Part shown: piece after piece, positions 1 through 58,192 of the stretch
How the letters are laid out: each line of letters begins with the position of its first letter
How positions within the stretch are numbered: the first letter of the stretch is position 1
NCBI GenBank assembly: GCA_934728065.1
Contig: CAKVDW010000013.1
Span: forward strand, 1 to 58,192
Direction: 5' to 3'
Length of the DNA: 58,192 nt
From: an uncultured Campylobacter sp.
GTDB taxonomy: Bacteria > Campylobacterota > Campylobacteria > Campylobacterales > Campylobacteraceae
Translations under genes and position numbers: made by a program
Notes under the pieces: model-generated
What the model was told of the DNA's origin: nothing
Databases searched by the model: none
What the model saw: the letters and a program-made list of their open reading frames with translations, nothing else

Positions 1-138
1 TACAAAAAAGGCTTTGAAATGGTTGAAAACTTAAAAGCCAAAATGCACACGAACCGCACGCAAAGGCTTGTTAATTGCGGTATAGATGAGGATTTGGCTG
101 TGGATTTAAGCAAGGCACACACACCAAATTTTATGTAA
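1..138 (+). CDS. C-terminal 45 codons of an unidentified protein (5' end outside window)
   Basis: The frame is open from base 1 to a TAA at 136-138. The visible tail contains VENLKAKMHTNRTQRLV and ends in AHTPNFM. It looks like a helical C-terminus of a soluble protein, with no membrane segment. A good terminator follows at once, so this is a real gene end. I do not recognise the family, and it is too short to assign a function. Confidence 0.6.
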   Translation, partial: YKKGFEMVENLKAKMHTNRTQRLVNCGIDEDLAVDLSKAHTPNFM

Positions 139-176
139 AGCCTAAAAAGAATTTACAGGCTTTTTGCATTGTTTTA
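137..176 (+). terminator. Rho-independent terminator after the partial gene
   Basis: The stem AAAGCCT / AGGCTTT (137-143 and 157-163) overlaps the upstream stop codon and runs into a T-rich tail ending in GTTTT. Confidence 0.7.
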
Positions 177-194
177 TTATCTTACATTCTTGCT

Positions 195-460
195 CTAAAT
201 TTTACTATGCTGACTTCTTTATTGTCATACTGACTTGTCTTGTCATATTGAAGTGTTGTTTTCTTTGTTATACTAGGCTACTTTCTTGTCATACTGATAA
301 ACCTTGTCATACTGAGCTTTCGTTAGAAAGCGAAGTATCCATAAATTAAAGTATGTCTTAAATTCTTTGGATATTTCGCCTGCGACTCAATATGACAATA
401 TAGAGTTTTTGCTACACCTTGCAACCCGCCTAGTCGCTAACACTCAATATGACAAATGCT
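195..460. repeat. Dispersed TGTCATAYTGA repeat, copy 1
   Basis: This stretch has no believable gene. It holds several TGTCATACTGA/TGTCATATTGA units at about 223, 241, 287 and 306. An inverted pair is formed by TGTCATACTGAG...GAAGTATCC (306-340) and GGATATTTCGCCTGCGACTC...ATATGACA (369-397). The flank CTCTAAATTTTACTATGCTGACTT recurs almost unchanged, inverted, beside copy 2 near 39831-39855. Short frames here only translate the repeat. The architecture resembles a small non-autonomous palindromic element, but no transposase is seen. Confidence 0.75.
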
Positions 461-522
461 TTCGGTTGCACTTTAAATCCATTGGGTCTCTAAGGCTAAA
501 AATGACAATTTTTCGCCTTGTG

Positions 523-612
523 CTAACGCGCTTTGCTCAAGATGAACTCGCGCACTGAGTCTTCTTTAAAATCCTTGCTTTCAAGCAAAGAAAAATCGAA
601 ATTTTCAAGCAT
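523..612 (-). pseudogene. 5' stub (29 aa) of a truncated gene downstream of argB
   Basis: An ATG at 612 lies 19 bases after the argB stop, with AAAAGG at a good ribosome-binding distance. It opens a frame reading MLENFDFSLLESKDFKEDSV and stops at TAG 523-525, exactly where repeat-like sequence begins. The pattern FKEDSVRE resembles the start of restriction-type or PD-(D/E)XK-type proteins that continue with a helix and LLK.LGY. That family suggestion is from memory only. It looks like a gene beheaded by a rearrangement next to the repeat. A genuine 29-aa peptide is the alternative. Confidence 0.5.
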
Positions 613-631
613 TGTCAAACCTTTTAAATTT

Positions 632-1471
632 TTAGCCTATCAAAGTGCCTATGCCCTCATCGGTAAAAATTTCAAGCAACAAGCTATGTTCTAACCTGCC
701 GTCTAAAATATGAACCTTTTTCACGCCATTTTCACAAGCATTAACGCAGGAGTTAAGCTTGACAAGCATTCCTCCTTGAGTGCTTTTTGCTAAATCTTTT
801 GCCTCAGCAAGAGTGAGTTTTGAGATGAGAGAGGATTTGTCATTATAATCCCTATAAACGCCCTCAACATCGCTTAAAAATACCAGCTTTTCAGCACGCA
901 AAGCCTTTGCTACCGCACAAGCAACATCATCAGCGTTGATATTATAGCTATTATAAGCCTCGTCCATTCCTATGGGTGCGATAATGGGCAAAAAGTCCTT
1001 TTCAAGCAAATCTTGCAAAATTTCAGCTTTTACCGACTTTATCTCGCCAACAAAGCCTAAATTTTTGTCTTTTTGCTCGCATTCAAGCAAAAAGCCGTCT
1101 TTACCGCAAATGCCTACGGCTTTAACGCCTTGACACTGTAAATTTTGCACTAGGGTTTTGTTGGTTTTGTAAAGTGCCATTTCGGCGATATTTACAACCT
1201 CTTTTGAGCTTATGCGAAGCCCATCTTTAAATTCGCTTTGCACTCCTAAATTTTCACATAAAGATGAGATTTCTTTGCCTCCGCCGTGAATGATGATGGG
1301 TTTTAAGCCCACAAGTTTTAAAAGTGCTATATCTTGCATAACAGAAATTTTAAGCTTATCATTTTCCATAGCTGAGCCACCATATTTAATCACAACTGTT
1401 TTAGCGTTAAATTTACGGATATAAGGCAAGGCTTCTATGAGCGTATTTGCTTTTTCAAGGTAAGTTTTCAT
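632..1471 (-). CDS. argB: Acetylglutamate kinase
   Basis: Phosphorylates N-acetyl-L-glutamate with ATP, the second step of arginine synthesis in the cytoplasm. The amino-acid-kinase fold is shown by VIKYGGSAM near the N-terminus, the IIHGGGKEI phosphate-binding loop, and YNINADD followed by an acidic SDVEGVY segment near the nucleotide site. The 279-aa length and closing GIGTLIG agree with Campylobacter ArgB. An upstream in-frame ATG exists at 1480, but AAGG lies about nine bases before the ATG at 1471 and only about four before 1480, so MKTYLEK is preferred. The gene has its own promoter. Confidence 0.96.
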   Translation of the reverse strand: MKTYLEKANTLIEALPYIRKFNAKTVVIKYGGSAMENDKLKISVMQDIALLKLVGLKPIIIHGGGKEISSLCENLGVQSEFKDGLRISSKEVVNIAEMALYKTNKTLVQNLQCQGVKAVGICGKDGFLLECEQKDKNLGFVGEIKSVKAEILQDLLEKDFLPIIAPIGMDEAYNSYNINADDVACAVAKALRAEKLVFLSDVEGVYRDYNDKSSLISKLTLAEAKDLAKSTQGGMLVKLNSCVNACENGVKKVHILDGRLEHSLLLEIFTDEGIGTLIG

Positions 1472-1505
1472 TATGGACAACCTTTTGGATAAGTTTTTAA
1501 GTGAT

Positions 1506-1511
1506 ATTATA
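1506..1511 (-). promoter_or_regulatory. -10 element for argB
   Basis: Minus-strand TATAAT in the context AGTATAATATC, about 35 bases before the argB start. Campylobacter sigma-70 promoters rely on such a -10 box with no strong -35. Confidence 0.6.
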
Positions 1512-1524
1512 CTATAAATTCAGT

Positions 1525-1554
1525 AAAGCTAGACCTCAAAAAAGGTCTAGCTTT
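1525..1554 (-). terminator. Hairpin after dsbI, upstream of argB
   Basis: A perfect 12-bp stem, AAAGCTAGACCT / AGGTCTAGCTTT, with a six-base A/T loop, lies just beyond the dsbI stop. The T-run after it is short, so termination may be partial. It separates dsbI from the argB promoter. Confidence 0.6.
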
Positions 1555-1575
1555 GTAGTTAAGCTCAAGGCTTAA

Positions 1576-3228
1576 TTAAAGTGGGTTTTTTACGATGAAG
1601 ACCTTATCTTTACCATCTTGTCTAGAAAGTATGTAAAGTTCATTGCCCTTTATCGCAATATCGCTCGCATCGCCAATATCTGGCAATGTATGAGCGGCTG
1701 AAATGCTCTTGCTGGCTAAATCTATCTCTAAAAGAGCGTTATAGTTTTTAGAAATGGCAAGCATTTTGCCATTTGCTATATCCGCACCTGTGATATAGAA
1801 ATTATTAACCTTTGCGCCTTCTTTAAGCTGCAAGCCCTTACCAAATTCAAGGATAGTTTCCTCGCTGATAGTATTGTCTTTGGTGTCATATTTAAGTAAA
1901 ACAACATTTGGAGCTTTTTTAGCAGCCACAGTTACCATATACGCATAACGAGAATCAGGGTCTTTAGCAAGGCTTAGAATGTAGTTTTTCTTTGCTCTTG
2001 TTGTGCCTATATTGATTCTTGCGCCTTTGGTGTTTTTGTAAAGCAATTCATTTTTCTTACCAAATGCTGGCATAAGATTACCCTCTACTTGCGGTAAGAA
2101 TTCCCATTGAATATACTTATCTGTTTCATCAAGACTTTCTACTCTTTCTACACCCCAAATGGCTTTGTTATAAGCAGTTGCTACAAGTTTGCCCGGCGCA
2201 TAAAAAGTCGCATCAACAGTGATAGGAACATCTGTTCCGTTTGGTTGGTCAATGGTAGCAAATTCTTTTGCTTCAGCAAAGTTATTATCAGTAAAATATA
2301 CTGAACCACCTGTGCCAACGACAGCAAATTGGTCATTTTTCTTGTCATAAGCTAAACCGCCAACAAAACCTTCTTTACCAGCATAGTTTTTAGGCACTAT
2401 GCTTATTTCTTTAGAGCCAAGTGCTTCAAGTGGAGTTTGATTTTGATTTAAAATCGGCGAATTTGCTGGATTTGTGTCAAATGGGAAATTTTTGTCCTCA
2501 TTTTCATTTGCACCAGGTATCCAAGGCTTTGGTCCTTGATTTGTTCCAAGTAAGCTCCATTTGCTCGCCCTAAAGTTTTCGTGCCAATGCACAGGGTCCC
2601 AGAATTTAGCCGCTAAACCTATGTTCCAAGTGAAACGAGTAGCTGCTGGTGCGCCTCTACCGCCAAATGGTGGTGGTCCGTTGGTGATTAAAAACTGTAA
2701 AACATTAGCAAATATAATGAAAGTTGAAAGTGCTAATACTGCTTTGCTGTAACCGCAAAAATCTTTAATCTTAACTTCACTACTGAGTAGTTCCTTGCCA
2801 AGTTCGTTGTCTTTGCGAATGAAAAATAGCATTACAGCCATAGCCAAAATGACGACCCAATACACGACAAAAGCCCAAGTATAAGTGTGTAAGCCAAACA
2901 TAGCCTCGCCAAAACCTTGTCCTATGTCTCTTGCTGCGTGGTTACCCACATGACGCAAGCCCTCAAACAAGAACCAAAAGCCACATAAAAAGACTAGTGC
3001 GATATATTTGATTTTAACGCCATATCGAACCATAAATAGCCCTAAAACGCCAACAGCAATCATACCAAATCGCTCGTGTCCGCAAAGCAAGCAAGGACTT
3101 TCGCCCTTAATGAAGCCCAAATAAATGCACGCCATACCCACAGGAACAACTAAAATAATAGCCACAGCTGTGGTCATCACGAGATTAAAATTTTTCTCTG
3201 TGAGAAGTTTATCAAATAATTCTTTCAT
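1576..3228 (-). CDS. dsbI: DsbI: DsbB-like disulfide oxidase fused to a C-terminal beta-propeller
   Basis: Inner-membrane thiol oxidase. The N-terminal part (about 1-180) has DsbB-type membrane segments and the redox pair CLLC at residues 46-49. A further membrane segment lies near 160-185. The rest (about 200-550) is a periplasmic domain with repeated beta-strand patterns such as GGLAYDKKNDQFAVVG and PDSRYAYMVTV, as expected for a propeller. The fusion to a propeller distinguishes DsbI from plain DsbB (about 180 aa). It follows dba by ten bases with AAGGAG before the ATG. In C. jejuni dba-dsbI are co-transcribed and translationally coupled (known); the same layout is seen here. Confidence 0.93.
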   Translation of the reverse strand: MKELFDKLLTEKNFNLVMTTAVAIILVVPVGMACIYLGFIKGESPCLLCGHERFGMIAVGVLGLFMVRYGVKIKYIALVFLCGFWFLFEGLRHVGNHAARDIGQGFGEAMFGLHTYTWAFVVYWVVILAMAVMLFFIRKDNELGKELLSSEVKIKDFCGYSKAVLALSTFIIFANVLQFLITNGPPPFGGRGAPAATRFTWNIGLAAKFWDPVHWHENFRASKWSLLGTNQGPKPWIPGANENEDKNFPFDTNPANSPILNQNQTPLEALGSKEISIVPKNYAGKEGFVGGLAYDKKNDQFAVVGTGGSVYFTDNNFAEAKEFATIDQPNGTDVPITVDATFYAPGKLVATAYNKAIWGVERVESLDETDKYIQWEFLPQVEGNLMPAFGKKNELLYKNTKGARINIGTTRAKKNYILSLAKDPDSRYAYMVTVAAKKAPNVVLLKYDTKDNTISEETILEFGKGLQLKEGAKVNNFYITGADIANGKMLAISKNYNALLEIDLASKSISAAHTLPDIGDASDIAIKGNELYILSRQDGKDKVFIVKNPL

Positions 3229-3238
3229 TGCAAACTCC

Positions 3239-3406
3239 TTACAGTGTGATGCCTGGCACCCAAGATGATGCGCTTGCTACCATCCATAGCACAAAGTCAA
3301 GTGCGATAGCACCGACCAACAAACCAAAAGCCAAGCCTTCTTTTTGCGGTTTAAACCAGATGATTAAAACAGCAATGAAAGCCAAAAGATATTCGAGAAA
3401 TTCCAT
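3239..3406 (-). CDS. dba: Dba: small membrane protein partnering DsbI
   Basis: A 55-aa frame beginning MEFLEYLLAFIAVLIIW and ending SSWVPGITL. It has two hydrophobic segments separated by FKPQKEGLAF. Size, sequence and position directly upstream of dsbI match Campylobacter Dba, which is needed for DsbI function in C. jejuni (known). It is odd that a run of twelve G ends only seven bases before the ATG, where the ribosome-binding site should be. Confidence 0.9.
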   Translation of the reverse strand: MEFLEYLLAFIAVLIIWFKPQKEGLAFGLLVGAIALDFVLWMVASASSWVPGITL

Positions 3407-3413
3407 TAGAGAA

Positions 3414-3425
3414 CCCCCCCCCCCC
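3414..3425 (-). repeat. Poly-G tract (G12 on minus strand) in the dba leader
   Basis: Twelve consecutive C on the plus strand, read as G12 followed by TTCTCTA and the dba ATG. The tract occupies the Shine-Dalgarno position. Length changes would alter spacing between promoter, ribosome-binding site and start. Tracts longer than 8 G are hypermutable in Campylobacter (known). Confidence 0.95.
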
Positions 3426-3489
3426 TCAATGAAGAAATTTTATTAAACTTAAACTTTAGTTAAAAAGAGTAAGATTAATAATGTTTGCA

Positions 3490-3495
3490 ATTATG
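3490..3495 (-). promoter_or_regulatory. Candidate -10 for dba-dsbI
   Basis: Minus-strand CATAAT in the context ATGGCATAATTGC, about 85 bases upstream of dba. The leader between it and dba includes the G12 tract. Confidence 0.45.
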
Positions 3496-3575
3496 CCATA
3501 ATTTTTTAGTAATTTGTAACTTTTTAAGCTTTTTTTGATAAATTTATTAAATACAATAAATTAATAAAAAATCGC

Positions 3576-3581
3576 TACAAT
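3576..3581 (+). promoter_or_regulatory. -10 element for terC
   Basis: TACAAT in CGCTACAATAACG, about 30 bases before the terC start. AAAGG lies just ahead of the ATG. Confidence 0.55.
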
Positions 3582-3609
3582 AACGAATGCAAAATTTTAA
3601 AGGTAAAGT

Positions 3610-4350
3610 ATGTTTGAATGGATTTTTAGTATAGATGCGTGGCTCACTTTAGCGACACTTACAGCACTTGAAATCGTGCTCGGCGTTGATAATATCATAA
3701 TGCTTGCCGTTTTGGTGGCAAAACTGCCCGCTCATCAAAGGGACAAAGCCCGCTATCTTGGGCTTGGGCTTGCTATGTTTGCCCGCATTGCTTTGCTTTT
3801 TTCGCTTTTTTTGATTATGAAGCTTACTGCACCGCTTTTTACGCTACCCTTGCCTGAATTTTTGCCCCAAAATTCAGGCGAAATTTCGGGTAGGGATTTG
3901 GTGCTGTTTTTTGGCGGGCTTTTTTTGGTAGTAAAGCCTATATTTGAGATAAAAGAGCAGGTTTGTGGCGTGCAAAGTGATGAAAAAAACACCTTTACAA
4001 GCAATGTCTTTTGGCTCATCATCGCTCAAATCATCTTTTTAGACATAGTTTTTTCGCTAGATAGCGTTATCACAGCCGTTGGCATAGCTCAAAATTTACC
4101 CATAATGGTTCTAGCCATTGTCATAGCGGTGCTTGTAATGCTTTTTGCCAGCAAGCCCATAGCGGACTTTGTCGAAAAATACCCCAGCATAAAGCTACTC
4201 GCGCTTGCGTTTTTGGTGCTTGTGGGGCTTGTTTTGATGGCTGAAAGCATAGATTTACACATTTCAAAGGCTTATATTTATGTGGCTATGGCATTTTCGC
4301 TCATCGTAGAATGCCTAAATATCATCGCCAGAAAAAACTCAACTCAATAA
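3610..4350 (+). CDS. TerC family integral membrane protein
   Basis: A 246-aa polytopic inner-membrane protein of the TerC family. Family members carry acidic residues within membrane helices and have been linked to metal (manganese) export and tellurite resistance. The signature LEIVLGVDNIIM near residues 20-31 and its echo IIFLDIVFSLDSVITA near 140-155 are both present, along with about seven hydrophobic segments. Start: ATG with AAAGG upstream. It converges on a minus-strand membrane protein two bases beyond its stop. The exact substrate cannot be read from sequence. Confidence 0.88.
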   Translation: MFEWIFSIDAWLTLATLTALEIVLGVDNIIMLAVLVAKLPAHQRDKARYLGLGLAMFARIALLFSLFLIMKLTAPLFTLPLPEFLPQNSGEISGRDLVLFFGGLFLVVKPIFEIKEQVCGVQSDEKNTFTSNVFWLIIAQIIFLDIVFSLDSVITAVGIAQNLPIMVLAIVIAVLVMLFASKPIADFVEKYPSIKLLALAFLVLVGLVLMAESIDLHISKAYIYVAMAFSLIVECLNIIARKNSTQ

Positions 4351-4352
4351 AT

Positions 4353-4850
4353 TTACCCTGTTTTGTGGGTGTAGTTGATGAAATCTTCCTTGCTCAAAGT
4401 GCTTAAAATGCGGATTTGCTTTTTAAGCAAGCCAAAATTGATAAGCGAGATGACAAAACCGAGCAAAAAGAGCATAAAAAACGCTATATCCACGCCCAAA
4501 AAGCCATTTTTCACGCAAAATACTCCAAAAACAGCACTTGCACAAAAAAGAAGTAAAGAAAAAACGATATGGCGTAGTTTAGCTTCTTTAAAATTATCTA
4601 AATTTTGCGTAAAATTACGAAATAAGATGATTTTACGCTTTAAAATGGTAATTACAAGCTCATCGCCCTTGCTGAAAAGCTCATTATTTAAGGCAGTATA
4701 GTTAAAAATTTCTTGTTTAGCTTGTGAATTTAAGCTGTTTAGCTCATAAATGCTGTATTTACCACTTTTTTTCACATTAACTTCATCAAGGCGTAAAAAA
4801 CGCAAATCACACCTTGCATACAAAAACGGCTCAAAGCTCATAAATGCCAT
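4353..4850 (-). CDS. Hypothetical two-helix membrane protein downstream of ribD
   Basis: A 165-aa protein of unknown function. The N-terminal 90 residues are polar and predicted soluble. Two hydrophobic helices follow (about 92-112, HIVFSLLLFCASAVFGVFCV, and 118-140), then a short charged tail. The start overlaps the end of ribD by 20 bases, implying translational coupling. A similar small membrane protein beside ribD exists in C. jejuni (from memory). A link to flavin metabolism is only positional. Confidence 0.75.
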   Translation of the reverse strand: MAFMSFEPFLYARCDLRFLRLDEVNVKKSGKYSIYELNSLNSQAKQEIFNYTALNNELFSKGDELVITILKRKIILFRNFTQNLDNFKEAKLRHIVFSLLLFCASAVFGVFCVKNGFLGVDIAFFMLFLLGFVISLINFGLLKKQIRILSTLSKEDFINYTHKTG

Positions 4851-5814
4851 AGCTATCCTCCCCTAAAACGCCCCTAAAACGCGGCTTAAATTCAGCCTCC
4901 ACGCGCACATTTTGACTTGCCTTAAAATGAGCGTTGCTAAAAATCAAAAAAGCGTCCATTTCGTCCTTAAATTCGCGCAAAAAATTCTCCCCGCCCTCAA
5001 ACATTATGAATTTCGCCTGCTTTGGAATTTCGCTGTAAATTCGGCGGTTTGGCACGCTAAAAAGCGGAGCTGTCTTGTCAAATTCATCTAAATTTCGCCT
5101 TGAAAGCACGCAAATGTCAGGTGCTTTGCCTCCAACAAGCCTTGCATCAAGCGTGGGGCGGTCTGTGCGAACGCTTTGCCCGCCGATAACGAGCAAATCA
5201 ATCTTTGAGCGGATTTTGTGCGTGTAAATGTCGCTTTCGCGCTTTGTTATCTTGCCAAATGCCGAGCCATTAAGCGTTAAGGCAAGTTTAAAAAGCTTGT
5301 AAGGCTCATTTTTCTGCCACTTCAAAAAGGGTTTTATCAAATTTCGCCCCGCCACTTCGCAAAGCCCAAATTCAAGCTCAACGCCATTTTTCCGCAAAAA
5401 CTCGCCCCCGCCACGCGCCTTGTCGCTGGTATCTGCTACGCTTACAAAGACTTTTTTAAAGCCAAGCTCGCTCAAAAGGCGCGCACAAGGCGGTGTCTTG
5501 CCAAAATGCGCGCAAGGTTCAAGGCTCACAAAGGCTACTGCGCCTTTAAGGGCGTTGTCGTGGTGCTTTAAGATAAAATCATACTCTAAATTCGGCTCAT
5601 CGGGCAGGGTTAAATTCGGCTTTAACTCTTGCAAAGCCTGCGCCACAGCGTTGAGTTCAGCGTGCGCCTCGCCTGCGCCCTTGTGCGCGCCTATGCTTAA
5701 AATGCGCCCGTTTTTATCCACGATGACACAGCCAACAGCTGGGTTTTCATAGGTGAGAAACTGGTATTTCCACGCCTCGTTAATGGCTAAATTCATATAA
5801 AATTCAGGCTTCAT
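4831..5814 (-). CDS. ribD: Bifunctional riboflavin deaminase/reductase RibD
   Basis: Deaminates and then reduces the pyrimidine intermediate of riboflavin synthesis. The N-terminal deaminase domain has zinc ligands in HAE (51-53) and PCAHFGKTPPCA (100-111, Cys101 and Cys110). The C-terminal reductase domain begins near 165 and carries SKIDLLVIGGQSVRTDRPTL. At 327 aa it is slightly shorter than the 360-370 aa of many RibD proteins, but both domains look complete. It follows rimP by 29 bases in the same operon. Confidence 0.94.
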   Translation of the reverse strand: MKPEFYMNLAINEAWKYQFLTYENPAVGCVIVDKNGRILSIGAHKGAGEAHAELNAVAQALQELKPNLTLPDEPNLEYDFILKHHDNALKGAVAFVSLEPCAHFGKTPPCARLLSELGFKKVFVSVADTSDKARGGGEFLRKNGVELEFGLCEVAGRNLIKPFLKWQKNEPYKLFKLALTLNGSAFGKITKRESDIYTHKIRSKIDLLVIGGQSVRTDRPTLDARLVGGKAPDICVLSRRNLDEFDKTAPLFSVPNRRIYSEIPKQAKFIMFEGGENFLREFKDEMDAFLIFSNAHFKASQNVRVEAEFKPRFRGVLGEDSYGIYEL

Positions 5815-5843
5815 TCATTTTTTCCACGCAAAATTTCATAAAT

Positions 5844-6308
5844 TCACCACTCCACAAAGGTTTTTGCCTTTTTAATCTCGCTTAAATTCAGCTCTTTTTG
5901 CTCGCCATTTTCATCACGCACGCTAATGCTTGTAGTGTCCTTTTCATTGGCGTTTAGCTTGCTTTGAGCCTTTGAGATGCCCAAAATTTCGCCCACAATC
6001 TTGCTTTTATCACTCATCACAAAAACAGCCCTTTCGCCAACGCTTAACTCAAAGTGCTGCGGCTTAACAAGCCTTCGTTCAAGCCCTGGACTGCTTACTT
6101 CAAGCGAGTATTCGTCTGCGCAAGGTGGCTTGACATCAAGTATGGGCGATAAAATTTCGCTGAGTTTAGCGCACTCTTCTAAGCTCACGCCACCTTTTTT
6201 AGCGATATATACGCGGTAGATTTTGCGCCCATTTTCGCTCACTAGCTCATCATCATAAAGGCTCACGCCCGCTTGCTCGCAAAGGGCTTTTAAGTCAAAT
6301 TCAAGCAT
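5844..6308 (-). CDS. rimP: Ribosome maturation factor RimP
   Basis: Assists 30S subunit assembly. The 154-aa protein has the family core YSLEVSSPGLERRLVKPQHF followed by a C-terminal SH3-like beta domain ending in IKKAKTFVEW. It lies 47 bases after rbfA, the usual Campylobacter order rbfA-rimP. Confidence 0.94.
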   Translation of the reverse strand: MLEFDLKALCEQAGVSLYDDELVSENGRKIYRVYIAKKGGVSLEECAKLSEILSPILDVKPPCADEYSLEVSSPGLERRLVKPQHFELSVGERAVFVMSDKSKIVGEILGISKAQSKLNANEKDTTSISVRDENGEQKELNLSEIKKAKTFVEW

Positions 6309-6355
6309 TACTTTGCCTTTGAAAATACGCTAAATTTGCGTGGCAAAAGGCTATT

Positions 6356-6721
6356 TTAGGCATTTTTTTCCTTGTGGATTTTCTCAAAAAGCTCATCGAT
6401 ATGGTTTTGATAATCAAGCCGTTCGTCAAATTTAAAGTGAAATTTAGGGCAGCGATACCAGCCTTGCTCGCTCATACAGTAGTTCTGCAAGGCGTTTGCG
6501 GCTTTTTGTAGCTTAGCCAAAATCAACTCCTGCTCGTGCGCGTTAAAAAACATTTTATCCACGAAAACAAAGGCATCATAACGCCCTTTTTTGCACTCCA
6601 CATCGGTGATACAAAGGTTTCGCAACACTTCATCATCAAGGTTTGCCAAAGCTTCGGGGATAAGCTCTTTTAAAATGCTCTGCGTGCGTAGCTGCTTTAT
6701 CTGGCTTTCATTTTTCATCAT
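6356..6721 (-). CDS. rbfA: Ribosome-binding factor A
   Basis: A cold-shock and 30S maturation factor of 121 aa. It begins MMKNESQIKQLRTQSILKEL and has a KH-like core with VTDVECKKGRYDAFVFVD-type strands (read ITDVECKKGRYDAFVFVD) and KFHFKFDERLDYQNHIDEL near the end. In C. jejuni it directly follows infB; here the rhamnose/glycosyltransferase block lies between them. The first ATG is used because GGTAAGATG offers a weak ribosome-binding site. Confidence 0.92.
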   Translation of the reverse strand: MMKNESQIKQLRTQSILKELIPEALANLDDEVLRNLCITDVECKKGRYDAFVFVDKMFFNAHEQELILAKLQKAANALQNYCMSEQGWYRCPKFHFKFDERLDYQNHIDELFEKIHKEKNA

Positions 6722-6784
6722 CTTACCTTTTTTGATGAATTGTAGCTAAACTTTACTAACACATTGAAATGCTTTAATGTTATT

Positions 6785-6925
6785 TTAACTTTTAGCCTCT
6801 TGCGCGCTAGTTTCTTCAAGCGCCTCTTTTGTTGCTTGTAAATATAAATAGTGCGCATTAATACTTGCGATGAAAGTTAAAATACACCCTTGCCTTACGC
6901 TTATATGCAAGGTGCAAAATAGCAT
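6785..6925 (-). CDS. Possible 46-aa small protein or gene remnant
   Basis: Between rfbB and rbfA the minus strand holds an open frame from ATG 6925 to TAA 6785, starting MLFCTLHISVRQGCILTF and ending in an acidic LEETSAQEAKS tail. No clear ribosome-binding site precedes it. It fills most of an otherwise empty 245-base gap at the downstream border of the glycan block, so it could be debris of the gene lost or displaced at that junction. I do not recognise it. Confidence 0.3.
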   Translation of the reverse strand: MLFCTLHISVRQGCILTFIASINAHYLYLQATKEALEETSAQEAKS

Positions 6926-6966
6926 TTTAAAAAGACAAATTCCACGCTACAAAGCCACTTTAAACG

Positions 6967-7989
6967 CTACAAACGCGCTAAATACCACTCAATAGTCTTT
7001 ACAATCCCGCTTTCAAAGTTTTCTTTTGCCCTCCAGCCAAGCTTGTTTTCGATTTTGCTCGCATCTATGGCGTAGCGTTTATCGTGCCCTGCCCTGTCTT
7101 TAACAAAACTTATCAAATCGCCGTATTTACCGCCGTTTGCACGCGGTTTTAGCTCATCTAAAATCTCGCAAATTTTGCTCGCTATGTGTAAATTCGTGCG
7201 TTCATTTCGCCCGCCTATGTTGTAGCACTCGCCGCTTTTTCCCTTAAAAAAGGCTAGTTCAATGCCTGTGCAGTGGTCATTCACAAAAAGCCAGTCGCGC
7301 ACATTTTGTCCGTCTCCATAAATAGGGATTTTCGCGCCATTTAAACACGAGCGGATTATGGTAGGTATGAGCTTTTCGGCGTGTTGCTTTGGTCCGTAGT
7401 TGTTTGAGCAGTTTGTGATGATGGTGTCTAGCCCAAAGGTTTCGTGGTAGGCGCGCACGATAAAATCACTCGCGGCTTTGCTTGCCGAGTAGGGCGAGTT
7501 TGGCGCGTAAGGCGTTTGCTCACTAAAAAGCCCCGTTTTACCAAGCGTGCCATACACTTCATCCGTGCTTATGTGATGAAAACGCGCGTTTTCATAGCCC
7601 TTTTTTGGCTCATTTGGGGCATTTAGCCACGCTTTTTTCGCTGCTTCAAGCAAGGTTTGCGTGCCAAGTGCGTTAGTGCGCGTGAAAATAGCAGGGTTTG
7701 CGATAGAATTATCCACATGCGATTCAGCCGCAAAGTGAATCACGCCCTTTATCTCAAAGCGCGCAAAAAGATAGTCAAGCAACTCGCCGTTGCAAATGTC
7801 GCCACGCACGAATTCATAACGCTTTGCAAGCTCTTTGTCCGCCGTAACTTCGCTTAAATTTGCCAAATTTCCCGCATAAGTCAGCAAGTCCAAATTTAGC
7901 ACGAAAAAATCCTCATTGTGCCTTAAAAAATGCTCCACAAAGTTGCTGCCGATGAAGCCCGCCCCGCCTGTGATTAAAATGCTTTTCAT
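6967..7989 (-). CDS. rfbB: dTDP-glucose 4,6-dehydratase (RmlB)
   Basis: Converts dTDP-glucose to dTDP-4-keto-6-deoxyglucose, the second step of dTDP-rhamnose synthesis. It is an extended short-chain dehydrogenase of 340 aa with the NAD loop GGAGFIGSNF (8-17), STDEVYG (141-147) supplying the catalytic Thr/Asp/Glu set, and YSASK (167-171). Length and motifs are normal. It is the last gene of the glycan block; 91 bases separate it from rfbD. Confidence 0.95.
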   Translation of the reverse strand: MKSILITGGAGFIGSNFVEHFLRHNEDFFVLNLDLLTYAGNLANLSEVTADKELAKRYEFVRGDICNGELLDYLFARFEIKGVIHFAAESHVDNSIANPAIFTRTNALGTQTLLEAAKKAWLNAPNEPKKGYENARFHHISTDEVYGTLGKTGLFSEQTPYAPNSPYSASKAASDFIVRAYHETFGLDTIITNCSNNYGPKQHAEKLIPTIIRSCLNGAKIPIYGDGQNVRDWLFVNDHCTGIELAFFKGKSGECYNIGGRNERTNLHIASKICEILDELKPRANGGKYGDLISFVKDRAGHDKRYAIDASKIENKLGWRAKENFESGIVKTIEWYLARL

Positions 7990-8080
7990 TGTCTAATCCT
8001 TTCTTTTTTATCAAAATTTGCAAAAACCGAATTTGATTTAACATTTTACGACAATTTTCACTTCTTGCGTAAAAAAATGC

Positions 8081-8959
8081 TTAAATTTTACTAAAATCAA
8101 ATTTAGCTAAACTCTCTTTCCATTGTGGGATTGTAAGCTTAAAATGCGCTTTGATTTTGCTTGTGTCTAAAACGCTGTAAAATGGGCGAGGGGCGATGAT
8201 TTTGTCCGCATTCATCGCTAAATACTCGCTTGAACTCACGCTTTTTACAACGCAACTTGCGCCTAAAATTCGCACTATTTCACACGCAAATTCCCACCAG
8301 CTCGCCACGCCCTCATTTGCGTAGTGAAAAATTTCTGTGCCATTTAGCGTGTCAAGTTTTGGCAAGATAGTGCAAATGGCGCGTGCTAAATCCCTTGCGT
8401 TTGTCGGTGAGCCAACTTGGTCGCTAACTACTGAAATTTCTTCTTTTGTCAAGGCTAAACGCGCTATGGTTTTGACAAAGTTGCTGCCAAATTCGCTGTA
8501 AAGCCAGCTCGTGCGGATAATGCAAGATTTGCTTAAATTTTCGCTTAAAATCGCAAGCTCGCCCGCTCTTTTGCTTGCCCCATAAACGCCAAGCGGTGCG
8601 GTGTTATCGCTTTCAGCAAGCGGTTTGCTCGCCTTGCCATCAAAAACATAATCAGTCGAAATATGAACAAGCCTCGCACCACTCATCTTGCACGCTTTGG
8701 CTAAATGTAGCGCGCCTTTTTCATTTACCGCAAAGGCTCTTTGGCTTTCATTTTGAGCCTTATCCACCGCTGTAAAAGCCGCGCAATTTACCACCGCGTC
8801 AAATTTGTCTTGACAAAGTGCCGCAAATACGGCTTTTTCGTCTGTAATGTCAAGCGCGTTTTTATCCACAAAAACAAAATTTAAATCCTTAAATTTATCT
8901 TGCAAAAAGCAAATTTCACTGCCTAATTGTCCGTTTGCACCTGTAACTAAAACTTTCAT
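8081..8959 (-). CDS. rfbD: dTDP-4-dehydrorhamnose reductase (RmlD)
   Basis: NAD(P)H-dependent reductase that finishes dTDP-L-rhamnose. The 292-aa protein has the nucleotide loop TGANGQLGSE (6-15), STDYVFDG (101-108) and the catalytic pair in YGASK (126-130). The start overlaps the stop of the upstream GT61 gene by four bases, so expression is probably coupled to that phase-variable gene. An early stop there could lower RmlD through polarity. Confidence 0.95.
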   Translation of the reverse strand: MKVLVTGANGQLGSEICFLQDKFKDLNFVFVDKNALDITDEKAVFAALCQDKFDAVVNCAAFTAVDKAQNESQRAFAVNEKGALHLAKACKMSGARLVHISTDYVFDGKASKPLAESDNTAPLGVYGASKRAGELAILSENLSKSCIIRTSWLYSEFGSNFVKTIARLALTKEEISVVSDQVGSPTNARDLARAICTILPKLDTLNGTEIFHYANEGVASWWEFACEIVRILGASCVVKSVSSSEYLAMNADKIIAPRPFYSVLDTSKIKAHFKLTIPQWKESLAKFDFSKI

Positions 8960-10141
8960 TTGGAAACCTTTTTAAGCGTTCGGCGAAACTCTTTTGCTAC
9001 GATACTTGGAAAATACCTTACCCTAAAAAACCACCACGCTAGCTTTGGACTGAAAAAATAAAGCCTTAAAAAGCGTTCAAAAGCCTTAAATTCTTGCGAT
9101 AAAACTTCAAAAAGCTCGTTATTAACTTGCTTTATCCTTGCTTTAAAGTTCAAAAAACTTTCATTTAACTGCGTTTGAGTAGGCTTTTGCAATAAGCGAT
9201 TTGCGGCTAAATCTTTTTTGTATTCTGTGAGATATTGATGAATATTATTTGCTGTGCTGTGTAAGCTGTCTTTGCTCATTGTAAGATTTTGTGGTAAAAA
9301 TAAAAATGGACCACGCCCAGCAGCTACGCCAAAAAGTTCTATATAAGCATCAATTCTTTTTGTTTTAAGCTGTTTGATTTTATCAACAATGCTTTGAAAA
9401 CCATTAGGAAAAGAAGTTTTAAGCACGATTTCAAGCTCACTGCCATAAGGGGCAAAAATCATATTATGCGGCAAAGTTCCCCCTACGCAAGCAAATTTTA
9501 ATCCCCCCCCCCCATAGTGCTAATTGCTCACTTGGCGAAAGTGTCTCAGGATACACTATTTTATAGCCTTTTTGTGCGTAAAATTCCTCGAAAAATTCCT
9601 CGCCAAATTCAAGCGAACGCGCCTTGTCAAATCTACGGCGCGAAAGATAAAGGGCTTGACTTTTAACAGGCGTAATCTTTGAAGTGATAAAATCTATCAT
9701 TTTTCTGTGCATTTCAATGCCATTTTCATTCCAAAAAGAATCATCAGGCACGGTGATTTGCGCGAATTTTGTAGGCTTTGTGATGGGTATCAAATTTCGC
9801 TCATTTAAGTTAAAAAAATCCAAAATAAAACGCTCAAAAGCTGAAAATTCCTTGCTATGAAGACGGCTATAAATAAATTTATGATGAGCCGTGTTTTGCA
9901 AAACCCACCAAAGCCTTGCAAGCTCTTCTGTGATAAAATGCCCGTGATGAGCGCGAAAAAAGCCCAAAAAAACGACTTTTTCATTGATAAATTGAATCTT
10001 GCCCTTAAAGTTTGCTTTGTAATTCTGCGTTTGCCCTGAAATTCTATATCCATTTTCATTATAAATGCCCTGCAACGCGCCAAAGGGAAAAACAACAGCG
10101 TTTTTAATGATTTGCTCGCTTAATTTCATTTTTTTCATCAT
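8956..10141 (-). CDS. Phase-variable GT61-type glycosyltransferase, frameshifted (OFF) here
   Basis: The gene lies in two frames joined at a G11 tract. The upstream part reads MKLSEQIIKNAVVFPFG...HHGHFITEELARLWW and on to SEQLALWGGG, then soon hits a stop. The downstream part resumes as GTLPHNMIFAPYGS. With ten G the join reads LALWGGGLKFACVGGTLPHN, equal in length to the same region of the neighbouring paralogue. The restored protein would be about 394 aa. HGHFxTE and the GTLPHN region fit the GT61 (DUF563) family. The in-frame start options MMKKMKLS directly follow the upstream gene's stop; 10141 is chosen. A read error in the tract is possible. Confidence 0.85.
9503..9513 (-). repeat. Poly-G tract (G11) inside GT61 gene
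   Basis: Eleven C on the plus strand. Eleven G puts the coding frame out; ten or thirteen restores it. Confidence 0.95.
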
Positions 10142-10142
10142 C

Positions 10143-11395
10143 TTACCACTTGTTCCAAGCTCGAAAGCTTTCCATAAAAATCTTTTGGGGCAAATGATAA
10201 AGGTTAAAGCCCAAATACGCAAGTTTTGGATAAGAGTAAAAAAGCCTTGCCCATCGCTCAAAAGCCCTAAAATTTGACTTTAAATCTACAAAAAGTTTTT
10301 CATCTATGCTTTGAATTTCATCTTTAAAGGCGGTAAAACTCTCATCAAGTTGTGTTTTTGTAGGCATTGTGGCGAGTATTTTTCGTGTAAGTTGCCTTAA
10401 ATACTCCCTTAAATACGCTTTAATATAGGCTTTATAATCACGCAAAGTTTGAGGGCTTAAAGGTAAATCTCTCATCAAAATCACAAAGGGACCGCGTCCG
10501 ATATTTACGCCAAAAAGCTCCAAACAAGCATCTATATCATCTCGTTTAAGTCCTTTAAATTCATCAACAAAGGCTTGCGTGCCGTTGTGATAACGAGCTT
10601 TTTTGATTATGGTGAGTTTTGAGCCTTGTGGCATAAAGATAGCATTATGCGGTAAGGTCCCGCTAATAGCCGCTAAATGCTTACAGCCCGCATAAAGAGC
10701 GAGTTGTTTTTGTGGCGAAACTGTCTCTGGATAAACAATTTTATAGCCTTTTTTTTGGAAAAACTCATCGACATATTTATCGCCCCACTCGTAGATTAAC
10801 GCCTTTGTGTATTTTTGCCGAGAAAGATAAATTTTATCATTTTGTATAGGCTTTACTTGCTTGATGATAAAGTCAATCACTTCGCGGTGTTCTTTTGTGT
10901 AGAGTGGATTTTGCGTATAAGAAAAAGAACGAGCTGGCAAGATAAGTTCTTTAAATTGAGTAGGCTTTGTGATGGCGATGAGATTGCTTTCATCAAGCCC
11001 AAAAAGCGAAAAAACAAAGCGTTCAAAAGCACCTAAACTTGCTCTTTTGTAACGCACAAAGGCAAATTTATGGCTTTTTATTCCATTTTGCAAAACCCAC
11101 CAAAGCCTTGCAAGTTCTTCTGTGATAAAATGTCCGTGAAAGCCACTTAAAAAGCCTAAAAACACGACACTCATATCACAATACCCCCCCCCTGTTTTAG
11201 AATTTTATCAGCTTTAATAAAGGCTTTTGGGGCTTTAAAATCTTTTTTAAAAACAAAATCACAGTAATAATTTGAAATTTTAAAGCCTTGCTCATCATAA
11301 ACGCCACTATGTTTAGAGCCAAAATTTTCACCCTTTTCAAAGGGTAAAATGATGGCGTTTTTTATTGTCGTTTCGCTTAAATTTTTCTCTTGCAT
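10143..11395 (-). CDS. Second phase-variable GT61-type glycosyltransferase, frameshifted (OFF) here
   Basis: Tandem paralogue of the next gene. The N-terminal part begins MQEKNLSETTIKNAIILPFE and runs to KILKQGGG, where the G9 tract shifts it into a stop. The remainder starts YCDMSVVFLGFLSGFHGHF and continues with EELARLWW, PHNAIFMPQGS and a helical C-terminus. Ten G would join both into about 417 aa. At G9, internal initiation at MSVVFLG (11174) could yield a 343-aa form lacking the first beta-strands. The start has AAGGA at good spacing just after the rfbC stop. Confidence 0.85.
11184..11192 (-). repeat. Poly-G tract (G9) inside second GT61 gene
   Basis: Nine C on the plus strand. The frame is closed at nine and open at ten (or seven or thirteen). 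Confidence 0.95.
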
Positions 11396-11403
11396 TTTAG
11401 TCC

Positions 11404-11961
11404 TTAAAACAACTCTTTTGCTTCATTTAGCGTGGGTTGAATTTTATCTTTTTGGCTTAAAATCAGCTTATTTAAATCATAAAAATCGCCCCAATTTATG
11501 TTAATTTGCGCGTCATTCCACAAAATGCCCCTATCGCACTCTTTGTTGTAAAACTTATCAACCTTATAGGCAAAAACCGTGTCATCTTCAAGCACCAAAA
11601 AGCCGTGTGCAAAGCCCTTTGGCAGCAGGATTTGGCGTTTGTTTTCTCCGCTTAACTCCACAGCAACAAATTCGCCAAAAGTCGCTGAATTTCGCCGAAT
11701 ATCCACCGCCACATCAAGCACGCGCCCACGCACCACACGCACGAGCTTGCTTTGAGCGTGCGGGGGTAGCTGAAAATGCAGTCCGCGCAAGACGCCTTTT
11801 TGCGAACAGCTTTCATTATCTTGCACGAAATTCCACTTGCAATTTGTGAAAACTTCAAGCAAATCAAGCCTAAAAGTTTCAACAAAATAACCGCGCTCAT
11901 CAGCATAAATTTGTGGCTGGCAGATGATGACGCCGTCTAGTTTTGTCTTTATAAATTCCAT
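11404..11961 (-). CDS. rfbC: dTDP-4-dehydrorhamnose 3,5-epimerase (RmlC)
   Basis: Third enzyme of dTDP-L-rhamnose synthesis, a cupin of 185 aa. It has DERGYFVETF (21-30), QDNESCSQKGVLRGLHFQ (47-64, catalytic His62) and the strand-rich core VRGRVLDVAVDIR. Length and motifs are complete. A 215-base gap with an inverted repeat separates it from rfbA; the two GT61 genes follow. Confidence 0.95.
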   Translation of the reverse strand: MEFIKTKLDGVIICQPQIYADERGYFVETFRLDLLEVFTNCKWNFVQDNESCSQKGVLRGLHFQLPPHAQSKLVRVVRGRVLDVAVDIRRNSATFGEFVAVELSGENKRQILLPKGFAHGFLVLEDDTVFAYKVDKFYNKECDRGILWNDAQININWGDFYDLNKLILSQKDKIQPTLNEAKELF

Positions 11962-11985
11962 TTTTATCCTTTTTTAGGCGTTGGT

Positions 11986-12163
11986 TTTTAGCGAATTTCG
12001 TCAAAAAACAAGCCACATTTTACAAACAACTTTGTTTGTGTGCTTTCATTTGGCAAAGGATTTTAGATGAAGTTTGCAGGTTGTGCCGAAAAAATTTTGC
12101 GAGGCTAGGTAATAAAACCTGCCGAAGCTAAATTTTTTCAAACTCCTGTAAAATTCGCTAAAA
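11986..12163. repeat. Intergenic element bounded by a 13-bp inverted repeat
   Basis: TTTTAGCGAATTT (11986-11998) is perfectly complementary to AAATTCGCTAAAA (12151-12163). Inside are smaller hairpins, CAAACAACTTTGTTTG and GCAGGTT...AACCTGC. No gene fits the 215-base rfbC-rfbA gap. It could be a small mobile element remnant or a structured operon RNA. Confidence 0.5.
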
Positions 12164-12176
12164 GCCAAAGCCAAAT

Positions 12177-13052
12177 CTACCTTTCATTTATTAAATTTAA
12201 CAAATATCTTCCATAATCATTCTTACTCATCTTTTCTCCAAGTTCGCGCAACCTGCCCTCATCAATCCAGCCGTTTAAAAAGGCGATTTCCTCTAAACAA
12301 GCGATTTTGAGATTTTGCCTTTTTTGTAGGGTTTGGATAAAGCTGCTTGCTTCTAAAAGCGAGTCGTGCGTGCCTGTGTCAAGCCACGCGAAACCTCGCC
12401 CCATAAGCTCGCATTTTAACCGCTTTTGCGCTAAATAAAGCTCGTTCAGTGAAGTGATTTCAAGCTCGCCGCGCGCACTTGGGCGGATTTGCTTTGCAAG
12501 CGCGCTCACTCCGCTTGGGTAAAAATAAAGCCCCGTTACAGCATAATCGCTCTTTGGCACGGCTGGCTTTTCTTCAAGCCCTATAACTTCGCCTTTTGCA
12601 TTAAATTCAGCTATGCCATACCTTTGCGGGTCGCGCACCTTGTAGCCAAAGATTGTTGCAAAGCCTTTGTTTGCGCTTTCTACGCCGTTTTTTAAAAGCG
12701 GAGTTAAGCCGCCGCCGTAAAAAATGTTGTCCCCTAAAACAAGGCAAGCTGGGCTTTGCCCTAAAAATTTCTCGCCCAAAATAAAGGCTTGGGCTAGTCC
12801 GTCAGGGCTTGGCTGCTCACAGTAGCTTAAATTCACGCCAAAGTCCGCCCCGTCTCCCAAAAGTGCCTTGAAATTTGCGCTATCTTGGGGCGTGGTGATG
12901 ATGAGAATATCCGTAATGCCTGCAAGCATTAGCACAGAAAGCGGATAGTAAATCATCGGTTTGTCAAAGACGGGCAAAAGCTGCTTGCTGATGCCTTTTG
13001 TGATGGGGTAAAGCCTCGTACCACTGCCCCCTGCTAGAATTATGCCTTTCAT
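12177..13052 (-). CDS. rfbA: Glucose-1-phosphate thymidylyltransferase (RmlA)
   Basis: Makes dTDP-glucose, the first committed step to dTDP-rhamnose. The nucleotidyltransferase signature [20 protein letters not shown] (6-25) is complete, and [21 protein letters not shown] and EEKPAVPKS are all present. It is 291 aa, as usual. Its ATG overlaps the stop of the upstream GT2 gene (ATGA), giving translational coupling. Confidence 0.96.
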
Positions 13053-13972
13053 TGTGTGTCCTTAAAATAAGTTTGAATTTTTAAAAGTCTTAGTTGATTA
13101 AACACAGAAAAGACAAATCTATTTTGAATAGTTTTATAGGTGATTTTAAAAAGCGGTATGCCTAAAAAATAAAGCTTAGTATGCGGATAAATGTGAGTGA
13201 GTTTAAATAAAGGCAAGCCTAAAATATCAATCTTTGTTTCTCTTGTCATTCTTGTGTATTCTGCTAGTTTAAAAAGCTGTGGATATTTCGTTTTGTTTTC
13301 ATCGATAATAGCTTCGGTGATTTTGTCCATTTTAGCTGAACTTTGCTCACTTGTATTGTCGTAATTTCTATAATAAAGCATAATTTCATCTAAATTCGCA
13401 AATTCGGTTTTGTCAATCAAATCACAATGAAGTTTATAATCCTCGCAAGGACTATAAAGGGCATTATAAGAAATTTGGTTTTCTTGCAAAATGCTTTTTC
13501 GCATCATTGTTGTTGGGTGCAAAAAGGCATATTTGCGCATTAAACGAAGTTTGATAGCCACGCTTTTTGTCGGTAAAAATTCACTTTTTTTACTGCTCAT
13601 TAGTTCAATGCCACCGCCCACAACGCCTACTTCTTCATTTGCTTCCAAAAACGCCACCTCCTTTTCAAAGCGTTCTTTAACACTTACATCATCGTGGTCG
13701 ATGACGGCTAAAAATTCGCCCTTTGCTAAGTCTATGAGTTTGTTGCGAGAGCCACTAATGCCTAAATTTCGCGGGTTTTTAAAATATTTTATGCGCTCAT
13801 CTTTTTTAGCATACTCTAAAATGAAATTTTCAAGCTCCAAATTCTGCGGCGAGTCGTTTAAAATCAAAAATTCAAAGTCGCTAAAAGTTTGGTTAAGCAC
13901 GCTTTCAATAGTCTCTTTAAGATAGGCTAAATTTGAGTTATAAACGGGCATTAGAGCTGAGATTTTTGGCAT
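13049..13972 (-). CDS. GT2 family glycosyltransferase
   Basis: Cytoplasmic GT-A fold transferase using a nucleotide sugar. It begins [19 protein letters not shown] and has the loop [20 protein letters not shown], the metal-binding DHDD at 92-95, and a downstream HPTTMMRK...CEDYKLH segment typical of the acceptor side. At 307 aa it is a normal single domain with an extra tail. It starts one base after the infB stop, so the glycan block is joined seamlessly to the translation operon. The transferred sugar may be rhamnose, but the sequence does not prove this. Confidence 0.9.
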
Positions 13973-13973
13973 T

Positions 13974-16535
13974 TTATATCTCCGCTCTTTGCGCTACTTC
14001 TTTGTAGCTTTCTATGTAATCTCCCTCGCGCATATCATTACACCCCTCAATCCCAACGCCGCATTCATAGCCTTTGGCGACTTCTTTGACATCGTCTTTA
14101 AAGCGTTTGAGTGAGCTTACATTGCCCTCAAAGACGACAACGCCTTCTCTTATGAGCCTTATTTTCGCTCCGCGGTTGATGACGCCATCGCTTACCATAC
14201 AACCTGCGATTTGCCCTATTTTTGGCACGGAGATGACTTGCAGAATTTTAGCTTGTCCGAGTTGCTCCTCGCTGATGATAGGACTCATCAACCCACTTAA
14301 AAGCGCTTTAACATCATCGATTAGGTTGTAGATGACATTGTAGGTTTTGATTTCTACGCCTCTGTCCTTTGCCTTTTCTTTTATATCGCCTGTTGGGCGG
14401 ATATTAAAGCCCAAAACTATGGAATTTTCGCTTGCCGAAGCTAGCTCAATGTCGCTTTGCGTGATACCGCCGACACCTGAATGGATAATATCGATTTTAA
14501 TCTCATCGTTTTTGAGCTTTTCAAGGCTGGCTTTTAAAGCCTCCAAAGAGCCTTGCACATCGGCTTTTAAGATGATAGGCAAGGATTTTAGGTTGCCCTC
14601 TTTGATTTTTGCGCCAAGCTCGTCAATGCTTACCTTTGTGGATTTGCTCAACTCTTTTTGTCGGTTGTGTTCAAAGCGTTTTGCGGCATACTCACGCGCT
14701 TCTTTGTCGCTTTTTACGCTAATAAGCACCTCCCCAGCCTCAGCCACTTCGCTAAGCCCCACGATAACGCCACATTCGCCCGGCTTTATCTCTTTCAAAG
14801 CCTTGCCCGTGTCATCGCTCATCGCTCGCACCTTGCCATAAGCCACGCCAGCGACTATGGTATCGCCCACTTTGAGCGTGCCGTTTTGCACGATGATGGT
14901 AGCCACTGCCCCGCGCCCCTTTTGCACCGAGCTTTCTACTACGCTTGCCTTTGCAAAGGCTTTTGGGTTGGCTTTTAGCTCTAAAATGTCAGCCTGCAAA
15001 AGCACGATTTCAAGCAAATCATCAACCCCCGTGCCGTTTTTAGCCGAAATAGGCACGAATTCATACGAGCCGCCCCATTCCACAGGCGTGATTTCAAGCT
15101 CAGCAAGCTGAGTCTTTACCATATCGACATTTGCGCCCTCTTTGTCGATTTTGTTTATAGCGATGATGAGCGGCACGCCAGCACTTTTGGCGTGATTTAT
15201 GGCTTCTTTGGTTTGGGGCTTTACCCCATCATCAGCGGCAACTACGATGATAACAATGTCCGTTATGCTCGCTCCACGCGCACGCATAGCCGTAAATGCC
15301 TCGTGTCCGGGAGTGTCGATAAAGGTGATTTTGCGCCCATTTTTTTCTACCATATAAGCGCCCACATGTTGCGTGATACCGCCAGCCTCAGCGTTTGCCA
15401 CGCGTGATTTGCGTATGTAATCAAGCAGTGAAGTTTTGCCGTGGTCTACATGCCCCATTATGGTGATAACAGGCGCGCGCGCCTCGCTGCTGCTTTCATC
15501 TTGTGCGCTTTCATATTCTTTAACATAGTCAAATTCCACAGCCTCATCGATGATGCTCACTTCAATCCCAAATTCATCAGCTAAAATTTCTATGGCATCT
15601 TCGTCCAAAAAGTCATTTTTAGTCGTCATAAGCCCGAGCATAAAGAGTTTTGAGATAAGTTCGCTTGTGTTTTTGCCGATTTTATCAGCAAATTCATAAA
15701 GGCGAATTTCTTTTGGAATTTGCACGCTTTTCACTTCGGCGCGTTCTTTTTTCTCCACTCTTTTTGGCGGTTTTTTGCGACTTCTTCTTTGAATGCCGCC
15801 TTCTGTGAATTGATTAAAACTTTGTCTTAAAACGCTTGGTTGTTTTTTGGTGCTAACAGGCTCTGGCTTTGGCTGTATGGCATTTTGCGTAAAGTCTGGC
15901 AAAACGATGATATCCTCATCATCAAGCGAAATGTCGCTAAAATCGTTGCTAGCAAGCAAATCCATCTTTGTCGTGCTGTCTTTTTTGCTGACAGGCTGGG
16001 ACTTTGCTTTGGATTTTTTGGGCTTTTTGTCTAAATTTTGCGTGCTTGAAAACATATCTTTCAAATCTATGCGTTCGCTTGGCTTTAAATTCTCGCCACT
16101 TTTTTGCGAAGAGCTTTGTAAATTCGCATTTTGCTCTCTTTTTTTCTTAACAATAACAAGCCCACGCCGTTTTGCTAGGTTTTCTTCTGTATTTTCTTGT
16201 ATATTATCCTCTTTTTTTTCTTCAACCAAATCATCTTTTTTAGGCTTTTTTACTTCCTTTTTTTCCGTGTTTTTGCTCACTTGTTTTTTGGGTTCTTCTT
16301 CAAGCTTTTCTTCTTTTTTGCTTACCTTTTTTGGTGCAACAACCTTAAGCTTTGCCTTAAACATTTCAGGAATGAGATTTGTTTGTATATACTCGTAAAT
16401 TCCAGCTGCTTCTTCCTCTGTTACAGAGCTGTTTGCTGCTTTTACGCTCAGTCCAAGCTCATTTGCTTTTTGAAGAATATCCTTGTTTGAATAGCCCATT
16501 TCTTTGGCTATATCACTAATCTTAACCTTTGTCAT
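13974..16535 (-). CDS. infB: Translation initiation factor IF-2
   Basis: Brings initiator tRNA to the 30S subunit in a GTP-dependent way. The 853-aa protein has an N-terminal IF2_N segment (about 1-55), a long Lys/Glu-rich linker (60-270), a second IF2_N-like segment, and the G domain with GHVDHGKT (361-368), DTPGHEAF and NKIDKEGA, followed by the beta-barrel and fMet-tRNA domains. The start overlaps ylxR by 14 bases. The usual partner rbfA is displaced 7 kb downstream. Confidence 0.97.
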
Positions 16536-16788
16536 CTAACAATATCTCCTTAAAATTCGGCTGTATTATACCATTATAAATTTTAGAAAATGCTTTTTGC
16601 AAAACTTTTGTATCCTTTTGAGCGCAAAGCTCACAAAGATAAAAACTGCGTCCAAAACCTGTAAATTTAACAACTTCACCCGCTTTTATTTGCAAACGAA
16701 AAAGGTTTTTTTGCTCAACTCTTTTCCTGCAAACAATACACATTCTAATGGGTGTGCAAATTATACCCTTTTTTTCATTTTTTAGCAA
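16522..16788 (-). CDS. ylxR: YlxR/DUF448 family RNA-binding protein
   Basis: An 88-aa protein beside infB, the standard position of this family. It has the signature RMCIVCRKR and a second CELC pair, suggesting a small metal-supported nucleic-acid-binding fold, with FGRSFYLC in the middle. The annotated start is a TTG (16788) that overlaps the thrB stop; ATG at RMCIVC is a shorter option. A TATAAT-like string lies inside its first codons, so an internal infB promoter is possible. Confidence 0.8.
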
Positions 16789-17660
16789 AAATCAAAGCCC
16801 TTATTATCAAATTCAACTATTTTTACCCCAAAATGTCCAAATTTTGCCTTCATTTTTTTATCAAGTTTTAGGACATCATCTTTATGAACAATGTTTAAAA
16901 AAGAACTTCCAGAGCCTGAAAGGGTGCTGAGTAAAGCACCGTTTTCAAGGGCGAGTTTTTGCACAGCAAAAAGTTCTGGTAAAGTTTTCATTCTTTGGTT
17001 TTGGTGTAAGTTGTCAAAACTTGCAAACTTCAGCATTTCATACCTTTTTTCTAAAAAACAAGCGGTTAAAAAAGAAGAATGAGAAAGGTTGAAAATAGCG
17101 TTTTTAAAACTAACATTTTTAGGCAAATTTGAACGAGATTTTTTCGTGTTCATCGACTCGTTTGGAATAACAAGCAAGGCTCTTAAATTTTTATCTATAT
17201 CTTTTTTTATGCTCAATACCTCATTTTTTTGAACCACGCTACACACAAAGCCACCAAATGTCGCTGGGGCGATATTGTCAGGGTGTTTTTCATAATGCAA
17301 GGCTTTATTAAGCACGGTTTGCTTGTCTGCTTTTTTTTCAACCATCATATAAGCACTTGCCACAGCACCAACAATAACAGCCGATGAGCTGCCAAGCCCG
17401 CGTGAAAAGGGGATATTATTTGTAAATTCAAAGCGAAAATTTGCTTTTTCTCCGCTTAAATCTTGGTAAAGTTCGTTAAAAATTCTCACAAAGGCATTAT
17501 TTTTTCTGAGAAAAATATTTTTTTCTCCCTCTCCTTTTATGTTTATGCTTGAAATTTTAGCCCTTTGAATTTGCACTTGATTAAAAAATTTTAAACTCAA
17601 ACCTAAACAGTCAAAGCCCGGTCCTAAATTTGCACTTGTGGCTGGAATTTTTATATTCAC
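16782..17660 (-). CDS. thrB: Homoserine kinase
   Basis: GHMP-family kinase phosphorylating L-homoserine on the way to threonine. The N-terminus reads NIKIPATSANLGPGFDCLGL, and the ATP loop is PFSRGLGSSSAVIVGA; a C-terminal LSTLSGSGSSFLNI glycine motif closes the site. A longer frame begins at 17711, but it would overlap tsaB and add residues foreign to the family. A GTG at 17660 with AAGGAT upstream gives 292 aa, the normal length, so it is chosen. Confidence 0.92.
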   Translation of the reverse strand: MNIKIPATSANLGPGFDCLGLSLKFFNQVQIQRAKISSINIKGEGEKNIFLRKNNAFVRIFNELYQDLSGEKANFRFEFTNNIPFSRGLGSSSAVIVGAVASAYMMVEKKADKQTVLNKALHYEKHPDNIAPATFGGFVCSVVQKNEVLSIKKDIDKNLRALLVIPNESMNTKKSRSNLPKNVSFKNAIFNLSHSSFLTACFLEKRYEMLKFASFDNLHQNQRMKTLPELFAVQKLALENGALLSTLSGSGSSFLNIVHKDDVLKLDKKMKAKFGHFGVKIVEFDNKGFDFC

Positions 17661-17679
17661 AAACTTATCCTTTTTTGCT

Positions 17680-18117
17680 TTACACCGCGTCCAAAAAATA
17701 AAAAGGCGCATTATCGCTTGATAAATTCAGCCCCTTTAAATTTTTTGGCAAAGCAAACTCGCCCGCTACTGCCTTTTGCAAGGCTATTTGCCCCTTATCA
17801 TAAACAAAGCACAAGGCGTTGTTTGCCCTAATGGGCGCATAATCATTTAGCTCAAAGGCACTTACCGCAAAGAGTGGTAAATTCAGCACTATGCTTAATG
17901 TTTTAAGGCTTACAAAGCTGATTTTTATCCCCATAAAAGAACCCGGTCCATTTGCGTAAATGAGCCTTTTTAGGCTAAATTCAGCCAAAATTTGCTCCAA
18001 AATCACGGGCAAAAACTCGCTCGCCTTTTCATCGCTTTCATAGCGTTTAAAAAGCTCATCATCTTTATAAAGCCCCAACTGAATGGGACTTGCAAGGGCG
18101 TTTAAGAGTAAAGTCAT
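17680..18117 (-). CDS. tsaB: TsaB-like tRNA threonylcarbamoyladenosine protein
   Basis: An ASKHA-fold scaffold that works with TsaD and TsaE in t6A tRNA modification. The diagnostic segment YANGPGSFMGIKISFVSLKTL is present near residues 54-74. At 145 aa it is shorter than the 220-230 aa typical of E. coli TsaB, because the C-terminal subdomain is reduced; short forms are usual in this lineage (from memory). It is packed two bases after lpxC. Confidence 0.82.
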   Translation of the reverse strand: MTLLLNALASPIQLGLYKDDELFKRYESDEKASEFLPVILEQILAEFSLKRLIYANGPGSFMGIKISFVSLKTLSIVLNLPLFAVSAFELNDYAPIRANNALCFVYDKGQIALQKAVAGEFALPKNLKGLNLSSDNAPFYFLDAV

Positions 18118-18119
18118 CG

Positions 18120-19004
18120 CTAGGCAAACACCTTTTCATAGGCTTGTTCTTTTTCTTTTTCAAGGCTTATGATTTCATAGGCGCTTGTATCAGCCAGCAC
18201 GGCTTTTGTCAGCAAGTGATTTAAGTGATGGCTGCCCGCATAAGAGACATAATCCCCAAAAACTCTATATCCAAGCAAGGTTAAATCCCCTATGGCGTCT
18301 AAAATTTTATGTCGCACAAATTCATCGCGAAAGCGCAAGCCCTCAGGGTTTAAAATGCGGTTATCATCTAAAACTACCGTGTTTTCAAGACTGCCCCCAA
18401 GTGCTAAATTCATCGCTCGCAGGGTTTCGACATCTTTTAAAAAGCCAAAGGTGCGCGCACGGGCTATTTCTTCTATGTAGTTTTTCTTGCTGAATTCAAA
18501 GCTATAATGCTGTTCGCCGATTAAAGCGTTGTCAAATTTAATGGTATAATTGATGCGTGGCTCATTTGTGGGCGTGATGCGCACGAATTTATCGCCGTCT
18601 TTTACCTCAATAGTCTTTTTTATCACCAAAATTTTCTTTGGCTCATCAAGCTCGCGCAAACCCGCTTCATCAAGCATCATACAAAAACTTATGGAGCTGC
18701 CGTCCATTACAGGAGCTTCATTTGCATTTAAAACTATGCGAATGTTATCTATCCCGTAAGCATTTATGGCACTCATTAAATGCTCTATTGTTGATACAGA
18801 AGCTTTTTCATTGCCTATAACTGTGGCTAGCTTTGTGTTGATGACATTTGCAGGCTCAGCCTTAAAACTCACATTTAAATCGCTTCTAAAAAAAACTATG
18901 CCGCTGTTTGCCTCCAAAGGCTCTAAACAAAGCTCGATAGGCTCGCCCTTGTGTAGTCCTATGCCTACGCCTTTAACGGCTTTTGCTATGGTTAATTGTT
19001 TCAT
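18120..19004 (-). CDS. lpxC: UDP-3-O-acyl-N-acetylglucosamine deacetylase
   Basis: Zinc deacetylase, the committed step of lipid A synthesis. The 294-aa protein carries the zinc ligands in TIEHLMSAI and the HKILDAIGDL motif (His and Asp), plus a late HHLNHLL. The opening AKAVKGVGIGLHKGE and the middle ARTFGFLKDVE are typical of the family. It shares one base with the upstream peptidase stop. Confidence 0.96.
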   Translation of the reverse strand: MKQLTIAKAVKGVGIGLHKGEPIELCLEPLEANSGIVFFRSDLNVSFKAEPANVINTKLATVIGNEKASVSTIEHLMSAINAYGIDNIRIVLNANEAPVMDGSSISFCMMLDEAGLRELDEPKKILVIKKTIEVKDGDKFVRITPTNEPRINYTIKFDNALIGEQHYSFEFSKKNYIEEIARARTFGFLKDVETLRAMNLALGGSLENTVVLDDNRILNPEGLRFRDEFVRHKILDAIGDLTLLGYRVFGDYVSYAGSHHLNHLLTKAVLADTSAYEIISLEKEKEQAYEKVFA

Positions 19005-20365
19005 TATCTTTGCCTTAATATGATTTTTTTGCTTTCTTCAAAAACTGAAGTGATATTAGTTTTTATCCAAGTCTCATCTTGAAACTGTTCAGGTCGCACC
19101 TCCACGCCTTGCACCAAAATCCCAAAATGCAAATGGTCTCCTAAGGCTAAGCCTGTGATGCCTGTTTTTGCGATAATATCTCCAGCCTTTACCTCATCGC
19201 CCTCAGCCACGAGTTTAGAACTGCAATGCCCATAAAGACTATAAATTCCAAAGCCGTGGTCGATGATGATATTTATGCCATAAATTCCATTATCACCAGC
19301 AAAAACAACCTTACCGCTGAGACTTGAATAAATATCATCTCTTGCAACACTCGCTAAATCAATCCCCATGTGATAAGAATCGCTCAAAAAGTCTTCATTA
19401 TAAGAATAAAATCTATGGTCGGCAAAGTCAGCCACTTTCATAGCATTTTTTAAAGGCACAAACCTTGAAACATTTAAGTCATTAAAGCTCTTGCTGCTTA
19501 CATTAGAACTGAGCTTATGAATAAGTTCTTCATTACTCAAACGCAAGGTTTCGTTAATAAATTTAAACTTTTCAAGTCGGTTAAAATTCTCATCAGGTGC
19601 GTATTGATGAACTAAATCATCAATTTTGCCGTCTATAAATTTATCCTTTAAAGCTATGTTTGAATCTTTATAAATTCTATTTTTCACATAGTATCTAATG
19701 CGTTCTTTGGCTACATTGCCCGCCTTATCTTTGGCAACAACATAGGCTATAAAATCTTTATCTTTGGCATCCCAAGCAATAAGCGCGCCGTAGTGATTTT
19801 CTTTAATATAGGGCAGGACCTTAAATTTTTTGCCCTTATCATTTTCTATGTGAATTTCTTGCAAATTTTCATCTCTTGCTTCAAAAACCACAGCCGCCGC
19901 TCCGCCTTGCTCGATTTGATAAGAATTGCCTAAAATATTTACAGCTGGTTTTCTCGTATCAGCTACGACAAGAACTTTTTTAACAGTTTTATTGCCTATA
20001 AAAAAATTCCAAAGGCTGTTATCTTTGGTTTCTATGAGCAGGGTGTAATTTTGGGCGTTTTTGATGATTTTGGGTAAAGAAATTTCTAAAACAAGTTCTT
20101 TTTTGCCTCTTGCACTTTCATCATAAAGCACGACATCTGAATCTTTTTCATCTTTTTTGAGGGTGATTTTAGCATAATTTAACCCCAAACCATCATCAGA
20201 AATTCTAAGAGCAAGCGGAGTTTGGAAATTCGTATATACAGTATCTTCTATGTAGATTATAGGCGCTTGTCTTTCAAAAATTTGAAACTGCACTGATAAA
20301 ACTAAACCAGCAACCAAAACTAAACCAGCAACAATGCCTTTGTATTTTTTCTTTCTTCTTGCCAT
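19004..20365 (-). CDS. M23/LytM-type peptidoglycan endopeptidase
   Basis: Membrane-anchored cell-wall peptidase. One N-terminal helix (about 10-28) anchors it, a beta-rich region of about 280 residues follows, and the C-terminal LytM domain has zinc ligands in YHMGIDLA (His332, Asp336) and HLHFG (411-415). All metal ligands are kept, so it is probably active rather than a regulator. Related proteins shape the helical cell in Campylobacter and Helicobacter (known). It heads the long minus-strand operon and has its own promoter. Confidence 0.9.
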   Translation of the reverse strand: MARRKKKYKGIVAGLVLVAGLVLSVQFQIFERQAPIIYIEDTVYTNFQTPLALRISDDGLGLNYAKITLKKDEKDSDVVLYDESARGKKELVLEISLPKIIKNAQNYTLLIETKDNSLWNFFIGNKTVKKVLVVADTRKPAVNILGNSYQIEQGGAAAVVFEARDENLQEIHIENDKGKKFKVLPYIKENHYGALIAWDAKDKDFIAYVVAKDKAGNVAKERIRYYVKNRIYKDSNIALKDKFIDGKIDDLVHQYAPDENFNRLEKFKFINETLRLSNEELIHKLSSNVSSKSFNDLNVSRFVPLKNAMKVADFADHRFYSYNEDFLSDSYHMGIDLASVARDDIYSSLSGKVVFAGDNGIYGINIIIDHGFGIYSLYGHCSSKLVAEGDEVKAGDIIAKTGITGLALGDHLHFGILVQGVEVRPEQFQDETWIKTNITSVFEESKKIILRQR

Positions 20366-20394
20366 AAAGCTTTAACCTTAAATTTTCTTTGAAA

Positions 20395-20400
20395 ATTGTA
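20395..20400 (-). promoter_or_regulatory. -10 element heading the peptidase-lpxC-infB operon
   Basis: Minus-strand TACAAT in GCTACAATTTTC, about 30 bases before the peptidase start. Confidence 0.55.
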
Positions 20401-20518
20401 GCTTTTTTGAGTAAATGTTATAACAATTTATAAAGTAAAATGAGAGTTTTAATTTAAATTAAAGATAATTTTAGTTAGAATTATATATTTTAAACTCCTC
20501 ATTATTAAAAGGAAAAGA

Positions 20519-21673
20519 ATGCGAAATTTTTCATTTGAAACGGCTTTAATCCACGCAGGACTTACCACTTGCCCTCGCACAGGGGCTGTCAATGTGCCTA
20601 TTTATCAGACCTCAACCTACAAGCAAAACGCGCTTGGCGAGAATTTGGGCTATGAATACTCACGCACGAAAAACCCCACAAGAGACGGCATTGAAAGCCT
20701 TATCGCTGAGCTAGAAGGCGGCAAATACGGCTTTGCTTACGCTTCTGGGCTTGCGGCTTTGGCAAATGTGTTAAGCCTTTTTAAAAGTGGCGATGAGATA
20801 ATCATCTTAGCGCAGGTGTATGGCGGCACTTTTAGGCTTTTGGATAAGGTTTTTAGGAACTTTGAGATAAATTATACTATCTTTGAGGGTGAAAATTACG
20901 ATGATTTACAAAAACTCATAGGCAAAAAAACAAGGGCGATTTTGTTTGAAACGCCTGCAAATCCGCTTTTAAGCGTGGTGAGTATAGAAAAAATTGCAAA
21001 AATCGCTCAGCAAAAAGGCATCATTTCTATCATCGATAACACCTTTATGACGCCTTATTTGCAACGCCCGCTTGAATTTGGTATTGATATAGTGGTGCAT
21101 TCAGCGACTAAATACATAGGCGGACACAGCGATGTCATCGGTGGCTTGGTAGTTACAAACGACAAGGAACTTGGCGAGCGGCTTGGCTTTTTGCAAAATG
21201 CTATCGGTGCGGTGCTTGCGCCTTTTGACAGCTTTTTGCTGGTTCGTGGGCTTAAAACTTTGGCACTTCGTATGGATAAGCACAGCCAAAACGCGCTTGA
21301 AATCGCTGAGTTTTTGCAAAGCCACAAAAGCGTTGAAAAGGTGTATTATCCAGCTTTAAAGCAAAGTTCATATTATGAAACACACAAAAAACAAGCAAAA
21401 AGCGGGGGCGGAATGATAAGTTTTGAGCTAAAAAAGGGGCTTGATTATAAGAAATTCTTTAAAAGCACTGAAATCATCGCACTTGCTGAGAGTTTAGGCG
21501 GGGTTGAAAGCCTTTTGTGCCACCCTGCATCGATGACTCACGCTTCTATACCGCCGAAAATTCGCTCAAAACTAGGGATAAAAGATGAGTTAATCCGCCT
21601 TTCAGTAGGCATTGAAAGCGCAGATGACTTAATCAAAGACTTACAAAAAGCTATCTCAAAGGCTAGTAAATGA
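20519..21673 (+). CDS. metB: Cystathionine gamma-synthase/lyase family PLP enzyme
   Basis: Cys/Met-metabolism PLP enzyme of 384 aa. It has YEYSRTKNPTRDGIE (45-59), the PLP lysine in SATKYIGG (Lys198) and IDNTFMTPY (172-180). It overlaps the next gene, a beta-replacing PLP enzyme, by four bases (ATGA). The same pair in Helicobacter pylori performs reverse transsulfuration (cystathionine beta-synthase plus gamma-lyase; known), so gamma-lyase is as likely as gamma-synthase. AAAAGGA precedes the ATG, and a TATATT box lies near 20484. Confidence 0.88.
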   Translation: MRNFSFETALIHAGLTTCPRTGAVNVPIYQTSTYKQNALGENLGYEYSRTKNPTRDGIESLIAELEGGKYGFAYASGLAALANVLSLFKSGDEIIILAQVYGGTFRLLDKVFRNFEINYTIFEGENYDDLQKLIGKKTRAILFETPANPLLSVVSIEKIAKIAQQKGIISIIDNTFMTPYLQRPLEFGIDIVVHSATKYIGGHSDVIGGLVVTNDKELGERLGFLQNAIGAVLAPFDSFLLVRGLKTLALRMDKHSQNALEIAEFLQSHKSVEKVYYPALKQSSYYETHKKQAKSGGGMISFELKKGLDYKKFFKSTEIIALAESLGGVESLLCHPASMTHASIPPKIRSKLGIKDELIRLSVGIESADDLIKDLQKAISKASK

Positions 21674-22590
21674 TACACACAAGCATTGCAGGGCTTATCG
21701 GCAACACACCGCTTTTAAAGTTAAGCAAAATAGGCGCGCAAAATGGCAACGAACTTTACGCTAAATGCGAATTCCAAAACCCAGCAGGCGGGATAAAAGA
21801 TAGAATCGCCCTTTACTCGCTCAAAAAGCTCAAAGAAAGCGGAGTTATCAGCGATAAAACAAGTATCATTTGCGCCACAGCTGGCAACACAGGACTTGCG
21901 CTTGCCCTTGCTGGCGTAGAGCTAAATTTAAAGGTGATTTTGGTTGTGGCTGAAAAATTTTCGCCCGAAAAACAAGCCCTAATGAAAGCACTTGGAGCGC
22001 AAATCATTCACACGCCCAAAAATCAAGGCATTGACGGCAGCATAGAGCGAGCAAAAGCCCTTGCAACGCAAACGCCAAACGCTTATTATTTTGACCAATT
22101 CACAAATGAATTCAACCCAAAAGCCCACTATGAAAGCACCGCACGCGAAATTTATGCTGATTTAGAGGGTAAAATCGACTTTTTCGTGTGCGGGGCTGGA
22201 AGCGGGGGCAGTTTTAGCGGAATTTCACGCTTTTTAAAGGAAAAAAATCCGCACACAAAATGCGTTTTGTGCGACCCCGTAGGCTCTATCATCGGTGGTG
22301 GAGAGTGCGGAGAGGCAAATATAGAGGGCATAGGTAACCACTTTGTGCCGCAAACTATGGATATATCGCTTGTTGATGAGGTGATTAAAATCAGCGATGA
22401 TGAAGCCTTTGCGGGCGTGAGGCTTTTAGCGCAAAAAGAAGGCGTGCTAGCTGGCATTTCATCAGGAGCTTGTGCCGCGGCTGCCCTTAAAATCGCTCAA
22501 AAAGTGCAAAATAAAATCATCATTACCCTTTTTGCCGACAGCCTTGACAGATATGTGGATAAAATCAAGCAGTTTCAAATTTTTGATTAA
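21670..22590 (+). CDS. cysM: Cysteine synthase / cystathionine beta-synthase family PLP enzyme
   Basis: Fold-type II PLP enzyme of 306 aa. It has IGNTPLLKL (10-18), the PLP lysine in NPAGGIKDR (Lys43), the phosphate loop AGNTG (71-75) and a second glycine loop GAGSGGSFSG. It may use O-acetylserine plus sulfide, or serine plus homocysteine if it acts with its coupled neighbour. Sequence alone does not decide between these. It converges on dnaG 15 bases away with no evident terminator. Confidence 0.88.
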   Translation: MIHTSIAGLIGNTPLLKLSKIGAQNGNELYAKCEFQNPAGGIKDRIALYSLKKLKESGVISDKTSIICATAGNTGLALALAGVELNLKVILVVAEKFSPEKQALMKALGAQIIHTPKNQGIDGSIERAKALATQTPNAYYFDQFTNEFNPKAHYESTAREIYADLEGKIDFFVCGAGSGGSFSGISRFLKEKNPHTKCVLCDPVGSIIGGGECGEANIEGIGNHFVPQTMDISLVDEVIKISDDEAFAGVRLLAQKEGVLAGISSGACAAAALKIAQKVQNKIIITLFADSLDRYVDKIKQFQIFD

Positions 22591-22605
22591 ATTTAAGGGT
22601 TAAAT

Positions 22606-24396
22606 TCAAAAGATTTCCGCGCTCAAATCAAAGCGGTTTTTTTGGAAGTTTTTAAGCCGTTGCATAAGGGCGTTTTCATCGTCATTTTGCTTTAAATCCT
22701 TTAAAATCTCGCTCAAAAGCCTTTGAAATTCAGCATTTGAAAGCTGTTTTTGCAATTTAAAAACATTTTTATCCACAAGACTTAAAAGCTGTTTTTTGAG
22801 CGAAAACACTATATCAGCACACTTTGAGCGGTTAAAAAAGCCAAGCATTATCTTGCTTAAAGAAAGCAAAAATTCATCAACGCTTTGGAATTTTTTAAGC
22901 TTTTTTATGCTTTGAAATTCAAGCAGTTCGCGCACGAGCGCATTTTCTATGCCTTGCCCTTGCAAGATAGCCTGCAAACTCTCTTTGTCCTTAAAAAAAC
23001 GCTCATCGCAAAGTTCTAAAAAAAGCGCTTGAAATTGAGGATTTTCATATAAAAAAATCAAGGCTTGAAGTTCAGCTAAATCAGTGTTTGCTTGCTTTGC
23101 TGGCGCGTTTAAGTTTTTTTCAAAGCCTTTCTTAAAGCCTACCCTTGGCGAAAGCCCTACCAAATCAACACTCACGCCCAAAAGTTGCGCCACTAAATTC
23201 GTGTAAGACTGCGCTATTAGGGGTTCAAGCGCAAAGGTGTATTTTTGCACCGCTTCAAGTGCCTTTTGCTTGTCAAGCGGAGTTTGCAAGTCAAAGCCCG
23301 CCACAACGCCCCTTATGTAAAACTCACCAAGTTCTACGCCCTTATCCAGCGCATTATAAAGCATTTTGCTCTGTCCGTTTGCCACCAGCTCGGCAGCGTC
23401 CTTGCCACCTTGCAAATTCACAACCTTGCCACCGATTTTGTGCGTGCTTAAAAGAAAAGCCGAACGCATAGCGGCGTTAAAGCCCGCCGTGTCGCTATCA
23501 AAGCACAAAATCACCCGCGCTTCGTAGCGTTTGATTAGGGGCAAATGCTGCTCGGTTAGTGCCGTGCCAAGCACTGCCACAGCGTTGTTTAGTCCAGCTT
23601 TGTGAAAGGCAATGGCGTCCATATAGCCCTCACAAACTATCATTTCTTTTTGCTTTGCGATTGCTTCTTTTGCTAGATGAAAGGCGTAAAAAACGCGCGA
23701 TTTGTCAAAAAGACGGCATTGCGGGGAATTTACATATTTTGCCTTATTTTCACTATCCAAAGTGCGCCCGCCAAAACCCACGAGCAAGCCCTTGTGGTCG
23801 TATATAGGAAAACTTATGCGGTTAATAAAACTTGCATAATAATCCTTTTGCTCTTCGCTAAATTTCACCGCACCGCATTCAGCGGCGTTTTTAAGCTCGA
23901 TTTTTTCGTTTTTAAGCAGTCTTAAAGTCTCAGCTGAACTTGGGGCATAACCAAGCTCAAATTTTCGCACATCATCATCGCTCAAAGCCCTGTTGTAAAG
24001 GTATTGCAAGGCTTCTTTGTGCTTGCTTAAATTCTGCTTGTAAAAGGCGTTTAAAAGGGGCAAAATTTCATAAATTGCCTTGTTGATTTCTTGCTTTTGG
24101 CTGGTGTAATTAAGCGTAAAGTTACACAGGCTCGCCACGCGCTCAACCGCCTCGCCAAAGCCCACGCGCTCATAATCTTGCACGAATTTAAACACATCGC
24201 CGCCCGCCTTGCACGCAAAGCAGTGGTAAAAGCCCTTTTGAGCGTTGATGCTCATACTTGGGTTTTTGTCATCGTGGAAGGGGCAAACGCACACAAACGC
24301 CGAGCCGCTCTTTTTTACCTCCACATAATGCTCTATAACGCTTACTATATCGGCTCTTTGGCGTAAGTCCTCTATGCTTTTCGCTTCTATTATCAC
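22606..24396 (-). CDS. dnaG: DNA primase
   Basis: Synthesises RNA primers at the replication fork. The N-terminal zinc finger uses Cys38, His41, Cys59 and Cys62; the Toprim core has MIVCEGYMD and LCFDSDTAG. The C-terminal helicase-binding part is present, for a total of 596 aa. It follows moeA by ten bases and has no promoter that I can see, so it appears to be transcribed with the molybdopterin genes. Confidence 0.96.
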   Translation of the reverse strand: MIIEAKSIEDLRQRADIVSVIEHYVEVKKSGSAFVCVCPFHDDKNPSMSINAQKGFYHCFACKAGGDVFKFVQDYERVGFGEAVERVASLCNFTLNYTSQKQEINKAIYEILPLLNAFYKQNLSKHKEALQYLYNRALSDDDVRKFELGYAPSSAETLRLLKNEKIELKNAAECGAVKFSEEQKDYYASFINRISFPIYDHKGLLVGFGGRTLDSENKAKYVNSPQCRLFDKSRVFYAFHLAKEAIAKQKEMIVCEGYMDAIAFHKAGLNNAVAVLGTALTEQHLPLIKRYEARVILCFDSDTAGFNAAMRSAFLLSTHKIGGKVVNLQGGKDAAELVANGQSKMLYNALDKGVELGEFYIRGVVAGFDLQTPLDKQKALEAVQKYTFALEPLIAQSYTNLVAQLLGVSVDLVGLSPRVGFKKGFEKNLNAPAKQANTDLAELQALIFLYENPQFQALFLELCDERFFKDKESLQAILQGQGIENALVRELLEFQSIKKLKKFQSVDEFLLSLSKIMLGFFNRSKCADIVFSLKKQLLSLVDKNVFKLQKQLSNAEFQRLLSEILKDLKQNDDENALMQRLKNFQKNRFDLSAEIF

Positions 24397-24406
24397 GCTT
24401 TGTCCT

Positions 24407-25600
24407 TTATGAAAGCAGCATAATGCTTACTAAATCGCCATTTTCTAGCCTTTGACACTCTTTTGGCACGAGCATTAGGGCTGAATTTTGATTTAAATTG
24501 CTAATAATCGCGCTACTTCCTTGCTTTTTGTCCTTTAAATTCACGCAAACCTTGCCGTTTTCAAACTCCACATTGCAAGCGACAAATTCAAAAAAGGGCG
24601 ATTTTTTGCTGTATGCGCCCTTCAAAAAAGCCTTGATGACAAAGTCATTTTTCTGGCAAAGCCACGAATTTAGGATTTGCCTAGCTGTTAAATGAAAGGC
24701 GACCATCGATGAGTAAGGAAAGCCCGCAAAGGCTAAAATAAACTTCTTGCCGCTTTTTGCTACCTTGATATGCCTGCCCGGCTTTATGTCAAGCTTGTCG
24801 ATGATAAGCTCATACTCACGCACAGCGGCTTTTAAAAAGTCAAAATCCCCCATAGACACGCCGCCTGTGGTAATAAGTATATCACAACTTTCAAGGGCGT
24901 TCGCAATAGCAGGCTTTACAGAGTGCTGTTTGTCTTTAAGCAATGGAAAAATAATAGCCCTTGCGCCAAAACTTCGCGCTAAACTCGCTATGGCTATGTG
25001 ATTTGATGAGCGAATTTGAGCAGGATTATCCAAACTTTCGCCCAAATCTTTCAGCTCATCGCCACTGCTTAAAACGCCTATTACAGGCTTTATAAAGACG
25101 CTTATGTGAAAAAAACCAAGTTCAGCTAAAAGCGCAAGCTCACTAAAACCAAGCTTTGTGCCTTTTTTGAGCAAAATTTCGCCCTTTTTGTAACTCTCTC
25201 CAACACCGCGCACCGCAAAGCCTAGCGGCATTTTTTGATTTACTTTGAGCGTGTCATTTTCAACGCTTACATTTTCCACAGGCACGAGTGTGTCTAAATT
25301 TGCGCTCATTAGCGAGCCTGTAAAGGTTTTGACACATTCATTTTCTTTGGGCGAGTATTTTGGAAAGGTCCCAGCAGGCACTGAACCGATGATTTTGAGG
25401 GCGTTTTCTTGCTCGGCAAAACGAATGGCGTAGCCGTCCATTGACGCTGTGGCAAAGGCTGGATAATCATCATTCGCGCTTATGTCGCAGGCTAAAATGC
25501 GCCCTAAACACTCCGTAAGGGCGATTTTTTCGACTTTTTCGTAGGGCAAAACGCTTGCAAGCAAGATTTCAAGCCCTTTTTCATAAGACATTAAGCTCAT
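24407..25600 (-). CDS. moeA: Molybdopterin molybdenumtransferase MoeA
   Basis: Inserts molybdate into adenylylated molybdopterin. The 397-aa protein has PAFATASMDGYAIR (about 43-56), SGDEL, and the MoCF loop TTGGVSMGDFDF, followed by KPGRHIKVAKSG and FAGFPYSS. All domains are present. It starts two bases after the moaE stop. Confidence 0.95.
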   Translation of the reverse strand: MSLMSYEKGLEILLASVLPYEKVEKIALTECLGRILACDISANDDYPAFATASMDGYAIRFAEQENALKIIGSVPAGTFPKYSPKENECVKTFTGSLMSANLDTLVPVENVSVENDTLKVNQKMPLGFAVRGVGESYKKGEILLKKGTKLGFSELALLAELGFFHISVFIKPVIGVLSSGDELKDLGESLDNPAQIRSSNHIAIASLARSFGARAIIFPLLKDKQHSVKPAIANALESCDILITTGGVSMGDFDFLKAAVREYELIIDKLDIKPGRHIKVAKSGKKFILAFAGFPYSSMVAFHLTARQILNSWLCQKNDFVIKAFLKGAYSKKSPFFEFVACNVEFENGKVCVNLKDKKQGSSAIISNLNQNSALMLVPKECQRLENGDLVSIMLLS

Positions 25601-25602
25601 TT

Positions 25603-26040
25603 TTACCCCAAAATTCCAGCGTGTTTGAGCTTTGATGAACGCTCAAAGGCGTAAGTTTTCACGCCATTTTTCACATCAAACTTCCAAATAGGCGCATTTG
25701 CTTTAAAATCCTCGACAAATTCGTTGATGAGCGCAAGCCCTAGCTTTCTTTGCTTGCTGATAACCGCCACAAAATAGCTACTTTGATGAATTTTAACCTC
25801 CCCTTTGGCGTGTGCAAAGCACAGCACTACCTTATCTTGCGCCACTTTTTCGCACCATTTATCAAACCAGGCTTTAAGCAATTTCTCGTAAATCTCAAAA
25901 TACAAAGCCTCAACGCCATTTTCATCACGCACAATCCCACAAAAAGTAATCATCGCGCCTAAATTTTCGCTTTTGTAGCGTTCAAACCACGCTTTGTGAA
26001 TTTGAGTAACGCTCAAAGCCCCATTATGCAGCTCAAACAT
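25603..26040 (-). CDS. moaE: Molybdopterin synthase catalytic subunit MoaE
   Basis: Adds dithiolene sulfur to precursor Z together with MoaD. The 145-aa protein has NLGAMITFCGIVRDENG (about 27-43), the family core, and later KVVLCFAHAKGEVKIHQSSYFVAV and PIWKFDVKNG. It lies three bases after moaD in the same operon. Confidence 0.95.
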   Translation of the reverse strand: MFELHNGALSVTQIHKAWFERYKSENLGAMITFCGIVRDENGVEALYFEIYEKLLKAWFDKWCEKVAQDKVVLCFAHAKGEVKIHQSSYFVAVISKQRKLGLALINEFVEDFKANAPIWKFDVKNGVKTYAFERSSKLKHAGILG

Positions 26041-26043
26041 AGC

Positions 26044-26265
26044 TTAACCTCCGCTCACAGGCGGCAAAAGCGTGATTTTATCGCCATCTTTTAAGGGCGT
26101 ATCCACGCTAGAAACGATTTCATCATTGACAGCCACAGCGCACAGCCCAAGCCACTCTTTCAAAGCCTCGTCCTTTTGCAAATGCGCCTTTAACTCACTC
26201 AAAGAGTAAATGTCAAGCTCAATGCTTGCTTTTTCAATGGGTCCTAAAAACTCGACCTTAATCAT
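26044..26265 (-). CDS. moaD: Molybdopterin synthase sulfur carrier subunit MoaD
   Basis: A ubiquitin-like 73-aa sulfur carrier. It ends in the required Gly-Gly (LLPPVSGG), which becomes the thiocarboxylate, and has the internal signature AVNDEIV and LKDGDKITL. It heads moaD-moaE-moeA-dnaG. Confidence 0.94.
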   Translation of the reverse strand: MIKVEFLGPIEKASIELDIYSLSELKAHLQKDEALKEWLGLCAVAVNDEIVSSVDTPLKDGDKITLLPPVSGG

Positions 26266-26294
26266 AAAAATCCTTTTTTTGAATTTTTTAAATG

Positions 26295-26300
26295 ATTATA
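26295..26300 (-). promoter_or_regulatory. -10 element for moaD operon
   Basis: Minus-strand TATAAT in CGAGTATAATCATT, 30 bases before moaD. Confidence 0.6.
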
Positions 26301-26329
26301 CTCGAATTTGGCTTAAAATTTTATATTTT

Positions 26330-26362
26330 CTAGGCTTTATCGAATTTATCGCTTAAGCCTAG
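26330..26362 (-). terminator. Hairpin at the end of flgE
   Basis: CTAGGCTT and AAGCCTAG form an 8-bp stem that includes the flgE stop codon. The tail is AT-rich rather than a pure T-run, so the terminator may be weak. Confidence 0.5.
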
Positions 26363-28287
26363 TTTTTCATATTTAAAGCAGTTTGTATCATTTTGTCGCT
26401 TGTAGTGATGCTTTTAGAGCTTGCATCATAAGCCTTTTGCATAACGATAAGATTGGTCAGCTGTTCGCTTAAATCAGCATTTGAATTTTCAAGTCTATTT
26501 CTTACAAATTTCGCTGTGTAAGCTAATTCGCCTTGATTGTTGTAAATGAAAGAGGCTGGACCGCTGTTTGAAGTTTGAATAAAATTGTTTGAACCCACAG
26601 AAGCTAAGCCTTGTTCATTGATAAAGTTGTAAAGAGCAAGTTTTGCAACAATAGCCGTTCGTCCGTTGCTAAACTGTGCGACTAAAGAGCCGTCTTCGTT
26701 GATTTGATACCTTGAAAAATAACCCTCAGGAAAACCGTCTCCAGATGAACTTATTTGGTCTGCTTTGGCTTTTAAGTCTATACGCACACCGTCCCAACCC
26801 GGTCCTATTCCATCAGTTGCTGGGTTATTTGTTGGTGTGCCAAAATTTATGTTTATAACTCCGCCATTTGGATTTGGCACACTAGTAAGCGTGTTTGAGG
26901 TCAAAGCGCCAAATTGATTAAAGGTGATAAGCCCATTAGACTGAGCGCCGATTATATTTCCATTCAAGTCATATACACCAGCAACAACATCATAAACGAA
27001 ATCCTCGCCCTCAGCTCTTTGTCTTGGTATTAAGGTGTATTTAAGCGCGCTGACGCTGCCATCAGCATTATATACACGCACACCAAAGTTTTTATTTTCA
27101 TATTTTTCTCTTGTAGCAACAAGACTTATGTCCTTTACGGTCGCATTGTTAAGGTCTAAACCTGTTTTATCGTTTGAAAAATCACTCGAAAAATTTAAAT
27201 TTTCATCTAAAATCAATTCTTTGGTAAAGGTTTTTTTATTAGCATCAATAAGCACTACAGTAACTTTATCTCCAGCCTTTGCTTCGACTTTTTTGCCGTC
27301 TATATCAACGATTTCATTTGCTGAACCTGTAAGAGTAGCCAAAGTAGCGTTTTTGGTAAGTGTTGGCAAATTTTCTGTGAGTTCAGTAGTGTCATCAGCC
27401 AAAGTTATTTTGGTAATTTTTGCACTATCCAAATCCAAATCAGGAAAATCTTCTTTTTTAATACTGCCCGTAAAGGCTAAATTTACGCCTAGCTTAACTT
27501 TGTGTTCAAATGTTTTGCCATTTTCATCTTCTAATAAAAGAGTGATTTCATCATCTTGATTTGCACCCAAGTTATCTGGGATAACTCCATCAAAGTTTAG
27601 TTCGGTTGTGTTTGTTGTTTTAAGCGTTGCATCTTGGGGCTTTAAGGTGTGATACTGTGTTTTTACATCAGGCACAACACTTATAGTTCCTTTAAAAGTT
27701 GCTTGTGTGGTTACCTCAGGAAAATAATACAAATTTTTTGGCACAGAAAGAGCTGTTTGCGCTGCGCTTGTTCCTATGTCAAAATTTTGATTTGGGTTGT
27801 TGATGGTCCAGCCACTGCTTACAGGCACGCCCAAAACCCTACCCATAGCTTCAGAAACCCTTTGGCTGTAAGTTATGGCGGCAAAATTTGGGTTCATTGT
27901 GCCAAGCACGAAATTCCCAAAAGCATCAACAAGATTATTCGCTCCGTCTCTCATAAAATTACCATTTCTTGTATAAAAAGCTTGATTGTTTCCGCCCACA
28001 AGCCCAAAAAAGCCTTTTCCTTGCAAAGCCACATCAAATTCGCCATCAGCTATCATAAAAGTGCCTTGTTCAAATGTTATTTTACTTGCACTAGGCTGCG
28101 AACCAACACCAGCTTGTGCTGGGTTTGTTGATTGAGTGGTGATTCTTTTATAAAAAATATCACCAAATTCTGATTGAGAGCGTTTAAAACCCGGTGTATT
28201 AACATTAGCGATATTGTGTGAGGTAATATCTATGCCAAAGCCTTGAGTTTTTACTCCAAGAACACCGTTGTAAAACGAAGCATTCAT
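26359..28287 (-). CDS. flgE: Flagellar hook protein FlgE
   Basis: Structural subunit of the flagellar hook, exported by the flagellar type III system. Conserved ends flank a variable middle. The N-terminus has ITSHNIANVNTPGFKR (about 22-37) and the C-terminus has LTNLIVMQKAYDASSKS and IQTALNMK, the coiled-coil D0 regions. At 642 aa it is longer than the roughly 400 aa of E. coli FlgE; enlarged surface domains are common in Campylobacter hooks. It lies 18 bases after flgD. Confidence 0.93.
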   Translation of the reverse strand: MNASFYNGVLGVKTQGFGIDITSHNIANVNTPGFKRSQSEFGDIFYKRITTQSTNPAQAGVGSQPSASKITFEQGTFMIADGEFDVALQGKGFFGLVGGNNQAFYTRNGNFMRDGANNLVDAFGNFVLGTMNPNFAAITYSQRVSEAMGRVLGVPVSSGWTINNPNQNFDIGTSAAQTALSVPKNLYYFPEVTTQATFKGTISVVPDVKTQYHTLKPQDATLKTTNTTELNFDGVIPDNLGANQDDEITLLLEDENGKTFEHKVKLGVNLAFTGSIKKEDFPDLDLDSAKITKITLADDTTELTENLPTLTKNATLATLTGSANEIVDIDGKKVEAKAGDKVTVVLIDANKKTFTKELILDENLNFSSDFSNDKTGLDLNNATVKDISLVATREKYENKNFGVRVYNADGSVSALKYTLIPRQRAEGEDFVYDVVAGVYDLNGNIIGAQSNGLITFNQFGALTSNTLTSVPNPNGGVININFGTPTNNPATDGIGPGWDGVRIDLKAKADQISSSGDGFPEGYFSRYQINEDGSLVAQFSNGRTAIVAKLALYNFINEQGLASVGSNNFIQTSNSGPASFIYNNQGELAYTAKFVRNRLENSNADLSEQLTNLIVMQKAYDASSKSITTSDKMIQTALNMKN

Positions 28288-28305
28288 TATCTATCCCTTT
28301 GAATT

Positions 28306-29097
28306 TTAGCTTATTTCGCTAAGTTTGCTGAATTCATACTCTGTTCCAGCTATTTTCACATAAGTTTTTCCGTCTTTAAAGCGAACGGCTTCGATAGGAT
28401 ATTTACCAAACTCAGCAGTAGAAGTGTTGCCATCTATATCTGTGTAGGTAGCTTTTATGGTGTAGTTTCCAGCACCAACAAAGGTATTATCATCATTTTT
28501 TAAATCCCAAGGTATGCTATTTAAACCTTGTTTAAGCTCATCTTTAGTGAGTTTAAAGGTTCTAACCACCTTATCTTTTTCTCCGTTTTTATCAATAACT
28601 TGGAAAGTTGCACCTTCTTTAGTATCTTTTGGAAAATACATTTTTATACTCATTTGCTGGCTGCCTGTGTCATCTCCAGCATTAACCTTAATGTAGTTTT
28701 CACTAACAACCCCCATTTTTCCTATGGCATTTACGGCTGACATATTGCTGTTTGCAAGCATTGATTCAGAAAGCTGATTCATCGTTTCAACCATTTTTGA
28801 CATTGTTTCGTTAGTGTTTTGTTGCATTTCAAGTGCTGCAAGTTGCGAGGTTTGCGTAAGCATTTTATCGCTATCCATAGGGTCTGTTGGGTCTTGGTGC
28901 TGAAGTTCAATCAAAAGAAGCTTTAAAAAAGCGTCTTTGTCAAGAGTAGCGTTGTTTTTAGACGAAGTGGCTGTGGTAGAATTTGTTGTGCCGTTTGTCG
29001 TATTATTAGTAGTAGTGTTGTTGTTTGTGCTGCCACTGTTTGTATTTGTTGTTGTCGTAGTAGTCGCTGTTGGACTTGATAATTCTGTAAGTGCCAT
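28306..29097 (-). CDS. flgD: Flagellar hook capping/assembly protein FlgD
   Basis: Caps the growing hook. The family signature LLLIELQHQDPTDPMDS (about 60-76) is followed by QTSQLAALEMQQ; the C-terminal Ig-like region has NTFVGAGNYTIKATYTD. Residues about 10-45 are almost only Thr, Asn and Ser, encoded by slippage-prone ACA/AAC-type triplets. AAAAAGGAG lies before the ATG. A sigma-54 promoter sits directly upstream. Confidence 0.93.
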   Translation of the reverse strand: MALTELSSPTATTTTTTNTNSGSTNNNTTTNNTTNGTTNSTTATSSKNNATLDKDAFLKLLLIELQHQDPTDPMDSDKMLTQTSQLAALEMQQNTNETMSKMVETMNQLSESMLANSNMSAVNAIGKMGVVSENYIKVNAGDDTGSQQMSIKMYFPKDTKEGATFQVIDKNGEKDKVVRTFKLTKDELKQGLNSIPWDLKNDDNTFVGAGNYTIKATYTDIDGNTSTAEFGKYPIEAVRFKDGKTYVKIAGTEYEFSKLSEIS

Positions 29098-29122
29098 TGT
29101 ATCTCCTTTTTTTGATTTAAAA

Positions 29123-29138
29123 GCAAATTTTGTTCCAA
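29123..29138 (-). promoter_or_regulatory. Sigma-54 promoter upstream of flgD
   Basis: Minus-strand TTGGAACAAAATTTGC has GG and GC exactly ten bases apart, matching the -24/-12 rule, and is followed by T-rich sequence. It lies in the short fliK-flgD gap, with the start site about 14 bases before flgD. Confidence 0.75.
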
Positions 29139-29141
29139 ATT

Positions 29142-31238
29142 TTAGAAATATTTTGCCAAAATCATCTCCAAGCTGGTATTATTTGCATTTAAAGTCTCAT
29201 TTTCTTCTTTAAAATTATAAGCATTGCGGTTTTTACCTTGTTGCTGTCTGTCCTTTTTGCTTTGGTCGCTAAAATTCATTTCAAGTCCTGTAAAGCCCAT
29301 ATTAACAAGTGAGTTTTTAAATTCAGCTTGATTTTGAACAAACAAGTTCATTGTGTTGGTGTTTGAATGAAAGCTTATGTGTAGGTTGTTTCCCCTTTGT
29401 ATAAGCGTTACTTCAACCTCGCCCAAATTTGAGGGATTGAGTGTGAGGTTAAAACGAGTAATGGGCGGCTTGTAATTTGACAACTGCTCTTTTAAATCCT
29501 GAGAAAATTGAGTAAAGGTTTCTTTAAGATTTACTTGATTTTTAACCTCACTTCGAGCAACCTGAGTTAAATCCTTGAGCAAGCTGTTAAGCTCGTTGTT
29601 ATCTTCTTTGGAATTTAAATTTATTTCTTTGTTGCTTTGGGCTTCTTTGTTGTGGTTTTGCTCATTTGAATTTTGTGAAAATTCATTTGAATTTGAACTT
29701 GAATTTAAAGCCTTGTTTTGAATTTTATTTACAAAAAGTTCTAAATTTTTAGTTTCTGCATTTGTGTTGTTTGAATTTATAAGCTCTTTGTTTGGCTCTG
29801 TTTTAAGCTCTTTATTTGCATTTTCGGCTTTTAACTCTTGATGAGATGTGTTTTTTAGTTCATCTTTTATTTTATTTTGTTCTATTTTTAGCTCTTTGTT
29901 TGGCTCGGTTTTAAGCTCTTTATCTGTTGTTTTAGTTTCAACAGTTTTATTTTCTTTTTTATCCTCAATTACAGCCTTTTCAAAACCTTTAGGGTTTTTT
30001 TCATCGCTCTTTACTTCTTTATCCGTTTTTATTTCAGCTGTTTTGTTTTCTTTTGGCTCAACACTTTTTGGCTGTTTTTCTAAATTTTCAACCCTTGTTT
30101 GGGCGCTTGTGTTTTGAGTTTGCTTTTTTGTATCATCACTGTTTAAAGCAAGCTTTTTTGACTCTTGAGGAAGTTCTTTTTTAGGCTCAGGATTTGAAAA
30201 AACGACCTTATCATCTTGCTTTGTTAAAAATTTTTCTTTTGTAGGCTCGTTTTGAGGCACATTTTGAATGCTTTTTGGCTGAGATTTTGACTCAGCACTT
30301 GAAAGCTCTTTTATGGGATTAGCTTTTTCTTGCTTAATGTCCCTTTCGTTTTTTGAAACAGTTTCTTGACCTTCTTTGCTTAAATCCACTGTTTTTGGTT
30401 TGATTTCTTTATTTTCAAAACTTTGTGTATCTTTGTCTAAAAGGGTTTTTGGCTCGGTTTTTATGACGGGTTTATCATCTTGATTTTCATCATTTGTTTT
30501 AACAGTTGTTTCTTTTAGGAGTTTAGAAAGCGGACTAATGTCTTGTTTTTGCGCATTTTTGTTTTTTGAATTTAAAATTTCTTCTTTGCTTATACCACTT
30601 TCTTTGATGATATTTGAAATTTTGTTGTTTAAAAAGTCCTTAAATACTGTTTCTATATTTTGACTGAAAAAATTAGCCTTATTTAAATTTGGAAAAGTGC
30701 TTTGAAGCTCTGTTAAGCGGTCTATTTTTATATTTGATACTTCTAAATTAAGACTTTTAGCCAAATTTAAAAGCTCATTTAAGCTTTTTGCCTCTTTTAA
30801 GCTGTCTAAATTACTTTGAGTTTGCAAAAATTGCTGAGTTTGAGTGGATAAATTTGCTAATTTAACTTCAAAATTTTGAATTTGCAAATTTTCTAAAACT
30901 CCAAGAATCTGCATAAAGCTTAAATTTTCAAAGATAGAAATCTTTTCTTCATCACCAAATTCGCCAAAAAGATTGCCTTTTTCTATCTTAAACATAAATT
31001 CTTGCACAATTTCTTCTTCGCTAATTTGCAACCGCTTTGGCAAAAACTCATTTGTTTCGTCAATGGCTTGAATTAAATTCGCCAAAAAACTTTTTGGCTC
31101 TTTGCCATTTTGAGTGTTTGTAAGCTCGCCATTTGAGCTTGTTTCAGCCTTTGTGTTGCTTGACTTAATGTTTTTTGCGCTTGGTTTTGCAGCAAGGTCT
31201 AAAACATTATTTTGCGAAGTGAAATTTGACATTTTCAA
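29142..31238 (-). CDS. fliK: Flagellar hook-length control protein FliK
   Basis: Secreted ruler that sets hook length and switches export to filament proteins. The 698-aa chain has a polar Lys/Glu/Asn/Thr-rich middle (about 230-560) with internal repeats such as ELKTEPNKEL, and a folded C-terminal domain with RFNLTLNPSNLGEVEVTLIQ (about 605-624), the FliK core. It is longer than the 375-400 aa of enteric FliK but similar in design to Campylobacter FliK. It starts three bases after the upstream 107-aa gene. Confidence 0.9.
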   Translation of the reverse strand: MKMSNFTSQNNVLDLAAKPSAKNIKSSNTKAETSSNGELTNTQNGKEPKSFLANLIQAIDETNEFLPKRLQISEEEIVQEFMFKIEKGNLFGEFGDEEKISIFENLSFMQILGVLENLQIQNFEVKLANLSTQTQQFLQTQSNLDSLKEAKSLNELLNLAKSLNLEVSNIKIDRLTELQSTFPNLNKANFFSQNIETVFKDFLNNKISNIIKESGISKEEILNSKNKNAQKQDISPLSKLLKETTVKTNDENQDDKPVIKTEPKTLLDKDTQSFENKEIKPKTVDLSKEGQETVSKNERDIKQEKANPIKELSSAESKSQPKSIQNVPQNEPTKEKFLTKQDDKVVFSNPEPKKELPQESKKLALNSDDTKKQTQNTSAQTRVENLEKQPKSVEPKENKTAEIKTDKEVKSDEKNPKGFEKAVIEDKKENKTVETKTTDKELKTEPNKELKIEQNKIKDELKNTSHQELKAENANKELKTEPNKELINSNNTNAETKNLELFVNKIQNKALNSSSNSNEFSQNSNEQNHNKEAQSNKEINLNSKEDNNELNSLLKDLTQVARSEVKNQVNLKETFTQFSQDLKEQLSNYKPPITRFNLTLNPSNLGEVEVTLIQRGNNLHISFHSNTNTMNLFVQNQAEFKNSLVNMGFTGLEMNFSDQSKKDRQQQGKNRNAYNFKEENETLNANNTSLEMILAKYF
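29781..29925 (-). repeat. Direct repeats within fliK
   Basis: A stretch of about 36 bases at 29783-29818 recurs at 29890-29925 with only a few differences. Both encode (N)KELKTEPNKEL. Recombination between them would remove about 36 residues in frame. Confidence 0.75.
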
Positions 31239-31241
31239 TCC

Positions 31242-31565
31242 TTATAAAAATTCTTTTTTGGCTAAAACAGGAAAATCTTTTCTTAACTGCTCTATGCAGT
31301 GAATTTTAAGCATTTGATTTGATGATTTAAATCTCTCCACAACGCTTAACAATTCCTCGAAATTCTTTGCCTTTGCAACCTTTTCAAAATTTGTCTCATC
31401 AGCAAAGATTTCGGTAAGTTCTGGTGAAATTCTCGCCATTTTACCCTTTGTTTTTGACTTTAAGCTTTCTAATAAAGCTAAAACTTGCATTAACATTTCA
31501 CTTTCTCTACTCACAGTCCCTGAGTTAAGCTCTATAAGTGTTTGCTCTGCGTTTGCCTTTGACAT
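31242..31565 (-). CDS. Hypothetical protein heading the fliK-flgD-flgE operon
   Basis: A 107-aa soluble, helix-rich protein of unknown function, from MSKANAEQTLIELNSG to FPVLAKKEFL. The counterpart in C. jejuni lies at the same place before fliK (from memory). A longer frame reaches 31586, but GGAGAG seven bases before the ATG at 31565 decides the start. A sigma-54 promoter sits 38 bases upstream, so it is a late-class flagellar gene and may be a chaperone or export helper, an inference from position. Confidence 0.8.
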   Translation of the reverse strand: MSKANAEQTLIELNSGTVSRESEMLMQVLALLESLKSKTKGKMARISPELTEIFADETNFEKVAKAKNFEELLSVVERFKSSNQMLKIHCIEQLRKDFPVLAKKEFL

Positions 31566-31602
31566 TTTCTCTCCTTTGAAAATCAAAATTTACTTTCACA
31601 AA

Positions 31603-31618
31603 GCAATAACTGTTCCAA
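31603..31618 (-). promoter_or_regulatory. Sigma-54 promoter of the fliK operon
   Basis: Minus-strand TTGGAACAGTTATTGC has GG-N10-GC spacing, a close match to the RpoN consensus. Predicted start about 26 bases before the 107-aa gene. Confidence 0.8.
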
Positions 31619-31649
31619 GTTTTAAGGTTTTAAATTTAATATCTTTGTG

Positions 31650-31655
31650 TATAAT
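31650..31655 (+). promoter_or_regulatory. -10 element for typA
   Basis: TATAAT in GTGTATAATATAGC, 32 bases before the typA start and divergent from the sigma-54 promoter. Confidence 0.65.
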
Positions 31656-31686
31656 ATAGCTTTTAAAAAAATACGGAGAAGAAACC

Positions 31687-33495
31687 TTGCAAAACATACG
31701 AAATATCGCCGTTATCGCCCACGTGGATCACGGCAAAACCACTATGGTTGATGAGCTTTTAAAGCAATCAGGCACTTTTAGTGAGCGCGAGCAAATTAGC
31801 GAGCGCGTAATGGACAGCAACGACATAGAAAAAGAACGCGGTATCACCATACTTTCAAAGAACACCGCGATAAATTATAAAGGCACAAAAATCAATATCA
31901 TCGACACGCCCGGACACGCCGATTTTGGCGGAGAGGTTGAACGAGTGCTTAAAATGGTCGATGGCGTGCTTTTGCTTGTCGATGCGCAAGAAGGCGTAAT
32001 GCCCCAAACCAAATTTGTGGTGAAAAAAGCCCTTACACTAGGACTGCGCCCCATTGTCATCATCAACAAAATCGACAAACCCGCCGCCGAACCAGACCGC
32101 GTGGTGAATGAAATCTTTGATTTGTTTGTGGCTTTGGGCGCAAATGACGAGCAGCTAGACTTTGCCATAGTATATGCAGCGGCAAAAAACGGCTATGCAA
32201 AGCTTGATTTAAACGATGAGAGCAAGGATATGCAGCCGCTTTTTGAGACGATTTTAGAGCGCGTGCCAGCTCCAAGTGGAAGCGTGGAAAACCCCTTGCA
32301 GTTGCAAGTTTTCACGCTAGGCTATGATAATTTTGTCGGCAAAATCGGCATCGCGCGAATTTTTAACGGCAAGGTAAAGAAAAATGAAAGCGTAACGCTT
32401 GCTAAGGCTGATGGCACAAAGGTAAATGGGCGCGTTTCAAAGCTCATCGGCTTTATGGGACTTGAAAAAACGGACATTGATGAAGCCTTTGTAGGAGATA
32501 TAGTGGCTATTGCGGGATTTGAAGCACTTGATGTGGGCGATAGTATCGTAGATAGCGCAAATCCTATGCCGCTTGACCCGCTACACATCGAAGAGCCGAC
32601 TTTAAGCATAGTTTTTTCTGTCAATGACGGACCCCTTGCTGGCACTGAGGGCAAGAGCGTAACGAGCAACAAAATCGCCGAACGCCTTGAAAGCGAGATG
32701 AAAACGAACATTGCGATGAAATTTGAGCCAAATGGCGAGGGCAAATTTAAGGTGAGCGGGCGCGGGGAGCTGCAAATCACCATTTTAGCTGAAAATATGC
32801 GCCGCGAGGGCTTTGAGTTTTGTATGGGACGCCCTGAGGTCATCGTAAAGAACGAAAACGGCGTAAAAACCGAGCCTTTTGAGCATTTAGTCATCGATGT
32901 GCCAGATGAATTCAGCGGTGCGGTTATAGAAAAGCTCGGCAAACGCAAGGCTGAAATGAAAAATATGTCGCCCACAGGGGACGGGCAAACGCGGCTTGAA
33001 TTTGAAATCCCAGCACGCGGGCTTATCGGCTTTCGCTCGCAGTTTTTAACCGACACCAAAGGCGAAGGCGTGATGAATCACAGCTTTTTGGAGTTTCGCC
33101 CTTTTAGCGGTGGGGTTGAAAAGCGTGGAAATGGGGCTTTAATCAGTATGGAAAACGGCGTTGCGCTTGGCTACTCGCTTTTTAACCTGCAAGATAGGGG
33201 CGTGCTTTTCATCGAACCGCAGACAAAAGTCTATGTGGGAATGATTATCGGCGAGCATAGTCGTCCAAACGACCTTGATGTCAATCCCATAAAAGGCAAA
33301 AATCTCACAAATGTCCGTGCCAGCGGAAGCGATGAAGCCATAAAACTCGTGCCGCCACGCAAACTAAGTTTAGAGCGGGCTTTGGAGTGGATAGAAGAGG
33401 ACGAGCTAGTCGAGGTAACCCCGCAAAGCGTGCGTGTGCGCAAACGCTACCTTGACCCAACGCAACGCAAAAGAATGGAAAAAGCAAAGGGCTAG
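31687..33495 (+). CDS. typA: GTP-binding protein TypA/BipA
   Basis: Ribosome-associated translational GTPase involved in stress and low-temperature growth. The start is a TTG (reading [10 protein letters not shown]) with ACGGAGAAG upstream; no nearby ATG fits. It shows G1 AHVDHGKT (11-18), the switch [18 protein letters not shown] and NKIDKPAA, then domains II, III and V and the BipA-specific C-terminus with RVRKRYLDP. At 602 aa it is complete. Confidence 0.96.
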
Positions 33496-33829
33496 TTTTA
33501 AATTTCACAAATCATTAGCATTTTTGCTTGCAAGCAAATGAGCGTTGTAAGGCGCAAAGGGCTTTATAAATTTATGATTTATTTAAAACCCTTTGTTTGC
33601 TTGTAACTTTTTGGCATTTTACTCTTTATAAATGCAAGTGGCACAGAGCTTTTGTTTATTGAATAACTTGCATTGATTTAACCCACAAATTTGCTTAATA
33701 TATTTTTAAAATGTTACTTTTTTAAACATTTTAAAAAATCTCACATTAAAATTATAAAATTTATAAGTAAAATACGCCAAAATTTGTTACGATTTTGTAT
33801 ATTTAAAATTTCAACACAAAGGAGTTCTT
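33496..33829. other. Non-coding gap between typA and the DUF485-actP operon
   Basis: No gene is evident. It holds a 16-bp palindrome TTTGCTTGCAAGCAAA (33523-33538), an imperfect hairpin CAAAGGGCTTTA / TAAAACCCTTTG (33555-33595) that may terminate typA transcription, then very AT-rich sequence leading to a TATATT box near 33798 and AAAGGAG ahead of the next gene. Confidence 0.5.
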
Positions 33830-34192
33830 ATGAGAGAAATCACGCAAGAAAGTGCGGTAGCGAGATTTTACAAGTTTGTTTCATTTAGAAATAAATTTTG
33901 TGTCTGGCTTTCGCTTGTGATTTTGGTTTGTTACTATGCGTTTGTCGCAAGTGTAGGGTTTTTTCCAGAAGTGCTTGGGTATCGTTTAGGACCTAGTAGC
34001 ATTACGCTTGGCATTATTTTGGGAATTTTTATCATTGTGCTTTCTATTGTTAGCACAGGAATTTACACACTATTTGCTAACAAATACTTTGACAAGGAGC
34101 AAGAGGAAATTTTAGAGGATTTGCAAACAAGTGGCGTGCTTGATTCTATGATAAAGGGTAAAAATGTGAGTAAAAAAGGAGGTAAAAAATGA
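33830..34192 (+). CDS. DUF485 family membrane protein
   Basis: A 120-aa inner-membrane protein with two membrane helices (about 25-48 and 62-85). DUF485 proteins are regularly encoded before acetate/solute:cation symporters and probably act as accessory subunits (known association, mechanism unclear). The stop overlaps actP by four bases. Its leader and first codons are duplicated downstream of actP. Confidence 0.88.
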
Positions 34193-35841
34193 AAAAATTA
34201 CTTTTTGTAGCGTTATTTGGTGCATTTGGCACACTTTATGCGGCAGGGCTTGATACAAGCGCATTTGCGCAAGGTGAGCGCAATTACTTTGCCATAGGAA
34301 TGTTTTTGGTATTTGTCCTTGCTACACTAGCAATCACATATTTTTCGAGCAAAAAATCACAATCTGCGGCAGGATTTTACACCGCTGGAGGTAATATCAC
34401 AGGTATGCAAAATGGCATAGCCATAGCAGGCGACTTTATGAGTGCGGCAAGCTTTTTGGGCATTGTTGGGCTTGTCTTTGCAAACGGCTTTGATGGACTA
34501 ATTTATGCCATTGGTTTTTTGGTGGGCTGGCCTATCGTGCTTTTTTTAATCGCTGAAAAGTTTAGAAATTTAGGCAAATACACCTTTGCAGACATTATCG
34601 CTTATAGATTAGAGTCTAAAAAAGTTCGCACGATTTCGGCAATTTCTGGTTTAAGCGTGATAGTATTTTACTTAATCGCTCAAATGGTAGGTGCTGGCGG
34701 ACTAATACAAGTGCTTTTTGGCTTGCCTTATTCTTATGCTGTGATTATCGTTGGCATTTTGATGATTTGCTATGTAACCTTTGGCGGAATGCACGCTACA
34801 ACTTGGGTGCAAATCATCAAAGCTTGCTTGCTTCTTGGTGGGGTTACTTTTATGGCGATAATGATTTTGTATTTAAGCGGCTTTGACTTGGCTCGTTATT
34901 TTGAAATGGCGATAAACAATCACTCAAAGGGTGCTGCGATTATGGAGCCAGGGACCTTTTTGCCAGACCCTGTGAGCGCGATTTCACTAGGACTTGCGCT
35001 TATGTTTGGCACAGCAGGATTGCCGCACATTTTAATGCGCTTTTTTACGGTTAAAAACGCCAAAGAGGCTAGAAAATCCGTATTTTATGCCACGGGGTTA
35101 ATTGGGTATTTTTACATACTTACCTTTGTTATCGGCTTTGGAGCCATAGCCTTTTTGCTTGGCAATCCTGATTTTATCAACGAGGCTGGACAATTTACAA
35201 TACCGCCAAATATGGAAGCCGTGCTTTTAGCAAAGGTGCTTGGTGGCGATGTTTTGCTAGGCTTTATCTCAGCGGTTGCCTTTGCTACGATTTTGGCTGT
35301 GGTGGCTGGACTAGCCATTTCTGGTGCAAGTGCGATAAGCCACGATTTGTTTGTCAATGTTTGCAAAGACGGCAAATGCGATGCACAAACTGAAATGCGT
35401 GTAACCAAAGGCTCTACCATAGGGCTTGGAATTTTAGCTATCATTTTAGGACTTGGCTTTGAGGGACAAAATGTCGCCTTTACTGTGGGACTTGCCTTTG
35501 CCATTGCTGCAAGTGTGAATTTTCCTATCATCTTGCTTTGCATTTATTGGAAAAACCTAACCACAAACGGTGTGCTTTATGGTGGTATCATAGGGCTTGT
35601 GTGCGTTCTTGCCCTTGTCATTTTAAGCCCTAGCGTGTGGGTAAATGTGCTAGGCTTTGAAAATGCGATTTTCCCATACAATCACCCAGCAATTTTCTCT
35701 ATGCCATTAAGCTTTATTGCTATTTGGGCTATTTCTAAATTTGATTCAAGCAAGAGAGCAAGCGAGGATAAAAAAGGCTTTGCTGCGCAAGATTTCCGCG
35801 CTCAAAGTGGCATCGGTGCTAGTGAGGCAGTAGCGCATTAA
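34189..35841 (+). CDS. actP: Cation/acetate symporter ActP (SSS family)
   Basis: Sodium:solute symporter importing acetate or related monocarboxylates. The 550-aa protein starts with a cleavable-type signal segment and has about 13 membrane helices. It shows [34 protein letters not shown] and [16 protein letters not shown], which are characteristic of ActP. It is coupled to the DUF485 gene, and a clear terminator follows. Confidence 0.92.
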
Positions 35842-35875
35842 TGTGCTTTGCCACATAAAGGCTAAGCTTACTTCA

Positions 35876-35906
35876 TTCTAGGCTTTTTAAGCCTAGAAAT
35901 TTTTAT
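35876..35906 (+). terminator. Rho-independent terminator after actP
   Basis: TTCTAGGCTT / AAGCCTAGAA stem with a TTT-type loop, then ATTTTTATT. Confidence 0.8.
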
Positions 35907-35920
35907 TGAGTGATTGAAAG

Positions 35921-36027
35921 TTAAAATTTCAACACAAAGGAGTTATTATAAAAATCGCGCAAGAAAGTGCGGTAGCAAGATTTACAAGTTTGTTTCATTT
36001 AGAAATTTTGTGTGGTTTTGCTTGTGA
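35921..36027 (+). pseudogene. Decayed copy of the leader and 5' end of the DUF485 gene
   Basis: TTAAAATTTCAACACAAAGG followed by AAGAAAGTGCGGTAGC and ACAAGTTTGTTTCATTT repeats 33803-33920 with small deletions. The start ATG is lost (TTATAAAA replaces TTATGAGAG), and frameshifts follow. It is not translatable. The rest of the 325-base gap up to the next gene holds no other gene. Confidence 0.85.
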
Positions 36028-36118
36028 AATCATCGCCGTTTTTTTGTGAGCGAATTTTAAGCAAATTTTACAAGGCAAAGCGGATAAAAAGTTGTCTTGC
36101 TTGGGGTAAATTTTTTTT

Positions 36119-36140
36119 AAAAAAAAGATAATTTTTTATC
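36119..36140 (-). terminator. Terminator after the PD-(D/E)XK gene
   Basis: On the minus strand GATAA-AAAA-TTATC is followed by eight T. Confidence 0.6.
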
Positions 36141-36166
36141 CTTAAATCTTTGCCTTTAAGGCTATT

Positions 36167-37597
36167 TTATAGGTATTCATTTATGTATTTTTCAACATCT
36201 TTCATTGTTTTTTGTATGATTTCAAGCTGTGCAAATTCGCTAAGTTTTGCTTTAAATTCAGCAACTGCATTGCCATTTTGCTCTATAATCCACTTGACAA
36301 AAGCGTATTCTTGTGTATCTTTTTCATCAAATATATATTTATAGAAACATTCCTTACTTTGTTTAACACCATTTTTGTGGTCACCTTTGCCTTCAAAGAA
36401 AAGTTTTTTACATTCATTTGCTATATTTTTATGTTTTTCGCCATAAGCAGTTCCATACATAAAATACGGCTTTGCAAATTTGGTTTTTTCATCGGCAAGG
36501 ATTATAAAATAATCAAATTCAAGCTTCTCTCTTGCCTTTTTGTAAAACACCATTTGCCACCCTGTTTTTCCTATCTCATTATAAGCACTATCTGCTTTAT
36601 AAATATCTTTGCCTATTTTTGTGCCTTTTTGAAAGTCTTTTAACAAATCATCATAAAATTTTTCTACTATGCTTTCGCTAATTTTATCCCACGAATCTGC
36701 AAGCATTTCGTGCAAATCGTGTTTTTTATCTTTTATTATTTGTAAAGCCATTTTTTGATTTTTATTATCTTGCGTTATAAATTTAGCCACAGGGTCATTT
36801 TCTTTAAATTCATCAGTAATATACCATTCCAAAATTTCGATATATTGATTCAAGCCAAAAATGATTTTATTTAACCCATTTTCGCCCCGCGCACTAGAAT
36901 CACCACGCGCTTTTCCTTTGGCTTGTTTTTCTAACTCTTTTATGCAAGATTCAAGCCAAGATTTTATCCACTTATATGACATTTGAAAATAATACGCTCT
37001 CATTTGGTCATTTTCATCGCGGATAATACTGTATTGTCCGTCCTTGTCTAAATACCAATATTTTTGCTTTCGTGTGCTTGTTTTGCCAAAACTCATTTCT
37101 CCAGGGTCTTTTTCACTAGGATTTAGATAAATCACTAGAATTTTATTTGGAGTGCAATTTTTGCTTTTAGATATATCGCTGACATAGTCTTTGATTTGTG
37201 CGCTTTGGTCTTTTGCGCTGATTTTATTTTCTATGATGATATTTACAAAGTTATCAAACTGCAACAAAATATCAATGCGTCTATTTTGTTTGATTTGCTT
37301 AGTGGGGGCTTCTGTTTTTACACTTTGCAATTTTTCTACGCTTAGATTGCCAAACACTTTACTAGGGATTGTTTTGTCTTTATTGAGTTTTGCCAAAAAT
37401 AATTCAGTAAATACTCTTTGATAATGTTCGCTATTTGTATCAAGCAAGTATGCTATAAAAGCGGAATGGTAGTTTTCTTTATACGATACACCCAAAGCAT
37501 CAAAAATGTTAAAATAATTTTTGCCTTGCTCTTTTTGCTTTTCAAGTGCTTCACTTGCCTTTATCAAATCATTTTCAAATTTTTGTGTAATTGTCAT
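36167..37597 (-). CDS. PD-(D/E)XK nuclease superfamily protein
   Basis: A 476-aa soluble protein. The N-terminal ENYHSAFIAYLLD (41-53) and the core RRIDILLQ (Asp109) followed by IIIENKIS (Glu123, Lys125) and KDQSAQIKDYV fit the PD-(D/E)XK fold of the PDDEXK_4 type. The acidic-x-Lys triad is intact. Proteins of this kind occur alone in accessory regions and are suspected of defence or DNA-processing roles; the actual role is unknown. It has AAAAGGAT before the ATG and a TATACT -10 box at 37649-37654. No methylase is nearby, so it is not an ordinary restriction system. Confidence 0.8.
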   Translation of the reverse strand: MTITQKFENDLIKASEALEKQKEQGKNYFNIFDALGVSYKENYHSAFIAYLLDTNSEHYQRVFTELFLAKLNKDKTIPSKVFGNLSVEKLQSVKTEAPTKQIKQNRRIDILLQFDNFVNIIIENKISAKDQSAQIKDYVSDISKSKNCTPNKILVIYLNPSEKDPGEMSFGKTSTRKQKYWYLDKDGQYSIIRDENDQMRAYYFQMSYKWIKSWLESCIKELEKQAKGKARGDSSARGENGLNKIIFGLNQYIEILEWYITDEFKENDPVAKFITQDNKNQKMALQIIKDKKHDLHEMLADSWDKISESIVEKFYDDLLKDFQKGTKIGKDIYKADSAYNEIGKTGWQMVFYKKAREKLEFDYFIILADEKTKFAKPYFMYGTAYGEKHKNIANECKKLFFEGKGDHKNGVKQSKECFYKYIFDEKDTQEYAFVKWIIEQNGNAVAEFKAKLSEFAQLEIIQKTMKDVEKYINEYL

Positions 37598-37620
37598 TAT
37601 TTATCCTTTTCAAAAATGTC

Positions 37621-37641
37621 AAGCCCTAATAAATAGGGCTT
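37621..37641 (-). promoter_or_regulatory. Hairpin in the leader of the PD-(D/E)XK gene
   Basis: AAGCCCTA-ATAAA-TAGGGCTT lies between the predicted -10 box and the start codon. It could attenuate transcription or stabilise the message. Confidence 0.45.
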
Positions 37642-37654
37642 GGTCGTTAGTATA

Positions 37655-37688
37655 GCATAAATTTGTCTAATGTTAGATAAATTTATGC
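37655..37688. repeat. 34-bp near-perfect palindrome
   Basis: GCATAAATTTGTCTAA and TTAGATAAATTTATGC form a 16-bp stem with one mismatch and a two-base spacer. It covers the 3' end of the zinc-ribbon gene and abuts the nuclease promoter. It may be a terminator or a protein-binding site. Confidence 0.6.
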
Positions 37689-37771
37689 GTTTTGTGCGGA
37701 CTGCGAGAGCAAGAACTGCCATTTGGATTTGCAGTCTTTTTGCCACAATAGCAACAAATATAACTTGCCAT
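37673..37771 (-). CDS. 32-aa zinc-ribbon-like small protein
   Basis: The frame MASYICCYCGKKTANPNG-SSCSRSPHKTHKFI has CxxC at Cys6/Cys9 (with an extra Cys7) and later Cys21 plus two His residues, a plausible zinc site. The ribosome-binding site AAAAAGGGGAAC is strong. Very small proteins with this CCYCG...SCSxSPH pattern exist in Campylobacterota (from memory). It lies between the nuclease and the XRE regulator; its function is unknown. Confidence 0.7.
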   Translation of the reverse strand: MASYICCYCGKKTANPNGSSCSRSPHKTHKFI

Positions 37772-37832
37772 TTTGTTCCCCTTTTTAAGATGAAATAAAA
37801 ACCATAATTCTACCCTTTTCAAACTCCACAAA

Positions 37833-37852
37833 CAAACACTTATAAGTGTTTG
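37833..37852. promoter_or_regulatory. Perfect 20-bp palindrome, likely operator
   Basis: CAAACACTTATAAGTGTTTG lies between the divergent zinc-ribbon and XRE genes, 48 bases before the XRE start and about 20 before a TAGAAT -10 box (37873-37878). A dimeric XRE repressor would suit such a site; this is inference. Confidence 0.6.
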
Positions 37853-37899
37853 AATTTTTATTTATCAAAACATAGAATGCCTTAAATCAAAGGCAAAAT

Positions 37900-38160
37900 G
37901 TGAAAAGTGTAGAAAATGTAGAACAGCAAATGGCTGAATTTTTAGATGAAATCGTAGCAAATGTCAAGCGTGAGCGGCGAAAACGCGGCATTTCACAGCT
38001 AGGACTTGCGGGGATTTTGGGGCATAAATCGCCAAATTATATCGCTAAAATCGAAACCCGCAAGCACGGAGCGAACTACAACCTACACCATCTTTTCATC
38101 ATCGCTAATGAATTTGACATAGACATAAAGGACTTGCTGCCTGATACAAAAACAAGTTAA
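37900..38160 (+). CDS. XRE-family helix-turn-helix transcriptional regulator
   Basis: An 86-aa single-domain DNA-binding protein. The HTH spans about 20-75, with RRKRGISQLGLAGILG, then the recognition segment SPNYIAKIETRKHG and IANEFDIDIKDLLP. The start is GTG with AAAGG eight bases upstream. The palindrome upstream suggests autoregulation. Targets are unknown; the divergent zinc-ribbon gene and nuclease are the nearest candidates. Confidence 0.85.
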   Translation: MKSVENVEQQMAEFLDEIVANVKRERRKRGISQLGLAGILGHKSPNYIAKIETRKHGANYNLHHLFIIANEFDIDIKDLLPDTKTS

Positions 38161-38162
38161 AT

Positions 38163-38190
38163 TTGACTTTTTGCCATAAAAAGTTATAAT
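38163..38190 (+). promoter_or_regulatory. Promoter of the 214-aa membrane protein gene
   Basis: TTGACT and TATAAT are separated by 16 bases; the gene starts 22 bases later. Confidence 0.6.
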
Positions 38191-38211
38191 AAGCTTGCAA
38201 AAAGGACAAAA

Positions 38212-38856
38212 ATGAAAGACAATGCACTTGAACTTGAACGAGCAAACATCTTCAAAAGGCTTAAAATTTTGAAATTTTTAAGCCTCATAGAAAGTCTTAT
38301 CGCCTTATATCTTGCCTTTGTGCTAAGCAAAGACGCCATAATCTCCCTTACCATAGCCGTTTTCGTAGGCGTGTTTTTTTACCGCTTTTTATCACGCAGA
38401 CTTTTAGCGAGGCAAAATGCGCTTGAAAGCGAGTTTTTAAGGGTATTTTTAGCAAGGCATAAGGCTAAATTTAAAGGCGGAAAGCTTGATGAAAGTGCAT
38501 TGCAAAGGCTTGCCTTGCCTTTTGAGCAGATAAAAACGAGCGCAGGTGTGGAGTTTTCACACTTTGTGCTTTATGACATAAGTTTTAAAAACGCAAGCGG
38601 CGGAGCCTTCATCGGCGTTTTGCTTGTCCTTAAAAATGTTCAATTTAAAGCACATTTGCCAAGCCTTGATGAAAACGCCCTTTTTGAAAGGCTAAGCCAC
38701 ACGGACTTTGACACGCAAAGGCTCTTTGTAAGAGGCGAATTTGCTTTGATTGCAAGCCTAAAAAATCCTTTTTTTATCAGCCCAAAGCTGAATTTAGAGC
38801 AAAATTTAGCCCAAATGAACGCAAATTTAGCTAAAATTCAAACCTTAATCGCCTAA
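38212..38856 (+). CDS. Hypothetical membrane protein (DUF3137-like)
   Basis: A 214-aa protein. An N-terminal amphipathic stretch is followed by two closely spaced membrane helices (about 22-40 and 44-60), then a basic RRLLARQNALESEFLRVFLA region and a beta-rich cytoplasmic domain. The arrangement resembles DUF3137 proteins, whose function is unknown. AAAGGAC precedes the ATG. The stop overlaps the convergent GyrI-like gene by four bases. Confidence 0.7.
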   Translation: MKDNALELERANIFKRLKILKFLSLIESLIALYLAFVLSKDAIISLTIAVFVGVFFYRFLSRRLLARQNALESEFLRVFLARHKAKFKGGKLDESALQRLALPFEQIKTSAGVEFSHFVLYDISFKNASGGAFIGVLLVLKNVQFKAHLPSLDENALFERLSHTDFDTQRLFVRGEFALIASLKNPFFISPKLNLEQNLAQMNANLAKIQTLIA

Positions 38857-39482
38857 ATTTTCCTAATCGGCAAGCGTAAAATGGTTTTAAGTTTGCTTGC
38901 TCCGCATTTTCGCGGGTCGTTAAGGTAGATTTCGTGGTGAAAGCGCGTGGGACTAATGTCCTTTTCATAGCCCTTTGCGGCGATAAACTCGCTCATTTGT
39001 GCCAAAGTTTCAGGCTCTGCGTCATAAGAACCCAAATGCAAGCACTGCACGCAAAACCCCTCATCATAGCGAAAAAACTCAGCCCTTTCAAAAGGCAGGG
39101 CTTTTTTGCTCGCAGCCTGTGCTTTTGCCCACTCAAAGTGCTGTGGCGTGATGAATTCGGGCAGGCGGATTAGGCTGATGAAAGAAAAGTCCTCTTTACT
39201 CGCATAACCGCCATTTTCAAAGCCACTTTGCCACCAAAAGCCCTCCAAAGGCGGCACGACATACTCGAAAAAGCCAGCGATTTCATAGCCCTTTTTGTGG
39301 CTCATTTTAAGCGCGTAAGCAAGTGTGTAGCAAAGCTCCACGCTCGTTTGATACTCGCTGCTCGTGTTTGGATTGCCCTTGCCGCGCACCGCTATGAAGT
39401 GCATTTGCGGGACATTGATGAGTGCGGGGGTTGTTTTTGGGGCGTAAAATTCTTTGAATTCTTTTTTAAAGTCAAAAGGCAT
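38853..39482 (-). CDS. GyrI-like small-molecule-binding domain protein
   Basis: A 209-aa stand-alone GyrI-like protein. Typical elements are PQMHFIAVRGKGNPNTSSEYQ near the N-terminus and VVPPLEGFWWQ. Such proteins resemble the effector-binding half of AraC/BmrR regulators but lack a DNA-binding domain. Roles proposed in the family include ligand binding and hydrolysis of reactive compounds. The frame extends to 39578, but CAAGGA eight bases before the ATG at 39482 decides the start. Confidence 0.8.
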   Translation of the reverse strand: MPFDFKKEFKEFYAPKTTPALINVPQMHFIAVRGKGNPNTSSEYQTSVELCYTLAYALKMSHKKGYEIAGFFEYVVPPLEGFWWQSGFENGGYASKEDFSFISLIRLPEFITPQHFEWAKAQAASKKALPFERAEFFRYDEGFCVQCLHLGSYDAEPETLAQMSEFIAAKGYEKDISPTRFHHEIYLNDPRKCGASKLKTILRLPIRKI

Positions 39483-39685
39483 CGCTTTTCCTTGAATTTT
39501 GATGAAAAATTCTAGCAAATTTGAGGACAAAATGCAAACACAATGCGAATTTTTACACTCAAAAAAGCAAAAATTCAAACGAAAATTTAAATGCTGATAT
39601 TTATCTTTAGTTTGCCATTTTAGCTTTCACTAGAATACTAGACCAAGCCACTTACAAGACTAGTTGCAATAAAAACTCAAACATT

Positions 39686-39820
39686 TGTCATATTGAGTCG
39701 TAGGCGAAATATCCACAGAATTTAAGACACACTTTGAATTTAAGATGAAAAATCCATAATTTAAAGTGCAAACTCGCACTTTAAATTTATAGATACTTCG
39801 GCTAACGCCTCAGTATGACA
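39686..39820. repeat. Dispersed TGTCATAYTGA repeat, copy 2
   Basis: TGTCATATTGAGTCGTAGGC...GAAATATCC (39686-39714) and GATACTTCGGC...CAGTATGACA (39792-39820) form inverted ends around about 75 bases of AT-rich sequence. The left end matches 369-397 in inverse orientation with a single change, and similarity extends into both flanks. The surrounding 550-base gap upstream of rpsJ has no gene. Confidence 0.8.
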
Positions 39821-39949
39821 AGGAAAAATAAGTCAGCATAGCAAAATTTAGAGTAAATTTGCTCCCTAACGCTTTTTATAAATTTTTAGCCATTAACTTC
39901 ATTTTATCCTTTTTAAAAGGAAAAAATTTAAAAAATTCTCGAAAAAAAC

Positions 39950-39978
39950 TTGACATTAAATCCGCTTTTTACTACAAT
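39950..39978 (+). promoter_or_regulatory. Promoter of the S10-spc ribosomal operon
   Basis: TTGACA, exactly 17 bases, then TACAAT. It is the only window promoter with a perfect -35 box, fitting high expression. rpsJ starts 56 bases downstream. Confidence 0.85.
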
Positions 39979-40033
39979 CACATTTTATTTTTTCGTTAGC
40001 ATTGTCTAACAAGTTCTTTGTAAAGGAAAAGTT

Positions 40034-40345
40034 ATGGAAAGGATAAGGTTAAAGCTCAAAGCTTATGACCACCGAGTTTTAGATAGAACAGTTGCAGCCA
40101 TAGTCGAGGCTGTCAAGCGAACGGGTGCTGATATAAGAGGACCTGTGCCTTTGCCAACGCACATTAAACGCTACACCGTCTTGCGTTCGCCACATATCAA
40201 CAAGGATTCAAGAGAGCAGTTTGAGATGAGAATTCACACAAGAATGCTTGATATAGTGGCAGCCACGCCTGACACAGTGGATAGTTTGACAAAGCTTGAC
40301 TTAGCCCCAGAAGTGAGCGTAGAAGTTAGAGCTATGGGCAAATAA
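40034..40345 (+). CDS. rpsJ: 30S ribosomal protein S10
   Basis: A 103-aa 30S head protein that also serves transcription antitermination with NusB. It begins [20 protein letters not shown] and contains [19 protein letters not shown], both diagnostic. First gene of the operon; AAAGG before the ATG. Confidence 0.98.
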
Positions 40346-40355
40346 GGGAGAAGTT

Positions 40356-40931
40356 ATGGAATATATAGTTGAAAAGATAGGAATGAGCAGAACTATCGCT
40401 AATCCTAGCTTTGCTGTTACGCTTTTGCGGCTTGTCAGCACCAAAGTGTGCGAGGTAAAGGACGGCAAGGCGCTTGTAGCTTACATTAAGGGCAAGGCAA
40501 AAAACAAATGTATAGCAGGACAGCAAAAGAAATTTAACCTTTCGGCTGAATTTAACCGCTTTGCAAGTTTAGAGGTAAAAAACGAACAAGCAGGCGACAT
40601 AGATGAAAGCCCTTTAAAAGAGGCTAAAATTCTCAAAGTAAGCTTTAACTCAAAAGGACGCGGTTACAGCGGAGTGATGAAAAGGCACGGCTTTGGCGGT
40701 GGTCCAAAGTCTCACGGCTCTCGTTTTCACAGAAGACACGGCTCTATCGGTAACAGAGAGTGGCCAGGTCGCGTGCAACCGGGTATGAAAATGGCTGGAC
40801 ACTTTGGAAATGTCCTAGTGAGCGTGAAAAACGAGCTTGTTTCTTATGATGAGAGCAACAAAATTCTTGTGCTAAAAGGTGCGGTTCCCGGATACAACGG
40901 TGCATTTGGCAAGATAAGGATAGCAAAATGA
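40356..40931 (+). CDS. rplC: 50S ribosomal protein L3
   Basis: Binds near the 3' end of 23S rRNA and is an early 50S assembly protein. The 191-aa chain has the conserved loop [20 protein letters not shown] that reaches toward the peptidyl-transferase centre, followed by [13 protein letters not shown]. It overlaps rplD by four bases. Confidence 0.98.
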
Positions 40932-41539
40932 GTAAAGCCATAGTTTTAAATGATAAATTTGAAAAAGCAAGCGAAAGCGCTTTGCCAGCGGAATTTGACA
41001 AAATCAACCCGCACAATCTTTACTTGTATGTCAAATCCTATATGGCAGCACTTCGCGCCAACACAGCCCACACCAAAAATCGCAGTGAAGTAAGTGGTGG
41101 CGGCAAAAAGCCTTGGAGACAAAAGGGGCGTGGCGGAGCAAGAGCTGGCTCGACAAGGACAAATGTTTGGGTAGGCGGTGGCGTAGCCTTTGGTCCTAAA
41201 AACAACCGAAACTATTTCCAAAAAGTCAATAAAAAGCAAAAAAGACTTGCTTTTGAGCGTGCTTTGATGGATAAAGCAAAGGCAAATGCCCTTTTCATCG
41301 TGCCTAGCCTTAGTGTAGAAAGTGGCAAAACAAAGGATGCAAACGCTATCATCAAAAAGCTTGCCCTAAAAGACGCTTTAATCGTCAAGGACTTGCTCGA
41401 TGAAAAAACGCTTTTAGCGTTTAGAAATTTAGCACATTGCTATGTAGTCGATATAAGCGAAGTTAATGCTTACTTAATCAGCGTTTTTAACGCCGTGATT
41501 ATCGAAAAATCGGCTTACGAATCAATCATAAAGGGTTAA
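40928..41539 (+). CDS. rplD: 50S ribosomal protein L4
   Basis: Assembly protein that lines the exit tunnel. The tunnel loop [20 protein letters not shown] is complete within 203 aa. In E. coli L4 represses the S10 operon; no equivalent leader structure was identified here. Confidence 0.97.
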
Positions 41540-41540
41540 A

Positions 41541-41822
41541 ATGGCGGATATTACTGATATAAAAACTATACTCTACACCGAAAAGAGTTTGAATTTGCAA
41601 GAAAAAGGCATAGTAGTGATACAAACTTCGCCAAAGATGACGAAAAACAGCCTTAAAGCCGTGCTGAAAGAGTATTTTGGTGTAAATGCTCAAAGCATAA
41701 ATTCTTTACGCGTAAATGGCAAGGTGAAGAGATTTCGTGGGCGTTTGGGCGTGAGAAATGATTACAAAAAATTCTATGTTAAGCTGCCAGAGGGCGCAAG
41801 CTTAGGAAATATGGAGGCGTAA
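41541..41822 (+). CDS. rplW: 50S ribosomal protein L23
   Basis: Exit-site protein that docks trigger factor and SRP. The 93-aa protein has [11 protein letters not shown] and [20 protein letters not shown] in the expected order. It is two bases from rplD and one from rplB. Confidence 0.96.
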
Positions 41823-41823
41823 A

Positions 41824-42654
41824 ATGGCGATAAAAACATATAAACCATACACCCCAAGTAGGCGTTATATCACAGGGTTAAGCTCTGAGGACATTACCGC
41901 AAAGCCAAGCGTGCGTTCTTTGCTTGTAAAATTAAGTTCAAGTGCTGGGCGCAACAGCTATGGGCGTATCACAAGTCGCCACAAACAAGCTGGGGCAAAG
42001 AGACTTTATAGGGTTATTGACTTTAAACGCCGTAAATTTGGCGTTGAAGGTAGGGTTGTAGCCATAGAGTATGACCCTTACCGCACTTGTCGCATAGCAC
42101 TCATCGCTTATAAAGACGGCGATAAACGCTATATACTCGGCGCAAAAGGCTTAAATGTCGGCGACATAGTTGCCGCAGCTGAAAGCGGGCTTGATATAAA
42201 GCCGGGCAATGCGATGAAGCTTAAAAATATCCCCGTAGGAACGATAGTTCATAATGTCGAGCTTAAACCGGGCAAGGGCGGACAGATGATTCGCTCGGCT
42301 GGGGCTTACGCTCAGCTTATGGGTAAGGAAGAAAAATATGTCATCTTGCGCCTTGCAAGTGGAGAGATGAGACAGGTTTTAGCCGAATGTATGGCAAGTA
42401 TCGGCGAAGTAGGCAACGAAGAATGGGCAAATGTTACCATAGGCAAGGCTGGACGAAACCGCTACCGCGGAATTCGCCCGCAAACTCGTGGTTCGGCGAT
42501 GAACCCTGTTGATCACCCACACGGCGGTGGTGAGGGTAAAAAGAATTCAGGTCGCCATCCTGTAACGCCTTGGGGCAAACCAACCAAAGGCTTTAAAACT
42601 CGCCGCAAAAAGGCAAGTGATAAGCTAATCATTTCAAGAAGAAAGGGAAAATAA
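41824..42654 (+). CDS. rplB: 50S ribosomal protein L2
   Basis: Core 50S protein needed for subunit joining and peptidyl transfer. The 276-aa protein has [16 protein letters not shown] and the near-invariant [14 protein letters not shown] with the functional His, then [16 protein letters not shown]. Confidence 0.98.
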
Positions 42655-42655
42655 A

Positions 42656-42937
42656 ATGGCTAGGTCATTGAAAAAAGGTCCTTTTGTCGATGAAAGCGTG
42701 ATGAAAAAAGTCATCAACGCAAAAAAAGCAAATGACAACAAACCGATAAAAACTTGGAGTCGCCGAAGCACCATAGTGCCTGATATGATAGGGCTTACTT
42801 TTAATGTGCATAATGGCAAGAGCTTTATTCCTGTGTATGTAACTGAAAACCACATAGGCTACAAGCTTGGCGAATTCGCCCCAACACGCACTTTCAAAGG
42901 GCATAAAGGCTCTGTGCAAAAGAAAATCGGTAAGTAA
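42656..42937 (+). CDS. rpsS: 30S ribosomal protein S19
   Basis: 30S head protein contacting S13. The 93-aa chain starts [19 protein letters not shown] and has [16 protein letters not shown] and [20 protein letters not shown] sequence (read [18 protein letters not shown]). Confidence 0.98.
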
Positions 42938-42946
42938 AGGCTAGAT

Positions 42947-43516
42947 ATGAGTAGAGCATTGATTAAATTTATAAGATTATCGCCTACAAAGGCAAGGCTC
43001 ATCGCAAGGGAAATTCAAGGTATGAACGCTGAACTTGCTATGGCGAGCTTGAAATTTATGCCGAATAAGGGCGCAAGATATATCGCTAATGCGATTTCAT
43101 CAGCGGTGGCAAATGGAGGCTTTGAGGCAAATGAAGTCGAGGTTTTAAGTTGTCGTGTCGATGCGGGCGGGGTTTTAAAACGCTTTCAACCGCGTGCTAG
43201 GGGCAGCGCAAGCCGCATAAGAAAGCCTACTTCACACATTTTAGTTGTCGTGGGTAAGGCTGATGAAAAGGCGAATTTGCAAAAGCCAGCCAAAGCAAGC
43301 GCAAAGCCAAAAAAGCCTGAAAGCAAAGCGGTGGCAAATTCAGCACAAGGCGACACAAAGCCAAAGCAAGGCGTAAAAAATTCAACAAAGGCTACAAACA
43401 AAGCCACAACAAGCGAAGCCAAAAAAGCTGAAAAAGCCCCAGCCAAAAAGAGCCAAAGCACGGCAAATTCAGCTAAAAAGCCAGCTCAAAAAAGCCAAAC
43501 GAAAAAGGAAAGCTAA
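42947..43516 (+). CDS. rplV: 50S ribosomal protein L22 with long basic C-terminal extension
   Basis: Exit-tunnel protein. The conserved core (about 1-110) begins [20 protein letters not shown] and contains [21 protein letters not shown] sequence ([18 protein letters not shown]). Residues about 111-189 are an extension made almost only of Lys, Ala, Ser, Pro, Thr and Asn. Usual L22 is about 110 aa, so about 80 residues are extra. The extension is in frame with the natural stop just before rpsC. Confidence 0.96.
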
Positions 43517-43518
43517 AT

Positions 43519-44219
<701 letters not shown>

Positions 44220-44220
<1 letters not shown>

Positions 44221-44645
44221 TGTTAATGCCAAAAAGAACCAAATACCGCAAGCAAATGAAGGGTCGCAACCGCGGTTACGCATATCGCGGGGCTGAATTT
44301 AGTTTTGGAGAATATGCCTTAAAGGCTGTGGAGGCTGGACGCGTGAATTCTAGGCAGATTGAAGCTGCTCGTATCGCTTTAACCCGCTTTGTCAAAAGGC
44401 AAGGCAAGACTTGGATACGCGTTTTCCCCGACAAACCACTGACTAAAAAACCGCTTGAAACTCGTATGGGTAAGGGTAAAGGCGGAGTTGAAGAATGGGT
44501 GATGAATATTAAGCCGGGCAGAATTTTGTTTGAAATGACAGGCGTTGATGAGGCTATGGCAAAACAAGCTCTAACTTTGGCTATGCACAAGTTGCCCTTT
44601 AAGAGTAAATTCATAACAAGAGAGAGTCAAAATGAAATATACTGA
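44220..44645 (+). CDS. rplP: 50S ribosomal protein L16
   Basis: Organises the A-site of the 50S subunit. The 141-aa protein reads [20 protein letters not shown] and has [22 protein letters not shown] at 44220 overlaps the rpsC stop; MPKRTKYRK two codons later is the alternative start. Confidence 0.97.
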
Positions 44646-44817
44646 GCTTAAAGATAAAACGGCTGAGGAGCTAAATAAAATGTTAAAAGAACAAAAGTTG
44701 CTTTTGTTTGAAAAAAAGCAAAAGCTCAAAACTATGCAGCTTACAAATCCTAAAGAATTAGGACAAGTAAAAAAAGACATTGCTCGCATAAACACAGCGA
44801 TAAATGCTTTAAGGTAA
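44632..44817 (+). CDS. rpmC: 50S ribosomal protein L29
   Basis: A 61-aa two-helix exit-site protein. It starts [20 protein letters not shown] and ends in [14 protein letters not shown]. The start lies inside the end of rplP. Confidence 0.96.
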
Positions 44818-44826
44818 GGATAAACA

Positions 44827-45078
44827 ATGACATTTAAAAGAGAAATTCAAGGCGTTGTAGTGCAAAAAAGCGGCGATAAAACCGCTAGTGTTTTGGTAGA
44901 ACGCAAGGTCGTTCATCCAAGATACCGCAAAATAGTCAAACGCTTTAAAAAATATTTAATCCACGATGAAAAAAACACCGTTAAAATCGGCGACACCATA
45001 GTTGCTGTGGAGTGCAGACCGATTTCTAAACGAAAATCCTTTCGCTTAAAAGCGGTGCTTGCCACAGGAGTTGAGTGA
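44827..45078 (+). CDS. rpsQ: 30S ribosomal protein S17
   Basis: An 83-aa OB-fold protein binding 16S rRNA helix 11. It has [34 protein letters not shown] and the late [14 protein letters not shown]. The stop TGA overlaps the rplN ATG. Confidence 0.97.
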
Positions 45079-45446
45079 TGATACAAAGTTTTACAAGACT
45101 TGCAGTCGCTGATAACAGCGGAGCAAAAGAGTTGATGTGCATTAAGGTGCTAGGAGGCAGCAAAAGGCGCTATGCGTCCATAGGCGATGTCATCGTAGCA
45201 TCTGTGAAAAAGGCTTTGCCAAATGGCAAGGTAAAAAAAGGACAAGTGGTAAAAGCCGTCATCGTGCGAACCAAAAAAGAAATTCACCGCGATAATGGCT
45301 CGCTCATTCGCTTTGACGAAAATGCTGCTGTTATCCTTGATAATAAAAAAGAACCCATAGGCACGCGTATCTTTGGTCCTGTGGGGCGTGAAGTGAGATA
45401 TGCGAATTTTATGAAAATCGTCTCACTCGCACCGGAGGTATTGTGA
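45078..45446 (+). CDS. rplN: 50S ribosomal protein L14
   Basis: Subunit-interface protein. It begins [20 protein letters not shown] and has [20 protein letters not shown] and [17 protein letters not shown] three bases earlier is in frame, but ATG at 45078 gives the canonical 122 aa. Confidence 0.97.
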
Positions 45447-45667
45447 TGAAAAGAAAAATTAAGAAAAACGATGAAGTAAAGGTTATCGCAGGCAATGACA
45501 AGGGCAAGACGGGCAAGGTTTTGGCTGTCTTTCCAAAAACGGGCAAGGTTGTTGTCGAGGGTTGCAAAGTCGCTAAAAAAGCGGTAAAACCAAGCGATAA
45601 AATTCCAAATGGTGGCTTTATCAACAAAGAAATGCCTATGGACATTTCAAATGTGGCAAAGGTGTAA
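45446..45667 (+). CDS. rplX: 50S ribosomal protein L24
   Basis: Assembly initiator with a KOW motif. The 73-aa protein has [20 protein letters not shown] and [18 protein letters not shown]. The ATG at 45446 overlaps the rplN stop; an in-frame GTG at 45443 is less likely. Confidence 0.95.
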
Positions 45668-45670
45668 GTT

Positions 45671-46225
45671 ATGGTAAGATTAAAAGAACGATACAACAAA
45701 GAAATCAAAGCCGCACTCAGCAAGGAATTTGGCTTTAAAAATCCTATGCTCGTGCCGTGCATTGAAAAAGTCGTCATCAGCGTGGGTGCTGGCGAGCTTG
45801 CAAAGGACACAAAGGTTTTGCAAAATGTCGCCGATACGATTTCGCTCATCGCAGGACAAAAGGCTGTCATCACAAAGGCTAAAAAATCAGTTGCTGGTTT
45901 TAAGGTGCGTGAGGGCTTTCCTGTGGGCGTTATGGTAACTTTGAGAAAAAACAATATGTTTATCTTTTTGGATAAACTCATCTCAGTTGCCCTGCCACGC
46001 GTGAAAGATTTTCGTGGGCTTAGCCGCGATGGCTTTGATGGACGAGGAAACTACAACTTCGGGCTTGATGAACAGCTTATGTTTCCAGAGGTTGAGTATG
46101 ATAAAATTTTAAGGACACACGGAATGAACATTTCTATCGTAACTACGGCAAATTCAGACAAAGAGGCACAAAGACTGCTTGAACTCATCGGCGTGCCATT
46201 CGCAAAAGGACGACAAAATGGCTAA
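45671..46225 (+). CDS. rplE: 50S ribosomal protein L5
   Basis: Binds 5S rRNA in the central protuberance. The 184-aa protein has [37 protein letters not shown] and [20 protein letters not shown]. The end overlaps the rpsN start by eight bases. Confidence 0.97.
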
Positions 46226-46403
46226 AAAATCAATGATAGCAAAGGCAGCGCGCAAGGCTAAATTCAGCGCACGAGCTTATACAAGGTGTCAAATTTGCGG
46301 TAGGGCGCATTCAGTGTATAGAGACTTTGGCATTTGCCGTGTGTGTTTGCGTAAAATGGCAAACGAGGGCTTAATCCCCGGACTTAAAAAAGCAAGCTGG
46401 TGA
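46218..46403 (+). CDS. rpsN: 30S ribosomal protein S14, zinc-binding type
   Basis: A short 61-aa S14 with two Cys pairs (CQIC and CRVC) forming a zinc ribbon, the C+ form. It starts [20 protein letters not shown]. The ATG lies within the last codons of rplE, so earlier in-frame starts are rejected as rplE sequence. Confidence 0.97.
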
Positions 46404-46413
46404 AGGATAAAAG

Positions 46414-46809
46414 ATGATGAACGACATAATTTCAGACTCACTTTCTCGCATACGAAACGCGGGTATGAGACGACTTGAAAGCACAAAACTCTTGCATTCA
46501 AAAGTGGTAGAAGCACTTGTGGCTATCTTTGAAAGCAAGGGTTATATAGAAAGCTTCAATGTCATCGAAGAGGACAAAAAGAAATTCATTAGCGTTGTCT
46601 TGCGTTATGATGAGCAAGGCAAATGCGTGATAAACGAGCTAAAAAGGATTTCTAAGCCCGGACGCCGTGTGTATAAGGGCAAAGATGAGATTAAACGCTT
46701 TAAAAACGGCTATGGCACGATAGTTGTCAGCACAAGCAAAGGTGTTTTGCCAAACGATGAAGCCTACAAGGTGGGAGTCGGTGGCGAAATTTTATGCACG
46801 ATTTGGTAA
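46414..46809 (+). CDS. rpsH: 30S ribosomal protein S8
   Basis: Primary 16S rRNA binder of 131 aa. It has [18 protein letters not shown] at the start and [19 protein letters not shown] and GGEILCTIW at the end, matching the family. In E. coli S8 represses the spc operon; not tested here. Confidence 0.97.
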
Positions 46810-46867
46810 AATCGGCTTTTTATGGCATTTGGTAGTGATACCATAGACAAATAAAAAGGATAAAAAA

Positions 46868-47404
46868 ATGTCTCGTATAGGCAAACAACCAGTGGCTATT
46901 CCAAGCGGAGTAGAGGTAAAAATAGAGGGCAATTTGCTCAAATTCAAAAAGGGCAATCTTGCCAAAGAGCTTGACACCAAAGCAAATGTGGGTGTTGAGA
47001 TAAAGGACAATGCTATCGTATTTTCGCCAAAGGGCGATGACAGGCAAAGTAGGGCGTATTGGGGAACTTACCGCGCACTTGCTAACAATGTAGTAGTAGG
47101 GCTTACGCAAGGTTTTAGCAAAACGCTTGAAATCAACGGCGTGGGCTACAAAGCCGCCCTTAAAGGCAAGGTGCTAGAACTTTCACTTGGCTTTTCGCAC
47201 CCTATAAACTACGCCATACCTGAGGGCATAGAAATTGCGGTGGATAAAAACACTGTCATCATCAAGGGTAGCGACAAGCAAGTTGTAGGACAAGTAGCGG
47301 CGCAGATTAGAGAATTCCGTCCGCCAGAGCCATACAAAGGCAAGGGCGTGAAATACATAGACGAGCGCATTATCCGCAAAGCGGGCAAGACTTCTAAAAA
47401 ATAA
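46868..47404 (+). CDS. rplF: 50S ribosomal protein L6
   Basis: A 178-aa two-domain protein near the factor-binding site. It has [19 protein letters not shown] and the C-terminal [20 protein letters not shown] signature. A 58-base gap before it is the largest in the r-protein block and holds no obvious promoter. Confidence 0.98.
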
Positions 47405-47414
47405 GGTGTGAAAG

Positions 47415-47771
47415 ATGACAGCAAAGGTATTAAAAAGAAAACTCGCTTTACGCGTAAAGAGAAAAAAACGCATTCGCGCAAACATTTCAGGCACAGCGGT
47501 TTTGCCGAGAATTTCTGTGTTTAAGTCAAATCGCACTTTGTATGTGCAAGCTATTGATGATAGCAAGGCGCATACTTTGGCGAGCATTGATGGCAAAAAA
47601 GTTGGCGTTAAGGCAAACAAAGAGGGTGCAAAGGCAATCGGTGCTGAATTTGCTAAGCTTTTAAAGGCAAAAAAGCTTGAAAATGCAGTGTTTGACAGAA
47701 ATGGGTATTTATATCACGGCGTAGTGGCTGAGCTAGCCAACTCTTTACGCCAAAACGGCATAAAGCTATAA
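47415..47771 (+). CDS. rplR: 50S ribosomal protein L18
   Basis: A 118-aa protein that places 5S rRNA. It contains [20 protein letters not shown] and [20 protein letters not shown], typical of L18. Confidence 0.96.
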
Positions 47772-47781
47772 GGGAGCAAGA

Positions 47782-48231
47782 ATGCAAAGCTATAATAGAG
47801 AAGAATTTGAAGAAATCATTGTCGATATAGGCAGAGTAACTAAGGTCGTCAAAGGCGGACGCCGCTTTCGTTTCACCGCACTTGTGGTTGTGGGCAACAA
47901 AAAAGGGCTTGTAGGCATAGGCTATGGCAAGGCAAAAGAAGTGCCAGATGCCATTCGCAAGGGCGTTGATGATGCTTTCAAAAATATCATCGAGGTGAAA
48001 ACCAAAGGCTCTACCATCGCTCACGATGTTGAAGTGAAATTTAATTCTAGCCGAATTTTACTCAAACCAGCCAGCGAGGGAACGGGCGTTATCGCGGGCG
48101 GTTCAACTCGTCCTATAATGGAGCTTGCGGGCATTAAGGACATTTTGACAAAGTCCTTAGGCTCAAACAACTCCGCAAATGTCGTGCGCGCGACTATCAA
48201 GGCACTTACTATGTTAAAGGATAGACGATGA
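47782..48231 (+). CDS. rpsE: 30S ribosomal protein S5
   Basis: A 149-aa protein important for decoding fidelity. It has [20 protein letters not shown], the [15 protein letters not shown] loop and [18 protein letters not shown]. Four-base overlap with rplO. Confidence 0.97.
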
Positions 48232-48839
48232 ATTTACAAAAAGCAGCAAATTCCACACACAAAACCAAAAGAATAGGGCGCGGACAAGGTAGCGGTATGG
48301 GAAAAACGGCTACCAAAGGCGGCAAGGGACAAACCGCACGCAAGGGCTACAACGAAAAACGCGGCTTTGAGGGCGGACAACAGCCACTACAAAGGCGTTT
48401 GCCAAAGGTCGGCTTTACTTCAAAATTTGAAAAAGCCTACGCCATAAATGTCGAAAAGGTAAAAGGCATTTTAGAGCTTGCTGAAATCAGCTTTGAAAGC
48501 ATTAAAAGCGTGCATAAATTTCCAAAGTCTGTTAAAAAAATCAAACTCATCGGTACGGGCGCAAAAGAGCTTGCGAGCAAGATTAAAGACAAAAACATAA
48601 GCACCAGCACCAAATCAAACACTAAAAAACCAAAAACAACTGAAAAAACAGTTGTAAGAGAGGCAAAGGCTCAAACAAGCGAAAAATTAAGCACAGTCAA
48701 AAAGACTGAAACAACCGCAAAAAAAGCTCCAAGTGCTAGCAAAAATACGACCCCAAAAACCAGCACAAAGCCAGCGAGTAAGAGTGGAAGTTCGGTTAAA
48801 AAAACTCCAGCAAAAAAGAAAGAAAGTGAAGCTAAATGA
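48228..48839 (+). CDS. rplO: 50S ribosomal protein L15 with long basic C-terminal extension
   Basis: The conserved L15 core includes [40 protein letters not shown] and an [11 protein letters not shown] ending near residue 125. About 75 further residues are Lys/Thr/Ser/Pro/Ala-rich, ending [10 protein letters not shown]. It is 203 aa against the usual 130-150. This is the second r-protein in the operon with such a tail. The end overlaps the secY start. Confidence 0.95.
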
Positions 48840-50101
48840 GTAAATCTTTAGTCAATAAAATTCTCATCACTTTGGCGTTTTTGTTTGCTTACCGCATACT
48901 TGCCTTTGTGCCTGTGCCGGGCGTAAATTCAGCTGTGATTGCAGACTTTTTTAACCAAAATGCAGGCAATGCACTTGGACTTTTTAATATGTTTAGCGGT
49001 GGGGCGGCTGAGCGCTTTTCTATCATCAGCCTTGGCGTTATGCCTTATATCACCGCGAGTATTATTATGGAGCTTTTAGCAGCCACTTTTGCTAACATAG
49101 GCAAGATGAAAAAAGAACGAGATGGGATGCAAAAATATATGCAAATCATTCGTTATGCAACCATATTGATTACCTTAGTGCAAAGTATAGGCGTAAGTAT
49201 AGGACTTCAAGGCTTAAATTCAAGCAGCGGACAAGGCGCTATTATGATAGAGGATATGAATCTTTTCATTATGCTTTCTGCCATTTCAATGCTTGCAGGC
49301 ACTATGCTTTTAATGTGGATAGGCGAGCAAATCACACAGCGCGGTGTTGGCAACGGCATTTCGCTCATTATTTTTGCAGGTATAGTTAGCGGAATTCCAT
49401 CAGCTATTAGTGGCACTGTTGAGCTTATTAACACAGGAGAAATGAATTTCCTTACAGCCTTTGCTATACTTGTGGTTATACTTCTTACCATAGGCGTTAT
49501 TATCTTTGTTGAGCTTGGCGAAAGGCGTGTGCCTATTTCTTACTCACGCAAGGTTGTGATGCAAAACCAAAACAAACGCATAATGAATTATATTCCTATA
49601 AAAGTAAATCTTAGTGGGGTTATCCCGCCTATCTTTGCGAGTGCGATTTTGATGTTTCCAGCTACTATTTTGCAGGCAAGCACAAATGAGTATGTAAGAA
49701 TGATAAATGATTATTTGAATCCAGATGGTTATCTTTTTCACATACTGACCTTTTTGTTTGTGATTTTCTTTGCTTATTTTTATGCTTCTATCGTCTTTAA
49801 TTCTAAAGACATAGCCGAAAATCTCAAAAAACAAGGTGGCTTTATACCCGGCATTCGACCAGGAGAAGGCACAAGTAGCTATCTTAGCGAGGTAGCTTCT
49901 CGCCTTACGCTTTCTGGTTCTATTTATTTGGGGCTTGTAACTACTCTGCCTTGGGTTTTGGTAAAGCTAATGGGTGTGCCGTTTTACTTTGGCGGCACTT
50001 CTGTGCTGATTGTCGTGCAAGTAGCGCTTGATACTATGCGCAAAATCGAAGCGCAAATTTATATGAACAAATACCAAACCCTAAGTGCTGTTGGCTTATA
50101 A
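48836..50101 (+). CDS. secY: Protein translocase subunit SecY
   Basis: Channel subunit of the Sec translocon. The 421-aa protein has ten membrane helices, the early [30 protein letters not shown], the loop [14 protein letters not shown], and [20 protein letters not shown]. It is the last gene of the operon and is followed by a terminator. Confidence 0.97.
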
Positions 50102-50140
50102 TAGGCTTGAGTTTAATACCCTCAAGCCTAGTTTAATTCT
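50102..50140 (+). terminator. Terminator of the ribosomal protein operon
   Basis: TAGGCTTGAG / CTCAAGCCTA, a perfect 10-bp stem with a nine-base loop, followed by GTTTAATTCTT. Confidence 0.75.
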
Positions 50141-50246
50141 TACAAAATCATTTGTTTTGTATGAGAGTTTATTTGACAGTGCAACACTTTAAATTCAGCA
50201 AAAGCAAGAAAGCTTATTTAAAGCTATCTTAACAAGATAAAAGCAT

Positions 50247-51572
50247 TTAAGACTGTGTGGATTTGTCATCATTTCCACTAAGCATTTTCTCCATAATCTT
50301 AAAGAATTTCGCACTCTCTACTTCCATTTGCTTAAATGAATGAACGATTTCTTCAATGCTCTTATTATCTTTAATGTTTTGTAAGCCCTCAACAGCCAAC
50401 TTATGAATGTTGTTATGAGTGGATTTTACTTCATTGTAAATGGGCGATTTGGCGTATTTTATCTTGCCACTATCCTCAAACCACTTGGTAAAATTACACG
50501 CATTAAGCTCTATAACTTCGCCACCGTCTTTTTTGGTCGCATTTTTATAGGTGTCATCTTTAAAGATAATATGATCCACCATAAAGAGATTTCCCGTGAT
50601 TCGCATAGCGATTTTGGATAAATTTGCATCAATGCTTTGTGTGGTATTTGTAAGTTCATTAAGCATTTGAGCGAAGTTGCCTATGCTATTATTTACTGTT
50701 TCCATTTTATTTGACATATCTTGAGAATTTATGCTGATACTTCCACTATTTTCTTGTAAGATAGAAATATTAGTGCGAATTTCATCAGTTGCTTTTTGTG
50801 TTTTTTCAGCAAGCATCCTCACCTCATCAGCCACCACAGCAAAGCCTCTACCATATTCGCCCGCACGAGCTGCTTCAATGGCAGCATTAAGAGCGAGTAA
50901 GTTTGTTTGAGCTGATATGTCATTAATCAAATTAACAATAGAGCTAATGTCATTGCTTTGTCTGGCAAGATTATCACAAGCTTGCTGGTTAGACTCTATA
51001 AGCTCATTTAGCTCTTCAAAGCTATGCAAGACATCTTGGGTTTGACCTGAGTAAGAAGCTGCCTCTTTGCTAGTGCTTGCAATTTGCGTAACAATTTGAC
51101 CAAGCGCTTGTGTGGAGTCCGTAAAGCTATTTTGCAAATATATAAGCTGGGATTTATTATCATCAATTTCTCCAAGAGTAGCCGATAAATACTCTTTTTG
51201 TTGCAAAGATTTATTTTCATAAATGGCATCAATGGACTTGTTAATTTGCGCGCAAACATGAGAAATGTTAGAGTAAAAGCCCTCTGTTAAAATTTTGCGT
51301 TTAATCTCACTGCCTGTGGCGTAGTAAAATGCTGTATTTACTTCAATGGAAAAGGTTTCAATTTGGTCTATGAGTTTATTTATACCTCTTGCGATATTGT
51401 CAATGTTATGCGTGCCTAGATGAGTAGCCCTTGCATTAAAATCACCTGTATTGAGCGTGTTTATATATTTTAACACATCTGAGATTTTAGAATTTAAAGT
51501 ATTTATCTTTGTATAAAAGACAAATGCTAACACCGAACTTAACACAAATAACACAAAAAATACAACACTCAT
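50247..51572 (-). CDS. Methyl-accepting chemotaxis transducer with CZB domain
   Basis: A 441-aa signal transducer with one N-terminal membrane helix (about 2-20) and no large periplasmic sensor. A HAMP-like segment (25-75) and the MCP signalling hairpin follow, with tip [20 protein letters not shown]. The C-terminal region has [19 protein letters not shown] and [12 protein letters not shown], which match the zinc-binding CZB pattern (His, Cys, His). The PAS gene just upstream suggests a CetA/CetB-like energy or redox taxis pair. ATG 51572 with AAGGAG is preferred to a GTG three bases earlier. Confidence 0.85.
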
Positions 51573-51605
51573 CACCTGCTCCTTAAACTCAGTTAGATTA
51601 AATTT

Positions 51606-52136
51606 TTATTTTACCGCACATACCTCGCTAAAGCACATACCAGCTACCTGAAGTCCTAGCATTGCTTCTGCAAAAGTTGTTTTATATGCGCCAAAATATT
51701 CTTGTATATACGCTATGCCTTCATTTATATCTTTAGCTTCTATTTGTTTTAATTTAGGGTAGAGTTCTTTTACAAAGTTTAGTCCGTTTTCACTCGGACA
51801 TCTTCGCACAGAATTATACGCTACAATTTGTCCATTTGCCGAAGAAGATGGGCAAACATTAGCAAATACCCAATAATATGAGCCATCTTTTGCCATATTT
51901 TTCACATAGGCATTGACTTCTTTGCCTTGAGCTAGTGTATCCCAAAGGTATTTAAAGATGGTGCGCGGCATATCAGGGTGTCGCACGATAGAGTGAGGCT
52001 TGCCGAGCAATTCCCTTTCTGCATAGCCACTAATAGCGACAAATTCATCATTACAATACAAAATTTTGCCCTTAGTGTCCGTCTTGCTTACCAAAAAGTT
52101 GCTTACTTTTCGCTCTATTTGATTTGGTATCGGCAT
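51606..52136 (-). CDS. PAS-domain signalling protein (Aer/CetB-like)
   Basis: A 176-aa cytoplasmic protein with one PAS domain (about 15-120). It shows ILYCNDEFVAISGYAERELL, GKPHSIVRHPDMPRTIFKYL and KDGSYYWVFANVCP, as in Aer and Campylobacter CetB, which bind FAD. No output domain is present, so it must act through a partner, most likely the transducer gene 34 bases downstream. AAGGAG precedes the ATG. Confidence 0.87.
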   Translation of the reverse strand: MPIPNQIERKVSNFLVSKTDTKGKILYCNDEFVAISGYAERELLGKPHSIVRHPDMPRTIFKYLWDTLAQGKEVNAYVKNMAKDGSYYWVFANVCPSSSANGQIVAYNSVRRCPSENGLNFVKELYPKLKQIEAKDINEGIAYIQEYFGAYKTTFAEAMLGLQVAGMCFSEVCAVK

Positions 52137-52185
52137 ATTCGCTCCTTACAAGAAGATTAAGGATTTTGTCCTTGAAATTTTATAT

Positions 52186-52191
52186 ATTATA
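52186..52191 (-). promoter_or_regulatory. -10 element for the PAS/transducer operon
   Basis: Minus-strand TATAAT in GTATTATAATATA, 50 bases before the PAS gene. Confidence 0.5.
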
Positions 52192-52272
52192 ATACGATTT
52201 TTATTTATTTTTGCTTAAAGAAATATTTTTTAAGAAAATGAAAAATTTAATAAATCTTAAGTTTAAATCTTT

Positions 52273-52278
52273 TATAAT
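52273..52278 (+). promoter_or_regulatory. -10 element for the double-glycine exported protein
   Basis: TATAAT in CTTTTATAATGCC, 38 bases before the start codon; divergent from the PAS gene promoter. Confidence 0.6.
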
Positions 52279-52315
52279 GCCTAAACACAAGTTTTATTTT
52301 TGAAAAGGATACAAA

Positions 52316-52825
52316 ATGAAAAAGCTATTTTTCTTACTCTTTGGTTTGTTTTTGAGTTTAAATTTAAGCTATGCTAGTGATTTAATCTCTAAAGCTTCTA
52401 ATGGAGTTTTAAATGAAAACTCATTAGGTGTTAAAAAGCTTAGCGATGAGGAGATGAGACAGGTTAAGGGTGGGTATTTTAGACTACCTTATCTTGATAC
52501 ATCCACAAGAGATTATTGGCTCATTACTGATGATTTTTACGCCAAATGGAATAATGATTATATAATGCCAACTGATGGAGTGCTTAAAGTTGCAAAAGAA
52601 ATGGGTTTTAGTGGGCAGTATGTGATTATCGTTGGTTATAAGGATACAAATAGATTTGCAATGTATAGATTTGCATTTAGAGCTTATGATACAAACAATA
52701 GAGACTATGTGAGCAACCCTTTCAGAGAAGATAGAATGAATAGACCAGAAATAAATAAATACATACAAAGCAAATTAGATGCTTTTGAAAAATACGCAAG
52801 AAGCGATTATGCTTATAGATTCTAA
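52316..52825 (+). CDS. Sec-exported protein with double-glycine leader-like motif
   Basis: A 169-aa protein. Residues 1-20 are a classic Sec signal peptide (KK, hydrophobic core, SYA cleavage site). Residues 21-53 then read like a bacteriocin-type leader: KKLSDEEMRQVKGG ends in Gly52-Gly53. The remainder (54-169) is rich in Tyr, Asp, Arg and Phe, has no Cys, and contains a short VIIVGY strand. Double-glycine leaders are normally cut by ABC transporters with a C39 peptidase domain; none is visible nearby. The family is not recognised. It is AT-rich and could be acquired. Good AAAAGGAT start. Confidence 0.8.
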   Translation: MKKLFFLLFGLFLSLNLSYASDLISKASNGVLNENSLGVKKLSDEEMRQVKGGYFRLPYLDTSTRDYWLITDDFYAKWNNDYIMPTDGVLKVAKEMGFSGQYVIIVGYKDTNRFAMYRFAFRAYDTNNRDYVSNPFREDRMNRPEINKYIQSKLDAFEKYARSDYAYRF

Positions 52826-52829
52826 TTTG

Positions 52830-52835
52830 GTATAA
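52830..52835 (+). promoter_or_regulatory. -10 element for the 323-aa gene
   Basis: TATAAT in TTGGTATAATTTTTGC, right after the previous stop and 44 bases before the next start. Confidence 0.6.
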
Positions 52836-52840
52836 TTTTT

Positions 52841-52871
52841 GCTTACTCTTTGCAAAAAAACAAAGGGTAAG
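52841..52871 (+). promoter_or_regulatory. Leader hairpin covering the ribosome-binding site
   Basis: CTTACTCTTTG (52841-52851) pairs with CAAAGGGTAAG (52861-52871), 11 bp including one G-U pair, with an A-rich loop. The right arm contains the AAAGGG ribosome-binding site, and the ATG follows two bases later. Confidence 0.6.
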
Positions 52872-52873
52872 CG

Positions 52874-53845
52874 ATGATGTATAATGTAAGACTTAATGGT
52901 TTTAACGCAAACACAGCCTTTAGTATAGAGAATAATTGTTTTGTTTCAGTAGATAATTCTGATTATTTAGACTATCAGTTTGCTAAAATACTTGAAAAGC
53001 AAAATACAAATGAAATAAGCAGAGAAAGCTTTGATGAGGTGTTTGCAAAAAATAGTAATTTTTATGTAAGCAAACAAATAGCTAACGCCCTTGCTAATCT
53101 TAAAGACACAAATGGCAATCAGGTTGATTTTAATAATTTAAGCAGTGATGAACAAGCTTTGGTTATCTTATTCCTTACAGGACCATTTGAATCATACGCC
53201 CACTATGGCACTAGAGCGAGTATAAGTGATGTGCAAATTGATTTAAGTCAAGGCTTTTATGTGCAAGCAAACATTCACACCATAGATGGACAAGTATTTA
53301 GTTCCGCAGCCAAATACGCTCCTAAATCAGCTGAGTATGTTGAAAAATATGATACTGCATGTTCTAAAATACCCCTTGCAGATTTTGATAGATATTATAA
53401 AATTTCTTTTTCTAAAGCTGGAAATTTAAGCACAGATGAAAGAGTAAAGCTTTTAGATGAAATAGAAAATTCTAATCTTAAGGATTTAGATGATTTTGAA
53501 GGAGATATTGAGATAACATTTTATAGTTATGCTTATTTTGGTGCTTCGGAAAAAATTTACGGTGGTGGCTTTCCACTTTACACATCCACAAACATCAAAC
53601 TCGACATAAACAAAGCAAGTGAAGCGTTAAAGAATTTACCTAAAGATGAAGAGCTTGAATTTGAAACTGCAACTAAAACCTTTTTAGATAATTTTTGGGA
53701 CAAATTTAAAGCTCAAATTTATGAAGCAACTCTTATATCTAAACAAAAACAAGAACTTAATCATATTTCAGGCAACAACGATAATAAAAAAGAACAAAAA
53801 CCTTTAAGCCCTTTAACTTTTTTACTTTCAAATGAAGAGCTTTAA
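52874..53845 (+). CDS. Hypothetical soluble protein next to the double-glycine protein
   Basis: A 323-aa protein without signal peptide or membrane segment. It is acidic and Asn/Asp/Ser/Tyr-rich. Visible features are an N-terminal region with repeated aromatic residues, a central SSDEQALVILFLTGPFESYA helix, DFEGDIEITFYSYAYFG strands, and a Lys/Asn-rich tail ending LTFLLSNEEL. The family is not recognised. It has its own promoter and a hairpin over its ribosome-binding site, so it is probably regulated separately from its neighbour. Confidence 0.75.
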   Translation: MMYNVRLNGFNANTAFSIENNCFVSVDNSDYLDYQFAKILEKQNTNEISRESFDEVFAKNSNFYVSKQIANALANLKDTNGNQVDFNNLSSDEQALVILFLTGPFESYAHYGTRASISDVQIDLSQGFYVQANIHTIDGQVFSSAAKYAPKSAEYVEKYDTACSKIPLADFDRYYKISFSKAGNLSTDERVKLLDEIENSNLKDLDDFEGDIEITFYSYAYFGASEKIYGGGFPLYTSTNIKLDINKASEALKNLPKDEELEFETATKTFLDNFWDKFKAQIYEATLISKQKQELNHISGNNDNKKEQKPLSPLTFLLSNEEL

Positions 53846-53882
53846 AAAATACAAAGATAAAAGAATTTGATGAGATAAAATT

Positions 53883-53906
53883 TAAGCATAAATTGTGCTT
53901 ATTTGT
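53883..53906 (+). terminator. Possible terminator after the 323-aa gene
   Basis: TAAGCA / TGCTTA stem with an eight-base loop and a TTTGT tail; weak. Confidence 0.4.
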
Positions 53907-53919
53907 CCTAAACTTTTGC

Positions 53920-53925
53920 TAAAAT
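53920..53925 (+). promoter_or_regulatory. -10 element for the FAD oxidoreductase
   Basis: TAAAAT in TTTGCTAAAATTTG, about 29 bases before the start codon. Confidence 0.4.
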
Positions 53926-53953
53926 TTGTTTGATTTTTCTTTAAGGATATTTA

Positions 53954-55267
53954 ATGAGCATTATAAAACATCTTCCTCAACTTGACGGACAAATCGCTTG
54001 GTTTGAGCTTTGCAAGGATAAGGACTTAAATTTAGGCACAAAACTTGAAAAGGATTTAGAAGTTGATTTTGCCATAGTTGGAGCTGGTATTGCTGGAGTA
54101 AGTGTAGCTTATGCTTTGGCTTCAAAGTATCCAAATTCAAAAATAGCCCTCATAGAAGCCCTTAAGATAGGACAAGGAGCAAGCAGCAGAAATGCTGGTT
54201 TTGTGCTTGATTTGCCGCATAATGTTGATGAAAGTGAGCCAAATGTAAGACAGGACACTAAAATTTATGAATTAAACTGCTCCGCTATAAAATTCTTGCA
54301 AGAACTTGTTGAAAAGCACAACATAGACTGCCAATGGCAAAAAGCAGGTAAATATATGTGCGCTTATGAGGATTCAAACATTGCTGGACTTGATGCCTTT
54401 GAAAGGCATTTAGCTCCTTGCGGTTTTGAATTTCGCCGTATCAAGGCTAAGGAACTTGAACAAAAACTTGGCACAAGTTATTATAAAGAGGCTGTTTTTA
54501 CCCCTGATAACATTTTAATGAACCCAAGCGCACTTATGCGTGGCTTAGTAAAAAATTTACCAAAAAATGTTTCAGTATTTGAAGAAAGTCCCATTATAGA
54601 ACTTAATGGCAGAATTTTAAAAACAAAAGATGCCACCGTTAAATGTCAAACTTTGATTTTAACCCTAGATAGTTTTTTAGAAGAAAGCAAACTCGTAAAA
54701 AACAAATTTGCTCCACTTTTTACCTATGCCTCTTTAACAGAACCCTTGAGCGATGATGAGGTTTCAAGGTATTTTGCAAATGTCAAACCTTATGGTTTAA
54801 CCTCAGCGCACCCAGCAGGAACAACAGTGCGTTTCACCCCCGATAAAAGAATTTTTGTGAGAAATTTGCTTGATTTTCGTTCAAATTTAAGCTGCTCTCA
54901 AAATGATTTACAAAGAGCTTTTAACAGCACAAGAGCTTCTTTTGAAGCTAGATTTCCACAGCTTAAACACAAGAAATTTGAATTTACTTGGGGCGGCACT
55001 CTTTGTATGAGCTTAAATGCTCAAGCAAGTTTTGGCAAGATTAGCGAGGGAATTTATGCCATAGGCGGAAGTAACGGAGTTGGAATGGCAAAGGGCGTTT
55101 ATATGGGGCGTTATTTGGTGGATTTAATTGCTAAAGAAGGGTCTGAAAATTTGGATTTCATTTTAGAAAACACTCAACCAAGCTATATGCCAAGCGACCC
55201 TATAAGAAGCATAGGCGCAAGGATAAGACTTTGGTGGGAGCAAAAAAACGCTGCTGGAGATATTTAA
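53954..55267 (+). CDS. FAD-dependent amine/amino-acid oxidoreductase (DAO family)
   Basis: A 437-aa flavoenzyme. The dinucleotide loop is VDFAIVGAGIAGVSVAYALA (37-56; glycines 43-48), followed by GQGASSRNAGFVLDLP, and the C-terminal FAD segment is GIYAIGGSNGVGMAKG. The layout resembles gamma-glutamylputrescine or D-amino-acid oxidases. Substrate not predictable. A RidA gene starts 11 bases after the stop; RidA clears imines released by such oxidases, which supports an amine substrate. Confidence 0.87.
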   Translation: MSIIKHLPQLDGQIAWFELCKDKDLNLGTKLEKDLEVDFAIVGAGIAGVSVAYALASKYPNSKIALIEALKIGQGASSRNAGFVLDLPHNVDESEPNVRQDTKIYELNCSAIKFLQELVEKHNIDCQWQKAGKYMCAYEDSNIAGLDAFERHLAPCGFEFRRIKAKELEQKLGTSYYKEAVFTPDNILMNPSALMRGLVKNLPKNVSVFEESPIIELNGRILKTKDATVKCQTLILTLDSFLEESKLVKNKFAPLFTYASLTEPLSDDEVSRYFANVKPYGLTSAHPAGTTVRFTPDKRIFVRNLLDFRSNLSCSQNDLQRAFNSTRASFEARFPQLKHKKFEFTWGGTLCMSLNAQASFGKISEGIYAIGGSNGVGMAKGVYMGRYLVDLIAKEGSENLDFILENTQPSYMPSDPIRSIGARIRLWWEQKNAAGDI

Positions 55268-55278
55268 AAGGAGTAAGA

Positions 55279-55632
55279 ATGATAAAAAGATACCAAGAGG
55301 ACAACCGTATGGCTCAGCTTGTAGTAAGCGGAAATTTTTTTGAAAGTGCTGGACAAGTAAGCTTAAATCATCAGCTTAACATTAAAGAGCAAACCAAAGA
55401 AATTCTAGCTAACATAGACAAGCTTTTAAGCACGGTAAATGCAAGCAAAAAGGACATTACAAGAGTGCAAATTTGGCTTAATGATATAAATGATTTTGAT
55501 GAGATGAATGCCGTGTATGATGAGTGGCTTAAAGATAGCCCAAAACCTGTTCGAGCTTGCGTTGGCTCTACATTAGCAAAGGGTTGCAAGCTAGAAATTC
55601 AAGTTTTTGGCTATTTAAGCAATCAAGGCTAA
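55279..55632 (+). CDS. ridA: RidA family enamine/imine deaminase
   Basis: A 117-aa YjgF/RidA protein. It has VVSGNFFESAGQVSLNHQ, ILANIDKLLSTVNASKKDIT, VQIWLNDINDF and the conserved PVRACVG arginine with LEIQVFGYL at the end. It hydrolyses reactive enamines/imines. AAAAGGAGTAAG precedes ATG 55279; earlier in-frame starts lie inside the oxidoreductase gene. It is probably co-transcribed with that gene. Confidence 0.92.
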   Translation: MIKRYQEDNRMAQLVVSGNFFESAGQVSLNHQLNIKEQTKEILANIDKLLSTVNASKKDITRVQIWLNDINDFDEMNAVYDEWLKDSPKPVRACVGSTLAKGCKLEIQVFGYLSNQG

Positions 55633-55643
55633 AAGCCTTGATT
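55621..55643. terminator. Bidirectional terminator between ridA and the ATP-grasp gene
   Basis: AATCAAGGCT-AAA-AGCCTTGATT is a perfect 10-bp hairpin that overlaps the ridA stop and touches the convergent gene's stop codon. Confidence 0.75.
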
Positions 55644-56755
55644 TAAGCTTTTGCCTCGCTCACTATATCGACTATGGTATCTCCTACCATAAGGGCGATT
55701 TTTTCCATATATTCAGCTGGACTTGTAAAGCCAACGCAAGAGCAGTTGATTTCGCCTAGCACATATTTATCTTTGCCGTCTTTATCGGTATCAAGGATAA
55801 AATCAGCCGTCCAAATGAGTGGCAAATCATAGTTACCAAGCTTTGAGCGAATTTCTGGCAACTGAGCCAAGAACCAATCTATAAGCTTTTGCCAATCTTT
55901 TGGCTCATCATAGCGGTATTTTGCTCCACTAAAAAGCGTTGCTGAAAAAGCATCTGCGCCCTCAGCTGGTTTTTTATGCACAACATAAACAGGAGTTTTA
56001 TAAAGCATTAAAATGCGAATTTCTCCCTCTTTTATGCGTGGTAAAAAGGTCATATCAACGAGCATTCCATTATCTCCCTTAAGATATGACTCGCAAAAAT
56101 CCATAAACTCACCAAGTTTTCGGGTTTCGCTGTGGTTATCTTTTGCCTCAGTGCAAATGATAGTGGTATCTAATGGCAAAGAATCCACCTTATTATAAGT
56201 GCCTGACTCTAAACGCACACGCCAAATTCCCTCACCTGTTGAGCCACGGTTTTGCTTAAGCACGCGTTCGCCTTTTGCCAAAGTTTTAGGAAAGTTGCTT
56301 TTAAAATCGTGTTCGCCGCCAGCTTTCCATTGCACTCCGATTCTTGCCGCCTCATTTGGCTCATAGTAAGCAAGTGTATCAGTTGGAACAAGTTCTGTGC
56401 TGCGAAGTTTTGTTAGCGCATCTTTTGCACCATATCCTATCATAGCATCAGGGTGTGGCATACCCACAAGTCCATCATCACAAAGCTTTCTTAACACCCC
56501 AAAATAAAGCTTTTCTTCTTTGAGATTGCCGGGATTTACCCTTGAGACATAGCCATCAGCGTTATTTTTTACATATTCGTAAATTTTGTTTTTTTCGCTT
56601 TCATTGCGTAAAATGTCATCGGTAAAAAACACCACTTCAGCATTCCAACCCTTTGCTTTAAGCGCATTAACCATAGGCATAGTATCCTTTCTATATCCGT
56701 CAGGTCCCTTGTCGCTACCACCTTTTGCCTCAAAAAACACAATGTTTTTTTTCAT
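55643..56755 (-). CDS. ATP-grasp-like protein of unknown substrate
   Basis: A 370-aa soluble protein. The N-terminal IVFFEAKGGSDKGPDGYRKD resembles a pre-ATP-grasp domain. Later KQNRGSTGEGIWRV is a lysine-containing ATP loop, and the C-terminal WTADFILD...YVLGEINCSCVGF supplies the Asp, Glu and Asn metal ligands of ATP-grasp ligases. Similar uncharacterised proteins occur in campylobacters (from memory). It probably joins a carboxylate to an amine or thiol, but the partners are unknown. A clear promoter precedes it. Confidence 0.75.
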   Translation of the reverse strand: MKKNIVFFEAKGGSDKGPDGYRKDTMPMVNALKAKGWNAEVVFFTDDILRNESEKNKIYEYVKNNADGYVSRVNPGNLKEEKLYFGVLRKLCDDGLVGMPHPDAMIGYGAKDALTKLRSTELVPTDTLAYYEPNEAARIGVQWKAGGEHDFKSNFPKTLAKGERVLKQNRGSTGEGIWRVRLESGTYNKVDSLPLDTTIICTEAKDNHSETRKLGEFMDFCESYLKGDNGMLVDMTFLPRIKEGEIRILMLYKTPVYVVHKKPAEGADAFSATLFSGAKYRYDEPKDWQKLIDWFLAQLPEIRSKLGNYDLPLIWTADFILDTDKDGKDKYVLGEINCSCVGFTSPAEYMEKIALMVGDTIVDIVSEAKA

Positions 56756-56788
56756 TTTATGCTCCTTTTGTGAGAAATGTAAAATCTA

Positions 56789-56794
56789 ATTATA
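56789..56794 (-). promoter_or_regulatory. -10 element for the ATP-grasp gene
   Basis: Minus-strand TATAAT in TTGTATAATTAGA, about 34 bases before the start. Confidence 0.6.
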
Positions 56795-56929
56795 CAAAAA
56801 TTTAAATTTTATTTTTATTAATTTTGTATTCACAGAGCGATTTTTTTAATTTTTAGCAAAAATTCAATATTCTAAACACTCGCTTTTAAATTTTATGTTA
56901 TTTTTGTATAAATATAATAAAGATTTTGC

Positions 56930-56935
56930 TATAAT
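56930..56935 (+). promoter_or_regulatory. -10 element for the mod operon
   Basis: TATAAT in TTTGCTATAATTGC, 35 bases before modA. Confidence 0.65.
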
Positions 56936-56970
56936 TGCAAGACATAAAATTTACTACAAAAGGATATACG

Positions 56971-57723
56971 ATGAAAAAAATTATCGTTGCGTTGAGCTTA
57001 CTTTTTTTTGCAAGTTCTTTATGGGCTGAAAAAATAGATGTTTTCGTTGCTTCATCTGCTTCAAAGGCTATGAGTGAAGTTAAGGAAGCTTTTTTAAAAA
57101 GCCATCCAAATGATGAAATCGAACTTATCTTTGGTGCTTCAGGCAAGCATTATCAACTTTTAAAAGAGGGACGAAAATTTGATATGTTCTTTTCAGCTGA
57201 TAGCAAATGGGCTAATCAAATTTACAAGGACAAAAACGCTGCTACAGAACCAGCTGTTTATGCTTTAGGTGTTGTAGCTCTTTATAGCCTTAAGGATAAA
57301 TACCTCAAAGGTGGCGTTGAAGCTCTTGCGGATAAAGCAAAAAACATAAAACACATAAGCATTGCTAATCCAAAAGTCGCACCTTACGGCGTAGCAGCTG
57401 AGGAAGTGATGAAAAATCTTGGAATTTACGATACTTTTAAAGATAAAATCGTGCTTGGAGATAACATTTCTCAGCCTGTAAATCACATAGATACAGGTGC
57501 AGCTGAGGTTGCTTTTGTGGCATACTCGCTTGTATCACCTATAAATAAGCCAAAAGGCAAGGTAGCTCTTGTGGATAGTAAGCTTTTTAGTCCATTAGAG
57601 CAATCTTTTGTTATCACTAAATATGGCAAAAATAAAAAGCTAGCAAAAGCTTTTTCTGATTTCGTGCTTTCAAAAGAAGGTAAAGAAATCATCGAAAAAT
57701 ACGGCTTTGGCACAAGCAAATAA
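56971..57723 (+). CDS. modA: Molybdate ABC transporter periplasmic binding protein
   Basis: Captures molybdate (or tungstate) in the periplasm. Signal peptide MKKIIVALSLLFFASSLWA, mature start EKIDVFVASSA. The oxyanion pocket has VASSASKAM and FGASGKHYQLL; later ANPKVAPYGVAAEEV and GAAEVAFVAYSLV are family hallmarks. An in-frame ATG lies upstream at 56935 inside the promoter; AAAAGGATATACG decides ATG 56971, giving 250 aa. Confidence 0.95.
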   Translation: MKKIIVALSLLFFASSLWAEKIDVFVASSASKAMSEVKEAFLKSHPNDEIELIFGASGKHYQLLKEGRKFDMFFSADSKWANQIYKDKNAATEPAVYALGVVALYSLKDKYLKGGVEALADKAKNIKHISIANPKVAPYGVAAEEVMKNLGIYDTFKDKIVLGDNISQPVNHIDTGAAEVAFVAYSLVSPINKPKGKVALVDSKLFSPLEQSFVITKYGKNKKLAKAFSDFVLSKEGKEIIEKYGFGTSK

Positions 57724-58112
57724 TGAACTCACTTGCGGGCGAAATTGTTAGCTTTATAGAAAAGGACGAGTTAAGCCTTGTGAGTATTAGCACAACTTTG
57801 GGAGAATTTAGTGTTTTAATGTTAGGTTTTTCCCAAAGTTTGAATGCGCAAAAAGGCTCAAAAGTGCAACTTTTGTTCAATGAAAATGAGTTGATTTTAG
57901 CCAAAATAGGCGCACAACTTGGCATTGACAATGCCTTTAAAAGCAAGATTTCAAGCATTGAAAAGGGCGAAATTTTTTGGCAGGTCTTTTTAGAAGATTC
58001 AAATTTAAGCGCAATGCTTAGTGCTAAAATCGCACAAACATTAAATTTAGAGCCAAATAATGAAGTTTTGTGCTTTGTTAGGGCAAGCAATATCATCATC
58101 AAGGTGCTTTAA
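57723..58112 (+). CDS. Molybdopterin/molybdate-binding TOBE (Mop) protein
   Basis: A 129-aa protein with two beta-rich TOBE-like halves. One includes NSLAGEIVSFIEKDELSLVS and the other SKISSIEKGEIFWQVFLE; GIDNAFKS joins them. Such modules bind molybdate and sit in mod operons. The start shares one base with the modA stop and the end one base with modB, so the three are translationally coupled. Confidence 0.85.
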   Translation: MNSLAGEIVSFIEKDELSLVSISTTLGEFSVLMLGFSQSLNAQKGSKVQLLFNENELILAKIGAQLGIDNAFKSKISSIEKGEIFWQVFLEDSNLSAMLSAKIAQTLNLEPNNEVLCFVRASNIIIKVL

Positions 58113-58192
58113 TGTCATTTTTAAACGCTGAGTTTTTACAAACCCTTTATATCACTTTTAAGCTCGCTTTTATCACTACTTTTTTGCTTTTT
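58112..58192 (+). CDS. modB: Molybdate ABC transporter permease, 5' end only
   Basis: ATG at 58112 opens a frame to the window edge reading MSFLNAEFLQTLYITFKLAF, then another hydrophobic stretch. This matches the first membrane helix of ModB, and the order modA-mop-modB is known in Campylobacter. Only 27 codons are visible. Confidence 0.85.
   Translation, partial: MSFLNAEFLQTLYITFKLAFITTFLLF

Follow-up and report, generated by a model that had tools for sequence, protein, structure and literature searches.

The window, by which is meant the whole 58,192-nucleotide (58-kb) stretch of DNA from an uncultured Campylobacter sp. that was analyzed here, contains a gene for a small precursor protein that overlaps a block shared with Helicobacter labetoulli and precedes a gene in the position of a cognate partner. 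The features of this region are:

50200..52457, no strand assigned: block 93.4% identical in DNA to Helicobacter labetoulli, covering the MCP and PAS genes, the upstream region and leader codons 1 to about 48
50247-51575, minus strand: MCP, a chemoreceptor in the H. labetoulli-like block
51606-52136, minus strand: PAS protein in the same block
52316..52825, plus strand: precursor gene, 169 aa, consisting of Sec signal, double-glycine leader and core
52316..52375, plus strand: Sec signal peptide, codons 1-20, with a predicted signal peptidase I type site after Ala20
52376..52474, plus strand: propeptide, codons 21-53, ending in LSDEEMRQVKGG, with a predicted C39 cut after Gly53
52475..52822, plus strand: core (cargo), codons 54-169, ending in RF, without a Pfam family and of a core class common to database proteins P0002-P0006
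52839..52874, plus strand: RNA hairpin between precursor and partner, with the partner's likely ribosome-binding site lying within its 3' arm
52874..53845, plus strand: partner gene, 323 aa, in the position of a cognate partner and without a known family in Pfam or NCBIfam

As read from the sequence, the hydrophobic stretch formed by residues 1-20 closes with Ser-Tyr-Ala before Ser21, and residues 42-53, LSDEEMRQVKGG, fit the published double-glycine (GG) leader motif LSX2ELX2IXGG, with Met for Leu and Val for Ile (PMC3897388). The NCBIfam bacteriocin_sig model matches residues 40-53 at 13.2 bits, just below its cut-off of 15.7. A DNA pattern derived from this same leader has one match in the window compared with 0.00 expected in shuffles, a result that shows just the absence of a second copy there; the further copies sought at the suggestion of the earlier note were found in the genomes of relatives, where the leader is multi-copy, and nowhere in the window besides the 52316-52825 ORF. 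The leader is not a chance resemblance, because 58 database proteins conserve it, while the core of the window protein recurs in just five others among them (P0002-P0006, at E 0.01). The ORF reading, the motif and this conservation confirm that a Sec signal (1-20) is followed by a canonical double-glycine leader (21-53), as the earlier note had described, and its account of the remaining 116 residues as rich in Tyr, Asp and Arg and devoid of a known domain also stands: these make up 12.1, 10.3 and 9.5% of the core, versus 3.1, 4.9 and 3.5% in window ORFs of at least 200 aa, and a Pfam scan of the core found no family.

The precursor is one member of a large family without a name that occurs in Campylobacter and Helicobacter relatives and of which no description was found in openly licensed papers. 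Protein searches yielded 21 and then 58 database proteins, all of which share the leader and, apart from P0015 and P0058 with their truncated N-termini, the Sec signal; a leader model matches 21 of 398 Campylobacterales genomes, with up to 14 matches per genome. Leader positions and partners were counted in 72 of 73 leader ORFs, one incomplete leader match having been dropped; these 72 leaders with a complete end are that of the window plus 71 collected from 20 genomes, and some lie in broken genes. L is found at position -12 in 72/72, E at -8 in 64/72, V or I at -4 in 71/72 and GG in 72/72, and when the 72 ORFs and the 58 proteins are taken together L-12 is present in 130/130 and G-1 in 129/130. 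Among the 58 database proteins, 56 have G or A at -2 plus G at -1, and Ala-Gly replaces Gly-Gly in five. A hydrophobic N-terminal stretch is present in all 47 family precursors with a complete N-terminus. Since the 72 leaders had been selected with a model that contains the GG, the search was repeated with one blind to the last 17 leader columns. Absence of the GG in homologues had been named beforehand as a refutation of the leader, and this blind model gave 74 domain matches, 70 of which retain GG in the predicted position; of the remaining four, three lie inside the cores of leader-bearing ORFs, and one (L111|467) has a longer leader.

This family keeps its leader and swaps its core. Within genomes, the median identity is 78.1% for the leader (last 32 residues), 25.5% for the core and 21.5% for shuffled cores (111 pairs among 53 of the 72 precursors, those with a complete leader and a core of 40-200 aa). 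The cores of the fetched loci fall into 16 clusters, two of them large (BLAST, E 0.001), and R[YF] occurs inside the last six residues of 41 of the 46 database proteins that have at least 140 residues. No toxin family was matched by any core scanned, and the predicted structure of the window core is a low-confidence model without a PDB match.

A cognate partner gene accompanies most long cores and, for the main partner family, is co-inherited with the core. A same-strand partner of one family follows 46/54 precursors whose cores reach 80 residues or more and 3/12 whose cores are below 60 residues, at a median gap of 40 bases (five of the 72 are omitted because the sequence available after them is too short, and one with a 77-residue core belongs to neither size class). 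Resemblance among cores correlates with resemblance among partners (Mantel r 0.684, or 0.61 with the part explained by the leader removed; 47 pairs), with 0 of 2000 permutations as high in either version and a leader-partner r of 0.475. At a five-paralogue locus, invariant columns make up 62-98% of the first 160 columns of the partner alignment and 10-48% of the rest, and one 431-aa ORF (L088:1101-2396) consists of a precursor, leader and core included, fused to a partner-like C-terminus. NCBIfam names the main partner family 'Cj0814 family flagellar-dependent secreted protein' (NF046095, cut-off 80 bits); among four partners scanned, those at L075 (254.6) and L077 (98.5) exceed the cut-off and those at L083 (77.5) and L082 (34.4) are below it. 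The N-terminus is hydrophobic in 1/50 partners, and the first 60 residues hold 12.4% N and 12.0% S, versus 7.9 and 8.3% in the rest. Matches to NF046095 over the cut-off occur in 36/398 genomes, and the partner family is found without the leader in 33/377 genomes and also in arrays. At two loci, which we take to be jejuni-like from their gene order, a Cj0814-family gene adjoins a 71-residue C39 remnant (L162:6116-6331 and L170:5287-5502), which suggests that orphan Cj0814-type genes are relics of the precursor/C39 system. As a separate observation, the same leader precedes short cores of 25-49 residues, some of them Lys/Arg-rich, at L111, L112, L098, L084, L100 and L114; these loci have no Cj0814-like partner and represent microcin-like members.

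In the window, 48 bases separate the precursor from its partner, and the fold of 52823-52890 that contains the hairpin has an energy of -20.5 kcal/mol (z -5.3; 0 of 200 shuffles as stable), so placed that it may regulate the partner. The window partner (52874-53845) is not detectably related to the Cj0814 family and does not match NF046095. Its sole homologue among the 21 genomes, at G292, is 39% identical, and the frame before this homologue is the best match of a model of the window core class at E 0.033 (26,309 frames from 193 partly overlapping loci). The match is weak alone and telling by position, and the frame may be a remnant resembling the window core class; it provides the one second occurrence, itself weak, of the core-partner pair seen in the window.

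In 16 of the 21 leader genomes, a leader and a standalone C39 peptidase are no more than about 4.5 kb apart, and 14 of these 16 also have an outer-membrane barrel there; two of the 21 have no C39 match, and no barrel was detected at E 0.001 in G329 and G370. Sec-like signals are carried by 14 of 16 standalone C39 proteins (this tally comprises matches at E < 1e-50, with L079, two pieces in L080 and one chance match dropped), and linked C39 proteins with intact Cys/His/Asp motifs occur in the relatives. The one relative's C39 protein that was scanned, that of L067, matches PF03412 at 2.4e-19, over the cut-off, and contains no ABC domain; its best NCBIfam model is FapD, at 56.9 bits of the 330 required, a score far too low to assign it as FapD. 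The barrel is a 284-aa protein with a signal and, in a predicted model, 12 strands beginning at residue 33, too early to leave space for the N-terminal periplasmic coiled coil of FapF. FapF is the best structural match of this model, residues 19-284 of which align to FapF 88-406, and the sequence profile alone relates the two at E 0.025, so the barrel of the relatives is, by its modeled structure, a FapF-fold outer-membrane channel. Some barrels bear the automatic database label 'HmcD domain protein'.

Among the ORFs of the 58-kb window neither a C39 peptidase nor a FapF-like barrel was found, and the host presumably encodes both elsewhere in its genome. The remark in the earlier note that no transporter is nearby thus holds for the window and fails for the relatives, in which a C39 peptidase, mostly with a barrel, is near the precursor. 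Of the two explanations offered there for the double leader, maturation in or beyond the periplasm gains support from these linked peptidases with Sec-like signals and FapF-like barrels, and a repurposed motif is now unlikely. Two further C39 arrangements were noticed: standalone C39 genes at L040, L043, L045 and L054 adjoin genes for Asn/Gln-rich proteins and possibly form true Fap-type operons in Campylobacterales, and in an H. labetoulli ORF (L003:1363-2085) the C-terminal half of a C39 peptidase follows an N-terminus that looks receptor-like by eye.

In ribosomal and secY stretches the window and this species are 69-70% identical, against 93.4% in the shared block, and the nearest scored genomes are 75-77% identical to the window in those stretches (48 of 372 genomes were left unscored), which shows that the host is not H. 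labetoulli; by gene order it is nearer to Campylobacter. The identity between the window and H. labetoulli stops inside the leader, behind which core and partner have been exchanged. The H. labetoulli precursor frame has no start codon where the window gene begins, and its core diverges from the class after a short distance; together with a truncated C39 and no barrel found in this draft assembly, the broken precursor suggests that substrate and machinery decayed together. The chemoreceptor and PAS genes are 93% identical to H. labetoulli and travel together with the leader. This chemoreceptor (minus strand, in the 50247-52136 region) has no recognized sensor domain and a weak match to the zinc-binding CZB domain, and it adjoins the PAS protein in a manner that, we presume, recalls the CetA/CetB energy-taxis pair. 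Elsewhere in the window, an ORF at 48228-48839 encodes a ribosomal protein L15-like product with a long Lys/Thr/Ser-rich C-terminal extension (roughly residues 125-203), and near a precursor cassette in another genome (L064:4137-8438, G323) a Cas9-like ORF of 1015 aa is followed by Cas1- and Cas2-like ORFs, as judged by eye.

The system is also carried by plasmids. Matches to a C39 peptidase of the same type were found in 52 plasmid records (47 Campylobacter, 3 Acinetobacter, 2 Neisseria), 43 of them at 90% identity or above, and precursors in 24 or 42 records depending on the query, all from Campylobacter. On C. coli pC3-24 a relaxase gene is accompanied by barrel, C39, two partners and a single precursor; the stretch read of C. 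jejuni huA17 includes a relaxase gene, barrel and C39 together with three partner-precursor pairs; on C. upsaliensis plasmid 2 the barrel-C39 pair is present twice; and C. jejuni pSKBC5-2 (10.4 kb) carries barrel, C39, three precursors (two annotated 'bacteriocin'), two partners and another partner-like ORF. C. volucris p9726 (7,145 bp) and C. jejuni p4549-2 (7,259 bp) hold replication, relaxase and mobC genes plus just barrel, C39, partner and precursor, with no further ATG-started ORF of at least 60 aa, and are typed by MOB-suite as non-mobilizable despite the annotated relaxase and mobC. These small plasmids define a minimal unit of four genes: barrel, C39, partner and precursor.

We consider it likely that the window protein is a two-leader secreted polymorphic protein, most plausibly bacteriocin-like and with an immunity partner. 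In the proposed pathway, the Sec signal would carry the precursor across the inner membrane by the well-established Sec route and be removed after Ala20, a FapD/FilB-type C39 peptidase, standalone and Sec-exported, would recognize L-12, E-8, M-7, V-4 and the GG in the periplasm and cut after Gly53, and the 116-residue core would exit via a 12-strand FapF-like outer-membrane channel. This order of events, in which cleavage and secretion are predicted from the motif, the linkage in relatives and the channel fold, is probably correct. The core would be one of many interchangeable cargoes behind a shared leader, each encoded with its own cognate partner, and could act as a bacteriocin-like toxin whose partner is an immunity protein or inhibitor. 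We infer this role from the variable cargo, the cognate partner, the orphan partners and the minimal plasmid units, and judge the case for it to be evenly balanced. Two traits of polymorphic toxins were observed, a constant trafficking end with variable cargo and, for the main partner family, an adjacent cognate partner. On the other side, no recognized toxin domain occurs in the scanned cores, the name 'flagellar-dependent secreted' does not fit a simple immunity protein, and, by analogy, the Naps of Neisseria showed no inhibition of competitors. Of the toxin, signal or surface protein offered as alternatives in the earlier note, a bacteriocin-like toxin is favored.

The pathway has two competitors. 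The GG segment might stay uncut and serve as a propeptide, a chaperone-binding or a channel-targeting signal, with the mature protein starting at residue 21: cleavage after Gly53 is a sequence-based prediction, and for Fap proteins the authors report no canonical C39 site and leave the target of FapD unclear (PMC5557850). The conservation of the C39 recognition positions, with G/A at -2 and G at -1 in 56/58 proteins, and a C39 peptidase next to the precursor in relatives that its motifs mark as apparently active make this very unlikely. Alternatively, an ordinary cytoplasmic C39-ABC exporter could act on a long GG leader part of which was misread as a Sec-like stretch, and many of the 398 genomes do contain C39 matches within open frames that, at about 700 aa, are as long as ABC exporters; however, no C39 of that size and no linked ABC exporter with a C39 domain occurs at the mapped loci, the scanned C39 protein is without an ABC domain, and the signals on 14/16 C39 proteins and 47/47 complete precursors render this explanation extremely improbable.

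Other functions for cargo sent along the same pathway were also weighed. The cores could be surface, biofilm or adhesion proteins like the Fap subunits, swapped as a form of antigenic or ligand variation, since the channel is nearest FapF, the best NCBIfam match of the peptidase is FapD (below its cut-off), the window core is Tyr-rich and the known cargo of the Fap channel and peptidase is a fibril protein (PMC5557850). This reading is possible and, on balance, unlikely, given that cores differ almost wholly within one genome and carry cognate partners, and that four-gene units on 7-kb plasmids suit bacteriocin plasmids better than a matrix. Core and partner might instead form a two-part secreted effector that meets outside the cell, the core leaving by Sec, C39 and the FapF-like channel and the Cj0814-family partner by the flagellar export apparatus; the NCBIfam match of the partners, their rarely hydrophobic, N- and S-enriched N-termini and the orphan partner genes without precursors point this way. 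It is rather unlikely, since the family name is that of NCBI, Cj0814 appears as a hypothetical protein in a published table, and the partner in the window falls outside the family. A bolder variant, speculative and distinctly doubtful, would make these plasmid-carried interbacterial weapons of Campylobacter and Helicobacter, with Sec-C39-FapF as a general export tag for interchangeable cargo and the cognate partner using the flagellum as its exit; a single product in two parts would then be delivered by two export machines. The bacteriocin-like protein with an immunity partner remains our preferred explanation.

These precursors bear on questions raised by related systems. The Fap work (PMC5557850) did not settle what periplasmic C39 peptidases naturally cut, and for the Naps the route of GG peptides to the periplasm is a suggestion (PMC11798529); both questions become directly testable with precursors that combine a Sec signal and a canonical GG leader and are linked to a Sec-exported C39 and a FapF-like channel. 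The 7-kb plasmid units are ready minimal systems. If the cargo is bacteriocin-like, plasmids of common gut Campylobacter species would carry a competition system that has gone unrecognized, and if the weapon built from two machines were real, a weapon class filed as 'hypothetical proteins' would come to light and show what periplasmic C39 peptidases cleave.

Each known system shares some of these properties. Polymorphic toxin systems combine a constant export end, variable cargo and adjacent as well as orphan cognate partners, all of which recur here, whereas the present proteins are small, have a leader to be cut and no recognized toxin domain, and are putative toxins. Classical GG bacteriocins have no Sec signal and are processed in the cytoplasm, where the C39 domain of an ABC exporter removes the leader; class II microcins and these bacteriocins share with the family the motif LSX2ELX2IXGG, and some family members have cores below 60 residues, but here the linked C39 is standalone with a Sec-like signal and the precursors have Sec signals. 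HmcD is linked to haemocin, and the likeness to it is one of name alone, via the automatic labels on barrels.

The closest relationship is to hybrid secretion systems of the Fap and nap kind, of which we rate the present system a variant. In Pseudomonas, FapD is a Sec-exported periplasmic C39 peptidase required for Fap secretion (PMC5557850), and a Sec-exported periplasmic C39 and a 12-strand outer-membrane channel of the same predicted fold are common to both systems. They differ in that the precursors here have a canonical C39 site after the Sec signal, which Fap proteins are reported to lack (PMC5557850), in that the modeled channel has no counterpart of the first ~87 residues of FapF, N-terminal periplasmic coiled coil included, and in that the cargo is swapped and has cognate partners. 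The closest analogue is the nap island of Neisseria, which also combines a C39 peptidase (NapP), a FapF homologue (NapF) and GG peptides (NapA-C), with periplasmic cleavage proposed; the Naps are cationic peptides of 16-36 residues that did not inhibit competitors in the authors' tests, and the holin-like NapH was suggested to provide inner-membrane passage (PMC11798529). The present precursors instead carry their own Sec signal, and most of their cores have at least 80 residues. What sets the present precursors apart is that one chain holds both a Sec signal and a canonical GG leader, a combination reported for neither Fap nor nap in the available text of those papers (PMC5557850, PMC11798529).
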